Shown here: piece by piece, positions 1 through 64,000 of the stretch | Layout: each line of letters opens with the position of its first letter | Position numbering within the stretch: position 1 is the first letter of the stretch | Made by a program: the position numbers and the translations under genes | Source of the DNA: an uncultured Rhodobacterales bacterium | GTDB lineage: Bacteria; Pseudomonadota; Alphaproteobacteria; Rhodobacterales; Rhodobacteraceae | Assembly: GCA_903845215.1 (NCBI GenBank) | Contig: CAIMWI010000075.1 | Coordinates: forward strand, 62,001 to 126,000 | Length of the DNA stretch: 64,000 nucleotides | Reading direction: 5' to 3' | Notes under the pieces: generated by a model | What the model saw: the letters and a program-made list of their open reading frames with translations, nothing else | Database searches by the model: none | What the model was told of the DNA's origin: nothing

Positions 1-518
1 AGCGGCTTGTCCTCGCCCTCTAGCAACAATTCGCCCGAGGCGAAAATGGCGCCCTCGGTGCCGTTGAGCGGTTGGGCAAGCGTCGCACGATAGGTCTTTG
101 TGACATGGTGTTTGGGGCTAATAACGCGGTGCAAAAGGTCACCGTCATCGGTCAGCAACAAAAGACCCGATGTCTGCTTATCCAAACGGCCGATGGTCGA
201 GATCGCCGGATCGCGCCGTCTCCAACGTGCGGGCAAGATGTCATACACCAGCTTGCCGATTTCCTTGTGCGAACAGGTCATGCCCAAAGGCTTGTTCAAA
301 AGAATGACCATGCCCGCGATGGGATCAAGCGCTTCGCCATTAATCTTCATGCGGCTTTGCAAATCCGCAGAGATCGGGATTCGTTTGGCGACATCTGAAA
401 CTTTGGCTGCGTCTAAAAGGATACGCCCCGCCATCGCCAATTGCGCAACTTCTCGGCGCGACCCATAGCCCATCGAGGACAAGAGTTTGTCGATGCGAGA
501 TGTCGGGGTTTTGGCCAT
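1..518 (-). CDS. Pseudouridine synthase, RsuA/RluB family (3' end beyond window)
   Basis: Reverse-strand translation from ATG at 518: MAKTPTSRIDKLLSSMGYGSRREVAQLA...ILLNKPLGMTCSHKE...STIGRLDKQTSGLLLLTDDGDL; S4-like N-terminus and GRLDxxTSGLLLLTDDG motif. Missing from the ORF track because it runs off the edge. Confidence 0.9.
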   Translation of the reverse strand, partial: MAKTPTSRIDKLLSSMGYGSRREVAQLAMAGRILLDAAKVSDVAKRIPISADLQSRMKINGEALDPIAGMVILLNKPLGMTCSHKEIGKLVYDILPARWRRRDPAISTIGRLDKQTSGLLLLTDDGDLLHRVISPKHHVTKTYRATLAQPLNGTEGAIFASGELLLEGEDKP

Positions 519-864
519 TGGTTTTGGCTTCCTTAGATGGTCAGACAGGCCTGCAGGCAACTGGGCCAAGCCGGCTTTTCGCTGCGACGCATCTTTCCAC
601 TTTACCCTAATCCCGGGGGGCTGCAAAGCGGCCTCCCCGCCGTGGCGATCAAGGCGAGGGCTTGCAGAGCGCACCTGTTCCGAAGCGATTGGATCTGCAC
701 AAGGCCACAGCCGTTGATAACCCACTTACCCACAGAAGATTTTGCACAAAAGTCTTTACAGGCTTCCCTCATCCATCCACTATATCTAGTAAGGTTGGTG
801 TCGGCGCATACACCTCCTTGCCAGACACCCAGCCGCTGGTGGGTCGCACCCAAGAAGCGGCATA

Positions 865-1383
865 ATGATGAGGCCGGGCATGTCACTTGCAGAAGATCTT
901 ATAGGCTACGACGATCTGCATCCGATTGATGTGGTCGAAACCTTGGCAGAATACCACGATTGGGATTTTGACCGCGTGACCGAGGATCAGATCGCCATGG
1001 CCGTCGAAGGCCAGTGGCGCACTTATTCCCTCACCTTGGCTTGGTCGCCGCAAGACGAAACCCTGCGCCTGATTTGCACGTTTGAGATGGAGCCGCCCGA
1101 GGGCCGCCATCTGCAGCTTTATGACCTGCTTAACCGTTGCAATGACATGGTCTGGACGGGCGCCTTCACCTATTGGGCGGATCAAAAGCTGATGGTCTGG
1201 CGCTATGGTCTGGCGCTTACCGGTGGGCAGATTGCCGCCCCAGAGCAGATTGACCATCTGATTGGCGCGGCCGTCATGGCCTGCGAGCGCTTCTATCCGG
1301 CCTTTCAACTGGTGGCTTGGTCGGATCACACCCCCCAAGCTGCCCTCAAAGTCGCCATTGCCGAGGCTTACGGTCGCGCCTAA
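865..1383 (+). CDS. YbjN domain-containing protein
   Basis: ORF 172 aa; internal start MSLAEDLIGYDDLHPIDVVETLAEYHDWDFDR typical of alphaproteobacterial YbjN proteins. Confidence 0.75.
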   Translation: MMRPGMSLAEDLIGYDDLHPIDVVETLAEYHDWDFDRVTEDQIAMAVEGQWRTYSLTLAWSPQDETLRLICTFEMEPPEGRHLQLYDLLNRCNDMVWTGAFTYWADQKLMVWRYGLALTGGQIAAPEQIDHLIGAAVMACERFYPAFQLVAWSDHTPQAALKVAIAEAYGRA

Positions 1384-1412
1384 CTTGGCCCCGACGAATT
1401 TCGGAGGCGAGA

Positions 1413-2219
1413 ATGCTTGATACAGTGGCCCGCGACGGTTTGGTGCTTTTGGGATGCGGTAAGATGGGCACGGCCCTGTTGACCGGATGGTTGGCGGCGG
1501 GGGTGCCTGCATCCTCGGTTTGGGTGATTGAACCGAACCCCAGCGATTGGCTGAAAGCCAGCGACGTGCATCTGAACCTAGGCGTGCCGCCAGCGCCTGC
1601 AGTGGCCTTGCTGGCGGTGAAGCCGCAGATGATGGGCGCGGCCTTGCCGGCGTTGCAGGCCTTGGGCAATGGGACGACGCTGTTCATCTCGATCGCTGCG
1701 GGCACGTCGATTGCCACCTTCGAGGCCGCCTTGGGTCACCGCACCCCCATCGTGCGCACCATGCCCAACACGCCCGCCATGGTCGGGCGTGGCATCACTG
1801 GCATCTGTGCCAATGCAGCGGGGCAGTCGGGCCTGCCTTTGGCGCGTGCGCTGATGCTTGCCGTGGGCGAGGTGGTCGAGCTTGACGGCGAACACCAGAT
1901 TGACGCCGTCACCGCCATTTCCGGCTCTGGCCCAGCTTATGTCTTCCACCTGATCGAGGCGATGGCCGCTGCGGGCGAGGCCGAGGGTCTGTCGGCTGAC
2001 ATCGCCATGAAGCTCGCCCGCGCCACGGTCTGCGGGGCGGGCGAATTGGCCTACCGCTCGCCTGAACCCGCTTCGCAGTTGCGCATCAACGTCACCTCTC
2101 CGGGCGGCACCACGGCGGCTGCTTTGGCCCATTTGATGGACCCTGTCACAGGCCTGCCCCCCCTGATGGCCCGCGCCGCCCATGCTGCCGCCGAACGGGG
2201 GCGAGAGTTGGGAAAATGA
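1413..2219 (+). CDS. proC: Pyrroline-5-carboxylate reductase
   Basis: LLGCGKMGTALLTGWL Rossmann motif, RTMPNTPAMVGRGITGI, SGSGPAYVFHLIEAM, TSPGGTTAAAL; start set at 1413 after GGAGGCGA RBS. Confidence 0.95.
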   Translation: MLDTVARDGLVLLGCGKMGTALLTGWLAAGVPASSVWVIEPNPSDWLKASDVHLNLGVPPAPAVALLAVKPQMMGAALPALQALGNGTTLFISIAAGTSIATFEAALGHRTPIVRTMPNTPAMVGRGITGICANAAGQSGLPLARALMLAVGEVVELDGEHQIDAVTAISGSGPAYVFHLIEAMAAAGEAEGLSADIAMKLARATVCGAGELAYRSPEPASQLRINVTSPGGTTAAALAHLMDPVTGLPPLMARAAHAAAERGRELGK

Positions 2220-2548
2220 TCACCTACGCCGATTTCGAACAGGTCGACATCCGTGTGGGCCGCATTACCCGCGCCGAACCCTTCCCCGAGGCGCGCAAGC
2301 CTGCCTACAAGCTATGGGTCGATTTCGGGCCCGAAATTGGCGAAAGGCGATCCTCGGCGCAGATCACGGCGCATTATACTTGCGAGGGTTTGGTGGGCCG
2401 TCAGGTTCTGGCCGTGGTAAACTTTCCCCCGCGCCAGATCGGCAAGGTTCTGTCCGAGGTGCTGGTTCTGGGCCTGCCGGATGAGAACGGGCAGGTGGTG
2501 TTGATCGGGCCGGGGCAGGATGTGCCCTTGGGGGGGAAGTTGTTTTGA
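2216..2548 (+). CDS. csaA: tRNA-binding/chaperone CsaA-like protein
   Basis: 110 aa, FEQVDIRVGRITRAEPFPEARKPAYKLWVDFG...QITAHY...VVNFPPRQIG. Confidence 0.85.
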   Translation: MITYADFEQVDIRVGRITRAEPFPEARKPAYKLWVDFGPEIGERRSSAQITAHYTCEGLVGRQVLAVVNFPPRQIGKVLSEVLVLGLPDENGQVVLIGPGQDVPLGGKLF

Positions 2549-3489
2549 AACTGTTGATCACGCGCACCATGCCCCAATCGGTCCTCGACCGCGCCCGCAC
2601 AAGGTTTGACGTGACCCACCGCGACTTGCACACGCCGATGGATGCGGCCGAGTTGCGCACGGCCCTGCGCGATTATGACGCCGTGCTGCCCACCTTGGGA
2701 GATCTGTTCAAGGCGGATGTTTTCGCTGATGTGCCAAAGCCCCGCGCGCAGATTCTGGCAAATTTCGGAGTGGGCTATAACCACATCGACGTGGCCGCCG
2801 CCCGCGCGGCGGGCCTGTCTGTCACCAACACCCCCGGCGCTGTCACCGATGCCACGGCCGATATCGCCCTGATGCTGATCTTGATGACCGCCCGCCGAGC
2901 GGGAGAGGGCGAGCGACTGCTGCGTGCAGGCGCGTGGACAGGCTGGCACCCGACCCAGATGTTAGGGATGCATGTGTCTGGCCGCACCGTGGGCATTATC
3001 GGCATGGGGCGGATCGGCAAGGCCATCGCCCACCGCTGCCATTACGGCTTTGGCATGAAGGTGGTCTATCACAACCGCTCCGAGGTCGACGCTGGTCTTC
3101 CCGCCAGCCAACTGCCGCTGGACCAAGTGCTGAAAGCCGACATCGTTGTGCTGGCCGTACCGGGGGGCGCTGCCACGCATCATCTGATTTCCGCCCCGCA
3201 ACTGGCGCAAATGCGGCCCGAGGCGCTGCTGATCAACATCGCGCGCGGCGATGTGGTCGACGAGGCTGCACTGGTTGCGGCCCTGCAAAGTGGCCAGATT
3301 GCCGGGGCGGGGCTGGATGTCTACGAATTTGAACCCCATGTCTCGCCCGCGCTGATGGCGATGGAAAACGTCACCCTGCTGCCCCATCTGGGCACCGCAG
3401 CACTAGAGGTGCGTCAAGACATGGGCCGGATGGCCGTGGACAATCTGTTTGCCCATCTTGACGGGCAACCCCTGCCCAATCCGGTCTGA
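2545..3489 (+). CDS. 2-hydroxyacid (D-glycerate-type) dehydrogenase
   Basis: NFGVGYNHID, VGIIGMGRIGKAIA, NIARGDVVDE motifs; TTG start overlapping csaA stop. Confidence 0.88.
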   Translation: MKLLITRTMPQSVLDRARTRFDVTHRDLHTPMDAAELRTALRDYDAVLPTLGDLFKADVFADVPKPRAQILANFGVGYNHIDVAAARAAGLSVTNTPGAVTDATADIALMLILMTARRAGEGERLLRAGAWTGWHPTQMLGMHVSGRTVGIIGMGRIGKAIAHRCHYGFGMKVVYHNRSEVDAGLPASQLPLDQVLKADIVVLAVPGGAATHHLISAPQLAQMRPEALLINIARGDVVDEAALVAALQSGQIAGAGLDVYEFEPHVSPALMAMENVTLLPHLGTAALEVRQDMGRMAVDNLFAHLDGQPLPNPV

Positions 3490-3498
3490 TCGCGCCCT

Positions 3499-5679
3499 TT
3501 ATGCCGAAACCGCAGCAAAGCGGGCATAAAACCCGTCCGCTTTTTCGGCCAGATCGGTCAGAAGGGCAGGGGGCGCAAAGCGGGGGCCAAGCTTAGACAG
3601 GTCGTGGCACATCTGAACCGCCGCCCCCGCGCCGATCCGGTCAAGCCACGAGAACGGGCCACCCGACCACGGCGCAAAGCCCCAGCCCAAAATGGCCCCC
3701 ACATCGCCCTCGCGGATATCGGTAAGAACGCCCTGTTCCAGCGCGCGCACCGCTTCTAACGCTTGGATCATCAGCAAACGGTGCTGCACTTGGGCCAGAT
3801 CGGGCTGGTCTTTGGCCACGGGCCAAAAGGCCCCCAACCCCTCCCACAGCCCCGTGCGTTTTCCCGCGCTGTCATAGGCGTAAAACCCTGCCCCAGCCTT
3901 GCGCCCCAAGCGGCCCTGCTCGGCCAAGGCAAAGATCACGCCATCAACCGCGCTGTCAGGATATACCGCCCCCATCGCCGCCTTGGTCGCCTGAGCAATC
4001 CTGACCGCCAAGTCAATCGAGGTTTCATCAACCAGTTGCAGCGGCCCCACCGGCATGCCCACCATCCGCGCGGCGGCTTCGATCAGGGCCGGTTCCACCC
4101 CTTCGGCCACCATGCGGATGCCTTCGTTGATATAAGGAATGATGCAGCGGTTGGCATAAAAGAACCGTGCATCGTTCACCACGATGGGCGTTTTGCGCAA
4201 GGCGCGCACGAAGTCCAGCGCTTTGGCCACGGCGCGGTCACCGGTCTTTGCCCCGCGAATAACCTCGACCAGCGCCATTTTGTCGACCGGAGAGAAGAAA
4301 TGCACCCCCAGCATCTTATCCGCCCTGCAAGAGGCCGCAGCCAAACCCGTGATGGGAAGGGTAGAGGTATTGGTGGCCAAAATGCAGGTTTCCGCCACCA
4401 CGGTTTCAACACGGGCAATCACCTCGGCCTTGACCTTGGGGTCTTCAAACACCGCTTCAATCACCAGATCGCAGGGCGCAAGGGCCGCGTAATCGGCGGT
4501 GGCGCTGATACGGCCCAAGACGGCGGCCTTGGTCAGGTCAGTGGCTTTGCCGCGCTGGATGTCTTTGTCCAGAAGGCTGGCAGAATGGCCTTTACCACGC
4601 TCTGCCGCCTCAACCGTGGCATCGACCAGCACCACGTTTATCCCCGCAATCGCCGCGACATGGGCGATGCCTGCCCCCATCATGCCCGCGCCGACCACGC
4701 CCAAACACCGCACGCTTTCATCCGGCAAAGCAGGCCGACGCGCGCCTTTGTCCAGCGCCTCTTTGTTCAAAAACAGGCTGCGGATCATCGCCCCTGCGGT
4801 CGGGTCAAGCAGAACCGAGGTAAAGGCCCGCGCCTCGACCTTGAGCGCGGTGTCAAAGCCTACCAAGGCGCCCTCGTAAGCCGCTTGCAGCACAGCGCGG
4901 GCGGCGGGATAAACGCCCATCGTCTTGCCCTGCGTCATCGCACTAACGGCGAGGTAGGTCATATAGCCCGAAGGGTCATAAGGCGCGCCGCCGGGCATTT
5001 TGTAGCCTTTTTGATCCCAAGGTTTCACCAGATCGGCGTCTTTGGCCGCCAAAACCCACGCCTTGGCCCGCGCCAAAAGCACCTCAGCTGGCACCACCTC
5101 ATCAATCAGGCCCGCCGCGGCCGCCTGCTGCGGGTCAAGCAGCTTGCCTTCCAACAAATAGGGCGCTGCCGCCTGAAGGCCCAGTTTGCGCACCAAACGC
5201 GTGGTGCCCCCCGCCCCCGGAAACAGGCCCACAAGGATCTCTGGCAGGCCAATCCTGGCCTTGGGCGTGTCAGCCACCAAGATGCGGTGACAGGCCAGCG
5301 GCAGTTCGTACCCGATGCCCAGCCCCGTCCCAGTCAAGGCTGCCACGATCGGCTTGGCCCCTGTCAGGGTCTTTGCATCCCGCCCGCCGCGCTCGATCTT
5401 GCGCAGCACATGGTGCAAGCGCATCACCCCCGCAAAGATCGCCTCCGCCCCGCCCGATTGCATCTGCGAGATGACCTGCAAGTCCATCCCGCCCGCAAAG
5501 TCTTTCTTGGCAGAGGTGATCACCACCCCCCGCACCGCCCCATCCCCCAAGGCGCGGTCGATCAAGGCGTCCAACGCGTCAATCCCCGCCAAGGATAAAA
5601 CATTCATCGACCGCCCCGCCACATCCCAAGTGATGGTCGCAACACCGTCGCTGTCGAGGGCATATAGGAAGTCAGGCAT
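3499..5679 (-). CDS. Fused enoyl-CoA hydratase/3-hydroxyacyl-CoA dehydrogenase (FadB/FadJ family)
   Basis: N-terminal crotonase domain plus VVGAGMMGAGIAHVAA NAD-binding motif, HFFSPVDKMALVEVI; start MPDFLYALDSDG at 5679. Confidence 0.93.
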   Translation of the reverse strand: MPDFLYALDSDGVATITWDVAGRSMNVLSLAGIDALDALIDRALGDGAVRGVVITSAKKDFAGGMDLQVISQMQSGGAEAIFAGVMRLHHVLRKIERGGRDAKTLTGAKPIVAALTGTGLGIGYELPLACHRILVADTPKARIGLPEILVGLFPGAGGTTRLVRKLGLQAAAPYLLEGKLLDPQQAAAAGLIDEVVPAEVLLARAKAWVLAAKDADLVKPWDQKGYKMPGGAPYDPSGYMTYLAVSAMTQGKTMGVYPAARAVLQAAYEGALVGFDTALKVEARAFTSVLLDPTAGAMIRSLFLNKEALDKGARRPALPDESVRCLGVVGAGMMGAGIAHVAAIAGINVVLVDATVEAAERGKGHSASLLDKDIQRGKATDLTKAAVLGRISATADYAALAPCDLVIEAVFEDPKVKAEVIARVETVVAETCILATNTSTLPITGLAAASCRADKMLGVHFFSPVDKMALVEVIRGAKTGDRAVAKALDFVRALRKTPIVVNDARFFYANRCIIPYINEGIRMVAEGVEPALIEAAARMVGMPVGPLQLVDETSIDLAVRIAQATKAAMGAVYPDSAVDGVIFALAEQGRLGRKAGAGFYAYDSAGKRTGLWEGLGAFWPVAKDQPDLAQVQHRLLMIQALEAVRALEQGVLTDIREGDVGAILGWGFAPWSGGPFSWLDRIGAGAAVQMCHDLSKLGPRFAPPALLTDLAEKADGFYARFAAVSA

Positions 5680-5740
5680 GGGTTTGGTTCCTGTGAAAAA
5701 CGCAAGGATCAAGGTGGCAACAGATTAAGAAAGCCATGCC

Positions 5741-6952
5741 CTAAATCCGCTCTAAAATCGTAGCAGCCCCCATGCCACTGGCCACACAAAGGGTGGCCAG
5801 ACCCAGCGTCTTATCGGCGCGCTCCATCTCGTCCAGCAAGGTGCCCAAAATCATGGCACCTGTAGCCCCCAAGGGGTGGCCCATGGCGATTGACCCACCG
5901 TTGACGTTGACCTGTGCCGGATCGACATCAAAGGCCTGTTTAAAGCGTAAGACCACGGCGGCGAAGGCTTCGTTGACTTCAAACAGGTCAATGTCGCGGG
6001 CACTCAGGCCAGATCCGGCCAGAATGCGCTGGGTGACGGGCACCGGGCCTGTCAGCATGATCGTGGGATCAGAGCCGATCTTGGCCGTAGCGCGAATGCG
6101 CGCGCGCGGCTTTAGGCCATACCGGCGGCCAAAGGCAGCGTCGCCCACCAAAACCGCTGCCGCCCCGTCGACGATACCGCTGGAATTGCCAGCGTGGTGG
6201 ATGTGGTGGATGCGCTCAAGATGGGGGTATTTCATCAAGGCCACCTTGTCGAACCCAGGCATCCCCTCGCCCATAGCCTGAAAGGCGGGTTTCAATGCCG
6301 TCAGAGCCGAAAGGCTGGTGTCCGGGCGCATGTATTCGTCATGGTCCAAAATCATCAACCCGTTGCGGTCGCGCACCGGAACCATGCTGCGGGAAAAGCG
6401 GCCTTCGGCCCAAGCCAGAGCCGCGCGGCGTTGGCTTTCCACCGCCAAAGCGTCGGCCTGTGTGCGGGTAAAGCCGTATTCGGTGGCGATCAGATCGGCC
6501 GAAATGCCCTGCGGCACAAAGCCTGTGCCCATGGCAAGGCTGGGGTCGACGGCGATGGCCGCGCCGTCCGAACTCATCGGAACGCGGCTCATCATCTCGA
6601 CCCCGCCTGCGATGTAACCTTGCCCCAACCCGCCGTGCAGTTGGTTGGCAGCAAGATTGACGGCGTCAAGACCGCTGGCGCAAAATCGGTTGATCGAAAG
6701 GCCGGGGATGGCCTGATCCAGCGACGAGGCCAGAACAGCCGACCGCGCCAAGCAGCCGCCCTGCTCGCCCACTTGGGTCACATTGCCCCAGATGACATCC
6801 TCAACCGCATGGCCGCTCAGCCCGTTGCGTGCCGCCAAGGCATCCAGCATCTGCGCAGACAGGGCCACGGCTGTGACCTCATTCAAACTGCCATCCGCCC
6901 GCCCCCGCCCGCGCGGGCTGCGGATTGCGTCGAAAATGAAGGCCTCGGTCAT
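5741..6952 (-). CDS. Acetyl-CoA C-acyltransferase (thiolase)
   Basis: INRFCASGLDAVNLAANQL active site, NVNGGSIAMGHPLGATGA, CVASGMGAA. Confidence 0.93.
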   Translation of the reverse strand: MTEAFIFDAIRSPRGRGRADGSLNEVTAVALSAQMLDALAARNGLSGHAVEDVIWGNVTQVGEQGGCLARSAVLASSLDQAIPGLSINRFCASGLDAVNLAANQLHGGLGQGYIAGGVEMMSRVPMSSDGAAIAVDPSLAMGTGFVPQGISADLIATEYGFTRTQADALAVESQRRAALAWAEGRFSRSMVPVRDRNGLMILDHDEYMRPDTSLSALTALKPAFQAMGEGMPGFDKVALMKYPHLERIHHIHHAGNSSGIVDGAAAVLVGDAAFGRRYGLKPRARIRATAKIGSDPTIMLTGPVPVTQRILAGSGLSARDIDLFEVNEAFAAVVLRFKQAFDVDPAQVNVNGGSIAMGHPLGATGAMILGTLLDEMERADKTLGLATLCVASGMGAATILERI

Positions 6953-7060
6953 GGCAACGTTCCTGCGCTAATGCTGCCCTGAAGCTATCCTTCTTCGCCC
7001 CAGGGCCACAACCCCGCGATGACGGGCCTTCTCAGACTTCTGATCGCCCCTTGCCCTTTT

Positions 7061-7081
7061 GAGTATTTAGACCAAGATGAA
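7061..7081 (+). repeat. Dispersed intergenic repeat, copy A (diverged; motif strand +)
   Basis: GAGTATTTAGACCAAGATGAA = reverse complement of TTCATCTTGGTCTAAATACTC. Confidence 0.6.
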
Positions 7082-7219
7082 TTAACCGGATGTTAAGGTT
7101 AAGGTGCCAGACTGTCCACGCGGTACAGGCTGGAGAGCCGATGACCGCCCGAGGTGAAGCCCCACTCTGACATGCCGGATAGCCAAAACGGAGCCTCAGG
7201 GTGGGGTGGACCTTGATCT

Positions 7220-7260
7220 TTCATCTTGGCGCAAATACTCCCCCGCCGGAGGCGTCCGCC
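7220..7260 (-). repeat. Dispersed intergenic repeat, copy B (motif strand -)
   Basis: TTCATCTTGGCGCAAATACTCCCCCGCCGGAGGCGTCCGCC. Confidence 0.75.
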
Positions 7261-7375
7261 GTCAGGGCTAGGCGCGACATGGTTTATGGCTAGCCTGTCT
7301 GAACGCCATGACAAAACGGCCAAACCCCCTTGCACCTGCGCCTTGACAGTCCACAATGCGGGCAAGGAGATCCAC

Positions 7376-7801
7376 ATGACCGATAAAGTGACCCATGCTC
7401 AGGCGGTGATGCCATCGCTGCCCCATGCCCAAAGCCTAGGAATGATCGTGGATCAGATGTCGGCGGGCAGCGCCGCTATCACCATGCCTTATGATCCCCG
7501 CCTGATCGGCGATCCGGCCACGGGCGTGCTGCATGGTGGGGCTATTTCGGCGCTGATGGATACAGCTTCGGGGGCGGCTGTCATGTGCCACCCTTCGGCA
7601 CCCGCAGCCACGGCCACGCTGGATCTGCGCATCGACTATATGCGCCCGGCCACCCCCGGTCAGGCCATCACCGCGCGGGCTGTCTGCCACCATGTCACGC
7701 GTACTGTGGCCTTTGTGCGCGTCACCGCCACCGATGCCGACGAAAGCCGCCCGGTTGCCATGGGCACGGGCACCTTTACGCTAGAAAGGCCATCTGCATG
7801 A
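7376..7801 (+). CDS. PaaI-family hotdog thioesterase
   Basis: GVLHGGAISALMDTASGAAV hotdog HGG motif; start after AAGGAGA RBS. Confidence 0.85.
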   Translation: MTDKVTHAQAVMPSLPHAQSLGMIVDQMSAGSAAITMPYDPRLIGDPATGVLHGGAISALMDTASGAAVMCHPSAPAATATLDLRIDYMRPATPGQAITARAVCHHVTRTVAFVRVTATDADESRPVAMGTGTFTLERPSA

Positions 7802-8292
7802 CCCGCAAACCCCCCGAACCGGTCGAGATCGTCAAATCCCGGCGCGAGGCGGCTTTGGCCCGTTTGATTGCCGGTGTGCCCTATATCGGCTTTCTGGGCG
7901 CGCGGTTTGATCGGCGCGGCGATGAATTGACGGCTGTTTTGCCATTTCATCCCTCGTTGATCGGCAATCCTACGATCCCCGCTTTGCACGGCGGGGCCAC
8001 AGCCGCGTTCTTAGAGGTGGCGGCGATCATCGAACTGGCGTGGTCCAGCCTGTGGCAGGATATGGAGGAGGGCCGCATTGACCCTGCCGCCGAAACCTTC
8101 CCCGCGCTTCCCAAGACCATCACGTTCACCGTGGATTATCTGCGCTCTGGCTTGCCGCGAGATGCCTATGCCCGCGCCACTGTGACACGCAGCGGGCGGC
8201 GCTTTGCCACGGTGCAGGTGGAAGCTTGGCAAGACAACCGCGCCAAGCCCTTTGCCCAAGCCACTGCGCATTTCCTGATGCCCGATCCCTAA
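7798..8292 (+). CDS. Second PaaI-like hotdog thioesterase
   Basis: PALHGGATAAFLEVAAIIELAW; ATGA overlap with preceding gene. Confidence 0.82.
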   Translation: MTRKPPEPVEIVKSRREAALARLIAGVPYIGFLGARFDRRGDELTAVLPFHPSLIGNPTIPALHGGATAAFLEVAAIIELAWSSLWQDMEEGRIDPAAETFPALPKTITFTVDYLRSGLPRDAYARATVTRSGRRFATVQVEAWQDNRAKPFAQATAHFLMPDP

Positions 8293-8295
8293 GGC

Positions 8296-9045
8296 TTAAA
8301 TCCGCAACCGCTTGAACAATTCTTGCGCGCCCCAGCCCGCCACCATGGCCATGAGCAGCGAGAGAACCCCGTAGATCAAAGGTTGCTCCATCGCCAGACG
8401 GTAGAGTGTCCGCTCGACCCCAGCTTTTTGGACGTCAATCTGACTTTCCTGCATATCCGTCACTGCGCCGCCTCGTGTCAGAAAGATGCGCACCTTATAG
8501 GGTCCCTCAACCAAATTGGCGGGCAGGCTGATGTCGGTGCGAAACAGCGCTTGGCGCAGCAACAGCACGCTTTCGGGGGCCAGCACGAAGGATCCTGACG
8601 CTTGGCGGATGCGTTGCAGCGCCTCGATATAGGGGGTTTGGTCGGCACTGGGGGCGGCTGCGGTGTCAATCGTTTGGGGGATGGTGATATGGTATTTGGC
8701 ATCCTCGGATGGCAGCAAGATATCTGCCACGGCTTTGGTCGAGGCCACAGCATAAAAACTGGGCGCAGCCGTGATCTTGACAGATCCGCGGTTCAGCCAG
8801 ATGCCCGCCACATAGTCTTTCTTGCGGATCATCAAGGGGGTCGAGGGGCCCTCGACCGTGATGATCACCTCCATCAGGGGCCAAGTGGGGGCTGGCCTGT
8901 CGCGTAGCGCCGCGCCATAGACCAGGATCGAGGCACCGTCAAAATTGGTGGTGATCGAGACGCCCGACTGGCTGACGCCGGAGACGATCTCTTCGCCCTG
9001 TACCGGAAGGGCCATCAGGCACAAAGCCAAAAGCCAGCCCTTCAT
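8296..9045 (-). CDS. TIGR02186-like membrane-anchored protein
   Basis: Signal peptide, ~200-aa extracytoplasmic domain, C-terminal TM; adjacent to TauE/SafE as is usual for this family. Confidence 0.75.
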   Translation of the reverse strand: MKGWLLALCLMALPVQGEEIVSGVSQSGVSITTNFDGASILVYGAALRDRPAPTWPLMEVIITVEGPSTPLMIRKKDYVAGIWLNRGSVKITAAPSFYAVASTKAVADILLPSEDAKYHITIPQTIDTAAAPSADQTPYIEALQRIRQASGSFVLAPESVLLLRQALFRTDISLPANLVEGPYKVRIFLTRGGAVTDMQESQIDVQKAGVERTLYRLAMEQPLIYGVLSLLMAMVAGWGAQELFKRLRI

Positions 9046-9995
9046 GCCGCCACCCGCGTGACAGAGTACAATTCAGCAGGCGTCAGCAGCAAGTCAAAGC
9101 CGATCTTGATCGCAACCGCCAGCACAAGAAGCGCCAGCAATATCCGCAACTGTTCTGCCTTAAGCCGCACGCCGACCCGCGCACCGATCTGCGCGCCGAT
9201 CACCCCGCCCATGATCAACAAAAGCGCCAGCATCATATCCACCGTGTGATGGGTCACCGCATGGACCAGTGTGGTATATCCCGTCACAAAAGTGATCTGA
9301 AACAAGCTGGTTCCGACCACAACCTTGGTGGGCATCCCCAAAATGTAGATCATCGCAGGCACCATCACAAAACCGCCGCCCACCCCCATGATCGCCGACA
9401 AAAAGCCCACCGCTGCCCCCACCAACACAGGCGGGATGACCGAGATATAAAGACCCGAGGCGCGGAATTTCATCTTGAATGGCATCTTATGCACCCAAGA
9501 ATGCACATGCGCACGCTTGATGCGGGCCTGGCCAGTACGGCGCAAGGATTTGACGCTTTCCACCAGCATCATCCCGCCAATCAGGCCCAAAAACAGAACA
9601 TAAGACAGTTGCACAAAGACATCGGTCTGCCCAAGCCTGCTCATCAGGTCAAAGACATAGCCACCTACGGTGGAACCAGCCAAGCCCCCGCCTGTCAAAA
9701 CAGCACCCATCGGCAAATCCACCGCACGCCGCTTGAATTGCGCCAGTGCGCCCGAGATCGACGAGGCCACGACCTGATTGGCCCCTGTTGCCACAGCCAC
9801 TCCAGGGGGCACGCCGATCATCATCAGCAAGGGCGTGATCAAGAACCCGCCGCCCACACCGAACATCCCTGACAAAAAGCCGATCAACCCGCCTAGGCCC
9901 AAAAGGACAAAGGCGTTCACCGAGACTTCGGCGATAGGAAGATACAACTGCATTGTGCCTGTGGGTATGTGCCGGTTAGGGCGGGCCTGTTTCAT
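9042..9995 (-). CDS. Sulfite exporter TauE/SafE family permease
   Basis: Polytopic, GFLSGMFGVGGGFLITPLLMMIGVPPGVAVATG repeated as GFLSAIMGVGGGFVMVPAMIYILGMP. Confidence 0.9.
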   Translation of the reverse strand: MKQARPNRHIPTGTMQLYLPIAEVSVNAFVLLGLGGLIGFLSGMFGVGGGFLITPLLMMIGVPPGVAVATGANQVVASSISGALAQFKRRAVDLPMGAVLTGGGLAGSTVGGYVFDLMSRLGQTDVFVQLSYVLFLGLIGGMMLVESVKSLRRTGQARIKRAHVHSWVHKMPFKMKFRASGLYISVIPPVLVGAAVGFLSAIMGVGGGFVMVPAMIYILGMPTKVVVGTSLFQITFVTGYTTLVHAVTHHTVDMMLALLLIMGGVIGAQIGARVGVRLKAEQLRILLALLVLAVAIKIGFDLLLTPAELYSVTRVAA

Positions 9996-10148
9996 TCACG
10001 CTTGCGCGGCTTTTCGCCCTAAGTCAAACGCTTCTGGCCAAGTTTTTGTCCAAGCGGCCATTTCAGGTCAATGTGGGGCCAAAAAGTCGCACATGTCCCT
10101 CAAATCCTTAAGGAAATCACGCATAAAACGGTCGTCTTTTGCGAGAGA

Positions 10149-10943
10149 TTAGCTCATAGCGCGCAGATAGCAGCGCAGGATCTTTTCCAGCTTGGCCGCG
10201 CCCAAAGGGGCCATGGCTTTGGTGTGTTCATGGCTTATCTTTTCGTCTGAAAGGCCCGCTGCCATGTTGGTGATGGTCGAAATCGCCGCCACCTTCAGGC
10301 CCAAAAAGCGCGCCAAGATCACCTCGGGCACGGTTGACATGCCCACCGCATCGCCGCCCAGAATTTTGATCGCCCGAATTTCGGCTGGGGTTTCAAAGCT
10401 TGGGCCAGAGTACCACGCATAAACGCCTTCGGGCAGCGCCACGCCTTCGGTCTTGGCTGCGGCCTGCAAAGCCACCCGCATCGCTGGATTATGCGCATCG
10501 GTCATAGGGACAAAACGCGTGTCGGTTGGCTCTCCGATCAAGGGGTTCAGCCCCGAGAAGTTGATGTGATCTGACAGCAGCATCAGATCGCCCGGCCTGA
10601 TATCGGCGCGCAGGCTGCCCGCGGCGTTGGTGGCGATCACAGAGCTTACGCCAAGCGCCTTAAGCGTTTCCAACGCCACGCGCATCGCGGCAGGATTGCC
10701 CTTTTCATAGTAATGCTCGCGCGCGCCCAGCACCGCCACGCGCACACCCTCTAGCGTGCCGACGTGCAGGCTGGGGTTGTGGCCTGATACGCTGACATGG
10801 GGAAAGCCGGGCAGATCGGCATAGGGGATGGCCACGCCTTCCACGGCATAAGCCAGATGGCCCAAGCCTGACCCTAAGATTAGCGCCAGTTGGATGGGTT
10901 GGTTTCCCGCACGGTCGCGGATGATCTCAACGCTCTTTGACAT
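10149..10943 (-). CDS. Purine nucleoside phosphorylase
   Basis: LILGSGLGHLAYAV, GHNPSLHVG, TNAAGSL, YSGPSFETPAEIR. Confidence 0.92.
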   Translation of the reverse strand: MSKSVEIIRDRAGNQPIQLALILGSGLGHLAYAVEGVAIPYADLPGFPHVSVSGHNPSLHVGTLEGVRVAVLGAREHYYEKGNPAAMRVALETLKALGVSSVIATNAAGSLRADIRPGDLMLLSDHINFSGLNPLIGEPTDTRFVPMTDAHNPAMRVALQAAAKTEGVALPEGVYAWYSGPSFETPAEIRAIKILGGDAVGMSTVPEVILARFLGLKVAAISTITNMAAGLSDEKISHEHTKAMAPLGAAKLEKILRCYLRAMS

Positions 10944-11904
10944 AGGCCTCACCTCCGGCGCGGGGGGGGATGGCTTTGCCCACAAAGCCCGCCAGAATGA
11001 TCACGGTCAGAATATAGGGCAGGGCTTGGGTAAACTGCACCGGAATGACCACCACGCCAATGTCGATGTTTTGAAACCGGATGGCGATGGCATCCAGCAG
11101 GCCAAACAGCAGGCAGGCCATCAGCGCATACCACGGCCGCCATTTGGCAAAGATCAATGCGGCCAGCGCGATATAACCGCGCCCTGCCGTCATCTCGCGC
11201 AGGAACCCTGCCGACAGCCCCATCGACATATAGGCCCCCGCCAGCCCGCACAGAACCCCCGTAATCCCCACCGCCGCATAACGCAGGCCCGTCACCGACA
11301 CCCCCGCCGTATCCACCGCCGCAGGGTTTTCACCCACAGCGCGCAGACGCAGGCCAAAGCGGGTGCGGTACAGCACCCACCATGTCAGTGGCACGCAGGC
11401 CAAGGCGACATAGACCAAGATCGAATGGCCCGACAGGACATGGCTATAGATACCACCCAAAAGCCCCAGATCTCCGCTTTCGTTTGCGGAGGCGGCAAAG
11501 GGAAAGGTAATCTCGGCAAAGCGCATCCCGTCCACCAAGGCCGGCGTCTGACCGCCCAGTTGGAACCAGCTTGCCCCCAAGACCACCGTCAATCCCGAGG
11601 CAAGAAAGTTTACCGCCACGCCCGAAATCAGCTGGTTGCCGCGAAAGGTGATGCTGGCCAGACCGTGGATGGCCGCGAACACCAAGGCGGCCCCGACCCC
11701 TGCCAATACGCCCAGCCAAACGCTGCCCGTGGCATAGCTTGCCGCCGCCGCTGCAAAGGCTGCGACCAGCATTTTTCCCTCTAGCCCGATGTCAAACACG
11801 CCCGCGCGTTCTGAATATAGCCCCGCCAGACAAGCAAACAGCAAGGGCGTGGCCAGCCGGATGGTCGAATCCAGAATTTGCAGGAAACTCGCCAGATCCA
11901 TCAC
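10927..11904 (-). CDS. Nucleoside-type ABC transporter permease (YufQ-like)
   Basis: Polytopic, FDIGLEGKMLVAAF...; operon with BMP binding protein. Confidence 0.88.
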   Translation of the reverse strand: MMDLASFLQILDSTIRLATPLLFACLAGLYSERAGVFDIGLEGKMLVAAFAAAAASYATGSVWLGVLAGVGAALVFAAIHGLASITFRGNQLISGVAVNFLASGLTVVLGASWFQLGGQTPALVDGMRFAEITFPFAASANESGDLGLLGGIYSHVLSGHSILVYVALACVPLTWWVLYRTRFGLRLRAVGENPAAVDTAGVSVTGLRYAAVGITGVLCGLAGAYMSMGLSAGFLREMTAGRGYIALAALIFAKWRPWYALMACLLFGLLDAIAIRFQNIDIGVVVIPVQFTQALPYILTVIILAGFVGKAIPPRAGGEAYVKER

Positions 11905-12992
11905 TTGGCCCCCCCGCGCTTGGCGAACAAATGCTCCAGCGGTTTTTGCACCATATAGGGCAAAGCACCGGTGAACAGGATGACCAAGGCTTGCAGCACG
12001 GTAATCACCTCACGCGGTATCGTGGTGCCCATGGCCAGCTGCGAGCCGCCCTGATACAAAAATCCGAACAAAACAGACGCGATCACGATCCCAAAAGGAT
12101 GGTTTCGCCCCATCAAGGCAACGGCGATCCCGATAAACCCCGCCCCTTCAACCGAGTTCAGCACCAAGCGGTGGGCCGCGCCCTGCACGGCATTCACCGC
12201 CATCAGCCCCGATATCCCGCCCGACAGCAGCAGGGCATAAATCGTGATCTTGACCGGATCAATGCCGGCATAAAGCGCTGCCTTTTCCTGCTTGCCAAAG
12301 GCGCGCAGGGCGTAGCCCAGCCTTGTGTGCCAGATCAGCGCCCACACCCCCACCGCCAAGGCAATGGCGATCACAAACGAAATGTTGGCCGGGTTCCTGT
12401 TGGAAAACGGTATCCCCACCAGCCCCAGAATATCGCCCAGTTTGGGCAAGTTATAGGCCTTGTCAAATCGGGCTGAGGCCGGATCCATGCTGCCCATCGG
12501 GCGCAGCAGGTTGACCAGCACATAGTTCATCAAGGCATAGGCGATGAAGTTGAACATCATCGTAGTGATCACAATATGACTGCCGCGTTTGGCTTGCAGC
12601 CAGGCAGGCACAAAGCCCCAAGCCGCCCCAAACGCCGCCCCCGCCGCCAGCGACCCCAACAAAGCCAGCGACCAATGCGGCCACGGGATCAGCAGACACG
12701 ACAGCGCCACGCCCAAACCGCCCAAAGTCGCCTGCCCTTCCCCCCCAATGTTGAACAGGCTGGCCTGAAAGGCGATTGACACGGCTAGCCCTGTGAAGAT
12801 GAAGTTGGTGGCGTAATACAGCGTATAGCCCAAGCCGTTGGTTGACCCGAACGATCCGTCAATCATGATCCAGATCGCCTGCAACGGGCTTTGGCCGATG
12901 GCGGCGATCAGGATGCCGCAAAAGGCAAAGGCGATGATCAGGCAGATCAGCGGCACTAAGACCACATCGGCCCAGCGGGGCAACTTGTCCAT
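11901..12992 (-). CDS. Nucleoside-type ABC transporter permease (YufP-like)
   Basis: Polytopic, LFNIGGEGQATLGGLG. Confidence 0.88.
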   Translation of the reverse strand: MDKLPRWADVVLVPLICLIIAFAFCGILIAAIGQSPLQAIWIMIDGSFGSTNGLGYTLYYATNFIFTGLAVSIAFQASLFNIGGEGQATLGGLGVALSCLLIPWPHWSLALLGSLAAGAAFGAAWGFVPAWLQAKRGSHIVITTMMFNFIAYALMNYVLVNLLRPMGSMDPASARFDKAYNLPKLGDILGLVGIPFSNRNPANISFVIAIALAVGVWALIWHTRLGYALRAFGKQEKAALYAGIDPVKITIYALLLSGGISGLMAVNAVQGAAHRLVLNSVEGAGFIGIAVALMGRNHPFGIVIASVLFGFLYQGGSQLAMGTTIPREVITVLQALVILFTGALPYMVQKPLEHLFAKRGGAK

Positions 12993-12993
12993 C

Positions 12994-14583
12994 TTAGGCC
13001 TCTTTCTTGACAGGGTCGCTGCCGGTCATTCCGGCCATCAACAGGCCCAGATCGCGTTCGTTGGTGGTTTCAGGGTCACGCTCGCCCATGATCTTGCCGT
13101 CAAACATCACCAAGATGCGGTCAGACAGGCTCATGATCTCGTCCAGTTCAACCGAGACAAGCAACACGGCTTTGCCCGCATCGCGCAGGGCGACGATTTG
13201 TTTGTGGATGAATTCAATCGCCCCGATGTCCACGCCGCGCGTGGGTTGGCCGATCAGCAAAAGGTCTGGGTTACGCTCGATCTCACGGGCGACGACGATC
13301 TTTTGCTGGTTGCCACCGGAAAAGGATTTGGCGGGCAGGGTGGGGATGGGCGGGCGCACATCAAAGGTGGCCATCTTGCGCGCCGTGTCGGCTTTGAGGG
13401 CTGCATTGTCCATGAAAAGAGCGTTCTTTTGGTATTCAGGGGCGTTGTGATAGCCAAAGCCCACGTTTTCCCATGCGGCAAAGTCCATAATCAGGCCAAG
13501 GGTTTGGCGGTCTTCGGGCACATGGGCGATGCCTGCGGCGCGGCGGGTTTGGCCATTGGCCTTGCGCCCCTTCAAGGGCAGATCGACACCATTCAGTGTG
13601 ATGCGGCCCGTGGCCTGAGCGATGCCGCCCAAGGCTTGCAGCAGTTCGGATTGGCCGTTGCCCGCAACCCCTGCGATGCCCAAAATCTCGCCCGCGCGGA
13701 TGGTCAGGCTGACACCTTTCAAACGCTCAACGCCTTCGGTCTGCACTGTCAGGTTTTCGACCACCAGCACCTCGCGGCCGGGCTTGGCAGGGCGCTTTTC
13801 GACCTCTAGCAAGACTTTACGGCCCACCATCAATTCGGCCAAGGCTTGGGGCGAGGTTTCGGCGGTTTTGAGCGTGCCCACCATCGTACCGCGCCGCATG
13901 ACGGAAACGGTGTCTGTCGTCTCCATAATCTCGCGCAGTTTATGGGTGATCAGGATGATCGTGCGACCGCGAGCCTTCAGGCCAGCAAGGATGCGAAACA
14001 GGTGGTCGGCCTCTTCGGGGGTCAGAACGCCGGTGGGTTCATCCAAAATCAGAATTTCGGCCTGACGGTACAGGGCTTTGAGGATCTCGACCCGCTGTTG
14101 GTGGCCGACAGACAGGTCTTCGATCACGGCGTCTGGGTGTACATCCAGATCATATTCGCGGCTTAGCGCCTCTAGCTCGGCACGCGCGCGGGTGAGCGAG
14201 GATTTGAGCAAAGGGCCGTCTTCGGCCCCTAGAATAACGTTTTCCAGCACCGTGAAATTCTGCACCAGCTTGAAATGTTGAAACACCATGCCGATGCCCG
14301 CGCGGATGGCGCTTTGGCTGTCAGGGATGGCGGTGAGCGTGCCGTTGATAAAAATCTCGCCCGCGTCAGCTTTGTAAAAGCCATAAAGGATCGACATCAG
14401 CGTCGACTTGCCCGCGCCGTTTTCGCCGATGATGCCGTGGATCGGCCCGCGCGGCACGGCGATGTTGATGTCACGGTTGGCCTGCACCGGACCAAAGGCT
14501 TTCGAGATGCCTTTCAATTCGATGGCATAGGGCAAAACGGGGGCGGCAGTTGCCTGCCGCCCCCCTTGTATCGCGTCAGCCAT
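12994..14583 (-). CDS. Nucleoside/sugar-type ABC transporter ATPase (duplicated ABC domains, YufO-like)
   Basis: GENGAGKSTLMSILYG Walker A, LSVGHQQRVEILKALYR, SGGNQQKIVVAREI. Confidence 0.93.
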   Translation of the reverse strand: MADAIQGGRQATAAPVLPYAIELKGISKAFGPVQANRDINIAVPRGPIHGIIGENGAGKSTLMSILYGFYKADAGEIFINGTLTAIPDSQSAIRAGIGMVFQHFKLVQNFTVLENVILGAEDGPLLKSSLTRARAELEALSREYDLDVHPDAVIEDLSVGHQQRVEILKALYRQAEILILDEPTGVLTPEEADHLFRILAGLKARGRTIILITHKLREIMETTDTVSVMRRGTMVGTLKTAETSPQALAELMVGRKVLLEVEKRPAKPGREVLVVENLTVQTEGVERLKGVSLTIRAGEILGIAGVAGNGQSELLQALGGIAQATGRITLNGVDLPLKGRKANGQTRRAAGIAHVPEDRQTLGLIMDFAAWENVGFGYHNAPEYQKNALFMDNAALKADTARKMATFDVRPPIPTLPAKSFSGGNQQKIVVAREIERNPDLLLIGQPTRGVDIGAIEFIHKQIVALRDAGKAVLLVSVELDEIMSLSDRILVMFDGKIMGERDPETTNERDLGLLMAGMTGSDPVKKEA

Positions 14584-15578
14584 TAGAACTGGCCAGCGGG
14601 GCAGGTGTTGTCGGACATATAGTCGTGCACCTTCAGCTCGCCGGATTTGATCTTGGCAGCAGCGTCTTCGACAGCGGCCTTCATCTCTGGCGAGACGAGG
14701 GCGGCGTTGTTGTCATCCATGGCCACGTCCACACCGCCTGCGGCAAGGTCCATCACGTTGACGCCCGGCTTCAGATCAGCGCCTTGTTTGAAGGCCTCAT
14801 AAACCGCATTGTCGACGCGCTTGACCATCGAGGTCAGAACTTGGCCGGGGTGCATGTAGTTTTGGTTGCTGTCCACGCCCACCGACAGAATGCCGCCATC
14901 GGCCGCCGCCTGCAGAACGCCAACGCCCGTGCCGCCAGCCGCCGCAAAGATCACGTCAGCTTTTTGCGACATTTGCGACTTGGCAATCTCGGCGCCCTTC
15001 ACGGGGTTGTTCCATGCCGAGCCATCTGTGCCCGTCATGTTCAAGATCACAGTGGCGTCGGGCTTCACAGCCTTGACACCTTGCGCATAGCCACAGCCAA
15101 AGCGGCGGATCAGCGGAATGTCCATGCCGCCGATAAAGCCCACCACGCCCGACTTCGACGCCATGCCAGCCATCACACCCGCAAGGTATGAGCCTTGGTC
15201 TTCGGTGAAGACCACCGATTTGACGTTGGGCTGATCGACAACCATGTCGATGATCGCGAACTTGGTGTCAGGATAGTCAGGGGCCACGGCATTCAGCGTG
15301 TCGCCAAAGGCAAAACCGGTCATGACGATCGGGTTGGCACCGGCTTCTGCCAGTTGGCGCAAAGCCTGCTCGCGCTGGGCTTCGTTTTGCATTTCCAGCT
15401 CTTTGAAAGTGCCACCAGTTTCGGCAGCCCAACGCTGCGCGCCGTTAAAGGCTGCTTCGTTGAAGGATTTGTCGTTCTTGCCGCCAACGTCATAGATGAT
15501 GGCAGGGTCGGCCAATGCGGCCACAGCACTTAGTGCCAGAACGGCCGAGGCCCCCAGCAGGCGTTTCATCAGGGTCAT
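14583..15578 (-). CDS. BMP-family ABC transporter substrate-binding protein
   Basis: Signal peptide MTLMKRLLGASAVLALSAVAALA, YDVGGKNDKSFNEAAFNGA. Confidence 0.92.
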   Translation of the reverse strand: MTLMKRLLGASAVLALSAVAALADPAIIYDVGGKNDKSFNEAAFNGAQRWAAETGGTFKELEMQNEAQREQALRQLAEAGANPIVMTGFAFGDTLNAVAPDYPDTKFAIIDMVVDQPNVKSVVFTEDQGSYLAGVMAGMASKSGVVGFIGGMDIPLIRRFGCGYAQGVKAVKPDATVILNMTGTDGSAWNNPVKGAEIAKSQMSQKADVIFAAAGGTGVGVLQAAADGGILSVGVDSNQNYMHPGQVLTSMVKRVDNAVYEAFKQGADLKPGVNVMDLAAGGVDVAMDDNNAALVSPEMKAAVEDAAAKIKSGELKVHDYMSDNTCPAGQF

Positions 15579-15884
15579 GTCTGTCTCCCAGTTGTCAAAA
15601 CAATGCGCCATTGGAACTGGCAGGCTTAACAAGGCCAGATCGCGGCGGTCGTGGTTGATTTAGGGCTGATGCGGCGGGGGTGGTCAATAGGAATCTCATG
15701 GGGGGCAGTCGGGTATTTGATCGATTGTTCAAGCCTTGGGCGTGTGGCGGCCCCACTTTGGGGTCATCCTGCCCCCCGGAGTGGCCTTGGGCAGGGCGTT
15801 CTTCGCGAAAATCCTTGGCACGGAGATTTTTGACCGCTCATCTGCCCCCCGGAAGGAATTAAACCTCGGCAAAAGATGGGCGGT

Positions 15885-16292
15885 TTACAGGGCGCGGCCC
15901 ATCAGGATGGCGTCGACGCTTTGGCCTGTGGCGCGGTAGTAGCCCTTGCGACGCCCGGTGGGCACAAAGCCTGCGGCGGCATACAGGGCGCGGGCGGCTT
16001 GGTTGGTTTCGGCCACTTCTAGAAAGGCAGTGGTGGCCTGGCGCTGGCGGGATTGGGCAAGGAAGTCTGCGACAAGTGCGCGACCCAATCCCAAGCGGCG
16101 CGCGGTGGGGGCGACGGCTATTGTCAAAAGAGTGGCCTCGCCTGCCACGACTTGGGCAAGAAGAAAAGCTTGCGGCTTTGTTAAGGCGAAGGTGAAAGGG
16201 TTTGCCAGCGTGGCTTCCAGTTCGGTCTGCGACCAAGGCGGGGGCAGAGTGAAGCTTGCAGCGTGCAACTGCGCCATTTCAGCCGGTGTCAT
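15885..16292 (-). CDS. rimI: Ribosomal protein S18 alanine N-acetyltransferase
   Basis: GNAT motif RRLGLGRALVADFL; overlaps tsaB. Confidence 0.85.
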   Translation of the reverse strand: MTPAEMAQLHAASFTLPPPWSQTELEATLANPFTFALTKPQAFLLAQVVAGEATLLTIAVAPTARRLGLGRALVADFLAQSRQRQATTAFLEVAETNQAARALYAAAGFVPTGRRKGYYRATGQSVDAILMGRAL

Positions 16293-16936
16293 GGCAGAAT
16301 CAGCGGCGGCGGATCCGAAGGCGGGGCGGCATCGGCGCTGCGCAGATAGAAGGGGGCGGGGCGTTGCCGGTCGGGGGCGTTTTGCATTTTTGCAAGCCGG
16401 GCTATGGCCTCACAAAGGGCGTAGCGGGGCGGGGCCGCTTGGCCCGCGCAATGGGCAGAGATTGCTTCGGCAGCAAAGCCTAAGCAGGTTGCGGGGGGCA
16501 GGGGGGGCAGCTGGAAAAGGTCAAGGATCTGGGCCGGTAGTTCTTCTTTTAGACCAAAGCTTTGCAGATAAATCGCCCCCTTGCGGGCATCCAAGCAGGA
16601 GAAGACCGCGCCCCCTGTGCCAAAAGCCTGCGCTTGCAGCGATGAGACGCCCAAGGAGGGAATGCCCAAACCCAAGGCCAAACCGCGCGCTGCCGCCACG
16701 GAAATTCGAACGCCAGTGAAATTGCCAGGCCCGGTGCCCACGCCGATTCGCGCCAGATCGCGCCAAGCAACGCCCGCTTCGGCCAACATCTCGGCCAGCA
16801 TCGGCATCAGGCGTTCGGCTTGGCCTTTTTCCATCGACTCATGCCGCTCGGCCACCAGCCTGTCGCCCGACAGCAAAGCGGCGGCGCAATGCGCCGCCGA
16901 TGTGTCAAAGGCCAGAACGAGGTCGTCAGGCGGCAA
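16289..16936 (-). CDS. tsaB: tRNA t6A biosynthesis protein TsaB
   Basis: LAFDTSAAHCAAALL...IGVGTGPGNFTGVRI. Confidence 0.9.
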   Translation of the reverse strand: MPPDDLVLAFDTSAAHCAAALLSGDRLVAERHESMEKGQAERLMPMLAEMLAEAGVAWRDLARIGVGTGPGNFTGVRISVAAARGLALGLGIPSLGVSSLQAQAFGTGGAVFSCLDARKGAIYLQSFGLKEELPAQILDLFQLPPLPPATCLGFAAEAISAHCAGQAAPPRYALCEAIARLAKMQNAPDRQRPAPFYLRSADAAPPSDPPPLILP

Positions 16937-17483
16937 CAGGGCGCACCTCGGTCACCTCGGGGATGTAGTGGCGCAACAGGTTTTCGATACCCATCTTCAG
17001 CGTCAGCGTGGACGAGGGGCAACCGGCACAAGCACCCTTCATATGCAGATAAACCACGCCGCGGTCAAAGCCGTGGAAGGTGATATCGCCACCATCTTGC
17101 GCCACAGCAGGACGGATCCGCGTGTCGAGCAGTTCTTTGATCTGGGTAATGATCGCGCCATCGGGACCGTCATGGGCGGCGTGGGCCGCCGCTTGTTCGC
17201 CTTCAATAACCGGCTGGCCGGATTGGTAATGCTCCATCACCGCGCCCAAGATCGCGGGCTTGATGTGCTGCCAGTCAATGCCTTCGGCCTTGGTCACGGT
17301 GACAAAGTCTAGCCCGAAGAAGACACCTGTCACGCCCTGCACCGCAAAGATCCGGTTCGCGAGGGGCGATTTGACGGCGGCTTCGGCATTGGGAAAATCG
17401 GCGGTGCCCACATCCAGCACCGCAAGGCCGGGCAGGAATTTCAGCGTCGCGGGGTTCGGCGTGGCTTCGGTCTGGATGAACAT
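16926..17483 (-). CDS. NifU-family Fe-S scaffold protein (Nfu-type)
   Basis: MFIQTEATPNPATLKFLPG and C-terminal CAGCPSSTLTLKMGIENLL. Confidence 0.92.
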   Translation of the reverse strand: MFIQTEATPNPATLKFLPGLAVLDVGTADFPNAEAAVKSPLANRIFAVQGVTGVFFGLDFVTVTKAEGIDWQHIKPAILGAVMEHYQSGQPVIEGEQAAAHAAHDGPDGAIITQIKELLDTRIRPAVAQDGGDITFHGFDRGVVYLHMKGACAGCPSSTLTLKMGIENLLRHYIPEVTEVRPVAA

Positions 17484-17563
17484 GGGGCAACTCCTGACTT
17501 TTCCTGTCGGATATGCGCCTTGGGCGGCGTTAAGTCAAGGTTGGGCCTTGGCGGTGCCGAAGG

Positions 17564-18019
17564 CTAGCTGATGCTTTCCAGCCGCTCTTTGCTCATATCG
17601 CCGGGCACGATGGTGATTGGCACGGGCAAGCTGCCTGCGCTGCGGGTCAGGGCGGTGACCAAGGGGCCGGGGCCGGATTTTTCGTGGCTAGCGCCCAGAA
17701 CCAGCACACCCACCTGCGGGTCTTCGCGCACCTGAGACAAAATTTCGACCTCGGGGTCGCCCTCGCGGATCACCAGTTCGGGGTTGATGCCATGCCGGTC
17801 GCGCATCCATTTGGCAAAGACTTCAAAATGCGCCTCGATCCTCTCGCGGGCTTCGGCGCGCATCAGGTCGGCCACACCCATCCAATGCTGGTATTCCTCG
17901 GGCGGGATGATCGACAGGATCTGCACCCCGCCTTGGGTTTTGGCCGCCCGCAGCGCGGCAAAGCGCATGGCGTTCAGACATTCTCGGCTATCATCCAGCA
18001 CGACCAGAAACTTGCGCAT
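17564..18019 (-). CDS. Universal stress protein
   Basis: MRKFLVVLDDSRECLNAMRFA...VLVLGAS. Confidence 0.8.
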   Translation of the reverse strand: MRKFLVVLDDSRECLNAMRFAALRAAKTQGGVQILSIIPPEEYQHWMGVADLMRAEARERIEAHFEVFAKWMRDRHGINPELVIREGDPEVEILSQVREDPQVGVLVLGASHEKSGPGPLVTALTRSAGSLPVPITIVPGDMSKERLESIS

Positions 18020-18082
18020 GGGGATCTCCTTCGGGACCCTTATCGCCTATGGGGGCCGGGATTGACAAGCCTTTCCGGCAGG

Positions 18083-18958
18083 TCATGCCATGCTGCTTGC
18101 AGCCCAATCCAGATAAAGCGCGCGGGCCCGTTCTGTCATGGGGCGGTGGGGGTATAGCGTGTCGTCAAAGGCCGATACCGCAGTGACTTTGGCGAAATTG
18201 CCGGAAAGGAAGATTTCATCGGCACTATGGGCATCATCAAAGGTCAAGACAGTTTCCACCACGTCCACCCCATCGGCGCGCAGATTGGCGATATGGCGGG
18301 CGCGGGTGATGCCAGATAGGAAGGTGCCGTTGGGAATAGGCGTGAAGACCACGCCGTCTTTGACCAAAAACACATTGGCGGTGGCACTTTCGGCCAGATT
18401 GCCCAGCGCATCGGCGACCAAGGCATTTCCGAAGCCTTTGGATTTTGCCTCGGTCAACATGCGGGCGTTGTTGGGGTAAAGACAGCCTGCCTTGGCGTTG
18501 CAAACGGCATCTTCCAGCACGGGGCGGCGAAAGCGGGTGCGGGTGACGGTGGTGGCGTAGTTGGGGCTGGGCATGGCGCATTCTTCCAGCGCAATGGCAA
18601 AGCCCGTGGCCCCCTGCTGTGGCGACACACCCAGATCAGACCCATGCAGCGCCCAATACATCGGGCGGATGTAGACGGCTTGGCCGGGGGCAAACCCCTC
18701 TAAACCTTCGCGGATCACCGCCTCCATCTGGTCGGGGGCGCAGGTGGGCGTGATCATCAACGCCTCGGCCGAGCGGTTGAGGCGGGCGCAGTGCTTGTCC
18801 AGATCCGGCACCAGCCCATCAAACCGCCGCGCCCCGTCAAAGACCGACGAGCCTTGCCATATCCCATGATCGGACGCCTTCATCACCGCCAGATCGCCGT
18901 CATGCCAGCGCCCTTCGAAATAGGTGCGCACGGCGGTGGTTTGGGTGGTGATGGTCAT
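18083..18958 (-). CDS. Branched-chain amino acid aminotransferase-like class IV PLP enzyme
   Basis: SVFDGARRFDG, NAKAGCLYPNNARMLTEAKSKGFGNALVAD, FLSGITRARHI. Confidence 0.85.
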   Translation of the reverse strand: MTITTQTTAVRTYFEGRWHDGDLAVMKASDHGIWQGSSVFDGARRFDGLVPDLDKHCARLNRSAEALMITPTCAPDQMEAVIREGLEGFAPGQAVYIRPMYWALHGSDLGVSPQQGATGFAIALEECAMPSPNYATTVTRTRFRRPVLEDAVCNAKAGCLYPNNARMLTEAKSKGFGNALVADALGNLAESATANVFLVKDGVVFTPIPNGTFLSGITRARHIANLRADGVDVVETVLTFDDAHSADEIFLSGNFAKVTAVSAFDDTLYPHRPMTERARALYLDWAASSMA

Positions 18959-19033
18959 GCTGGCCCCCTAAAACCCACAGTTAATCACCCACCGCCGCAA
19001 AGCGAAAGAGGGTCATTCCGCAAGGACGATCGC

Positions 19034-19068
19034 AAAAAAATGCCCCTGGCCTGAACAGGTCCAGGGGC
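19034..19068 (-). terminator. Rho-independent terminator (minus strand)
   Basis: GCCCCTGG-ACCTGTTCAGG-CCAGGGGC followed by ATTTTTTT on the minus strand. Confidence 0.8.
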
Positions 19069-19341
19069 TTAAGCCCGGTCAGTCAATGGCCCAGCTGCGG
19101 GGACAGGCGCGGGCATCCGGGAAAGAGGCAAGTGACTACGCGATTCAGTATCGGGGGAGTTTGAATCGATTCCATGACAGGTTCGTCTTGCGAACTCTTA
19201 GGATAACCAATTGAAAAAATTAAAAATTCGCAATGAAAAGCCGTGCCTTGGGCCAAGGGCATAGCGCGGTTGTTGCGATTAGGGATTGTTGGCGCCCCAA
19301 ACCGGCAAAGCGATTCTGTGATTTGGGGTTCGCCGGCCCGA

Positions 19342-20400
19342 TTACATCGGACGCGAGCGGATCATGCCGACGATGTCATAAACCTGTTCCAGCACCGGAC
19401 GCGCCAAGGCATCAGCGCGCGCAGCTCCTGCGCCCAAGATGCGGTCGATCTCGGCAGGGTCTTTCATCAGGCGGTTCATCTCGGTCGTGATGGGTTCCAG
19501 CTTGGCCACGGCCAAATCGGCCAAGGCGGGCTTGAACGTGCCAAACTGCGCACCGGCATAGTCGGCGATCACTTGGGCGGGGGTGTGGCCTGCCAAAGCG
19601 GCGTAGATGTTTACGAGGTTCTTCGCCTCTGGCCGGTCTTTTAGCCCTTCGACATGATCAGGCAGCGGGTCCATATCGGTTTTGGCCTTGCGGATCTTTT
19701 TGGAAATCGTGTCGGCGTCATCCGTCAGGTTGATGCGGCTTTGATCCGAAGGGTCAGATTTTGACATCTTCGCCGTGCCATCGCGCAGCGACATAACACG
19801 GGTCGCGGCCCCCTCGATCACCGGTTCAACCACCGGAAAGAAGTTGACCTTGTAGTCATGGTTGAACTTGATCGCGATGTCGCGGCACAGTTCCAGATGC
19901 TGCTTTTGATCTTCGCCCACCGGAACATGGGTGGCTTTATAGGCCAAAATGTCGGCAGCCATCAGCGCCGGATAGGCGAAAAGGCCGAGGCTGGCCGCCT
20001 CGGCATCTTTGCCGGCGGTTTTGTCTTTCCACTGGGTCATCCGGCCCATCCAACCCATGCGGGCGATGCAGTTGAAAATCCAGGCGAGTTCGGCGTGCGC
20101 CGTGACTTGGCTTTGGTTGAAAAGAATGGAGCGTGTGGGATCAATCCCCGCCGCGATAAAGCCCGCCGCCGCCTCGCGGGTTTGGTGACGCAGTTTGACC
20201 GGGTCCTGCCAGACCGTGATGGCGTGCATGTCGACCAAGCAATAAACCGTCTCGATCCCCTCGTCCTGCTTTTCCACAAAGCGCTTAAGCGCCCCAAGGT
20301 AATTGCCCAATGTCAGCCCGCCCGAGGGCTGTATGCCCGAGAAGATGCGGGTCGGAAAAGCGGCTGATTTGGTCAGAGGCGTTTGGACCGGCTCGGACAT
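19342..20400 (-). CDS. trpS: Tryptophanyl-tRNA synthetase
   Basis: [46 protein letters not shown]. Confidence 0.96.
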
Positions 20401-20484
20401 GATAGCTCCATCTGGCAAAAGGTGACGATTGCCCTTATCTGTCCCCAAGGCGGGCGTCAATTGCGCCCCCCGACAAGAGGCCCC

Positions 20485-21192
20485 ATGTCAGACCAAACCC
20501 AACCCCCGATCAACCCCCTGCCGGCCATCACTTGGGCGCTTGCCTTGCCCATGATCGCGATGGAGGTGGTGGTGAATGCAGCCGCGAACGGGCTGGTCGG
20601 CGGGCCGGCGGGGATTGGCTGGCGGGCGCAAGCCATTCAGAATTTCGCTTTTTCGCCGGATTATTTGCGCCAAATGCTGATCCTGTGGCAGTTTCCACTG
20701 GATGGGCTTTATCGCCCCTTTACCTACGCCATGGTCAACGTCGACTTGACGCAGGCGCTGTTTGTCATTGTGATCTTGCTGGCCTTGGGCAAATTCGTCG
20801 GCGAAGTGTTCGCTTGGTGGGCGGTTTTGGCGGTGTTTTTGGTCTCATCCCTGATGGCGGCGCTGGCCTATACGGCGGTGCCTTTTACCCACGGTGGGCT
20901 GATCGGGGGCTATCCGCCGGTTTATGGGTTGATCGGGGCCTTTAGCTACATCCAATGGATGCGCGCATCAGGGGCCGGGGCAGCGCGCTTGCGGGCTTTT
21001 CAGTTGATCGGCTTTTTGATGGGCTTTCGCATCCTATTTGGCATCTTTTCGCTGGTGGCTTATGGCTATGACCAAAGCATCGGTTGGGATTGGGTTGCAG
21101 AGCTTGCAGGCTTTGCCACGGGGTTCTTGCTGTCTTTCGCCGTCAGTCCTGGTGGGTGGGGCAGGCTTTTGGCCTCTGTTCGGCGGCGTTAA
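20485..21192 (+). CDS. Rhomboid-fold membrane protein, predicted catalytically inactive
   Basis: Polytopic rhomboid-like architecture; the GxSG region reads [12 protein letters not shown] and the TM6 His region reads AELAGFATG. Confidence 0.7.
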
Positions 21193-22727
21193 GTCCGTCT
21201 GCGCAGAGCAGCAAAGTCTTTCAGCTTAAACGCCCCCAAAGCGGTGCCTGCACCGAAATAGGCCGCAATCCCCAAAGCACACAGACCCGCCAGCGCCGGA
21301 TAGCGCCAAAAGGCCAAGTGCAAAGCCGATGTCAGCGCCCAAGCGGCAGCCCATAAAACCACCCCCATCACAGCACAAGCCGCCACGATGCGCGGCAGAC
21401 GCTGCAAAAACCTTGCATCAAACCGCGCTTCAGGCCCCATGCGGCGCGATCCCCACCACAATTGGCCCACCATAACCCAGCCCGCAAGAGTTGTGGCCCA
21501 AGCGGCGGCGGAAAAGCCCAGATAGGGCAACATCCCCACCGCCATGGCGGCGTTGGTGATCATCGACACAACGGCATAGCGAAACGGGCTGCGGCTGTCT
21601 TCGCGGGCGTAAAACAGGGGCTGCAAGACCTTGTGCAGCACAAAAGCGGGTAGCCCAAGGCCGTAAATCGCCAGAACTAGGGCGGTGGCTTGGGTGTCTT
21701 GGTTGCGAAAGGCGCCGCGTTCATACAATACGGAACACAAGGGTTCGGCCAGCACAGCCAGCGCCACGGCGGCGGGCAGGGTCATGGCCAGCGCAAACTC
21801 TGCCCCGCGGTTGAAAGACGCGCGCCCGCCTTCGGCATCGCCTGCCCGCAAGCGGCGCGACAGGTCGGGCAGCAGCACCGTGCCAATCGCAATCCCCACC
21901 ACGCCCAAGGGCAACTGATACAGCCTGTCAGCATAAGACAGCCACGCCACCGCCCCTTCGGTAAAGCTGGCCACTTGCCGACCCACCAGCAGATTGATCT
22001 GCACCACGCCGCCTGCCAGCACTGCAGGGCCTGCGATCATGGCCAGTCGCGCCAAATCCGCCGTCCAGCGCGGGATGCCAAAGCTGAAGCGATAGCCGAT
22101 CTTGTGCGCTGACACCCAAGTGAACGCCAGTTGCGCCACCCCCGTCAGCGGCACGGTCCACGACAGGGTCAGCCCCATATCCCATCCCGCCCAAACCGCC
22201 ACGGTCATCGCGGCGATAAAGACCAAGTTCATCAAGACCGGCACAAAGGATGCTTCGGAAAAATGGCCATGCGTGGTCAAAATGCCCGACAACAGCGCCA
22301 CCAGCGAGATGAACAGGATATATGAAAACGAAATCTGGCCGAAGGTCACCGCCAGATCAAACCGCTCTCCGGTAAAGCCAGACGCCATAGCCCAGACCAG
22401 CCAAGGCATGGCCAGCGTGCCGATCACGGTAAAGGCCAACAAAAGCGTCACCATGCCGTTCCACGCATCGCGGGCAAAGCCTGCGGCATCCTCGCCCCCT
22501 TCCAGCTTTTTGGCAAACATCGGCACAAAGGCCATGTTGAACGCGCCTTCGGCAAAGAAGCGGCGAAACATGTTGGGCAAGGAAAAGGCGACCAAGAACG
22601 CCTCGGCCACGGGGCCGGTGCCCAGATAGGCCGCCATCATCACATCGCGGGCAAAGCCTGTGCCACGCGAAATCAGTGTCCAACCGCCCACGGTCAGAAT
22701 GTTGCGAACAAGCGATTGCGGTTTCAT
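21189..22727 (-). CDS. murJ: Lipid II flippase MurJ (MviN)
   Basis: SRGTGFARDVMMAAYLGTGPVAEAFLVAFSLPNMFRRFFAEGAFNMAFVP. Confidence 0.95.
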   Translation of the reverse strand: MKPQSLVRNILTVGGWTLISRGTGFARDVMMAAYLGTGPVAEAFLVAFSLPNMFRRFFAEGAFNMAFVPMFAKKLEGGEDAAGFARDAWNGMVTLLLAFTVIGTLAMPWLVWAMASGFTGERFDLAVTFGQISFSYILFISLVALLSGILTTHGHFSEASFVPVLMNLVFIAAMTVAVWAGWDMGLTLSWTVPLTGVAQLAFTWVSAHKIGYRFSFGIPRWTADLARLAMIAGPAVLAGGVVQINLLVGRQVASFTEGAVAWLSYADRLYQLPLGVVGIAIGTVLLPDLSRRLRAGDAEGGRASFNRGAEFALAMTLPAAVALAVLAEPLCSVLYERGAFRNQDTQATALVLAIYGLGLPAFVLHKVLQPLFYAREDSRSPFRYAVVSMITNAAMAVGMLPYLGFSAAAWATTLAGWVMVGQLWWGSRRMGPEARFDARFLQRLPRIVAACAVMGVVLWAAAWALTSALHLAFWRYPALAGLCALGIAAYFGAGTALGAFKLKDFAALRRRT

Positions 22728-22728
22728 G

Positions 22729-25512
22729 TTATCCTTGCGCCCGTTCGGCCCCTTCGGCAATCGCCTGCCGCAGCTTGCGGTCCAGGTTTTCTTGCCGATT
22801 TTTGGCGTGCAGCTTTAGGCCGAACATGTCTTTGACATAAAAGGCATCGACCACCTGCGCCCCATAGGTCGCAATGACGGCAGAGGCAATATAGATGTGA
22901 TTGGCCGCCAAAGTGCGGGTCAGATCGAACAACAGGCCGGGCCTGTCGCGGGTGTCGACCTCGATGATGGTGTAGATTTCAGAGCCTTCGTTGTCAAAGG
23001 TGATATGGGTGGGAAAGCGAAACTCGCGGTCACGTTTTTTCACCTTGTCGCGGTCTGCAAGGGCGGTGCGCGGGCGCACCTCGCCCTTAAGGGTCTTGTC
23101 GATCATCGCCTGCAAGCGTTGCAGTTTTGAAACTTCGTAAGGATGCCCTTCGATATCTTGCACCCAAAACACCGCCGTGGCGTAGCCGTCTTTGGATGTA
23201 TAGGTCCGCGCATCGACCACATTGGCCCCCACCAAGGCCAAGGCCCCCGCAAGGCGCGAGAAGATGCCCGGATGATCCACCAGCGCAAAGCAGGCACGGG
23301 TGGCATCGCGGGTGGGTTCGGGGTGCAGATCGATGCGGATTTCGTCGTTGGGCAGGTCTAACAGCAGGCGGGCAAAGGCTTCTTGAGTGTCCGTGCTTAG
23401 GCCATGCCAATAGGGGTCGTAATGGCGGGCGGTTTCGCGGGTGACTTGTTCCTCGTTCCACTCTGACAGGCGGGCGCGCAGGGCGCTGCGGCTGTCTTCG
23501 ACGGCACGTTCGCGGCTGATCGTTTCTAGCCCACCTTCCAGCGCCTCGGCGGTTAGGGTGTACAACTGGCGCAGCAGCATGGCTTTCCAGTTGTTCCATG
23601 TGCCCGGCCCTACGCCGCGAATATCGCATACGGTCAGCACCGTCAGCAAATCCAGCCGCTTGCGGGTTTCCACCGCTTTGGCAAAATCGCGCACCGTGCG
23701 CGGGTCGCCCACATCGCGCTTTTGCGCCATGTCAGACATCAGCAGGTGATAGCGCACCAGCCATTCCACCGTCTCGGTCTCTTCGGCCGTAAGCCCCAGC
23801 CGCGGGCAAATCCGCCGCGCGAGTTGCGCGCCGATGATGGAATGATCCTCGGGGCGGCCCTTGCCGATGTCATGCAAAAGCAAAGCCACATAGATGATCC
23901 GCCGGTTGACCCCGTCTTTCAGAATACCACTGACCACGGGCAATTCTTCGATCAACTCGCCGCGTTCGATCTGCGCAAGGCACGAGACGCATTGGATGAT
24001 GTGTTCATCCACCGTGTAATGGTGGTAGACGTTAAACTGCATCATGGCGACGATGTTTTCAAACTCAGGGATAAAGGCCGACAGCACCCCCAATTCGTTC
24101 ATTCGCCGCAGCGGGCGTTCGGGGTTGCCGTGATCCAAGAGCAGGCTCAGGAAAATTTGCACTGCCGCCGGATCATCGCGCAGATGATCGTCGATCAAAT
24201 GCAAGTTTGACGCCAAAAGCCGCATCATGTTGGGGTGTAAAAGATACCCTGTCCGCAACGCCTCTTCAAAAACGCGCAGAATGTTCAGCGGGTCTGACAG
24301 GAATTTCTTAGGGTCCGCCGCATCCAAACGCCCTTGCATCAGCTTGAAACCAGCAGCCACCTTGCGGCGGTTCAAAAAGCCGATGATGCGGGCTTCGGGC
24401 TTGGCGTGGCGGGCCTCTAGTTCGGTCAGGAAGATACGGGTGAGTTCACCGACACGGGTGGCGTGGCGGAAATAATCCTGCATGAAATGTTCCACCGCCC
24501 GCCTGCCACCATAATCTCGGTAGTTCATCCGCTCGGCCACTTCGACTTGCAGGTCAAAGGTCAGCTGGTCGGTGGTGCGTTTGGTGATGTAGTGCATATG
24601 GCTGCGCGCGGCCCAGAGGAAGTTTTCGGCGCGCTGGAAGATGGCGAATTCTTCGGCCGTCAACAGGCCCGCGCCTACCAAGCCTTCGGCGGAAGGCACA
24701 CGGTGCAGATATTTGCCGATCCAATACAATGTTTGCAGGTCGCGCAGACCGCCTTTGGCCTCTTTGACATTGGGTTCCAGCACATAGCGCTGACCGCCTT
24801 GGCGTTTGTGCCTTTCGGCGCGTTCGGCAAGTTTGGCGTCAATGAATTCGCGCCCTGTGGTGCGAAACAGGTCTGACCAAAGCTTGTCGTCCAATTCATT
24901 GGCAAGGGTTTGATCGCCGGTGATATAGCGATGTTCCAAAAGCGCGGTGCGGATCGTGATATCCTCGCGCCCTAGGCGCAGGCAGTCTTTGACCGTGCGG
25001 CTGGAATGGCCGACTTTCAGTTTCAGATCCCATAGGATGTACAGCAGCGTTTCAATCACGCTTTCGGCACGCGGGGTGATTTTCCATGGGTACAAAAACA
25101 GCAGGTCCACGTCCGATTGCGGCGCCATTTCCGATCGGCCAAAGCCGCCGACGGCCAGCACACACAGGCGTTCGGCATCGCTTTTGACCTGCAAAGGGTG
25201 CAACATCTCAGCCGCTTCAAACGCCACCAAAAGAAGGCAATCCGTCAAGCACGCTTGCGAGTGGGTCAGCGGCAAGGCGTTGCGCGGATCGCGCGCAAAG
25301 GCACGTTCCAGGGTGATGTTGGCACTTGCCTTTGCGTCTGCCAAAAGGCGCGCCACTTGGGTGCGGGCCGTGCGGATGTCGGGCTTTCCGGCACAGGCGC
25401 TGGCGACCAGCGGGCGCAGGGTGGTTATGTCCAGCACGGCGTCTTGGGGCAGCAGCAGGGGCTGATCCCTTGGCTGCAGTTTGTCAGTGGTGCCTGCGGA
25501 TGCAGCCACCAC
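22729..25512 (-). CDS. glnD: Bifunctional uridylyltransferase/uridylyl-removing enzyme
   Basis: VGGFGRSEMAPQSDVDLLFL nucleotidyltransferase motif, HD domain LLLHDIGKGR, two C-terminal ACT domains. Confidence 0.96.
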   Translation of the reverse strand: MVAASAGTTDKLQPRDQPLLLPQDAVLDITTLRPLVASACAGKPDIRTARTQVARLLADAKASANITLERAFARDPRNALPLTHSQACLTDCLLLVAFEAAEMLHPLQVKSDAERLCVLAVGGFGRSEMAPQSDVDLLFLYPWKITPRAESVIETLLYILWDLKLKVGHSSRTVKDCLRLGREDITIRTALLEHRYITGDQTLANELDDKLWSDLFRTTGREFIDAKLAERAERHKRQGGQRYVLEPNVKEAKGGLRDLQTLYWIGKYLHRVPSAEGLVGAGLLTAEEFAIFQRAENFLWAARSHMHYITKRTTDQLTFDLQVEVAERMNYRDYGGRRAVEHFMQDYFRHATRVGELTRIFLTELEARHAKPEARIIGFLNRRKVAAGFKLMQGRLDAADPKKFLSDPLNILRVFEEALRTGYLLHPNMMRLLASNLHLIDDHLRDDPAAVQIFLSLLLDHGNPERPLRRMNELGVLSAFIPEFENIVAMMQFNVYHHYTVDEHIIQCVSCLAQIERGELIEELPVVSGILKDGVNRRIIYVALLLHDIGKGRPEDHSIIGAQLARRICPRLGLTAEETETVEWLVRYHLLMSDMAQKRDVGDPRTVRDFAKAVETRKRLDLLTVLTVCDIRGVGPGTWNNWKAMLLRQLYTLTAEALEGGLETISRERAVEDSRSALRARLSEWNEEQVTRETARHYDPYWHGLSTDTQEAFARLLLDLPNDEIRIDLHPEPTRDATRACFALVDHPGIFSRLAGALALVGANVVDARTYTSKDGYATAVFWVQDIEGHPYEVSKLQRLQAMIDKTLKGEVRPRTALADRDKVKKRDREFRFPTHITFDNEGSEIYTIIEVDTRDRPGLLFDLTRTLAANHIYIASAVIATYGAQVVDAFYVKDMFGLKLHAKNRQENLDRKLRQAIAEGAERAQG

Positions 25513-25514
25513 CG

Positions 25515-26711
25515 TTAGAATCCTGCCCGGCCCGAACCCGGGCCGCCCGTGAAGCTGCGCTGCGCGGGATCAATGACTGTGACCTGTTGGTTGACGATCT
25601 GCGCCACAGCCAAGCCGCGCTCGTTCGTGCCATTGGGCAGAAAGCGGAAGATGCCGTTCACACCCACAAAGCCCGCGCCTTGCGTCAGGCCACTTGGGCC
25701 AAGCGCGCCCAGCCCACTTTGCTTGACCAAGGCCCCGATGGCCGCCATGCCATCATAAGCAAGACCCGCAGTGGCATGGGGCGCTGCCCCATAGGCCGTT
25801 TGATAGCGGGCCAGAAACTGTTGCGCCAAGCCGGGGTCTGGCAGGGCAAACCAACCGCCTTGCACGCCGGGTTGGGTCAGGTTTGCCACCGGAATATCCC
25901 AGCGCGTAAGGCCAATGTATTGCGTGGTGACAGGATCAACCCCGTTTTCCATCAGCAACTGGGTCAGCAAGGGCAATGCGCCCCCCGTATCGGCTGTCAA
26001 GAACACCGCCTGAGATGACGATGCTTGGGCAGAGGCGGCGATGTCAGTCACAGCTTGGACAATACCGTTCTGGCTGAACTGGTAGCTGCCAACAGCGGCA
26101 ACCGACCCTCCGGCCGCCACAACGGCGGATTCGATGGCGGCCTTGCCCACCTCTCCCGCAGCGGTTTGGTCCGATACCACCATAATGCGTGCCAGCCCTT
26201 TGGTCACGGCATAGGAGGCCAGACGATTGGCCGTGCTGTCAAAGGTTTGGCCTAGAATAAACACGTTGCCACCGGCGATGGCAGGGTTGTTTGAAAAGCT
26301 GATCACAGCCACCCCACGCCCCGCCACTGCCGCACCAGCCATGTTCGCCTCGGCGCCATAAAATGGGCCGAGGATGATCTTGGCACCGTCGTCCACGGCC
26401 TTGCTGGACATGGTGGCCGCGATGTCGGGGTCGGCCGCGGTGGCATAAACGCGCAGATCAATCTGCACATCGCCCAGATCGGCAATGGCCATCCGCGCGG
26501 CATTCTCTAAACCGATGGCAATCAAATCATCGCTCGCCTCGCCCGACCCCGAAGGCACCAGCAGCGCCACGGCCACCCGCGTATCGGTGAAACTGGGCGT
26601 GGCCTGTCCCGAAGGGGCCGCCGTTTCGCACGCACTAAGCACGGCCAAACTGGCCAAAGCGACAGCCAGATGGGAAAGGCGCGCAACAAAACGGGCGAAC
26701 AGGGCTGGCAT
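25515..26711 (-). CDS. LpoA/LppC-like lipoprotein (penicillin-binding protein activator family)
   Basis: Lipobox LAVLSACE; periplasmic-binding fold; divergent from rsmI-yraN. Confidence 0.8.
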   Translation of the reverse strand: MPALFARFVARLSHLAVALASLAVLSACETAAPSGQATPSFTDTRVAVALLVPSGSGEASDDLIAIGLENAARMAIADLGDVQIDLRVYATAADPDIAATMSSKAVDDGAKIILGPFYGAEANMAGAAVAGRGVAVISFSNNPAIAGGNVFILGQTFDSTANRLASYAVTKGLARIMVVSDQTAAGEVGKAAIESAVVAAGGSVAAVGSYQFSQNGIVQAVTDIAASAQASSSQAVFLTADTGGALPLLTQLLMENGVDPVTTQYIGLTRWDIPVANLTQPGVQGGWFALPDPGLAQQFLARYQTAYGAAPHATAGLAYDGMAAIGALVKQSGLGALGPSGLTQGAGFVGVNGIFRFLPNGTNERGLAVAQIVNQQVTVIDPAQRSFTGGPGSGRAGF

Positions 26712-26845
26712 CGAACTCTCCTAACCTGCGATTGGGGTCAGAAATGCCGGGCAAATCCGCCCGTTCCCCCTCGCCCCTTGACGAAGGTCAGAGTAAGCGG
26801 AACCACAGGTGATGTAAACTTGGCCGAACACAAAGGAGGCGGAAG

Positions 26846-27715
26846 ATGCGCAGTTGGACACAAAGCCCCAATGCCCTTCAACCGGGCCTGCACTTTGTCG
26901 CAACGCCCATCGGGGCCGCGCGCGACATCACGCTGCGCGCACTTGATATTCTGGCAGGGGCAGATGTCTTGGCTGCCGAAGACACCCGAACCCTGCGTCA
27001 CCTGATGGAAATGCACGGCGTGGCGCTGAATGGGCGGATGGTGCTGGCCTATCACGACCACAATGGCGACCAAATGCGCCCGCGCCTGATTGAGGCGTTA
27101 AAGGCCGGAAAATCAGTGGCCTACGCATCAGAGGCGGGCACGCCTTTGGTGGCAGACCCGGGATTTCAACTGGCCCGCGCAGCGATTGATGCAGGTCTGA
27201 CGGTGCTGGCAGCCCCCGGGCCTTCGGCCCTGCTTTGTGCGCTGAGTGTCTCGGGATTGCCCACCGATCGCTTCTTTTTCGCAGGCTTTCTGCCACCAAA
27301 ATCCGCGGGCCGCAAAACCGCCCTGCGGGAATTGGCTCAGGTGCCCGGATCGATCATATTTTATGAATCTCCCAGAAGAATTGCGGCCTGCCTTCGTGAT
27401 ATGATTGAGGTGCTTGGCCCAAACCGACAGGCCGCCATCTGTCGGGAACTGACCAAGCGATTCGAAGAAATCTTGCGCGGCACTTTGGCCGAACTGTCCG
27501 AAAATCTGGATGGGCGGGATTTGAAGGGGGAAATCGTGGTGGTGGTTGATCGGGCTGATCCGGTTCAAGCCGACGCCCAAACTGTGGAAGATGCCTTGCG
27601 CGAAGCTTTGAAAACCCTGTCCAGCAAAGATGCTGCAGCCCAAGTGGCCCAAGCTTTCGGCCTGACCCGCCGCGATCTTTACCAGCTGGCCCTGTCTTTG
27701 GGGCCCCGCCCATGA
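26846..27715 (+). CDS. rsmI: 16S rRNA 2'-O-methyltransferase RsmI
   Basis: ATPIGAARDITLRALDILAGADVLAAEDTR, YHDHN, SEAGTPLVADPGF, FYESPRR. Confidence 0.95.
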   Translation: MRSWTQSPNALQPGLHFVATPIGAARDITLRALDILAGADVLAAEDTRTLRHLMEMHGVALNGRMVLAYHDHNGDQMRPRLIEALKAGKSVAYASEAGTPLVADPGFQLARAAIDAGLTVLAAPGPSALLCALSVSGLPTDRFFFAGFLPPKSAGRKTALRELAQVPGSIIFYESPRRIAACLRDMIEVLGPNRQAAICRELTKRFEEILRGTLAELSENLDGRDLKGEIVVVVDRADPVQADAQTVEDALREALKTLSSKDAAAQVAQAFGLTRRDLYQLALSLGPRP

Positions 27716-28077
27716 CCCGCGCCGCGCGGGGAAAGACATCCTACCACGCGGGCCTTGCCGCCGAAGATCAGGTGTCGCAGCTATACGACCGCTCTGGCCG
27801 CCCTGTTATAGCGCGCCGCTGGCGTGGCACCATGGGCGAGATTGATCTGATCGTCCGCGAAGGCGACACAGTCGTTTTCATCGAAGTCAAGAAAAGCAGC
27901 ACCCATGCATTGGCCGCCGAACATCTGACCTGGCCGCAACAACGCCGCATCATGGCCACCGCGTCAGAGTTTGTGGGCGGCGAACCGGCGGGTCAATTGA
28001 CCGACATGCGCTTTGATGTGGCCTTAGTCGACGGGCAGGGCCGCATCGAAATCATCGAAAATGCCCTTGCTGCGTAA
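27712..28077 (+). CDS. yraN: YraN/UPF0102 endonuclease-like protein
   Basis: GEIDLIVREGDTVVFIEVKKS. Confidence 0.9.
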   Translation: MTRAARGKTSYHAGLAAEDQVSQLYDRSGRPVIARRWRGTMGEIDLIVREGDTVVFIEVKKSSTHALAAEHLTWPQQRRIMATASEFVGGEPAGQLTDMRFDVALVDGQGRIEIIENALAA

Positions 28078-28149
28078 GCTACGTCCACCAGATCAATTGC
28101 ATCTTGCCACGGGCTAGGCCATTGAGAGGACCAGATCAAGGAGACAGCC

Positions 28150-29100
28150 ATGGCCCTGAAAGTTGCTTTGCAAATGGATCCGATCGGATCTGTAAACATC
28201 AATGCGGATAGCACTTACCGCATTGGCCTTGAAGCACAGGCGCGTGGGCATAGCCTGTTTTATTACGCGCCAGACCGTTTGGCCTTTGTCGAAGGCCGGG
28301 TGATCGCGCGTGGCTTTCCCATCGAACTGCGCCGCGAACTTGGCAACCATGTGGCCTTTGGCCCTGAAACCGAGGTGGATCTTGCCGATATGGATGTGGT
28401 CTGGCTGCGCCAAGACCCGCCTTTTGACATGGGCTACATCACCACCACCCATCTGTTAGACATGATCCATCCCAAAACCTTGGTCGTCAACGACCCCTTC
28501 TGGGTGCGCAACTGCCCTGAGAAGCTGTTGGTCCTGCAATTTCCCGACCTGACCCCGCCCACCGCCGTCTCGCGTGATCTGGCCACGATCCGCGCGTTCA
28601 AGGCCAAGCATGGCGATATCATCCTCAAGCCGCTGTATGGCAATGGTGGTGCGGGCGTGTTTCGGCTGGACCCGAACGATCGCAACCTGTCTAGCCTGTT
28701 CGAGCTGTTCACCTCGATGAGCCGCGAGCCGTTGATCGTTCAGAAATTCTTGCCCGACGTGGCCAAGGGCGACAAGCGGATCATCCTTGTCGACGGCGAA
28801 CCTGTGGGTGCTATCAACCGCGTTCCCCAGCCCGGTGAAACGCGCTCGAACATGCACGTGGGCGGTCGTCCGGAAAAGATCGGCCTTACCGCGCGCGATC
28901 TGGAAATCTGCGCTGCTATCGGCCCGACCTTGCGCGAAAAGGGGCAGGTTTTTGTCGGCATCGACGTGATTGGCGATTGGCTGACCGAGATCAACGTCAC
29001 CTCCCCCACCGGAATTCAAGAGCTTGAGCGGTTTGACGGCACCAACACCGCCGCCCGCATCTGGGAAGTGATCGAGGCCAAAATTGCCGCCCGCCTTTAG
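28150..29100 (+). CDS. gshB: Glutathione synthase
   Basis: [54 protein letters not shown]. Confidence 0.96.
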
Positions 29101-30611
29101 CCCTTGGCCGAACTGCCCAGCCGATAGCTGACCGCCTCGGCGAGGTGTGGCCGTTTCACCGCGGCCGCGCCGTCCAGATCGGCGATGGTACGCGCCACGC
29201 GCAAAATGCGGTGGTAGCCCCGCGCTGTCAGGCCAAAGCGTTCGGCCACGCGGCCCAACAACTCGCGGCTTTCGGCATCGGGGCTGGCGATGTCTTCCAG
29301 CAGCGCGCCCTCGCTGTCGGCATTCACCCGCACTGCGGAATGGTCTTTGAACCGCGCGGCCTGCACGGCGCGTGCCCTTTCCACCCGTCGTGCGACTGTT
29401 GCCGATGTCTCCCCCGTGGCGGGCAAATCAAGGTCAGTATAGGCCACCGGTGGCACATCAACGCGCAGATCAAAGCGGTCCATCAAGGGGCCCGAAATCC
29501 GCCCCAAATATTCTTCCCCACACAGCGGCACCCGCGCACAGGCGCGGGCGGGGTCAGTCATATAGCCGCATTTGCACGGATTGGCGGCGGCAATCAGCAA
29601 GAACCGGCAGGGATAGCGCACATGCGCATTCGCCCGCGCCACGACGATATCGCCGGTTTCGATCGGCTGGCGCAGGGTTTCCAGCACGGGGCGGGGGAAT
29701 TCGGGGAATTCGTCTAAAAACAGCACGCCGTTGTGCGCCAAACTCACCTCCCCCGGTTTGGCTCCCTTGCCCCCCCCCACAATCGCCGCCATCGAGGCCG
29801 TGTGGTGCGGTTCGCGAAAGGGCCGTGCGCGGTTGATGCCGCCCTCGCTCAGCAATCCGGCCAGCGAATGGATCATCGAGGTTTCCAGCGCCTCTCCTGC
29901 CGACAAGGGTGGCAATATCCCCGCCATCCGTGCCGCCAGCATCGACTTACCCGACCCCGGAGAGCCGATCATCAGCATATGGTGCCGCCCTGCAGCGGCA
30001 ATTTCCAATGCCCGCTTGGCGCGTTCTTGCCCCTTCACATCGCGCAGATCGCGCCCCGCAGGGGTTGCCAGAACTTCGCCCGCTTGTGCTGCAGCTAAGG
30101 GGTGCCGCCCGGTGAAATGCGCCACCACCTCGCCCAAAGAGGCCGCCGCCCAAACCGTGGTGGCCCCCACCCAAGCCGCCTCTGCCCCGCAGGCCTTGGG
30201 GCAAAGCAGAGCTTTGTCTTCCGCTGCCGCAGCCACCGCCGCAGGCAAAGCCCCCAGCACAGGCATCAACCGCCCATCCAGCGACAATTCACCCAAGCTG
30301 ACCACGCCTTCGACCGCGTCCTTGGGCAAAATGTCAATCGCCGCCAGCACCGCCAAGGCAATCGGCAAATCGAAATGCGATCCCTCTTTGGGCAGATCGG
30401 CCGGCGACAGGTTCACCATGATGCGTTTGGAGGGCAAAGCAATCGCCATCGCATTCAGCGCCGCCTTCACCCGTTCGCGCGCCTCTGACACGGCCTTATC
30501 GGCCAATCCCACCACCCCGAAATAAGGCATCCCGGGGGCCACGGCGCACTGCACCTCGACCATGCGGGCGTCTATCCCTTCAAAGGCCACCGTATAGGCC
30601 ACTGCCACCAT
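29097..30611 (-). CDS. YifB/ComM-family Mg-chelatase-like AAA ATPase
   Basis: [47 protein letters not shown]. Confidence 0.94.
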
Positions 30612-30676
30612 GCCAAGCCTCCCCATCCCCGCCACAAGGGATAGCGCCAGAAAGCTTAACGAACGGTAAACCGCCC

Positions 30677-30727
30677 CTTCATCTTGGCGCAAATACTCCA
30701 CGGGGGTGCGGGGGTGTGAAACCCCCG
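30677..30727 (-). repeat. Dispersed intergenic repeat, copy C
   Basis: CTTCATCTTGGCGCAAATACTCCACGGGGGTGCGGGGGTGTGAAACCCCCG; 49/51 identical to copy D. Confidence 0.85.
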
Positions 30728-30756
30728 CGGCTTAGGTTGGCCTGGGTGATCCTGCC

Positions 30757-31623
30757 TCAGGATGGCTTTAAGACCATAAAGGCGGGCCACGCCTCGGGGT
30801 CTGCCATGGTCTTGTCGCGGCAAAAGGCGTTGCAAAAGCCAAATCTGCGGCCGTTCATTTCTAGCACATGGGTCACGGATTGGCCTGAATAGGGGCAGGC
30901 AGTGTTTTCCGCCTGCGTGCCGCTGACAGCACGGGCTGCCAAAGCCTGCGGGCCGGGCCAAGGGCGCTGCGGCCAATCGCGGCGGTAAAAGTCTTGATCT
31001 GCTCCATCGACCTGCGCCATAGCCCGCCAGCGGCGAAAGGAGGGGTGGGCCAAATGGGCCTGCACATAGTCCATCGCCGGGGCGGACACGGGCAGGTTAT
31101 AGCCTGCAATGCGCGCGGCGATGGGGGCGAAAAAGGCATCAGCTGCCGAATAGTCGCCCGCAAGCCAAACCGCGCCTGTCTGCGCCTTGGCCCAAGCCCA
31201 GATGGTTTCCAGCCGCGCCAGATCGGCCAGAACCGCTTCGCCGGGCGCGCAATCGGTGTAGCTGACGCGCAGGTTCATCGGGCAATGGCTGCGCAGCGCG
31301 CCAAAGCCTGCGTGCATCTCGGCCGCCAGCACGCGCGCCACGGCCCGCGCCTTGGGCTCTTGCGGCCATATCCCCGCCTGCGGATGGCGCGAGGCGAGTT
31401 CTTCGGCGATGGCAATGGTTTCGGGCACCACAACCCCGTCGGGCGTGCGCATCGTGGGGGCCGTCTTGGCCGGAGGGTAATCGCGCAGCATATTGGGCAA
31501 CGCATCGCTGTAAAGCCGCGCCAGATGGGTCTTGACTGGAATGCCAAAGGCATCAAACAGCAGCCAGCCGCGCAGCGACCAACTGGAATAGGCACGGTCG
31601 CCGATCACAAGATCATAAGTCAT
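30757..31623 (-). CDS. Glutathione S-transferase-like protein with C-terminal Cys-rich domain
   Basis: N-terminal thioredoxin-like YDLVIGDRAYSSWSLRGWLLFDAFGIP; C-terminus CPYSGQSVTHVLEMNGRRFGFCNAFCRDKTMADPEAWPAFM. Confidence 0.82.
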   Translation of the reverse strand: MTYDLVIGDRAYSSWSLRGWLLFDAFGIPVKTHLARLYSDALPNMLRDYPPAKTAPTMRTPDGVVVPETIAIAEELASRHPQAGIWPQEPKARAVARVLAAEMHAGFGALRSHCPMNLRVSYTDCAPGEAVLADLARLETIWAWAKAQTGAVWLAGDYSAADAFFAPIAARIAGYNLPVSAPAMDYVQAHLAHPSFRRWRAMAQVDGADQDFYRRDWPQRPWPGPQALAARAVSGTQAENTACPYSGQSVTHVLEMNGRRFGFCNAFCRDKTMADPEAWPAFMVLKPS

Positions 31624-31638
31624 GCCGATGTCCTTCCC

Positions 31639-32205
31639 TTACAAACCAGCGTTAAATGCGTCGGGCAAACGCCCCTTCAAGACCATAGGCAAGCCCGCCA
31701 TCACCCCGACCACCAGGCCCGCCGCAGCCGCGATCTGTTGGTTCAGCCGCCCCTGATGGTCGCGAAAGGCGCGGGCGAGGGCGTTGTCGGGCACAATGCC
31801 CCAACCCACCTCGTTTGACACCACGACCACGGGGGCCTTGCAGGCCGTCAATGCCGCCAAAAGTGCGGCGCATTCTTGGCCCATGTCAGCCTCTGCCAGC
31901 AAAACATTGGTCAACCACAAGGTCGCGCAATCCAGCAAAACCACGTGATCGGCAGGCAGTGTGGCCAAAGTTGCCGCCACATCGCGGGGCACTTCGTGGG
32001 TGATCCAGTCTGCCCCGCGGTCACCTTGGTGGGCTGCGATGCGGGCGCGCATTTCGTCATCCCAAGCTTGGGCTGTGGCGATGTAATGGCGCGGTCGCCC
32101 GCTGGCAAAAACCAAACCTTCGGCCAGCCGCGATTTGCCCGACCGCGCGCCGCCCACAACCAAGCTTAGGCTTGGTAATTTTATGTCGTGTTGTGATCCA
32201 TTCAT
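31639..32205 (-). CDS. cobU: Adenosylcobinamide kinase/adenosylcobinamide-phosphate guanylyltransferase
   Basis: LVVGGARSGKSRLAEGL P-loop, VVSNEVGWGIVPDNALARAFRDHQGRLNQ. Confidence 0.93.
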   Translation of the reverse strand: MNGSQHDIKLPSLSLVVGGARSGKSRLAEGLVFASGRPRHYIATAQAWDDEMRARIAAHQGDRGADWITHEVPRDVAATLATLPADHVVLLDCATLWLTNVLLAEADMGQECAALLAALTACKAPVVVVSNEVGWGIVPDNALARAFRDHQGRLNQQIAAAAGLVVGVMAGLPMVLKGRLPDAFNAGL

Positions 32206-32223
32206 GGTTGGCGCCCGTAACAT
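32194..32223 (+). promoter_or_regulatory. Putative group-IV sigmaE (RpoE/ChrR-type) promoter upstream of rpoH2-like gene
   Basis: TGATCC (32194-32199), exactly 18-nt spacer, TAACAT (32218-32223), 63 bp upstream of the sigma-factor ATG. Confidence 0.65.
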
Positions 32224-32286
32224 ATTTAAAGAGTTCGGGCAAATGCCAAGCCCCGGATCGCCGTTGATCAATTTGGGACACCCACC

Positions 32287-33165
32287 ATGGCGCAAGAACA
32301 ATTCGCTGACATCCGGCTGACCACGAAAGCCCGCGCCGCCGCCCTGTTGGGGGCCGAGCAAGAGGCGGCCTTGGCCCGCGCGTGGCGCGACAACCGCGAT
32401 AAGGCGGCGTTGGATACTTTGATCACCGCTTATATGCGCTTGGCCCTGTCGATGGCCGCAAAGTTTCGCCGCTATGGGGCGGCCATGCCCGATCTTACGC
32501 AAGAAGCCGCCATGGGCCTGATGAAAGCCGCCGAAAAGTTCGACCCTGATCGTGGCGTGCGCTTTTCGACCTATGCGATGTTCTGGATCAAAGCGCAGTT
32601 GCAAGATTATGTGATGCGCAACTGGTCGATGGTGCGCACAGGGTCCACCACCTCGCAAAAGTCGCTGTTTTTCAATATGCGTCGGGTCGAGGCGCGCTTG
32701 GTGCGCGAAGCCGCCGCCGAAGGCCGTGTGCTGGAAGGCCAAGATCTGCGCGAGGCCGTGGCCATGGAACTGGGCGTGCCCTTGGGCGATGTGGCGATGA
32801 TGGATGGCAGGCTGTCGGGATCTGACGCCTCGCTGAACGCCACGCAGGCGTCGGATGAAGACGGGCGCGAATGGATCGACGTGCTGGAAGATGAATCGAC
32901 CCAAGCCGCCGACCGCTTTGCCAGCGCCCATGACCGCGCTGTTCTGCGCGATCACCTGACCTTTGCCTTGAACACGCTTTCCCCGCGTGAGCGGATGATC
33001 GTGCGCGAACGCCAACTGGTCGAAGCACCGCGCACGCTGGAATCCTTGGGGTTGGAACTGAAACTGTCCAAAGAGCGCATCCGCCAGCTTGAAGCCGCAG
33101 CCTTTGCCAAACTGCGCCGCGCGCTAGAAGCGCAAGGCGCATCCCCGCGCGAGTTTTTGCGCTAA
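32287..33165 (+). CDS. rpoH: RNA polymerase sigma-32 factor, RpoH2-like
   Basis: Sigma-70 region 2 FDPDRGVRFSTYAMFWIKAQLQDYVMRNWSMVR, RpoH box TSQKSLFFNMRR, region 4 ESLGLELKLSKERIRQLE. Confidence 0.93.
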   Translation: MAQEQFADIRLTTKARAAALLGAEQEAALARAWRDNRDKAALDTLITAYMRLALSMAAKFRRYGAAMPDLTQEAAMGLMKAAEKFDPDRGVRFSTYAMFWIKAQLQDYVMRNWSMVRTGSTTSQKSLFFNMRRVEARLVREAAAEGRVLEGQDLREAVAMELGVPLGDVAMMDGRLSGSDASLNATQASDEDGREWIDVLEDESTQAADRFASAHDRAVLRDHLTFALNTLSPRERMIVRERQLVEAPRTLESLGLELKLSKERIRQLEAAAFAKLRRALEAQGASPREFLR

Positions 33166-33238
33166 CCCGCCGGCCTATACGCCAAGGGTTGAGTTCGCGC
33201 GGCGCGGCCCGTAACCTTGCGCCATCCAAGGGGGCCTT

Positions 33239-34438
33239 ATGCTAACGGGCAAACGCGTACTTTTGATCATCGGCGGCGGGATTGCTGCTTATAAAACCCT
33301 GTCGCTGATCCGGCTTCTGCGCGGTCAGGGCTGTGCTGTCACACCCGTGCTGACGCAAGCTGGAGCGCAGTTTGTGACACCCTTGTCAGTCTCTGCTCTA
33401 GCAGGTCAAAAGGTGCACAACGCCCTGTTTGATCTGACAGAAGAGGCCGAGATGGGCCATATCGAACTGTCGCGCAGTGCCGATCTGATCGTGGTCGCCC
33501 CTGCCACAGCGGATTTGATGGCCAAGATGGCGGCGGGCCGCGCTGATGATCTGGCGTCAACCTTGCTTTTGGCGACCGACACGCCCGTACTTCTGGCCCC
33601 CGCTATGAATGTGCGCATGTGGCAACACCCCGCCACCCAGCGCAATCTGGCCACCCTGCGCGATGACGGCATCCGCTTTGTCGGCCCAGACGAGGGCGAG
33701 ATGGCCTGCGGCGAGCATGGCCCCGGCCGCATGGCCGAACCCGGGGCGATCTTGGCCGCGATCCGCGCGATGCTGGTGCAGGGGCCGCTGGCGGGGCAGC
33801 ATGTGATTGTCACCTCTGGCCCCACACACGAGGCGATTGATCCGGTGCGCTACATCGCCAACCGCTCGTCCGGCGCGCAAGGTTCTGCGATTGCGGCGGC
33901 TTTGCGCGATCTGGGCGCATCGGTGACCTTTGTGACGGGGCCCGCCACGGTTCCCCCACCAGACGGCGTGCGGGTGGTGGCGGTGGAAACGGCTCAAGAA
34001 ATGCTCGCAGCGGTCGAGGCGGTTTTGCCCGCAAGAGCGGCTGTTTTTGCCGCAGCCGTGGCGGATTGGCGGGTGGAAAATGCCTCGACCTCGAAGGTCA
34101 AAAAAGACGGCAGCGGCCAAGCCCCCGCGCTGCGGTTTGTCGAAAATCCTGACATTTTGGCGACGATTTCGCGCGGTGACAGCCGCCCCGCCTTGGTGGT
34201 GGGCTTTGCCGCTGAAACCGATGACGTGCTGGCCCATGCCCGCGCCAAACGCCTGCGCAAGGGCTGTGACTGGATCGTGGCCAACGATGTCTCTCCCCAC
34301 ACCGGCATCATGGGCGGGTCGGAAAACAGCGTGACCTTGATCACCGCCACGGGCGAGGAAACGTGGCCCCGCATGGCCAAAGAGGATGTCGCGGCGAAGT
34401 TGGCGGCGCGCATTGCTCAGGCCTTGCAGCATGAGTGA
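33239..34438 (+). CDS. coaBC: Bifunctional phosphopantothenoylcysteine decarboxylase/phosphopantothenate-cysteine ligase
   Basis: [49 protein letters not shown]. Confidence 0.95.
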
Positions 34439-34904
34439 GGCCCCCTTGATCCAGATTCTGTGGGAAGATTGGGCCGACCAGACCCTGCCCTTGCCCGCCT
34501 ATGAAACGGCAGGGGCTGCGGGGGCTGATCTGCGCGTGAACCTTCGGCCCGAGGACCGCGCTTTGGGCCTTGTGCTGGAACCCATGGCGCGGGCTATTTT
34601 TCCAACGGGCCTGCGGATTGAAATCCCAGCGGGATACGAGGTGCAAATCCGCCCCCGCTCTGGCCTTGCGGCCAAGTTTGGCCTGACCATCCCCAATGCC
34701 CCCGGCACGATTGACAGCGATTATCGCGGGCCTTTGGGGGTGATTTTGGCCAACCTTGGGGCTGACCCTTACACCGTTCGCCACGGCGAGCGGATCGCGC
34801 AAATGGTGGTGGCCCCCGTGGTGCAGGCGCGCTTTAGCGTGGTGCAAGCCTTGGGCCAAACCGCGCGCGGCGATGGCGGCTTTGGCTCTACGGGCCGCCA
34901 ATGA
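34431..34904 (+). CDS. dut: dUTP diphosphatase
   Basis: [44 protein letters not shown]. Confidence 0.96.
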
Positions 34905-35938
34905 TCGGGATTTTGCTTTTGATGGCAGGGCTTTGGGGCTTGGGCGCGGTGTTTCGCACCCCACGCCGCGCGCGCCTGTGGGCGATGGCGGTGCTTTGGG
35001 CTGCTGTGGGTTTGGGCTTGGCCGCGCTGCCCGCAGGCCACCCGCTGCGCACGGTTTTGGGCGAGGATCTGCGGGTTTGGGGGGCTTTGACGCTGCTGGC
35101 TCTTTTGGGCTTGGGCTATGGGCTGCTTGTGTCGCGCCTGAAGGCACGGGCAGAGTCTACTCAGCCCAAAGCCCCGACCACCCCCGCCTTTTCGTCCGAA
35201 GAGCTGAACCGCTATGCCCGCCACATTATGCTGCGCGAAATCGGCGGGCCGGGGCAAAAGGCGCTGAAAAATGCGCGGGTTTTGGTGATCGGGGCGGGGG
35301 GCCTTGGCTCTCCGGCGCTGTTGTACTTGGCTGCGGCGGGGGTGGGCTGCATCGGGGTCATGGACGGTGATGTCGTCGATGCCAGCAATTTGCAACGCCA
35401 GATTATCCATAAGGACAAGGGCATCGGCCTTGCCAAGGTGCAATCGGCGCGCGAAGCTATTCTTGATCTGAACCCCTATGTCACCGTGCGCCCCTATCAG
35501 CGCAGGTTTGAGGACCAGACGGCATCAGTGCTGCAAGACTATGATCTGGTGCTGGACGGATCCGATAATTTTGACACCCGCTATCTGGTCAACAAGAAGG
35601 CCGCACAGGCAGGTGTGCCGCTGATCTCGGCCGCGATCACCCAGTGGGAGGGGCAGATCTCGCTGTATGATCCTGCCCACGGCACCCCCTGCTACGAATG
35701 CATCTTCCCCGACCGCCCCGCGCCGGGCCTTGTGCCCACCTGTGCCGAGGCAGGTGTCGCCGCCCCTTTGCCTGGGGTAATCGGCGCCATGATGGCGATG
35801 GAGGCTGTTAAACACCTTACCGGCGCGGGTCTAACCCTGCGCGGGCGCTTGCTGATCCATGACGCGCTTTACGCCGAAACGCGGGTGATCGAAATCACCC
35901 GCCGCCCCGACTGCGCTGTGTGTGGTGCGCACCAATAA
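34901..35938 (+). CDS. Molybdopterin-synthase adenylyltransferase/ThiF-family protein with N-terminal TM extension
   Basis: [57 protein letters not shown]. Confidence 0.92.
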
Positions 35939-35945
35939 GGTGCAT

Positions 35946-36740
35946 TTAGCCGATCTTGTAGCTAGACGCCGTCACCCCGCCAAAAACATTGGCGTCGTGA
36001 TAGACCCTCACAGCCACCTCATCCTCTGCGGCGCCCAAGGCGGCAAACAGCGGCACAAGGTGGTCTTCCTGCGCGTGGCAGGTGCGGGCATAGGGTGCGC
36101 TTTCCCAGTTCATAAGGGCTTGGGTGCGTGCCTGACCTGTCTTGGCCATAGCATCGTCCAACCACGCATCAAAGGCGGCCGAGGGCACCTTGGCCCCCGG
36201 CCCGAACAGGCGCAGGTTGTGGTAGCTTAGACCCGATCCCACGATCAAAACCCCCTCATCGCGCAAAGGGGCCAGCGCGCGGCCAAGGGCGAAATGGGCC
36301 GCCGGATCGTAGCCGTGTTGCAACGAGACTTGGTAAATCGGCACATCGGCCTTGGGATACATAACATAGGCGGGGGCGAAGGTGCCGTGATCAAAGCCGC
36401 GTTTGGCATCTACGCTCACGGGCAGGCCCGCCGATTTGATAAGCTCTGCCGTGCGCTGGGCGATCTGCGGGGCACCGGGGGCGGGGTAGACGATCTGATA
36501 GGTTTCAGGCGGAAAGCCGCCGTAATCATACAGCATCCCGGGGGCGGGCGATGTCATGACAGCAAAGTTGTCCGCCTCCCAATGGCCCGAGATCATGCAG
36601 ATGGCTTTGGGTACCGTGCCAATCTCGGACGGCATCCGCGCCAGCGACACCTCAAGGCTGGGCAGCATCTGGCGCATATTGGGGATCCAAGGCCAAGGCC
36701 CGCCGCCGTGCGAGATGAAATAGGTGGGAAGTCGGGCCAT
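35946..36740 (-). CDS. DODA-type extradiol aromatic ring-opening dioxygenase (YgiD-like)
   Basis: YFISHGGGPWPW, ISGHWE, YDYGGFPPETYQI, FDHGTFAP. Confidence 0.9.
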   Translation of the reverse strand: MARLPTYFISHGGGPWPWIPNMRQMLPSLEVSLARMPSEIGTVPKAICMISGHWEADNFAVMTSPAPGMLYDYGGFPPETYQIVYPAPGAPQIAQRTAELIKSAGLPVSVDAKRGFDHGTFAPAYVMYPKADVPIYQVSLQHGYDPAAHFALGRALAPLRDEGVLIVGSGLSYHNLRLFGPGAKVPSAAFDAWLDDAMAKTGQARTQALMNWESAPYARTCHAQEDHLVPLFAALGAAEDEVAVRVYHDANVFGGVTASSYKIG

Positions 36741-36897
36741 GGGGGACTCCTTTCAAGCTATGGCATAAATGGCCCTGCGTGTGGCCACGCACAAGGTGCA
36801 GCCTTGCAACCTAACTGTGCAGCGCTGCAGAGGGCTTGCCCCCGCCCCCGTGAAGCGGCCATAGTCGCTCATCGCTTCGTGACAGGGAGATCACAGA

Positions 36898-37683
36898 ATG
36901 AAACTTGCATCCCTTTTGGCCGGCCTTGCGCTGACCACCTTTGCCACCGATGCCATGGCCGACGCCTTGCCCGATATGGCAGGCAAAGAGATTACCATCG
37001 TGACCGAAAACGCCTATCCGCCCTTGCAGTTCCTTGACAAGGACGGCGTGGCCATCGGCTGGGAATATGACGCCATCGCCGAAATGGCCAAGCGGCTGAA
37101 CATGACGGTGAAATACGAGACGATTTCATGGGATGCCATGATCCCCGCCGTCTCGGAAGGCCAGTTTGACATGGGCATGACGGGCATCACCATCACAGAC
37201 GAGCGCAAGGGCATGGTCGACTTTTCCGACGCTTACATGCGCTCGCAAAGCGTTATGATGGTGCGCGGCGATGAAAGCCGCTTTGGCGACGCCAAGTCTT
37301 TCGCTGCAGACGACACACTGCTGATCGGCGCGCAGGCGGGTACGACACCCTTCTACACCGCCGTCTACGAAGTGCTGGACGGCAACGAAGCCAACCCGCG
37401 AATCAAGCTTTTCGAAACCTTTGGCACCAGTGTCGAGGCGTTAAAGGCGGGCGATGTGGATATGGTGCTGACCGATATGACGGCGGGTCAGGGCTATGTT
37501 GCAGCCTCCGAAGGCAAACTGAAGCTGGTGGGCGAGCCTTTGGGCACGGAAGATTTCGGCTTTATCTTCCCCAAAGGGTCAGACCTTGCTGCGCCGATGA
37601 ATGCGGCGATTGCGGCACTTATTGCGGACGGCACCTTGGACGCGCTGAACAAGAAGTGGTTTCTTGACTACAAGATGAACTGA
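36898..37683 (+). CDS. Polar amino-acid-type ABC transporter substrate-binding protein
   Basis: Signal peptide, ENAYPPLQFLDKDGVAIGWEYDAIAEMAKRLN. Confidence 0.9.
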   Translation: MKLASLLAGLALTTFATDAMADALPDMAGKEITIVTENAYPPLQFLDKDGVAIGWEYDAIAEMAKRLNMTVKYETISWDAMIPAVSEGQFDMGMTGITITDERKGMVDFSDAYMRSQSVMMVRGDESRFGDAKSFAADDTLLIGAQAGTTPFYTAVYEVLDGNEANPRIKLFETFGTSVEALKAGDVDMVLTDMTAGQGYVAASEGKLKLVGEPLGTEDFGFIFPKGSDLAAPMNAAIAALIADGTLDALNKKWFLDYKMN

Positions 37684-37684
37684 C

Positions 37685-38473
37685 TTGGCGCAGAAGAAAG
37701 ACGAGGACTTCCCTTGGTGGCTGGTGATCCTAGGGGTCACCGGCCTTTGGATGGGGTACGAGGTTTGGGCCTCGTCCATCTATGCCCAAGTGATGACGAC
37801 TTTGGTCAAGGGCATTCAGGTCACGGTGGCGGTGACGCTGGTGGCCTATGGGGCGGCTTGCGCCTTGGGGCTTGGCTTGGCCGTGGCGGGGCTGTCGCGC
37901 TATGTCGTGCTGCGGCAAGCGGCGCGGATCTGGATCGAGGTGATCCGCGGCGTGCCGATGATGGTGTTGCTGCTGTATGTGGCCTTTGTTGTCGCCCCCG
38001 CCATGGTTTACGCATGGAACTGGGCCGCTGGCTGGCTGGGGGCCGACCCCATCAGCGCGCGTGACTTTCCCCTGATCGCGCGGGCAGTCTTGGCGCTGAC
38101 CTTGGCCTATTCAGCCTTTCTGGCCGAGATTTTCCGTGCGGGCCTGCAAGCCGTTGACAAGGGCCAGATCGAAGCTGCCATGTCGCTGGGCCTGTCAGGC
38201 TGGCAAAGGTTTCGCCACATCGTCTTTCCGCAAGCCTTTCGCATGATCTTGCCGCCCTTGGGCAATGATTTTGTGGCGATGGTGAAAGATTCCTCGCTGG
38301 TGTCGATCTTGGGCGTGGCGGATATCACGCAACTGGGCAAGGTGCAGGCGGCCGGGAATTTTCGCTATTTTGAAACCTATAACATGGTGGCTCTGCTATA
38401 CCTTGTCATGACGATCAGCCTAAGCCTTGGCTTGCGCCGGATCGAGGCGCGGTTGAAACTGCACACCAAATAG
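37685..38473 (+). CDS. Polar amino-acid ABC transporter permease
   Basis: EVIRGVPMMVLLLYVAF...AVLALTLAYSAFLAEIFRAGLQAVDKGQIEAAMSLG; TTG start. Confidence 0.9.
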   Translation: MAQKKDEDFPWWLVILGVTGLWMGYEVWASSIYAQVMTTLVKGIQVTVAVTLVAYGAACALGLGLAVAGLSRYVVLRQAARIWIEVIRGVPMMVLLLYVAFVVAPAMVYAWNWAAGWLGADPISARDFPLIARAVLALTLAYSAFLAEIFRAGLQAVDKGQIEAAMSLGLSGWQRFRHIVFPQAFRMILPPLGNDFVAMVKDSSLVSILGVADITQLGKVQAAGNFRYFETYNMVALLYLVMTISLSLGLRRIEARLKLHTK

Positions 38474-38519
38474 GGGGCCAGCCCCCTAACCCCCGGGATA
38501 TTTGGGCACATATGAAAGG
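38471..38519 (+). repeat. Dispersed intergenic repeat, copy E (hairpin TAGGGGGC-CA-GCCCCCTA plus GGGATATTTGGGCACATATGAAAGG)
   Basis: Same 3' module as copy F; the hairpin starts on the permease stop codon. Confidence 0.65.
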
Positions 38520-38526
38520 CATAAAG

Positions 38527-40545
38527 ATGAGCAATCCTTTGTTGCAGCTGTGGGATACGCCTTTCGGCCTTCCGCCCTTTGGGCAGATCGTCGATGCCGA
38601 ATTCGCCCCCGCCTTTGATGTGGCCTTGGCCGAGGCGCGCGCGCGCGTGGCAGAGATTGCGCATGATCCGGCAGAGCCGAGTTTTGCCAATGTGATTGAG
38701 GCCTTGGAGTTGAGCGAAGAGACGCTCTCGCGGGTCAGCGGGGTGTTTTACAACCTGACCGGTGCTGACAGCACCCCCGCGCGCGAGGATTTGCAAAGTG
38801 CCATGGCCCCGAAGCTGTCGGCCTATGCGTCCGAGATCACCAACAACCGCGCCTTGTTTGGCCGGATCGAGGCCCTTTGGCAGGCGCGTGACACGCTGGG
38901 GTTAGAGCCCGAGCAGGCGCGGGTTTTGGATCTGTATCGGCGCATGTTTGTACGGTCGGGCGCTTTGCTGGAGGGGGCGGCGTCAGCCCGCCTGACGGAT
39001 GTGAAATCGCGCCTTGCCGTCTTGGGCACGCAGTTCAGCCAGAACCTGTTGGCTGATGAGCGTGCCTGGGTGATGCCCTTGGCCGAGGCGGATTTGGCTG
39101 GTCTGCCCGCCTTTGTCATCGCCGCAGCGCGGGCGGCGGGCGCGGAAAAGGGGGCGGGCGGACCGGTGGTCACGCTGTCACGGTCCATCATCGTGCCGTT
39201 CTTGCAATTCTCGCCCCGCCGCGATCTGCGGCAAAGGGCCTATGAGGCGTGGGTGCAGCGCGGGGCCAATGGCGGGGCGACAGACAACCGCGCCATTGCT
39301 GCCGAAACCCTGCGGCTGCGCGAAGAGCGCGCCAAACTTCTGGGCTACGCGAGTTTCGCCGATTACAAGCTGGAACCGGAAATGGCCAAAACCCCCGCCC
39401 GTGTGCGCGATTTGTTGATGCGCGTTTGGGAACCGGCCAAGCGCAAGGCGCTGGGCGACAGTGCTGTGCTGGAAGCCATGCTGCACGTAGACGGCATCAC
39501 AGGCCCGCTAGAGGCATGGGATTGGCGCTATTATTCCGAAAAGCGCCGCTTGGCTGAGCATGATTTGGACGAGGCGGTCTTGAAGCCCTACCTTGGGCTA
39601 GAGGCGATGCTGAGCGCGATGTTTGACTGTGCCACGCGCCTGTTCGGGCTGGAATTTGCCCCGTTAGATGTGCCGCTTTACCACCCTGATTGCCGCGCTT
39701 GGGAGGTGACACGGCAGGGCCGCCACATCGCCGTCTTTGTCGGCGATTACTATGCGCGGGGATCAAAACGCTCTGGCGCGTGGTGTTCGGATATCCGCGC
39801 GCAGCGGCGTTTGGGGGGCGTTCAGCGGCCGATCGTGGTGAATGTGTGCAACTTTGCCAAGGGCGATCCGTGCCTGCTGTGTTACGACGATGCGCGCACG
39901 CTGTTTCACGAATTCGGCCATGCCTTGCATCAGATGCTGTCGGATGTGACCTATGGCTTCATCTCGGGCACCAGTGTGGCGCGCGATTTTGTCGAACTGC
40001 CCAGCCAGCTTTACGAACACTGGCTGGACGTGCCCGAGGTCTTGGAAAAGCACGCCCGCCATTACCAGACGGGTGCGCCCATGCCTGCCGATCTGCTGCA
40101 CCGCTTGCTTGCGGCGGGCACCTATGATCAGGGCTTTGCCACGGTGGAGTTTGTGTCTTCGGCCATGGTCGATCTGGCGTTTCACGAGGGGGCGGCCCCC
40201 GCCGATCCGATGCAAAAACAGGCCGAGGTTTTGGCAGGCCTTGGCATGCCCCGCGCCATCAGAATGCGTCACGCCACCCCGCATTTCGCCCATGCGATGT
40301 CGGGCGATGGGTATAGCTCGGGCTATTACAGCTATATGTGGTCAGAGGTGATGGACGCCGACGCCTTTGCCGCCTTTGAAGAAACCGGCGATCCGTTTGA
40401 CCCCGCCACCGCCGCGCGGCTGGAAAAGTTCATCCTGTCGGCGGGCGGGTCTGAGGAGGCCGAGGTACTATACACCCACTTTCGCGGCAAGATGCCGGGG
40501 GTGGAACCTTTGCTGAAAGGCCGCGGGTTGTTAGAGGCCGTCTAA
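38527..40545 (+). CDS. M3-family zinc metallopeptidase (oligopeptidase/dipeptidyl carboxypeptidase type)
   Basis: TLFHEFGHALHQML HExxH motif; alternative upstream ATG at 38512 inside repeat copy E. Confidence 0.94.
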   Translation: MSNPLLQLWDTPFGLPPFGQIVDAEFAPAFDVALAEARARVAEIAHDPAEPSFANVIEALELSEETLSRVSGVFYNLTGADSTPAREDLQSAMAPKLSAYASEITNNRALFGRIEALWQARDTLGLEPEQARVLDLYRRMFVRSGALLEGAASARLTDVKSRLAVLGTQFSQNLLADERAWVMPLAEADLAGLPAFVIAAARAAGAEKGAGGPVVTLSRSIIVPFLQFSPRRDLRQRAYEAWVQRGANGGATDNRAIAAETLRLREERAKLLGYASFADYKLEPEMAKTPARVRDLLMRVWEPAKRKALGDSAVLEAMLHVDGITGPLEAWDWRYYSEKRRLAEHDLDEAVLKPYLGLEAMLSAMFDCATRLFGLEFAPLDVPLYHPDCRAWEVTRQGRHIAVFVGDYYARGSKRSGAWCSDIRAQRRLGGVQRPIVVNVCNFAKGDPCLLCYDDARTLFHEFGHALHQMLSDVTYGFISGTSVARDFVELPSQLYEHWLDVPEVLEKHARHYQTGAPMPADLLHRLLAAGTYDQGFATVEFVSSAMVDLAFHEGAAPADPMQKQAEVLAGLGMPRAIRMRHATPHFAHAMSGDGYSSGYYSYMWSEVMDADAFAAFEETGDPFDPATAARLEKFILSAGGSEEAEVLYTHFRGKMPGVEPLLKGRGLLEAV

Positions 40546-40605
40546 GGCTGCGCCTGTCTTTGCGTCATGCGTTGCAGGGCCTGCAACGCACTTTAGGGGG
40601 TTGGT

Positions 40606-41349
40606 ATGCAAATCACAGGGTTGGCCGCCTTGGTCACGGGCGGCGGGTCGGGCTTGGGGTTGGCCACAGCGCAAGCCTTGGCACGCGCAGGCGCCAAGGT
40701 GGCTGTGCTTGACCGCGATGTGACAGGGTTTGACGGTTTGGGTTTCGCCTGCGATGTGACCGATGACGCTGCGGTTATGGCGGCGATTGTGGGGGCCGAG
40801 GCGGCACACGGGGTGGCCCGCATCGTCGTCAATTGCGCGGGGGTGCCCGGCGGGATGCGTTTGGTGGGGCGCGACGGGCCGGTGGACATGGCGCGCTTTG
40901 CCCAAGTGATCAACGTCAACCTTTTGGGCACAGTGTCGGTGATGACCAAGGCTGCCGCACGGATGATGACCGCAGAGGTTTTGGACGAGGACGGCGCGCG
41001 CGGAATCGTGATCAACACCGCCTCGATCACCGCTTATGAGGGGCAGGTGGGGCAGGGGGCCTATGTCGCCTCTAAAGGGGCCATCGTTGCGCTAACCTTG
41101 CAGGCAGCGCGAGAGTTTGCCCCAAAAGGCGTGCGGGTTATGGCGATAGCCCCTGGCCTGTTTGCCACGCCCATGGCCAGCGAGGTGCCGCCCGAAGTGG
41201 TCGATTCCATCACCAGCGACGCGATCTTTCCGCACCGTTTCGGGCGGCCAGAGGATTTCGCGCACATGGTCCTGTCGATCATCACCAACCCGATGCTGAA
41301 CGGCGAGGTGATCCGCTTGGATGCTGGTGTTCGGTTGCGCGCACGTTAG
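40606..41349 (+). CDS. SDR-family oxidoreductase (3-hydroxyacyl-CoA dehydrogenase type)
   Basis: ALVTGGGSGLGLATAQALARAGAKV, YVASKGAIVALTLQAAREFAPKGVRVMAIAPGLF. Confidence 0.9.
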   Translation: MQITGLAALVTGGGSGLGLATAQALARAGAKVAVLDRDVTGFDGLGFACDVTDDAAVMAAIVGAEAAHGVARIVVNCAGVPGGMRLVGRDGPVDMARFAQVINVNLLGTVSVMTKAAARMMTAEVLDEDGARGIVINTASITAYEGQVGQGAYVASKGAIVALTLQAAREFAPKGVRVMAIAPGLFATPMASEVPPEVVDSITSDAIFPHRFGRPEDFAHMVLSIITNPMLNGEVIRLDAGVRLRAR

Positions 41350-41476
41350 GGCCTTGTTGACGTTGTAGACCCCCCCGAATTTCGGGCCGCCTGACATCGC
41401 CGCGATCGGTCTGTTTTCCTTATATGGACCTAGGGCAAAGCGCTGCTAAGGTGGGCGCAAATCTTGGGGGGATGGG

Positions 41477-43063
41477 ATGGATTATCCGCTGGTCATCGGG
41501 GAACTGCTGAAAACCGGCCTGCGCGCCAATCCGTACCAGAGAATCAGCGATGCGGGCGGGGCAGAGCTGACCTATGCCCAGTTCGGCGCAAGGGTGCATC
41601 GGCTGGGGTCCGCTTTGGCACGCTTGGGGCTCGGCGAGGGGGCTGTGGTGGCCGTGATGGATTACGACAGCCACCGCTATCTGGAATGCTTCTTTGCCAT
41701 TCCCATGCTGGGGGCCACGCTGCACACCGTCAACGTGCGCCTGTCGCCGGAACAGGTGCTTTACACCATCACCCATGCCCAAGATGATGCGATCTTGGTG
41801 CATGAAGATTTCCTGCCGCTGCTTTTGCCCCTTTTGCCACGCATCACGCGGCCCGTGCATCTGATCTTGCTGTCAGACAAGCCCGCCACCCCGCCACAGG
41901 GCTTTGCGGGGGCCTACGAGGCGCTTTTGGCGGCAGGCGATCCGGCCTTTGTCTTTCCCACCTTCCCCGAAACCACCCGCGCCACGCTGTTTTATACCAC
42001 AGGCACCACGGGCGATCCCAAGGGCGTGACCTATTCGCACCGCCAGTTGGTGCTGCACACTTTGGGCGTTATCGCCTGCTTTGCACCCATTCCGGGGCGG
42101 GGCGGGATCAAGGCCGATGATGTTTATATGCCGCTGACCCCGCTGTTTCATGTGCATGGCTGGGGGTTTCCGCTGATTGCGACCATGCTGGGGATGCGCC
42201 AAGTCTACCCCGGGCGGTACGAGCCGCAAAAGCTGCTGCATCTGATTGCCACCCACGGCGTCACCTTCTCGCACTGTGTTCCGGCTGTTTTGGGCATGGT
42301 GCTGGGGGCTGCGGGGTCAGAGGCTGTCAATTTGGCGGGGTGGAAGGTGATCATAGGCGGATCGGCCCTGCCCGAAGGGCTGGCGCGTGCCGCCCTGATG
42401 CGGGGCATTGATATTCACGCAGGCTACGGCATGTCAGAAACCTGCCCCGTGCTGACCATCGCCGACATGGCCGCAACGCAAGGAACCGAAGACACCACCT
42501 TCATCCGCATCGCCACGGGCAAACCGATCCCCTTGGTCGACCTGCGCGTGGTGGATCCCGACATGAACGACCTTCCCCACGATGGCATCGCAACCGGAGA
42601 GGTCGTGGCCCGCGCCCCTTGGTTGACCGACGGCTATTCACACAACCCCATAGGCACGGCCGATCTGTGGCGCGGTGGGTGGCTGCATACGGGCGATGTG
42701 GGCAATATTTCCCCCGACGGCACCTTGCGCATCACCGACCGGCTGAAAGACGTGATCAAATCGGGGGGCGAGTGGATATCCTCGCTGGAACTGGAAAGCC
42801 TGATCTCGGCCGTGGCGGGCGTGGCAGAGGTGGCCGTGGTGGGTGTGCCTGATCCGGTGTGGGGCGAGCGGCCCGTGGTGCTGGTGGTGGCACAGCACGA
42901 TGTGGGCAAGGCAGTACAGGCGGCCGTGCAATCGGCCATAGCCGCAGGGCGATTGTCAAAATGGGCAGCGCCAGATCGTGTTTTGCGGGTCGCGGCGATC
43001 CCGAAGACTTCGGTGGGCAAGATCGACAAGAAAGCCATCCGCGCCAGGCTGGCCCAAGCATGA
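41477..43063 (+). CDS. Acyl-CoA synthetase (AMP-dependent, long/medium-chain)
   Basis: TLFYTTGTTGDPKGVTYSHRQ, GYGMSETCPV, KTSVGKIDKK. Confidence 0.94.
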   Translation: MDYPLVIGELLKTGLRANPYQRISDAGGAELTYAQFGARVHRLGSALARLGLGEGAVVAVMDYDSHRYLECFFAIPMLGATLHTVNVRLSPEQVLYTITHAQDDAILVHEDFLPLLLPLLPRITRPVHLILLSDKPATPPQGFAGAYEALLAAGDPAFVFPTFPETTRATLFYTTGTTGDPKGVTYSHRQLVLHTLGVIACFAPIPGRGGIKADDVYMPLTPLFHVHGWGFPLIATMLGMRQVYPGRYEPQKLLHLIATHGVTFSHCVPAVLGMVLGAAGSEAVNLAGWKVIIGGSALPEGLARAALMRGIDIHAGYGMSETCPVLTIADMAATQGTEDTTFIRIATGKPIPLVDLRVVDPDMNDLPHDGIATGEVVARAPWLTDGYSHNPIGTADLWRGGWLHTGDVGNISPDGTLRITDRLKDVIKSGGEWISSLELESLISAVAGVAEVAVVGVPDPVWGERPVVLVVAQHDVGKAVQAAVQSAIAAGRLSKWAAPDRVLRVAAIPKTSVGKIDKKAIRARLAQA

Positions 43064-43244
43064 CGCCTTCGCAGTTGCAGGGCTTTGAAGGTCGATTTGC
43101 TATGTGCACAAGACGTCACCGACCTCGTTTCGCCGTACAGACCTTGGCACAAGGCCCGTGGGCCGGTGCGACCTTCGCGCCGGGTTCACATATCTTTGGC
43201 AAGGATCAGGCGCGCAACCCTCACCTCTTTTCGGCGGTTGACGC

Positions 43245-43997
43245 ATGACAGGTCAGGTGAGTTTGACCCGCCAAGGCGCGCTGTGGCTGGGCTTTTTTGC
43301 GCTGATCTTGCTGGCTTGGGCGGCGATCTTTGTGCAGGTGGCACAGGCACCTGTTGGCATTTGGGGGGTGCTTTGCACCTCGGCGGCAGGGGCGGGGGTG
43401 TTTGAACTGTGGGGCATGTGGGCGCTGATGGTGGCGGCTATGATGCTGCCCACCTTTGTGCCCGCCTTGCGCACCTTTTTGAACATGGGCGTCGCAGGGG
43501 CCACGCGCCCGGTTGAGGCGGGGGCGCTGGTGGCAGGTTATGCACTGATCTGGGTCATCGGCGCGGGTTTGGGGGCTTGGGCGCAATGGGCGCTGGCGCG
43601 GGTGGGGATGCTGGCGCCGGATGGATCAAGCCTGTCGGTCTGGCTGACAGTGGCGCTGCTTTTGGCGGCTGGGCTGTACCAGCTTTCGATCCTGAAAGCC
43701 GCCTGTCTGGCCAAATGCCGGATGCCGCTCACCTATTTCATGGGCCGCTGGGCCCCCGGGATGCGCCGCGCCTTTGTCATGGGGGCGGAACTGGGGGCGA
43801 TCTGCTTTGGCTGCTGCTGGGCGCTGATGGCCTTGGCCTTTGTCGGCGGCACGATGAGCCTGCTGTGGATGGGACTTGCAACCTTGTTCATGGTGCTGGA
43901 AAAACTGCCCCAAATCGGCCGCCCCTTAACACGGCCTGCGGGATATGCCTTGATCGGGGCGGGGGCTGTGCTGGCCTTGCGCACTGTGTTGACCTGA
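43245..43997 (+). CDS. DUF2182 membrane protein
   Basis: Polytopic; MWALMVAAMMLPTF, KAACLAKCRMPLTYFM, AICFGCCWALM motifs. Confidence 0.8.
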   Translation: MTGQVSLTRQGALWLGFFALILLAWAAIFVQVAQAPVGIWGVLCTSAAGAGVFELWGMWALMVAAMMLPTFVPALRTFLNMGVAGATRPVEAGALVAGYALIWVIGAGLGAWAQWALARVGMLAPDGSSLSVWLTVALLLAAGLYQLSILKAACLAKCRMPLTYFMGRWAPGMRRAFVMGAELGAICFGCCWALMALAFVGGTMSLLWMGLATLFMVLEKLPQIGRPLTRPAGYALIGAGAVLALRTVLT

Positions 43998-44009
43998 AAG
44001 GACAAAACG

Positions 44010-44633
44010 ATGTCGACCACTTTGCCAAACTGGGTCATCAAGGGCGAGTTGATCCTCAACTGCAACTGTACGGTCTTTTGCCCCTGCGTGATCAGCTTGG
44101 GCAAGCACCCGCCGACCGAGGGCTATTGTCAGGCTTGGGTCGGCATTCGCATTGATACGGGCCATTACGATGGCCATGATCTGGGCGGGCTGAACGTGGG
44201 CCTGCTGATGGACATTCCAGGCAACATGGGCCGTGGCAATTGGAAAGCTGCGGCCTATATCGACGAACGGGCATCAGAGGCCGCTTATGACGGGTTAATC
44301 CGCATCTTTTCTGGCAAGGCGCGCGGGTCGACCGGGTTGTTTGCCGTGATGGTGTCGGAATTCTTGGGTGCAGAGCGTTCGCCCGTGCACTATGTGACCG
44401 AGGGCAAAACCCGCCGCCTGTCGGTGGGCAAGAAAATACAAGGTGAGGTGACGCCGATCACCGGCACCGATCCTGACCGCGAGGTGGTGGTGTCGAACAC
44501 CGGCTACTGGATGGGCCCTGATGTGACGATCGCCCAAGCGGGCAAGGGCCGCGTGCGCGCCTATGGGCGCGTGTGGGATTTTGACGGGCGCTCTGCCGAG
44601 ATTTGCCAGATCGACTGGCACGGCCCCAACTGA
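44010..44633 (+). CDS. DUF1326 protein (Cys-rich N-terminus)
   Basis: ILNCNCTVFCPCVISLGKHPPTEGYCQAWVGIRID; immediately downstream of DUF2182. Confidence 0.85.
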   Translation: MSTTLPNWVIKGELILNCNCTVFCPCVISLGKHPPTEGYCQAWVGIRIDTGHYDGHDLGGLNVGLLMDIPGNMGRGNWKAAAYIDERASEAAYDGLIRIFSGKARGSTGLFAVMVSEFLGAERSPVHYVTEGKTRRLSVGKKIQGEVTPITGTDPDREVVVSNTGYWMGPDVTIAQAGKGRVRAYGRVWDFDGRSAEICQIDWHGPN

Positions 44634-44661
44634 TCGGGCCGTATTCACGAAAGGAAAGACG

Positions 44662-45654
44662 ATGTTTCAAGCGCTTGTGCTAGAGAAGAACGCCGAAGGT
44701 CAGGCCGTGGCTGCGATCCAAGATTTGGACGACAGCGCCCTGCCTGCGGGCGATGTGACGGTGGCGGTGGAATATTCCACCCTCAATTACAAAGACGGCC
44801 TTTGCCTGTCGCCCAGTGGCAGCGGGCTGGTGCGCGCCTATCCGCATGTGGCGGGGATCGACTTTGCCGGCACGGTCGAAGCGTCTGACGATGCGCGCTA
44901 CAAGCCCGGCGACAAGGTGGTTCTAACCGGCTGGCGCGTGGGCGAGGTGCATTGGGGCGGCTATGCCACCAAGGCGCGGGTCAAGGCTGATTGGCTGGTG
45001 CCCTTGGCCGCAGGGCTGACCGCGCGACAGGCGATGGCGGTGGGTACGGCAGGGCTGACCTCGATGTTGGCGGTGCTGGCGCTGGAAGATCACGGGCTGA
45101 CGCCTGCGGCCGGCGAGGTGCTGGTGACGGGCGCTGCGGGGGGTGTGGGGTCGGTTGCGGTGGCGCTGCTGGCCAAGCTTGGCTATCAGGTCGCGGCGGT
45201 GACGGGGCGGCCTGAAACGGAAAGCTATTTGCGCGATTTGGGGGCGGCCCGCATCATCGCCCGCGCTGATCTGGCCGAAACCGTCAAACGCCCGTTAGAG
45301 GCCGAGCTTTGGGCCGGCTGCATCGATGCCGTCGGCGGGCCGATGCTGGCGCGGGTGCTGGGGCAAATGAAATACGGGGCTTCGGTGGCGGCGGTTGGGC
45401 TTGCCGGCGGATCGGGGCTGCCGGCGTCGGTCATTCCGTTCCTCCTGCGCGGGGTGAATTTGTTGGGGATCGATTCCGTCATGCGGCCCTTTGCGGACCG
45501 TCAAAGAGCTTGGGCGCGGATCGCAACTGATCTGGCGATGGACAAGCTTGAAGCGATGATCGAACCCGCCACATTGGCCGATCTGCCCACACTTGGGGCG
45601 GCGATTTTGAAGGGCGAGGTCAAGGGGCGTGTGGTGGTGGACTTGCGGGCCTGA
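44662..45654 (+). CDS. acuI: MDR-family NADPH oxidoreductase, AcuI-like acrylyl-CoA reductase
   Basis: STLNYKDGLCLS, VAGIDFAGTVEAS, VTGAAGGVGSVAVALLAKLGYQVAAVTGR. Confidence 0.85.
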   Translation: MFQALVLEKNAEGQAVAAIQDLDDSALPAGDVTVAVEYSTLNYKDGLCLSPSGSGLVRAYPHVAGIDFAGTVEASDDARYKPGDKVVLTGWRVGEVHWGGYATKARVKADWLVPLAAGLTARQAMAVGTAGLTSMLAVLALEDHGLTPAAGEVLVTGAAGGVGSVAVALLAKLGYQVAAVTGRPETESYLRDLGAARIIARADLAETVKRPLEAELWAGCIDAVGGPMLARVLGQMKYGASVAAVGLAGGSGLPASVIPFLLRGVNLLGIDSVMRPFADRQRAWARIATDLAMDKLEAMIEPATLADLPTLGAAILKGEVKGRVVVDLRA

Positions 45655-45668
45655 CCGGTTCGCCCCAC

Positions 45669-45773
45669 GATTTTTCTGCGAAAAATCAAATAATCGCGCA
45701 CCGATTTTTCTGCGAAAAATCGGTGCGCGATTATTCGCAGAAGAATCGGGTGCTAATTCTTCGCAGAAGAATT
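45669..45773. repeat. Cluster of four tandem palindromes with related cores
   Basis: GATTTTT-CTGCG-AAAAATC (45669-45687); 21-bp perfect arms around CTGCG (45689-45735); GATTATT-CGCAG-AAGAATC (45729-45747); AATTCTT-CGCAG-AAGAATT (45755-45773). Confidence 0.9.
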
Positions 45774-45779
45774 GTGGCG

Positions 45780-46946
45780 TCAGTCCTTCCAGTCGCCCTC
45801 AAAGTCCATGGGAATCATCAGGTTATGGGCCCCAAACTTGGCAATGTCGCGCTCTCCGCATAGGGCCATCGTGGTGTCGATTTCCTTGCGGATCACCTCT
45901 AGCGCGGCACTCACCCCGGCCTGACCCAGAGCGCCAAGGCCATAGATATAACTGCGCCCGATCATTGTGGCCTTGGCCCCCATAGCCAAAGCTTTCAGCA
46001 CATCCTGCCCCGAGCGGATGCCACCATCCATCCACACCTCTACTTGATCACCCACGGCGCGGGCGATGCTGGGCAAGCGGCGGATCGACGACAAAGCCCC
46101 GTCCAACTGCCGCCCGCCGTGGTTCGAGACGATCATTGCATCCGCCCCAAAATCAGCCGCGCGGCGGGCGTCGTCTTCGTCGAGCACGCCCTTGAGGATC
46201 AACTTGCCGCCCCACATATCGCGGATCCGCGCGATCTTGCCCCAATCCAGCTGCGGGTCAAACTGTTCAGCCGTCCATGACCCCAGCGAGGACAAGTCTT
46301 TGACGCCTTTGGCATGGCCCACGATATTGCCAAAACTGTGCCGCTTGGTGCGCGCCATGCCCACCGCCCACCGCCATTTGGTAGCAATGTCGATGATGTT
46401 GGCCAAGGTCGGCTTGGGCGGGGCCGACAGGCCGTTTTTCAAATCTTTGTGGCGCTGGCCCATGATCTGCAAATCCAGCGTCAAGACCAGCGCTGAACAC
46501 CCCGCCTTGCGGGCGCGATCTAGGGCAGAGGCCACAAAATCCCAGTCTTTCATCACATAAAGCTGGAACCAAAACGGGGCCGAGGTGTGGGCTGCCACAT
46601 CCTCGATCGAACAGATCGACATGGTTGAGAGTGTAAAGGGAACACCGAACGCCTCAGCCGCGCGCGCGGCTTTGATCTCGCCATCAGCGGATTGCATGCC
46701 GGTGAACCCCACCGGCGCCAAGGCCAAAGGCATGGTCACAGGCTGGCCCAGCATTGTGCCGGCTATGGTGCGGTTTGACATATCAACAGCCACCTTTTGA
46801 CGCAGGCGCAACTTGCCAAAATCACTCACATTGTCGCGGAAGGTCTGTTCCGTGTATGAACCGCTTTCGCAATAGTCAAAGAACATGCGTGGCACGCGGC
46901 GTTTGTGCAGGCGCTTCAGATCCTCGATGGCGGTGATCACGGGCAT
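45780..46946 (-). CDS. lldD: FMN-dependent alpha-hydroxy-acid (L-lactate type) dehydrogenase
   Basis: LSTMSICSIEDVA, VSNHGGRQLDGA, DGGIRSGQDVLKALAMGAKATMIGRSYIYGLGALG. Confidence 0.92.
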   Translation of the reverse strand: MPVITAIEDLKRLHKRRVPRMFFDYCESGSYTEQTFRDNVSDFGKLRLRQKVAVDMSNRTIAGTMLGQPVTMPLALAPVGFTGMQSADGEIKAARAAEAFGVPFTLSTMSICSIEDVAAHTSAPFWFQLYVMKDWDFVASALDRARKAGCSALVLTLDLQIMGQRHKDLKNGLSAPPKPTLANIIDIATKWRWAVGMARTKRHSFGNIVGHAKGVKDLSSLGSWTAEQFDPQLDWGKIARIRDMWGGKLILKGVLDEDDARRAADFGADAMIVSNHGGRQLDGALSSIRRLPSIARAVGDQVEVWMDGGIRSGQDVLKALAMGAKATMIGRSYIYGLGALGQAGVSAALEVIRKEIDTTMALCGERDIAKFGAHNLMIPMDFEGDWKD

Positions 46947-47168
46947 TTTGGGCTCCAAGCCGGATGCAATGGCCTAGCCTAGCGCGGAGATCGGGGTTCT
47001 GCCAGTGCGTGCAGTTTCGCATTTCGCCTGTTTCTTAAGCGATTTGATTATTCTGATGGCACTCTTGCCAAGCCCCGCCCCGAAGATCGCCCGTGCGTGG
47101 GCCAGAGGGTGGCAGGACCCACCGCTTGCGAGCCACAAGGATGCAGTCCAAGCTGCGGTCCGTTCGGA

Positions 47169-48005
47169 ATGTTTGATCTGCCACCCTATCCCGCGATCCA
47201 GCGCAGCAAAGGCCATGCTTTCGCGGCATTTGGCATAGTGCGTGGCTGCGCGAGGCTGGCGGATCTGGCGCAGGCCGGATCGGCCAAGGTGATGCTGCCC
47301 CGCGTGGACACGGATGTGCCCGAGGCCGTGTTCTTGAACACTTCCGGCGGGTTGACGGGCGGCGACAATATCCATTTCGCGTTGCAAGTGGGGGCAGGCG
47401 TCCGTCTGTGCGCATCAACCCAGACAGCCGAGCGGGCCTATGCCAGCAACCAAGGGGCCGCGCAGATGCGGTTTTCTGCCAGTGTCGCGGCGGGCGCGCG
47501 ATTGGATTGGTTGCCGCAGGAAACCATCCTCTACCAATCCTGCAACCTGCAACGGCGCACCGAAATTGACTTGGCCGATACAGCCGCCTGCCTGACCTGC
47601 GAAAGCATCCTTCTGGGCCGCGCCGCGATGGGAGAGGTTCTAACCCATGCCCGCCTGCATGATCTCCGCGTGATCCGCCGTGCAGGCAGACCGGTGTTTA
47701 GCGAAACCTTTCTGCTGGACGACGCCGTCCTGCACCACCGCGACAGCCCCGCTTTGCTGGCAGGTGCAAACGCCCTTGGCCTTGTGGCGCTGGTGGCCCA
47801 AGGGGCCGAAGACGCCGCAGCGCCACTTTTGGCGCAAGCCAGTGTGGCGGGTGCGCGGGTCGCGGTATCGGGCTGGGACGGGCGCTGTCTGGTGCGCGTG
47901 CTGGCCCCCGATGGCCTGACCTTGCGCAAACAAATGGCCCAAATCATCAAGACCCTGTCCGCGCGGCCCCTGCCCCGCGTGTGGTTGAGTGGAGGAACCC
48001 TATGA
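47169..48005 (+). CDS. ureD: Urease accessory protein UreD
   Basis: [32 protein letters not shown]; directly upstream of ureA. Confidence 0.92.
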
Positions 48006-48304
48006 ACCTAACCCCGCGTGAACGCGAAAAGCTGCTGATCAGCGTTGCCGCCATGGTCGCCCGTGGCCGCTTGGCCCGAGGTGTGAAGCTAAACCACCCC
48101 GAGGCGATTGCCCTGATCACCGACTTTGTCGTCGAAGGCGCGCGCGATGGTCGCATGGTGGCTGACCTGATGCAGGCGGGGGCCCATGTCATCACCGCCG
48201 ACCAATGCATGGCAGGCGTGCCCGAGATGATCCATTCCGTCCAAGTCGAAGCCACCTTTCCCGATGGTACCAAACTTGTCACTGTCCACCACCCCATCCG
48301 CTAA
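48002..48304 (+). CDS. ureA: Urease subunit gamma
   Basis: [39 protein letters not shown]. Confidence 0.97.
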
Positions 48305-48314
48305 GAGGCCAAAG

Positions 48315-48491
48315 ATGAAACGCCTGACCGCTGTTCTTGTTGCCCTGCCCACCCTCGCCATGGCCCATGCGGGCGACCACATAGGCCTTAGCCTGACCCA
48401 TCTGATGACCGAGTCTGACCATATGGCGCTGATCGCAGCGCTTGTGGCCGTGGTGGCGCTGGTGATTTATAAACTGCGGTCGCGCCCATGA
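48315..48491 (+). CDS. 58-aa secreted/single-TM protein between ureA and ureB, HupE/UreJ-N-terminus-like
   Basis: [62 protein letters not shown] overlap with ureB. Confidence 0.75.
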
Positions 48492-48792
48492 TCCCCGGAG
48501 AGGTCTTTCCCGCCCAAGGCGATATCATCCTGAACGCTGACCGCTCAGCCATCACTCTTTTGGTCGCCAACACCGGCGATCGTCCGGTGCAAGTGGGCAG
48601 TCATTACCACTTTGCCGAAACCAACCCCGGCCTGTCCTTTGACCGCACCGTCGCCCACGGGATGCGGCTGGATATCCCCGCCGGCACCGCCGTGCGCTTT
48701 GAACCGGGCCAATCGCGAGAGGTCAACTTGGTGCCCTATGGCGGATTGCGCAAAGTTTACGGTTTTAACGCCAAAGTGATGGGAGATCTGTA

Positions 48793-48793
<1 letters not shown>
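48488..48793 (+). CDS. ureB: Urease subunit beta
   Basis: [19 protein letters not shown]...[11 protein letters not shown]. Confidence 0.97.
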
Positions 48794-50502
<1,709 letters not shown>

Positions 50503-50535
50503 CCCGCCGAACCCGTACAATTTGACTAAAATTGT

Positions 50536-50587
50536 CTTCATCTTGGCCCAAATACTCCACGGGGGTCCGGGGGTGTGAAACCCCCGG
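50536..50587 (-). repeat. Dispersed intergenic repeat, copy D (inside the urease operon, motif strand antisense)
   Basis: CTTCATCTTGGCCCAAATACTCCACGGGGGTCCGGGGGTGTGAAACCCCCGG. Confidence 0.85.
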
Positions 50588-50626
50588 TCCAACGGTTCAG
50601 CTAAACCACCGCCGAAAGCAAAGCCC

Positions 50627-51175
50627 ATGCCCGACCTGCCCCCCGCCCGCGCGCTTCTCTCCACGGCCCCCGCCGCAGTCTACGGCGCGGTCGTTTTGGG
50701 CTATGACGAACGCCTTTTGCGCCGCAAACGCTTGGTCACGGCGCAGGGCGAGGGCTTCTTGGTCGACCTGCCCGCCGTCACCAACCTAGATGAACACTGG
50801 GGTTTTGCCTTACAAGACGGCCGTGCCATAGCGGTTGTGGCGGCTGAGGAAGCGTTGGTGCAAATCACAGGCCAAGACCTGCACCGCCTTGCTTGGCACA
50901 TCGGCAACCGCCACACCCCGTGCCAGATCGAAGCCACCCGCCTGCTCATCCGCCGCGACCATGTGCTCGAAGCGATGCTGGCCCAACTGGGCGCCAAGGT
51001 CGCCTATGTAACCCAGCCCTTCAAACCCGAAGGCGGCGCTTACGGCACGGGCCGCACCATGGGCCACAGCCACGGGCCAGAGGCCACGCCAGACCCCCAC
51101 GCGCATGGCGAAACCTTTGGCTGGCACGATCACGGCGACGGAAAGCTGCATTTCCACCCAGCCAAGCCCAAATGA
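50627..51175 (+). CDS. ureE: Urease accessory protein UreE
   Basis: His-rich tail GHSHGPEATPDPHAHGETFGWHDHGDGKLHFHP. Confidence 0.93.
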   Translation: MPDLPPARALLSTAPAAVYGAVVLGYDERLLRRKRLVTAQGEGFLVDLPAVTNLDEHWGFALQDGRAIAVVAAEEALVQITGQDLHRLAWHIGNRHTPCQIEATRLLIRRDHVLEAMLAQLGAKVAYVTQPFKPEGGAYGTGRTMGHSHGPEATPDPHAHGETFGWHDHGDGKLHFHPAKPK

Positions 51176-51804
51176 GCGGGTTGCTTAGCCTGATCCAATG
51201 GCTCTCTCCGGCCTTTCCGACCGGAAGCTACGCCTATTCCCATGGGCTTGAGCAGGCCGTGGTGGACGGCACCCTTACCGACGCGCCCAGCCTGCAACGC
51301 TGGCTGGTCGATATCATCACCCACGGCACAGGCTGCCAAGATGCCATCCTTCTGGCCTGCGCCCTGCGCGCGGGGGCGGATTATGACGCGCTGGCTGATC
51401 TGGCCATGGCCCTTGCCTCGGGGGCCGAGCGGGCCGAAGAAACCCTTGCCCAAGGCACAGCACTGGCCAAAACGGTGTCCGCCCTGACGGGCCGCCGCCT
51501 GAAACCCTGCGCCCTTCCCGTGGCCTTGGGGCAAGCGGCGGCTCCGCTGAACCTGCCCGCCCCGCAGGTGATCGCGCTCTACCTGCACGCCTTCGCCTCG
51601 AACCTTGTGCAAACCATGGTGCGCTTTGTGCCCTTGGGCCAGACCGAAGGGCAGGCAACCCTTGCAGCCTTGCATCCGCTGATCGAAAGCCTTGCACAAA
51701 CCCTGTCCACCGCCACCACCGATGATCTTGCCACCGCCACCTTTGGCGCCGAAATGGCGGCAATGCGCCACCAAACCCTGCAACCAAGGATCTTCAAGAC
51801 ATGA
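51172..51804 (+). CDS. ureF: Urease accessory protein UreF
   Basis: [24 protein letters not shown]. Confidence 0.95.
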
Positions 51805-52430
51805 GCGTGAATGGCCCCCTGCGCGTTGGCATCGGCGGTCCGGTCGGTGCCGGCAAAACCACGCTGACTGAACAGCTTTGCCGCGCCTTGGCGCAGCGCT
51901 GTTCAATGGCGGTGATCACCAATGACATCTACACCCGCGAAGACGCCGATTACCTGACCCGCGCCCAAGTCCTGCCCGCCGCCCGCATTCGGGGCGTGGA
52001 AACCGGCGGCTGCCCCCACACCGCCATCCGCGAGGATGCGTCGATCAACCTTGCCGCCGTGGCCGATCTGACCCGCGCCTTCCCCGACCTTGACCTGATC
52101 TTGATCGAAAGCGGCGGTGACAATCTGGCCGCCACCTTCTCGCCCGAACTTGCCGATATCTCGATCTACGTCATCGACACCGCCGCAGGCCAAGACATCC
52201 CGCGCAAAAAGGGCCCCGGTGTCACACGCTCTGACCTGCTGGTGGTCAACAAAACCGACCTTGCCCCCTATGTCGGTGTCGACCTGACCCTGCTGGAGGA
52301 GGACACCAAACGCGCGCGGGGCCCGCGCCCCTATGTGCTGGTCCGCCTGCGCCAAGGCCACGGCGTCGATGCGATTGTGGCCTTTTTGGAAAAAGAAGGC
52401 GGCTTGGCCCTGAAAGCCCAAACCGCCTAA
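51801..52430 (+). CDS. ureG: Urease accessory GTPase UreG
   Basis: [49 protein letters not shown]. Confidence 0.97.
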
Positions 52431-52466
52431 CCCTTTCATATGTGCCCAAATATCCCCGCCGGAGGC
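52431..52466 (-). repeat. Dispersed intergenic repeat, copy F
   Basis: CCCTTTCATATGTGCCCAAATATCCCCGCCGGAGGC. Confidence 0.65.
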
Positions 52467-52508
52467 AAACTGCGCCGCGCCGGGGCGAAACTGGCGCGGT
52501 GCAGCGTG

Positions 52509-54350
52509 CTACGCTTCGTCCGGCAAAACCCGCACCGCGCCTTTGTCTGCCGAAGACGCAAACAAGGCATAGGCCTTTAACGCAGTAGAGACTTTGCGCG
52601 AACGCACCTTGGCGGGTTTCCAGCCAGCCGCATCCTGCGCGGCGCGGCGGCTGGCAAGCTCTGCCTCGCCCACGCGCAGGCTGATCGAGCGTTTGGGAAT
52701 GTCGATGTCGACCATGTCGCCCTCGTGCACCAACCCGATCACCCCGCCGCCCGCCGCTTCGGGGCTGACATGGCCGATCGACAGGCCCGAGGTTCCGCCC
52801 GAAAAGCGCCCGTCCGTCACCAGTGCACAGGCTTTGCCCAGCCCCATGCTTTTGAGGTAGCTGGTCGGATAGAGCATCTCCTGCATCCCCGGCCCGCCCT
52901 TTGGCCCTTCATAGCGTATCACCAGCACATCACCGGGCTTGATCTCTTTGGCCAAAATCGCATTTACCGCCGCGTTTTGGCTTTCAAACACCCGTGCAGG
53001 GCCGGAAAAGACCAAAATGCTTTCGTCAACGCCGGCGGTTTTCACAATGCAGCCATCTGCGGCCAGATTGCCCGTTAGCACGGCCAGTCCGCCGTCTTTG
53101 GAAAACGGCGTGGTGGCCGAGCGGATCACGCCTTCGGCGCGGTCAAGGTCCAGCGTGGGATAGCGACCCGTGGCCAAAAACGCCTCGGTTGTGCGCACAC
53201 CGCCGGGGGCGGCGCGGAAGAACTCGCGCACCGACTCTTGGTTGGTCCGGCTGATGTCCCACTGATCCACCGCCGCCCCGATCGAGCGGGCGTGGATCGT
53301 GGGCACTTCGCGGTTCAGCAACCCTGCTGCATCCAACTGCCCCAAGATCGCCATGATACCCCCTGCGCGGTGCACATCTTCCATATGCACATCTTGCTTG
53401 GCGGGGGCCACTTTGCACAAAACGGGCACTTTGCGCGACAGATCGTCGATGTCTTTCATCGTGAAATCCACCCCGCCCTCGTGGGCGATGGCCAGAATGT
53501 GCAAGACTGTGTTGGTTGAACCGCCCATCGCGACATCCAGCGCCATGGCGTTTTCAAATGCCTGTTTGGTGGCAATGTTGCGCGGCAATACGGACATATC
53601 GTCTTGCTCGTAATGGCGCTTGGTGATGTCGACGATCAGGTGCCCCGCCTCGACAAACAGGCGCTTGCGGTCAGCGTGGGTGGCAAGGGTTGACCCGTTG
53701 CCCGGCAGCGACAGGCCCAAAGCCTCGGTCAGACAGTTCATCGAATTTGCGGTGAACATCCCCGAGCATGACCCGCAGGTCGGGCAAGAGGCCTTTTCAA
53801 TCGCCTCGACTTCTTCGTCGGTGAACGAGGCATCCGCTGCCGAAACCATCGCATCGACCAGATCAAGGGCCACTTCCTTGCCCTTGATCACAACCTTGCC
53901 CGCCTCCATCGGCCCGCCCGAGACAAAGACGCAAGGGATGTTCAACCGCATTGCGGCCATCAGCATGCCGGGGGTGATTTTGTCGCAGTTGGAAATGCAC
54001 ACCATGGCATCGGCGCAATGCGCGTTGACCATGTATTCCACGCTGTCGGCGATCAACTCGCGCGAAGGCAGCGAATAGAGCATCCCGTCATGGCCCATAG
54101 CAATGCCGTCATCCACGGCAATGGTGTTGAACTCTTTGGCGACCCCGCCTGCGGCTTCAACCTCGCGTGCGACCATTTGGCCTAGGTCTTTAAGATGCAC
54201 ATGGCCCGGCACAAACTGGGTAAAACTGTTGACGATGGCGATGATCGGCTTGCCGAAATCGCCGTCTTTCATCCCCGTTGCGCGCCACAATCCACGGGCA
54301 CCTGCCATGTTGCGGCCATGGGTCGTTGTGCGAGAGCGGTACACGGGCAT
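52509..54350 (-). CDS. ilvD: Dihydroxy-acid dehydratase
   Basis: [53 protein letters not shown]. Confidence 0.97.
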
Positions 54351-54517
54351 TCAAAACTCCTGTCAAAAGGCCGCCCATCTCGGGCGCGCGCGCGATCCTG
54401 ACATGGCGCGAAGGGCGCAATCATTCAAGAGCGGTTTTTTATGACAGGCTTTGGGGCGGCATAAAAGCTATGTTTGACCTGCACAGGAAACGCGGTAACC
54501 TGGGTTAAGATGACCCT

Positions 54518-55486
54518 TTGGCGCGCTGCGAGGCCACAGTGACAACCCAACCCAAACGCGATCATGAGGCCACAGTTGCCGCCGCCCTGTCGCGCGGGGC
54601 CGCAGCGCGATCTTTGGTGGCGGCATCGTGGAGCAGGTCTGCCGCGGTGCATGGGTTAGAACCCTCGCGCCGCGTGGATCCGGTGCGTTTGACGCAGGCC
54701 GAGTTTAACCTGCTTTTGGAACGCCTTGGCCCCTTGGTGATGACCGCCGCCCCCACTTTGGACCGCCTGTTTCAATCCATCGGCGCTTTGGGCGGCTGTG
54801 TGATCTTGGCCAACCACGAAGGCATTCCCGTCGATCGGCGCGGCAGGCCCGCCCATGACCGCGAGTTTCAGGAAAACGGCCTGTGGACCGGCACCAACTG
54901 GTCCGAGGCTGCGGCGGGCACCAATGGCATTGGCACAGCACTGGCCTTGGGCCACGCCGTCACGATCCACCGCGACCAGCATTTCCTGTCGGCCAATATC
55001 GGGCTGTCCTGCTCGTCCGCGCCGGTGTTTGATGCCGAGGGCCAGTTGGTCGCTGTGCTGGATGTGTCAACCGCCGGTGGCGAGACGGGCGAGGCGCTGG
55101 CAGGCCTGATCGCCCATGCCGTGGGTGAGGCGGCGCGGCGGATTGAAAGCGATCTGTTCCACGCGGCCTTTCCCAAGGCGCGGTTGATGATGCCGCCGGG
55201 GGTAGACCGCGTGCAAGGCGCTATTCTGGCCGTGGACAGCGACGAATTGGTCATCGGGGCCACGCGGGCAGCGCGGCTGCATTTCGGGCTAAAGGGTGAT
55301 CTGGGGCGCAAACCCGTGCCTGCCGCTGATCTTTTGGGCTTGGACTCTCCGGCCACGCTAGAGGCGGGGGAACGGGCCGTGATGGCGCGGGCCTTGGCGC
55401 GGGCGGGGGGCAATGCCTCGGCTGCGGCGCGGGCTTTGGGGATTTCGCGCGCCACGTTTCACCGCAAACTGGGGCGTCAGGGCTAA
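54518..55486 (+). CDS. AcoR-like GAF + Fis-HTH regulator without AAA+ domain
   Basis: GTNGIGTALALGHAVTIHRDQHFLSANIGLSCSSAPVFDAEGQLVAVLDVS; C-terminal GGNASAAARALGISRATFHRKL. Confidence 0.82.
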   Translation: MARCEATVTTQPKRDHEATVAAALSRGAAARSLVAASWSRSAAVHGLEPSRRVDPVRLTQAEFNLLLERLGPLVMTAAPTLDRLFQSIGALGGCVILANHEGIPVDRRGRPAHDREFQENGLWTGTNWSEAAAGTNGIGTALALGHAVTIHRDQHFLSANIGLSCSSAPVFDAEGQLVAVLDVSTAGGETGEALAGLIAHAVGEAARRIESDLFHAAFPKARLMMPPGVDRVQGAILAVDSDELVIGATRAARLHFGLKGDLGRKPVPAADLLGLDSPATLEAGERAVMARALARAGGNASAAARALGISRATFHRKLGRQG

Positions 55487-56853
55487 CGCCCCTTGCGCGT
55501 CAGGCTGACGCCTGCGGCGATGGCAGCAAATGTTGCCGCCGCCGCCAAAGCCAGTTGCGCCCCCGCTATGCCAAAATGTGCAAGAAACAACGCAACCAAG
55601 GCCGCCCCGATGCATTGGCCCATCAACCGCGCCGTGCTTTGCAACCCGCTCGCCGCCCCGCTGCGCGCCTTGGGGGCCGCGCCAATCAGCGTGCGGTTGT
55701 TGGGCGCTTGAAACAGGCCAAATCCAAGCCCGCACACCGCCATGCGCCACGCGATATTGACCGGATCGGCTTGCGCGGGCAGCAGCCAAAGTGCTAGCAG
55801 CCCTGCCGATAGCACCGCCAGCCCCGCACAGCCCAACACCGCCGAACTGTACCGATCCGACAGTCGCCCCGACAGCGAGGCCACAAGGGCCAAGGCCACA
55901 GGCCACGGGATCATCAACATCCCAACCATATGCGGCGAAAATCCCATCAGGGTTTGAAAGGTGAAGGGCAAGGACACAAAGGCTATCATCTGCGCCGTAA
56001 ATGCGGCAATCGAGGTGCACAGCGACAGGCTTAAAATCGGGATCGCCAACAGGTCCAGCGGCAAAAGCGGATGGACCTTGCGTCTTTCGCGGCGGATCAG
56101 CAGGGCGAGGGCGGTCAGGCACATCGCAGCCTCGGCGAGGCCTAGGGCCCAAGACAGGCCCCCGCCCAGACTGTCAATCGTGGTGATGAAAAAGCCCAAG
56201 GTCACAGCACTTAGGCTCGCGCTGACCCAGTCAAAGTTTTGCGCCGCGCGGTGGCTTTCGGGTAGGCTGCGCCACCCCAAGGCCAAGGTCAGCGCCCCCA
56301 AAGGCAGGTTGATCGCAAACAGCCACGACCAATGCACCGAAGACAACGCAAAGCCCGCAAAGGCCGGCCCGATGGTTGACGCAATCGCCACCGTCATCGC
56401 CAGCACCCCCAAAGCGCGGCCAAAGCGGTCTTTTGGCACGGCATAGCGCAAGAGTGCGCCGTTCACACTCATCAACCCTGCCGCTCCAAAGCCTTGCACA
56501 GCGCGGGCAATGGTTAAGGCCATGACGTTGGGCGCAAGCACGCAGCCCAGCGAAGCGATGGTGAACAGCGCAACACCCCCCAAATAGACCCGCCTATACC
56601 CCAAAATCTCGCCCAAAGCGGCCAAAGGCAGCAGGCTGATCACAATCGCCATCTGATAGGCGTTGACGATCCAGATCGAACTGGCGGCCGAGGCGTTGAA
56701 ATCTTGGGCAATGGTGGGCAGCGCCACATTGGCAATCGTGCCGTCCATCACCGCCAAAGTCACCCCCAGCAAGATCGTGGCCAAGGCAAAGCTGCGTCTT
56801 GGGGCGGGCAGTCCGTCGCGGTCAAGATCATGGGCCGCCATAAGGTTTGCCAT
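55483..56853 (-). CDS. MFS transporter, DHA2 (14-TM drug:H+ antiporter) type
   Basis: LLGVTLAVMDGTIANVALPTIAQDFNASAASSIWIVNAYQMAIV; start MANLM placed at 56853. Confidence 0.88.
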   Translation of the reverse strand: MANLMAAHDLDRDGLPAPRRSFALATILLGVTLAVMDGTIANVALPTIAQDFNASAASSIWIVNAYQMAIVISLLPLAALGEILGYRRVYLGGVALFTIASLGCVLAPNVMALTIARAVQGFGAAGLMSVNGALLRYAVPKDRFGRALGVLAMTVAIASTIGPAFAGFALSSVHWSWLFAINLPLGALTLALGWRSLPESHRAAQNFDWVSASLSAVTLGFFITTIDSLGGGLSWALGLAEAAMCLTALALLIRRERRKVHPLLPLDLLAIPILSLSLCTSIAAFTAQMIAFVSLPFTFQTLMGFSPHMVGMLMIPWPVALALVASLSGRLSDRYSSAVLGCAGLAVLSAGLLALWLLPAQADPVNIAWRMAVCGLGFGLFQAPNNRTLIGAAPKARSGAASGLQSTARLMGQCIGAALVALFLAHFGIAGAQLALAAAATFAAIAAGVSLTRKGR

Positions 56854-57012
56854 TTTTCCAAAACCTTTGCTGGAGGGAAAGGGTCTGCGCCTTGTGCGTG
56901 CATCTGCTTGCGTTTCGCAATGCGGAACTTGGCGAATTTGGGCGAATGGGGTCTTGTGATGGCTCATCGAAAACCCCTTGCAAAGGCGCTGTTTTGGCGA
57001 AACCTTCACCAT

Positions 57013-57393
57013 ATGCAAAACGACACTCCGCCAGACCAAACCGCCCGCCTGCAATTGCGCCTGTTCTTCGCCCATGGGGCGATGCTGGGCCCGGGCAAGG
57101 CCGAGCTTTTGGAACATATCCGCGACACGGGGTCGATCTCTGCCGCCGGACGGGCGATGGAGATGAGCTATAAGCGGGCATGGATGCTGGTGGATGCGAT
57201 GAACGCCGCCTTTACAGCGCCCTTGGTGGAAAGCGCGCGGGGCGGGGCGGGCGGTGGCGGGGCGCAAGTGACCGAGGTGGGGCTTGAGGTGCTGCGCCTG
57301 TACCGCGCCTTGCAGGATAAAACCGCCCGCGCAGGGCAGGCCGAGATGGCGGCGATCAGTGCGATGCTTAGGGATATTCCCGAACAGAAATAA
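57013..57393 (+). CDS. ModE-like winged-HTH regulator, HTH domain only
   Basis: LLEHIRDTGSISAAGRAMEMSYKRAWMLVDAMNAAFTAPLVESARGGAGGGGAQVTEVGLEVL; upstream of modABC. Confidence 0.88.
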   Translation: MQNDTPPDQTARLQLRLFFAHGAMLGPGKAELLEHIRDTGSISAAGRAMEMSYKRAWMLVDAMNAAFTAPLVESARGGAGGGGAQVTEVGLEVLRLYRALQDKTARAGQAEMAAISAMLRDIPEQK

Positions 57394-57419
57394 CGCTTGA
57401 TTTGGCGGGCTGCTTGGGT

Positions 57420-57441
57420 GATATGTTTTTATAAACATATC
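57420..57441. promoter_or_regulatory. Perfect inverted repeat upstream of modA (candidate ModE box)
   Basis: GATATGTTT-TTAT-AAACATATC, 9-bp arms, 14 bp before modA GTG. Confidence 0.65.
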
Positions 57442-57454
57442 GCTGGAGCATTCC

Positions 57455-58231
57455 GTGCCCTTGTTCACCCGTCGTTTCGCCCTCGCAGCCCTGATCTTGT
57501 CAACAGCCCTCGCCCTGCCCGCCATAAGCCATGCCGCCGACATCACGGTCTTTGCCGCCTCTAGCCTGAAAACCGCGCTGGATGTGATTGCGGCGGATTG
57601 GGAACAGCAAACGGGCCATCATGTGGTGATTTCCTATGATTCTTCGGCAAAGTTGGCCAAGCAGATCGAACAAGGCGCGCCGGCGGATGTGTTTATCTCG
57701 GCCTCAACCCAGTGGATGGACACGCTGGCCGACGCCAATCTGATCAAGCCTGAAAGCCGTAAGACGATCTTGGGCAACACGCTGATCTTGGTGGCCACCG
57801 ATAAAACCGCCCCCCCTGTCACCATCGCGCAAGGCTTCGATCTTGCCGCGCTTGTGGGGGATGGCAAACTGGCGATGGGCATGGTCGATTCGGTGCCTGC
57901 GGGCCAGTATGGCAAAGAGGCGCTGACCACGTTGGGTGCATGGGATGCAGTAGAACCCAAAGTGGCGCAGACCGAAAATGTGCGTGCGGCGCTGAAACTG
58001 GTGGAAAGTGGCGAGGCGGCTTACGGGATTATCTATGCCTCGGACGCTGTGGGCGATGATAAAGTGGCGGTGGTGGGAACATTCCCCCAAGACAGCCACA
58101 AACCCATCGTCTATCCTGCGGCTGTGATGACCACTAGCACCGCGCCAGAGGCACAGGCCTTCTTGGATGACCTTTTCTCTGATGCGGCAGTTTCAATCTT
58201 TACCGCGCAGGGCTTTATCGTCTTGAAATAG
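57455..58231 (+). CDS. modA: Molybdate ABC transporter substrate-binding protein
   Basis: ITVFAASSLKTALDVIA...YDSSAKLAKQIEQGAPADVFISAS. Confidence 0.95.
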   Translation: MPLFTRRFALAALILSTALALPAISHAADITVFAASSLKTALDVIAADWEQQTGHHVVISYDSSAKLAKQIEQGAPADVFISASTQWMDTLADANLIKPESRKTILGNTLILVATDKTAPPVTIAQGFDLAALVGDGKLAMGMVDSVPAGQYGKEALTTLGAWDAVEPKVAQTENVRAALKLVESGEAAYGIIYASDAVGDDKVAVVGTFPQDSHKPIVYPAAVMTTSTAPEAQAFLDDLFSDAAVSIFTAQGFIVLK

Positions 58232-58238
58232 GAGCGCG

Positions 58239-58934
58239 ATGCCCGACTGGTTTTCCCCTGATGAATGGCGCGCCATAGCCCTTTCGCTGCGCGTGTCTGC
58301 GTGGGCTACGGCGGTCAGCCTGCCTTTGGGCGTTCTGGTGGCCTTTGTGCTGGCGCGGCGGCAGTTTTGGGGCAAACAGGTGCTGAATGGGCTGGTGCAT
58401 TTGCCGCTGATCTTGCCGCCCGTGGTGACGGGCTATCTGCTGCTTTTGGCCTTTGGGCGCAAAGGCTTGGTCGGGCAGTATCTTGACATGATCGGCGTGG
58501 TCTTGGCCTTTCAATGGACGGGGGCTGTTCTGGCCGCTGCCGTCATGGCCTTTCCCTTGATGGTGCGCGCCATTCGCCTGTCGGTCGAGGCGGTGGATGC
58601 GCGGGTGGAACAGGCGGCGGGCACGCTTGGGGCCTCTCCGCCATGGGTGTTTGCCACTGTCACTTTGCCGCTGATCTTGCCGGGGATCATCGTGGGATCT
58701 GTTCTGGCCTTTGCCAAAGCGATGGGAGAGTTTGGCGCGACGATTACCTTTGTGGCCAATATTCCGGGCCAGACGCAAACGCTGCCCTCGGCCATCTATG
58801 CGTTTTTGCAGGTGCCGGACGGGGATGGGCAGGCGTTTCGCTTGGTTATGGTGTCGATATTTGTCGCTATGGCGGCGCTGGCCCTGTCGGAATGGGCCGC
58901 CAAGGCTGTGGCGCGCAGGATTTCGGGCGCATGA
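58239..58934 (+). CDS. modB: Molybdate ABC transporter permease
   Basis: LPLILPPVVTGYLLLLAFG...MGEFGATITFVANIPGQTQTLPSAIY. Confidence 0.95.
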   Translation: MPDWFSPDEWRAIALSLRVSAWATAVSLPLGVLVAFVLARRQFWGKQVLNGLVHLPLILPPVVTGYLLLLAFGRKGLVGQYLDMIGVVLAFQWTGAVLAAAVMAFPLMVRAIRLSVEAVDARVEQAAGTLGASPPWVFATVTLPLILPGIIVGSVLAFAKAMGEFGATITFVANIPGQTQTLPSAIYAFLQVPDGDGQAFRLVMVSIFVAMAALALSEWAAKAVARRISGA

Positions 58935-60031
58935 CGATGCAGGTGTCGTTGCAGCACCGCTTTGCAGGCTTTGCGCTGGATGTGGCGTTTGATGTCCCTG
59001 CGGGGGTGACGGCGCTGTTTGGGCCGTCAGGGTCTGGCAAATCTAGCGTGATCAAGGCCTTGGCGGGGCTGATGCGGCCAGATCGCGGGCGGATCAGCCT
59101 GGGCGGCCAAGTTTTGCTGGATACCGATCAGCGCATCTGTCTGCCACCGCACCGCCGTCGGATTGGCTGTGTGTTCCAAGACGACCGATTGTTCCCGCAT
59201 CTGACCGTGCGGCAGAACCTGCTGTATGGCCGCTGGTTTTCGCCCGACAAAGGCGGCGTTTCGTTTGAGGCGGTGGTCGAAATGCTGGGCATCGCCCCCC
59301 TGCTGGCCCGCCGCCCGCAAACCCTGTCGGGCGGGGAACGCCAGCGGGTCGCCATAGGCCGCGCCTTGCTGTCGAACCCGCAGATCTTGGCGATGGATGA
59401 ACCCTTGGCCGCCTTGGATGAGGCGCGCAAGGCCGAGATCATGCCCTATCTGGAACATCTGCGCGACCAAACGCAGATTCCCATTTTGTACGTCAGCCAT
59501 TCGGTTTCGGAAATCACCCGCCTTGCCGGATCGGTGGTGGTGTTGGGCAAGGGGCGGGTGTTGAAAACCGGTCCCGTGGCCGAAGTTTTTTCTGACCCCA
59601 ACCTGACCCCGTGGCTGGGCGGTGTGCGCGAGGCGGGGTCGGTGATCACCGCAAAGGTTGCAGCGCAAGACGGGGATGGGTTGACGCGGCTCGATACCTT
59701 GGCGGGGCCCTTGTGGTTGCCCAAGGTGGATGCGCCGATAGGGGCATCGCTGCGCGTGCGGATTGCGGCGCAGGATGTGATGATTGCGCTGCAACGGCCG
59801 GACGGGATATCGGCGCTGAACATCCTGCCTGCTAAGGTCGTTGCCTTGCGCATGGGCGATGGGCCGGGTGCCATGGTGCAACTGCGCTTGGGCGAGGATC
59901 TGCTTTTGGCCCGCATCACCCAACGATCCGCCGTGCAGCTGGGGCTGGCGGTGGGGGCACCGGTGTTTGCGGTGCTTAAATCGGTGGCCGTGGCCCCCGG
60001 CGATATCGGCGCGCCGCCGATCACGCCTTGA
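58931..60031 (+). CDS. modC: Molybdate ABC transporter ATPase with C-terminal TOBE domain
   Basis: LFGPSGSGKSSVIKALAGL, LSGGERQRVAIGRALL; start at 58931. Confidence 0.95.
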   Translation: MTMQVSLQHRFAGFALDVAFDVPAGVTALFGPSGSGKSSVIKALAGLMRPDRGRISLGGQVLLDTDQRICLPPHRRRIGCVFQDDRLFPHLTVRQNLLYGRWFSPDKGGVSFEAVVEMLGIAPLLARRPQTLSGGERQRVAIGRALLSNPQILAMDEPLAALDEARKAEIMPYLEHLRDQTQIPILYVSHSVSEITRLAGSVVVLGKGRVLKTGPVAEVFSDPNLTPWLGGVREAGSVITAKVAAQDGDGLTRLDTLAGPLWLPKVDAPIGASLRVRIAAQDVMIALQRPDGISALNILPAKVVALRMGDGPGAMVQLRLGEDLLLARITQRSAVQLGLAVGAPVFAVLKSVAVAPGDIGAPPITP

Positions 60032-60082
60032 CGCCTTCGCCCTGTGCAGACTATCCCCGCGCTCGTTGTTGCAGAGGCCCCC

Positions 60083-60793
60083 ATGTCAAACGAAACCGAA
60101 GCATCGGGCGATTTGCCCCCCGCGCGCCGCAACTTTTACGGGCGCATCCGGGGCAAGACGCTGCGGGCCAGCCAAAAAGACTATCTGGCCGAGGATTTGG
60201 CGCCTGTCACGCTAAACGGCGTCACCCGCGCTGAAAACCCCGCGCGCGGCTTGGTGGACTTGGAACCGTGGCGCCAAGCGCGCCCCTTGTGGCTAGAGAT
60301 CGGCTTTGGCGGTGGCGAGCATCTGGTGCATATGGCCGCGCGCAACCCCGATGTGGCATTGATCGGCGCGGAACCCTTTGTGAATGGCATCGCCATGCTT
60401 TTGGGCAAAATCCGCACCGCGGGGGTCAGCAATCTGCGCATCCATCCCGGCGATGTGCGTGACTTGTTCGAGGTTTTGGCCCCCGCCGCCCTGTCGAAGG
60501 TCTTTCTGAACTACCCCGACCCTTGGCCCAAAGCGCGCCATCACCGCCGCCGCGTGGTGACGCAGGAATACTTGGTGCCGCTGGCCAAGATCATGGCCGT
60601 GGGGTCAGAATTCCGCGTGGCGACCGATATTCCCGATTACGTCCGCCAGACGCTGGAAGAGGTGCCGCAGGCGGGGTTTGAACTGGTCCACCAAGGCAGC
60701 ACCCCGTGGGAAGATTGGCTGTCCACCCGCTACGAGCAAAAGGCCCTGCGCGAGGGCCGCCCGCCGCATTATCTGACCTTTCGCCGCATCTGA
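60083..60793 (+). CDS. trmB: tRNA (guanine-N7-)-methyltransferase
   Basis: LEIGFGGGEHLVHMA, LNYPDPWPKARHHRRRVV. Confidence 0.96.
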   Translation: MSNETEASGDLPPARRNFYGRIRGKTLRASQKDYLAEDLAPVTLNGVTRAENPARGLVDLEPWRQARPLWLEIGFGGGEHLVHMAARNPDVALIGAEPFVNGIAMLLGKIRTAGVSNLRIHPGDVRDLFEVLAPAALSKVFLNYPDPWPKARHHRRRVVTQEYLVPLAKIMAVGSEFRVATDIPDYVRQTLEEVPQAGFELVHQGSTPWEDWLSTRYEQKALREGRPPHYLTFRRI

Positions 60794-60875
60794 TTGTCGC
60801 GCGCGCGGCGCTGCCCTGTAGACCCTGCGCGTCATCTATACTATCACCCGCCTATTCACTGCGCAGGAGTGTTCC

Positions 60876-62228
60876 ATGTCTGCCCACGGCACCGCCCAAC
60901 CGATGACCGCCCACAAATCCGGCCCGCTCAAAGGCACCGCTGCCGTGCCGGGCGACAAATCCATCAGCCACCGCGCGTTGATCTTCGGGGCCATGGCGAT
61001 TGGTGAAACCCGCATCACGGGCCTGCTGGAAGGCCAAGATGTGCTGGATACCGCCAAGGCAATGCAGGCCTTTGGCGCCACCGTCACCCACCACGGCCCC
61101 GGCGCGTGGAGCGTGCAGGGCGTGGGCGTGGGCGGCTTTCGCGAACCTGTCGATGTGATTGACTGCGGCAATTCCGGCACGGGCGTGCGGTTGATCATGG
61201 GCACCATGGCGACCACGCCCATCACGGCCACTTTCACCGGCGATGCCAGCTTGCGCAAACGGCCCATGGGGCGGGTGACGGACCCCTTGTCGCTGTTTGG
61301 CACGCAGGCTTACGGCCGAAACGGCGGGCGCTTGCCGATGACGGTGGTGGGGGCTGCCAACCCCGTTCCCGTGCGCTATGCGCTGCCCGTGGCCAGTGCG
61401 CAGGTGAAATCCGCCATTCTGCTGGCAGGGCTGAATGCGCCTGGCCAGACAGTTGTGATCGAAAAAGAACCCACGCGCGACCATTCCGAACGCATGCTGT
61501 TGGGCTTTGGTGCGGCGTTGAGTGTGGAAAAGACCGCAGAGGGCAACGTGATCACCCTGACCGGCCAGCCCGAACTGCGCCCGCAGTCGGTGGCGGTGCC
61601 GCGTGATCCGTCCTCGGCGGCGTTTCCGGTTTGCGCGGCGTTGATTGTCGAAGGGTCAGACATTCTGGTCCCCGGTGTCAGCCAGAACCTGACACGCAAT
61701 GGCCTTTATCTGACCTTGGTAGAAATGGGCGCGGATATCCAATTCCAAAACCCCCGCACCGAAGGCGGCGAACCTGTGGCCGATCTGCGCGTGCGCTTTT
61801 CGGGCGACATGAAGGGGATCGAGGTACCTGCCGAGCGCGCGCCCTCGATGATCGACGAATATCCGATCCTTTCGGTGGTCGCCTCTTTTGCCACCGGCAC
61901 CACGGTGATGCGCGGGGTCAAGGAATTGCGCGTGAAAGAATCCGACCGGATCGACGCCATGGCGCGCGGCTTGGAAGCCTGCGGAATGCGGGTCGAAGAA
62001 GACCAAGACACGTTGATCGTGCACGGCTTGGGCGCGGGCGGCATGCCGGGGGGGGCCACGGCCAAGACCCATATCGACCACCGCATCGCGATGAGCTTTC
62101 TTATCGCCGGCATGGCGGCAAAAAAGCCCGTGTCGATCGACGATGCCTCGCCCATCGTGACGTCTTTCCCGATCTTTGAAGGCTTGATGACGGGCCTTGG
62201 CGCTGTTTTGACCCAAGATGCGGATTGA
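60876..62228 (+). CDS. aroA: 3-phosphoshikimate 1-carboxyvinyltransferase
   Basis: [44 protein letters not shown]. Confidence 0.97.
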
Positions 62229-62274
62229 CGCCTGCGGCTTGGCGTGATGCCTTAACGCAAAGAGTGGGGCGCGC

Positions 62275-62754
62275 ATGAAGCTTGTTTACTGGGCACTTCC
62301 TTTGGCAACGCTGGTGGCGTTTGGCGCACTTTATGGCCTTTTTCTGCCGCAACTTTTGGCCGAGGCCGGTGGAGCTATTCCCTTTGATCTGCGTCCCTTG
62401 GGCTATAGCGCGATGGAGGCGCAGATCTACTTGCAGAGCCTATCACCGCAAGGGTCTGCGCTTTATCAGGGCGCATTTCGCCTGACGGATACGATTTTTC
62501 CGATTTTGTTCACGCTAAGCCTGTGCCTGCCATTGCGCCGCAGGGGAGAGATTTGGTTCATGCCCGCCTTGGCATATGGCATGTGCGATCTGGCTGAAAA
62601 TCTGGCCGTAGCGCGGCTGTTGCAAACCGGCCCCGACGTGGCGGCGCAGGCGGTTTCTCTGGCCTCGGGGTTTAGTCAGGCAAAGGTATTGGCCGTGATC
62701 GCGGCCCTGGTTTTGGCGTTGTTTGGCACGCTGCAAGCTTGGCGCGATCGCTAA
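62275..62754 (+). CDS. Hypothetical ~4-TM membrane protein
   Basis: 159-aa ORF with hydrophobic segments and good coding context between aroA and cmk. Confidence 0.7.
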   Translation: MKLVYWALPLATLVAFGALYGLFLPQLLAEAGGAIPFDLRPLGYSAMEAQIYLQSLSPQGSALYQGAFRLTDTIFPILFTLSLCLPLRRRGEIWFMPALAYGMCDLAENLAVARLLQTGPDVAAQAVSLASGFSQAKVLAVIAALVLALFGTLQAWRDR

Positions 62755-62799
62755 GGCTGAGCGGGCATGGATCCGATAAAGTAAAGGCGAACAGGTCAA

Positions 62800-63399
62800 A
62801 TGGAATTCACAGTCGCCATTGATGGCCCCGCCGCCGCAGGCAAGGGCACGATTGCCCGCGCCTTGGCGGAAAAATTTGGCTTTGCCTATCTGGACACGGG
62901 GCTTTTGTACCGTGCGGTGGCGGCCAAGGGTGGCGATCCTGTTCAGGCGGCTGTGGACCTTACAGCGCAAGATCTGGGCCGCGACGACCTGCGCTCTTTG
63001 GCCGCAGGGCAGGCTGCAAGCCGTGTTGCCGCAATCCCTGACGTGCGTTCGGCTTTGACCGATTTTCAGCGCCGCTATGCCCGCACCGCCGGCGGGGCCA
63101 TTCTAGATGGGCGCGATATTGGCACGGTGATTTGCCCCAAGGCCGAGGTGAAGCTTTACGTCACCTCCTCGGCCGAAGTGCGGGCAAAGCGGCGCTGGCG
63201 CGAGGTCGGCGGTGATCTTGCGCAAGTGCTGGCTGAACTGCGCGAACGCGATGCGCGCGACATGGGGCGGGCCGATGCGCCCTTGCGTCCGGCAGAGGAT
63301 GCCGTTCTGATCGACACCACAGATATGACCATTGAACAGGCGGTGGCTTTGGCCAGCGTCGCCGTTCGTGCCCGACTTCCTGAAAGGACCATCCCATGA
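62800..63399 (+). CDS. cmk: Cytidylate kinase
   Basis: [61 protein letters not shown]. Confidence 0.96.
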
Positions 63400-64000
63400 C
63401 CCAAGCCTTGACCATTCCCGATCTGGCCGGAAAAGCCGTGCTGATCACCGGCGCCTCGACCGGCATCGGCGCCGAACTGGCCCGCGCCTTTGCCGCGCAA
63501 GGGGCGCTGGTGGGGTTGCATTACAACGCTAGCCAAACCGCAGCCGAAGCTTTGGCGGATGAGATTCAGGCGGCCCAAGGGCGTGTCCATCTGATCCGCG
63601 CCGATATGTCGACGGGGGAAGGGTCGCGCAGCGCTGTGGATCAAGCCATGGCAGCCTTTGGCCGGCTGGACGGGTTGATCAACAACGCAGGCGGCATGGT
63701 GCGGCGGGTAACCTATGAAAACGCCACCGAAAAGGACTATGACGAGATTATGGACCTGAACGGGCGGTCGGTCGTGGTCGCCACAGCGGCGGCTATTCCG
63801 CATTTGAAGGCCGCAGCCAAAGATGACAGCGGGTTCATCATTAACACCACGTCGATTGCGGCACGCAACGGGGCCTCGGGCGGGGCGGGGCTTTACGGGT
63901 CGTCCAAGGCCTTTGTGCATGACATGACGCGCGGTTTGGCTAAGGAATTGATCCCCTTTGGCATTCGGGTGAATGCAGTGGCCCCCGGCGTGATCACCAC
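63396..64000 (+). CDS. SDR-family oxidoreductase (truncated by window end)
   Basis: [46 protein letters not shown]...LINNAGG...[12 protein letters not shown]; no stop in window. Confidence 0.9.

Follow-up and report, generated by a model that had tools for sequence, protein, structure and literature searches.

REP-like repeats are usually explained as debris mobilised by REP-associated tyrosine transposases (RAYTs), and among α-proteobacteria the Caulobacter intergenic repeats (CIR) are intergenic inverted repeats located at CcrM sites. The CGTC-tagged REPs of α-proteobacteria (Di Nocera et al. 2013, PMC3733652), which include dRS3 and RPE-4/-6, are defined by a CGTC tag, a CCA-like tail and a loop of 4-5 nt; head-to-tail dimers are negligible among them and grouped elements are rare (PMC3733652). 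We analyzed a window of 64 kb, the whole stretch of DNA under study, and searched for relatives of its acuI/lldD repeat by pattern and by sequence stretches. The window genome is designated G000, and the other G-numbered genomes are those compared with it. We infer that the repeat represents a REP-like, tag-less and RAYT-unlinked family of 3'-end hairpins with a putative role in mRNA 3'-end protection, termination or translation.

The acuI/lldD array and its genome-wide family

Positions 45655-45779 make up the whole acuI/lldD intergenic region of 125 bp, with the acuI stop at 45654 and the lldD frame end at 45780. The region contains four palindromes, as the original prediction of mirrored cores between acuI (+) and lldD (-) had it: units 1 and 2 possess the loop TGC and units 3 and 4 the loop GCA, forming a ++-- array (Table 1). 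The array is not a chance arrangement, since GATTYTTCTGCGAARAATC with up to 3 mismatches has 6 matches in the 64-kb window, every one of them in the array, against 0.03 expected, and RNA folding gives a z of about -9 for either strand. The acuI-like gene scores just below the cut-off of NF051456 (AcuI). The perfect long hairpin predicted around a CTGCG core at unit 2 is real, with 22-nt arms, but its loop proper has 3 nt (TGC/GCA) and is closed by a C-G pair. Its predicted overlap with unit 3 amounts to 7 nt of the long arm; both the long arm and the overlap, however, are private to the window genome, the arm being absent from G209, G211, G199, G204 and G078.

Table 1. Coordinates of the features at the acuI/lldD site, in positions of the window
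Feature	Position	Strand	Description
acuI-like acrylyl-CoA reductase gene	44659..45654	+	Putative start; stop 14 bp before unit 1; TIGR02823 above cut-off
Left outer tag CCAC	45665..45668	+	Abuts unit 1; compare family profile
Unit 1	45669..45687	+	GATTTTTC-TGC-GAAAAATC; same at the orthologous site of G209, G211, G199 and G078; loop GGC in G204
Extended perfect palindrome around unit 2	45689..45735	.	22-nt arms, 3-nt loop; -32.9 kcal/mol; private to the window genome
Unit 2	45703..45721	+	GATTTTTC-TGC-GAAAAATC, the same 19-mer as unit 1; stem same in five relatives; loop GGC in G199 and G204
Unit 3	45729..45747	-	+ strand GATTATTC-GCA-GAAGAATC, one arm mismatch; mismatch-free GATTCTTC in G209 and G211
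Unit 4	45755..45773	-	+ strand AATTCTTC-GCA-GAAGAATT, perfect; stem same in G209, G199, G204 and G078; one arm base different in G211
Right outer tag GTGG	45774..45777	-	Abuts unit 4; CCAC on the - strand; compare family profile
lldD-like FMN-dependent L-lactate dehydrogenase gene	45780..46940	-	Putative start; end 6 bp from unit 4; NF008398 above cut-off, PF01070

A genome-wide palindrome search, proposed together with the original prediction, revealed that the array is not unique and belongs to a genome-wide, chromosomal family. The 2.97-Mb assembly of the window genome contains 82 occurrences of TTCTGCGAA, of which 72 are perfect or near-perfect palindromes with the 19-bp unit GATTTTTC-TGC-GAAAAATC and its arm variants. 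The repeat copies form 42 clusters, a count that takes in a few units beyond the 72. With up to 3 mismatches allowed, the 19-mer gives 126 matches on both strands (63 on each, as palindromes count twice), whereas the reversed control gives 0.

The repeat is patchily distributed across Rhodobacteraceae. In a survey of 199 genomes of the family, about one per genus with two from the window genus, the 13-bp core is present in at least 6 copies in 7 genomes and is near zero in most. It is abundant in the window genome and its genus-mate, followed by G070 (28 copies), G092 (27), G167 (11), G182 (9) and G149 (6). Within the genus, 8 of 16 genomes contain 40-80 copies, one contains 10 and the rest 0-3. 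The repeat is thus dispensable, as most of the family and several genus-mates have almost no copies. In a scan of GTDB genomes, the matches listed were mostly from Rhodobacteraceae. Viral contigs gave just 9 pattern matches, a search of plasmids gave no match, and the Rfam search yielded no family above the gathering score. Literature matching of the core sequences returned only a single, unrelated paper on C. elegans, and the family looks previously undescribed.

In Poribacteria MAGs (L087, L088, L091, L113, L124, L127, L155), the same 19-mer, GATTTTTCTGCGAAAAATC, lies within another repeat with conserved flanks TCAGTAC...TTTCAGTTATCAG, which may reflect convergence or a distant relation. Rhodobacteraceae-type arrays are also found in CP059262.1 (L074, L093, L123, L157), a 4.26-Mb chromosome titled Exiguobacterium profundum SSD5; the name of this record is probably wrong.

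Structure, conservation and change of the units

The unit is a 19-bp palindrome with an 8-bp arm and a 3-nt loop, TGC or GCA. The inner TTC/GAA of the arm is invariant, whereas the outer arm positions covary; the third pair, for instance, is TA in 280, AT in 111, GC in 33 and CG in 2 of the 426 unique perfect units. Against these 426 perfect units stand 23 with one mismatch, and the latter include 5 G-U versus 7 A-C mismatches. There is thus no G-U preference, and so action at the RNA level is not specifically favoured over action at the DNA level. Among 32 distinct units hand-chosen from the 426-unit list and from orthologs, we counted 58 two-sided changes versus 16.8 after shuffling (covariation score 0.616 versus 0.172). 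As the arm positions covary, the hairpin is what is kept; covariation alone, however, is no proof of selection, because template switching itself yields compensatory changes. Outside the arm, the 72-copy profile has C at -10 in 68/72 copies and A at -11 in 46/72, with a weak CC ahead.

Two-unit clusters are inverted in every case (19/19, 11/11 and 17/17 in three genomes, which have many of these sites in common). Among arrays of at least three units, 28 of 32 follow the order ++-, +-- or ++--, every TGC unit standing ahead of every GCA unit, and the spacing is about 26-28 bp, leaving about 7-8 bp between units. In G092, from another genus, ordered arrays of three or four units make up most of the ten loci inspected, and in them the stems GGATTTTC, GCGTTTTC, GATCTTTC and AAGTCTTC recur in fixed places. 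The ordered four-hairpin ++-- array is probably the ancestral form, from which doublets and singletons would be derived.

Two rules were considered and rejected. That each gene owns TGC-loop hairpins in the sense direction is true of arrays (14/14 gene ends, counted over three genomes), whereas doublets and single units occur in both directions. A preference for identical stems in doublets, seen in G000 (15/19, p ~0.0006), is not general, as in G078 it is seen in only 4/16 inverted neighbours separated by over 27 bp.

Most repeat copies are inherited, since 31 of the 33 G199 clusters retrieved match a G000 cluster. Identity to G000 in G199 and G078, respectively, is 93.1% and 88.4% for the stems, 59% and 60% for the spacers, and 85% and 78.5% for the flanking genes. 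The acuI/lldD site has four units in G209 and G211, three in G199, G204 and G078 (unit 3 is missing in these), two in G207 and none in G203; across these relatives the stems agree and the spacers do not. The difference between stems and spacers or flanks would point to selection on the hairpin as the explanation of stem conservation, an argument from aligned sequences, because arm homogenisation alone would slow substitution by perhaps half.

Template switching is described as producing both homogenised arms and inverted spacers (PMC8604942, PMC8794818). In unit 2, the long arm results from two changes, a short upstream insertion and a C-to-A substitution in unit 3, on its left arm. Each of them matches the arm opposite, the trace expected of a template switch, and the 21-22-bp arm looks like a mutation of this kind. 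Several orthologous units have kept the stem and possess TGC in one species versus GCA in the other. Among 72 aligned units, roughly ten look loop-flipped versus about six with single loop substitutions, although some of these cases may be mispaired units; loop inversion is therefore likelier than stepwise change. Of the recombination or phase-variable hairpin suggested originally, a faint part stands: the flips between orthologs fit loop inversion over evolutionary time. The flips seen are per loop and between species only, and phase-variable inversion of the whole array was accordingly set aside as improbable. On contig C23 of the window genome (L032:1949-2068), a +--- cluster contains a 32-bp unit in three tandem copies; G209 carries a simple +- pair at this site, which makes this a recent expansion.

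Gene ends, RAYTs and rival explanations

The median distance from a cluster to the nearest gene 3' end is 6 bp in G000, 6 bp in G199 and 9 bp in G078, with gene ends taken from a purpose-written codon-usage gene caller whose stops are more reliable than its approximate starts. In G000, 22 clusters are in convergent, 17 in tandem and 2 in divergent intergenic regions, and 1 is inside a gene, so that 41/42 lie outside genes; for comparison, all gene pairs in the window include 8 convergent and 9 divergent ones. A few intragenic copies are present, among them one within an apparent long coding sequence on contig C88 of the window genome (L061:1968-1986), the palindrome of which is kept in G199 and G078. 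The resemblance to a REP/BIME-like element in the original prediction is borne out by the high copy number, the extragenic location, the doublets always being inverted and the position just after stop codons.

As RNA, a single unit is a weak hairpin (-4.1 kcal/mol), while strong folds (about -32 kcal/mol) are reached by a doublet or by the extended unit 2. Hairpins would form in the 3' UTR of the transcripts of both convergent genes, and a transcript entering from either gene would meet TGC-loop hairpins first, given the ++-- order. By analogy with E. coli REPs, the hairpins may serve as structural barriers that block 3'-5' exonucleases and mark or limit read-through. Among the points made in PMC12306157 is that translation in E. 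coli can be affected by REPs lying no more than 15 nt from a stop codon; the repeats here sit tight to stop codons, which would allow such an effect. Template switching between arms during replication would copy changes from arm to arm, sometimes flip the loop, and may have made the over-long unit 2 palindrome in the window genome. This full explanation, combining a REP-like hairpin family, an ordered array, 3'-UTR barriers and template switching, is the best available, and our confidence in it is moderate.

A bidirectional intrinsic terminator of the ordinary kind, present in many repeats, would fit the location of the array between convergent stops, and on the - strand TTTGATTTTT follows the long unit 2 hairpin peculiar to the window genome. 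On the + strand, however, the hairpins are not followed by a U-tract; within the window, the terminator definition fits the - strand alone, and the relatives are devoid of the long hairpin. A hairpin with a U-tract was found at 13/43 element-bearing gene ends versus 9.5 +/- 2.8 after shuffling of spacers (24/200 shuffles reach 13), that is, with no excess of canonical terminators over spacer-only shuffles, and the canonical intrinsic terminator was rejected as a candidate on this ground. It also leaves the fixed loop polarity and the array order unexplained, and we regard it as improbable. Because the hairpin-plus-U-tract combination is not enriched over the control, we favour a structural element of the REP type at 3' ends rather than an intrinsic terminator, in line with the earlier expectation of more than an ordinary bidirectional terminator. 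Such an element could also act as DNA, its AT-rich palindromes serving as cruciforms or putative protein-binding sites (e.g. gyrase or IHF-type BIME) that absorb supercoiling between convergent genes. The convergent bias and AT-rich arms are consistent with this, as are pairing constrained with no G-U preference, regular spacing with fixed polarity, and the invariant inner TTC/GAA beside a covarying outer arm. We nevertheless regard it as unlikely, since the repeats lie just as close to gene 3' ends in tandem pairs, which do not experience particularly high supercoiling.

A further explanation is a selfish REP-type element, whose copies a RAYT or some other transposase would spread, their positions reflecting no more than where insertion is tolerated. 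The patchy spread, with many copies in about half of the genus, would agree with it, and RAYTs are present in the window genome and in 6/6 other carriers checked, versus 17/51 of the others searched. The two RAYTs of the window genome were found by NCBIfam NF047646; the Pfam Y1_Tnp model scored both below its cut-off. One, on contig C33 (L070:1318-1842), for which NF047646 is decisive, is flanked by canonical GTAG REPs GTAGGGTGGGT...ACCCACCC. TTCTGCGAA was not found in the 1.5-kb flanks of the RAYT loci examined in the window genome and relatives; in the carriers tested, RAYTs adjoin GTAG REPs of other sequence or no REPs, never the acuI/lldD-type repeat. The RAYT link envisaged in the original prediction was consequently not borne out. 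Comparison with empty sites at three loci revealed presence and absence, with no target-site signature and no clean insertion footprint. Since most copies are also inherited, with stems better conserved than coding sequence, we consider the selfish element quite unlikely. Two side observations concern these loci: the second RAYT (contig C20:86187-86666; L225:1688-2167) has no GTAG REP at its flanks and lies ~2.7 kb from paired repeats of the acuI/lldD type, and contig C5 of G078 (611375-611713; L411) has an inverted GTAG-REP pair GTAGGATGGGCAATCTGCCCATC, of the kind found at one G078 RAYT, where G000 has a +--- cluster.

Returning to the REP-like 3'-end hairpin family, it can be speculated, though this is doubtful, that the ancestral element is a direction-symmetric device of four hairpins (loops TGC, TGC, GCA, GCA, with a separate conserved stem for every loop), and that a factor binding RNA or DNA reads its loop polarity where gene ends converge; it would then be a new class of bacterial 3'-end element and not a decayed transposon family. 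A family with no RAYT of its own, in which stems are conserved beyond the neighbouring genes, spacers are free, and order and polarity are fixed across genera, makes it testable whether REP-like repeats are kept for their effects on the ends of mRNAs, and to what extent hairpins are maintained by template switching at replication as opposed to selection. Close relatives differ visibly by homogenised stems, flipped loops and a suddenly extended arm.

Comparison with known repeat systems

The family agrees with the broad definition of REPs, which comprises palindromes of the 20-40 bp class with many extragenic copies (here 72 copies of a 19-bp unit), pairs in opposite orientation, and locations near 3' ends in convergent and unidirectional intergenic regions. 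It resembles the GTAG-tagged REP/BIME/REPIN elements with RAYTs in being composed of high-copy extragenic palindromes, with inverted pairs after stop codons and RAYTs in the genomes. In contrast to them, no GTAG tag is present in the 72-copy profile, and the RAYTs, where REP-flanked, stand beside GTAG REPs of other sequence.

The Caulobacter CIR are likewise intergenic inverted repeats in α-proteobacteria, but they are CcrM-associated, whereas GANTC occurs in just 5/426 of the present units. Rho-independent bidirectional terminators also place hairpins between convergent genes; a GC-rich hairpin followed by a U-tract in both directions, however, is not what is found here, and the present family differs from them by the lack of U-tract excess, by its repeated sequence and by the fixed loop polarity.

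The CGTC-tagged REPs of α-proteobacteria (PMC3733652) share with the present family a short palindrome with an 8-9-bp stem, A/T at the outer stem positions, inverted dimers, a location near gene 3' ends at unidirectional and convergent sites, and the lack of a dedicated transposase. Unlike them, the 72-copy profile contains neither the CGTC tag nor that CCA-like tail, the loop is 3 nt instead of 4-5 nt, the outer neighbour is C (CCAC-like), and four-unit ++-- arrays bring units of the same direction side by side. The ordered four-hairpin form thus matches none of the tagged REP classes of PMC3733652, and the family is real, conserved and REP-like.
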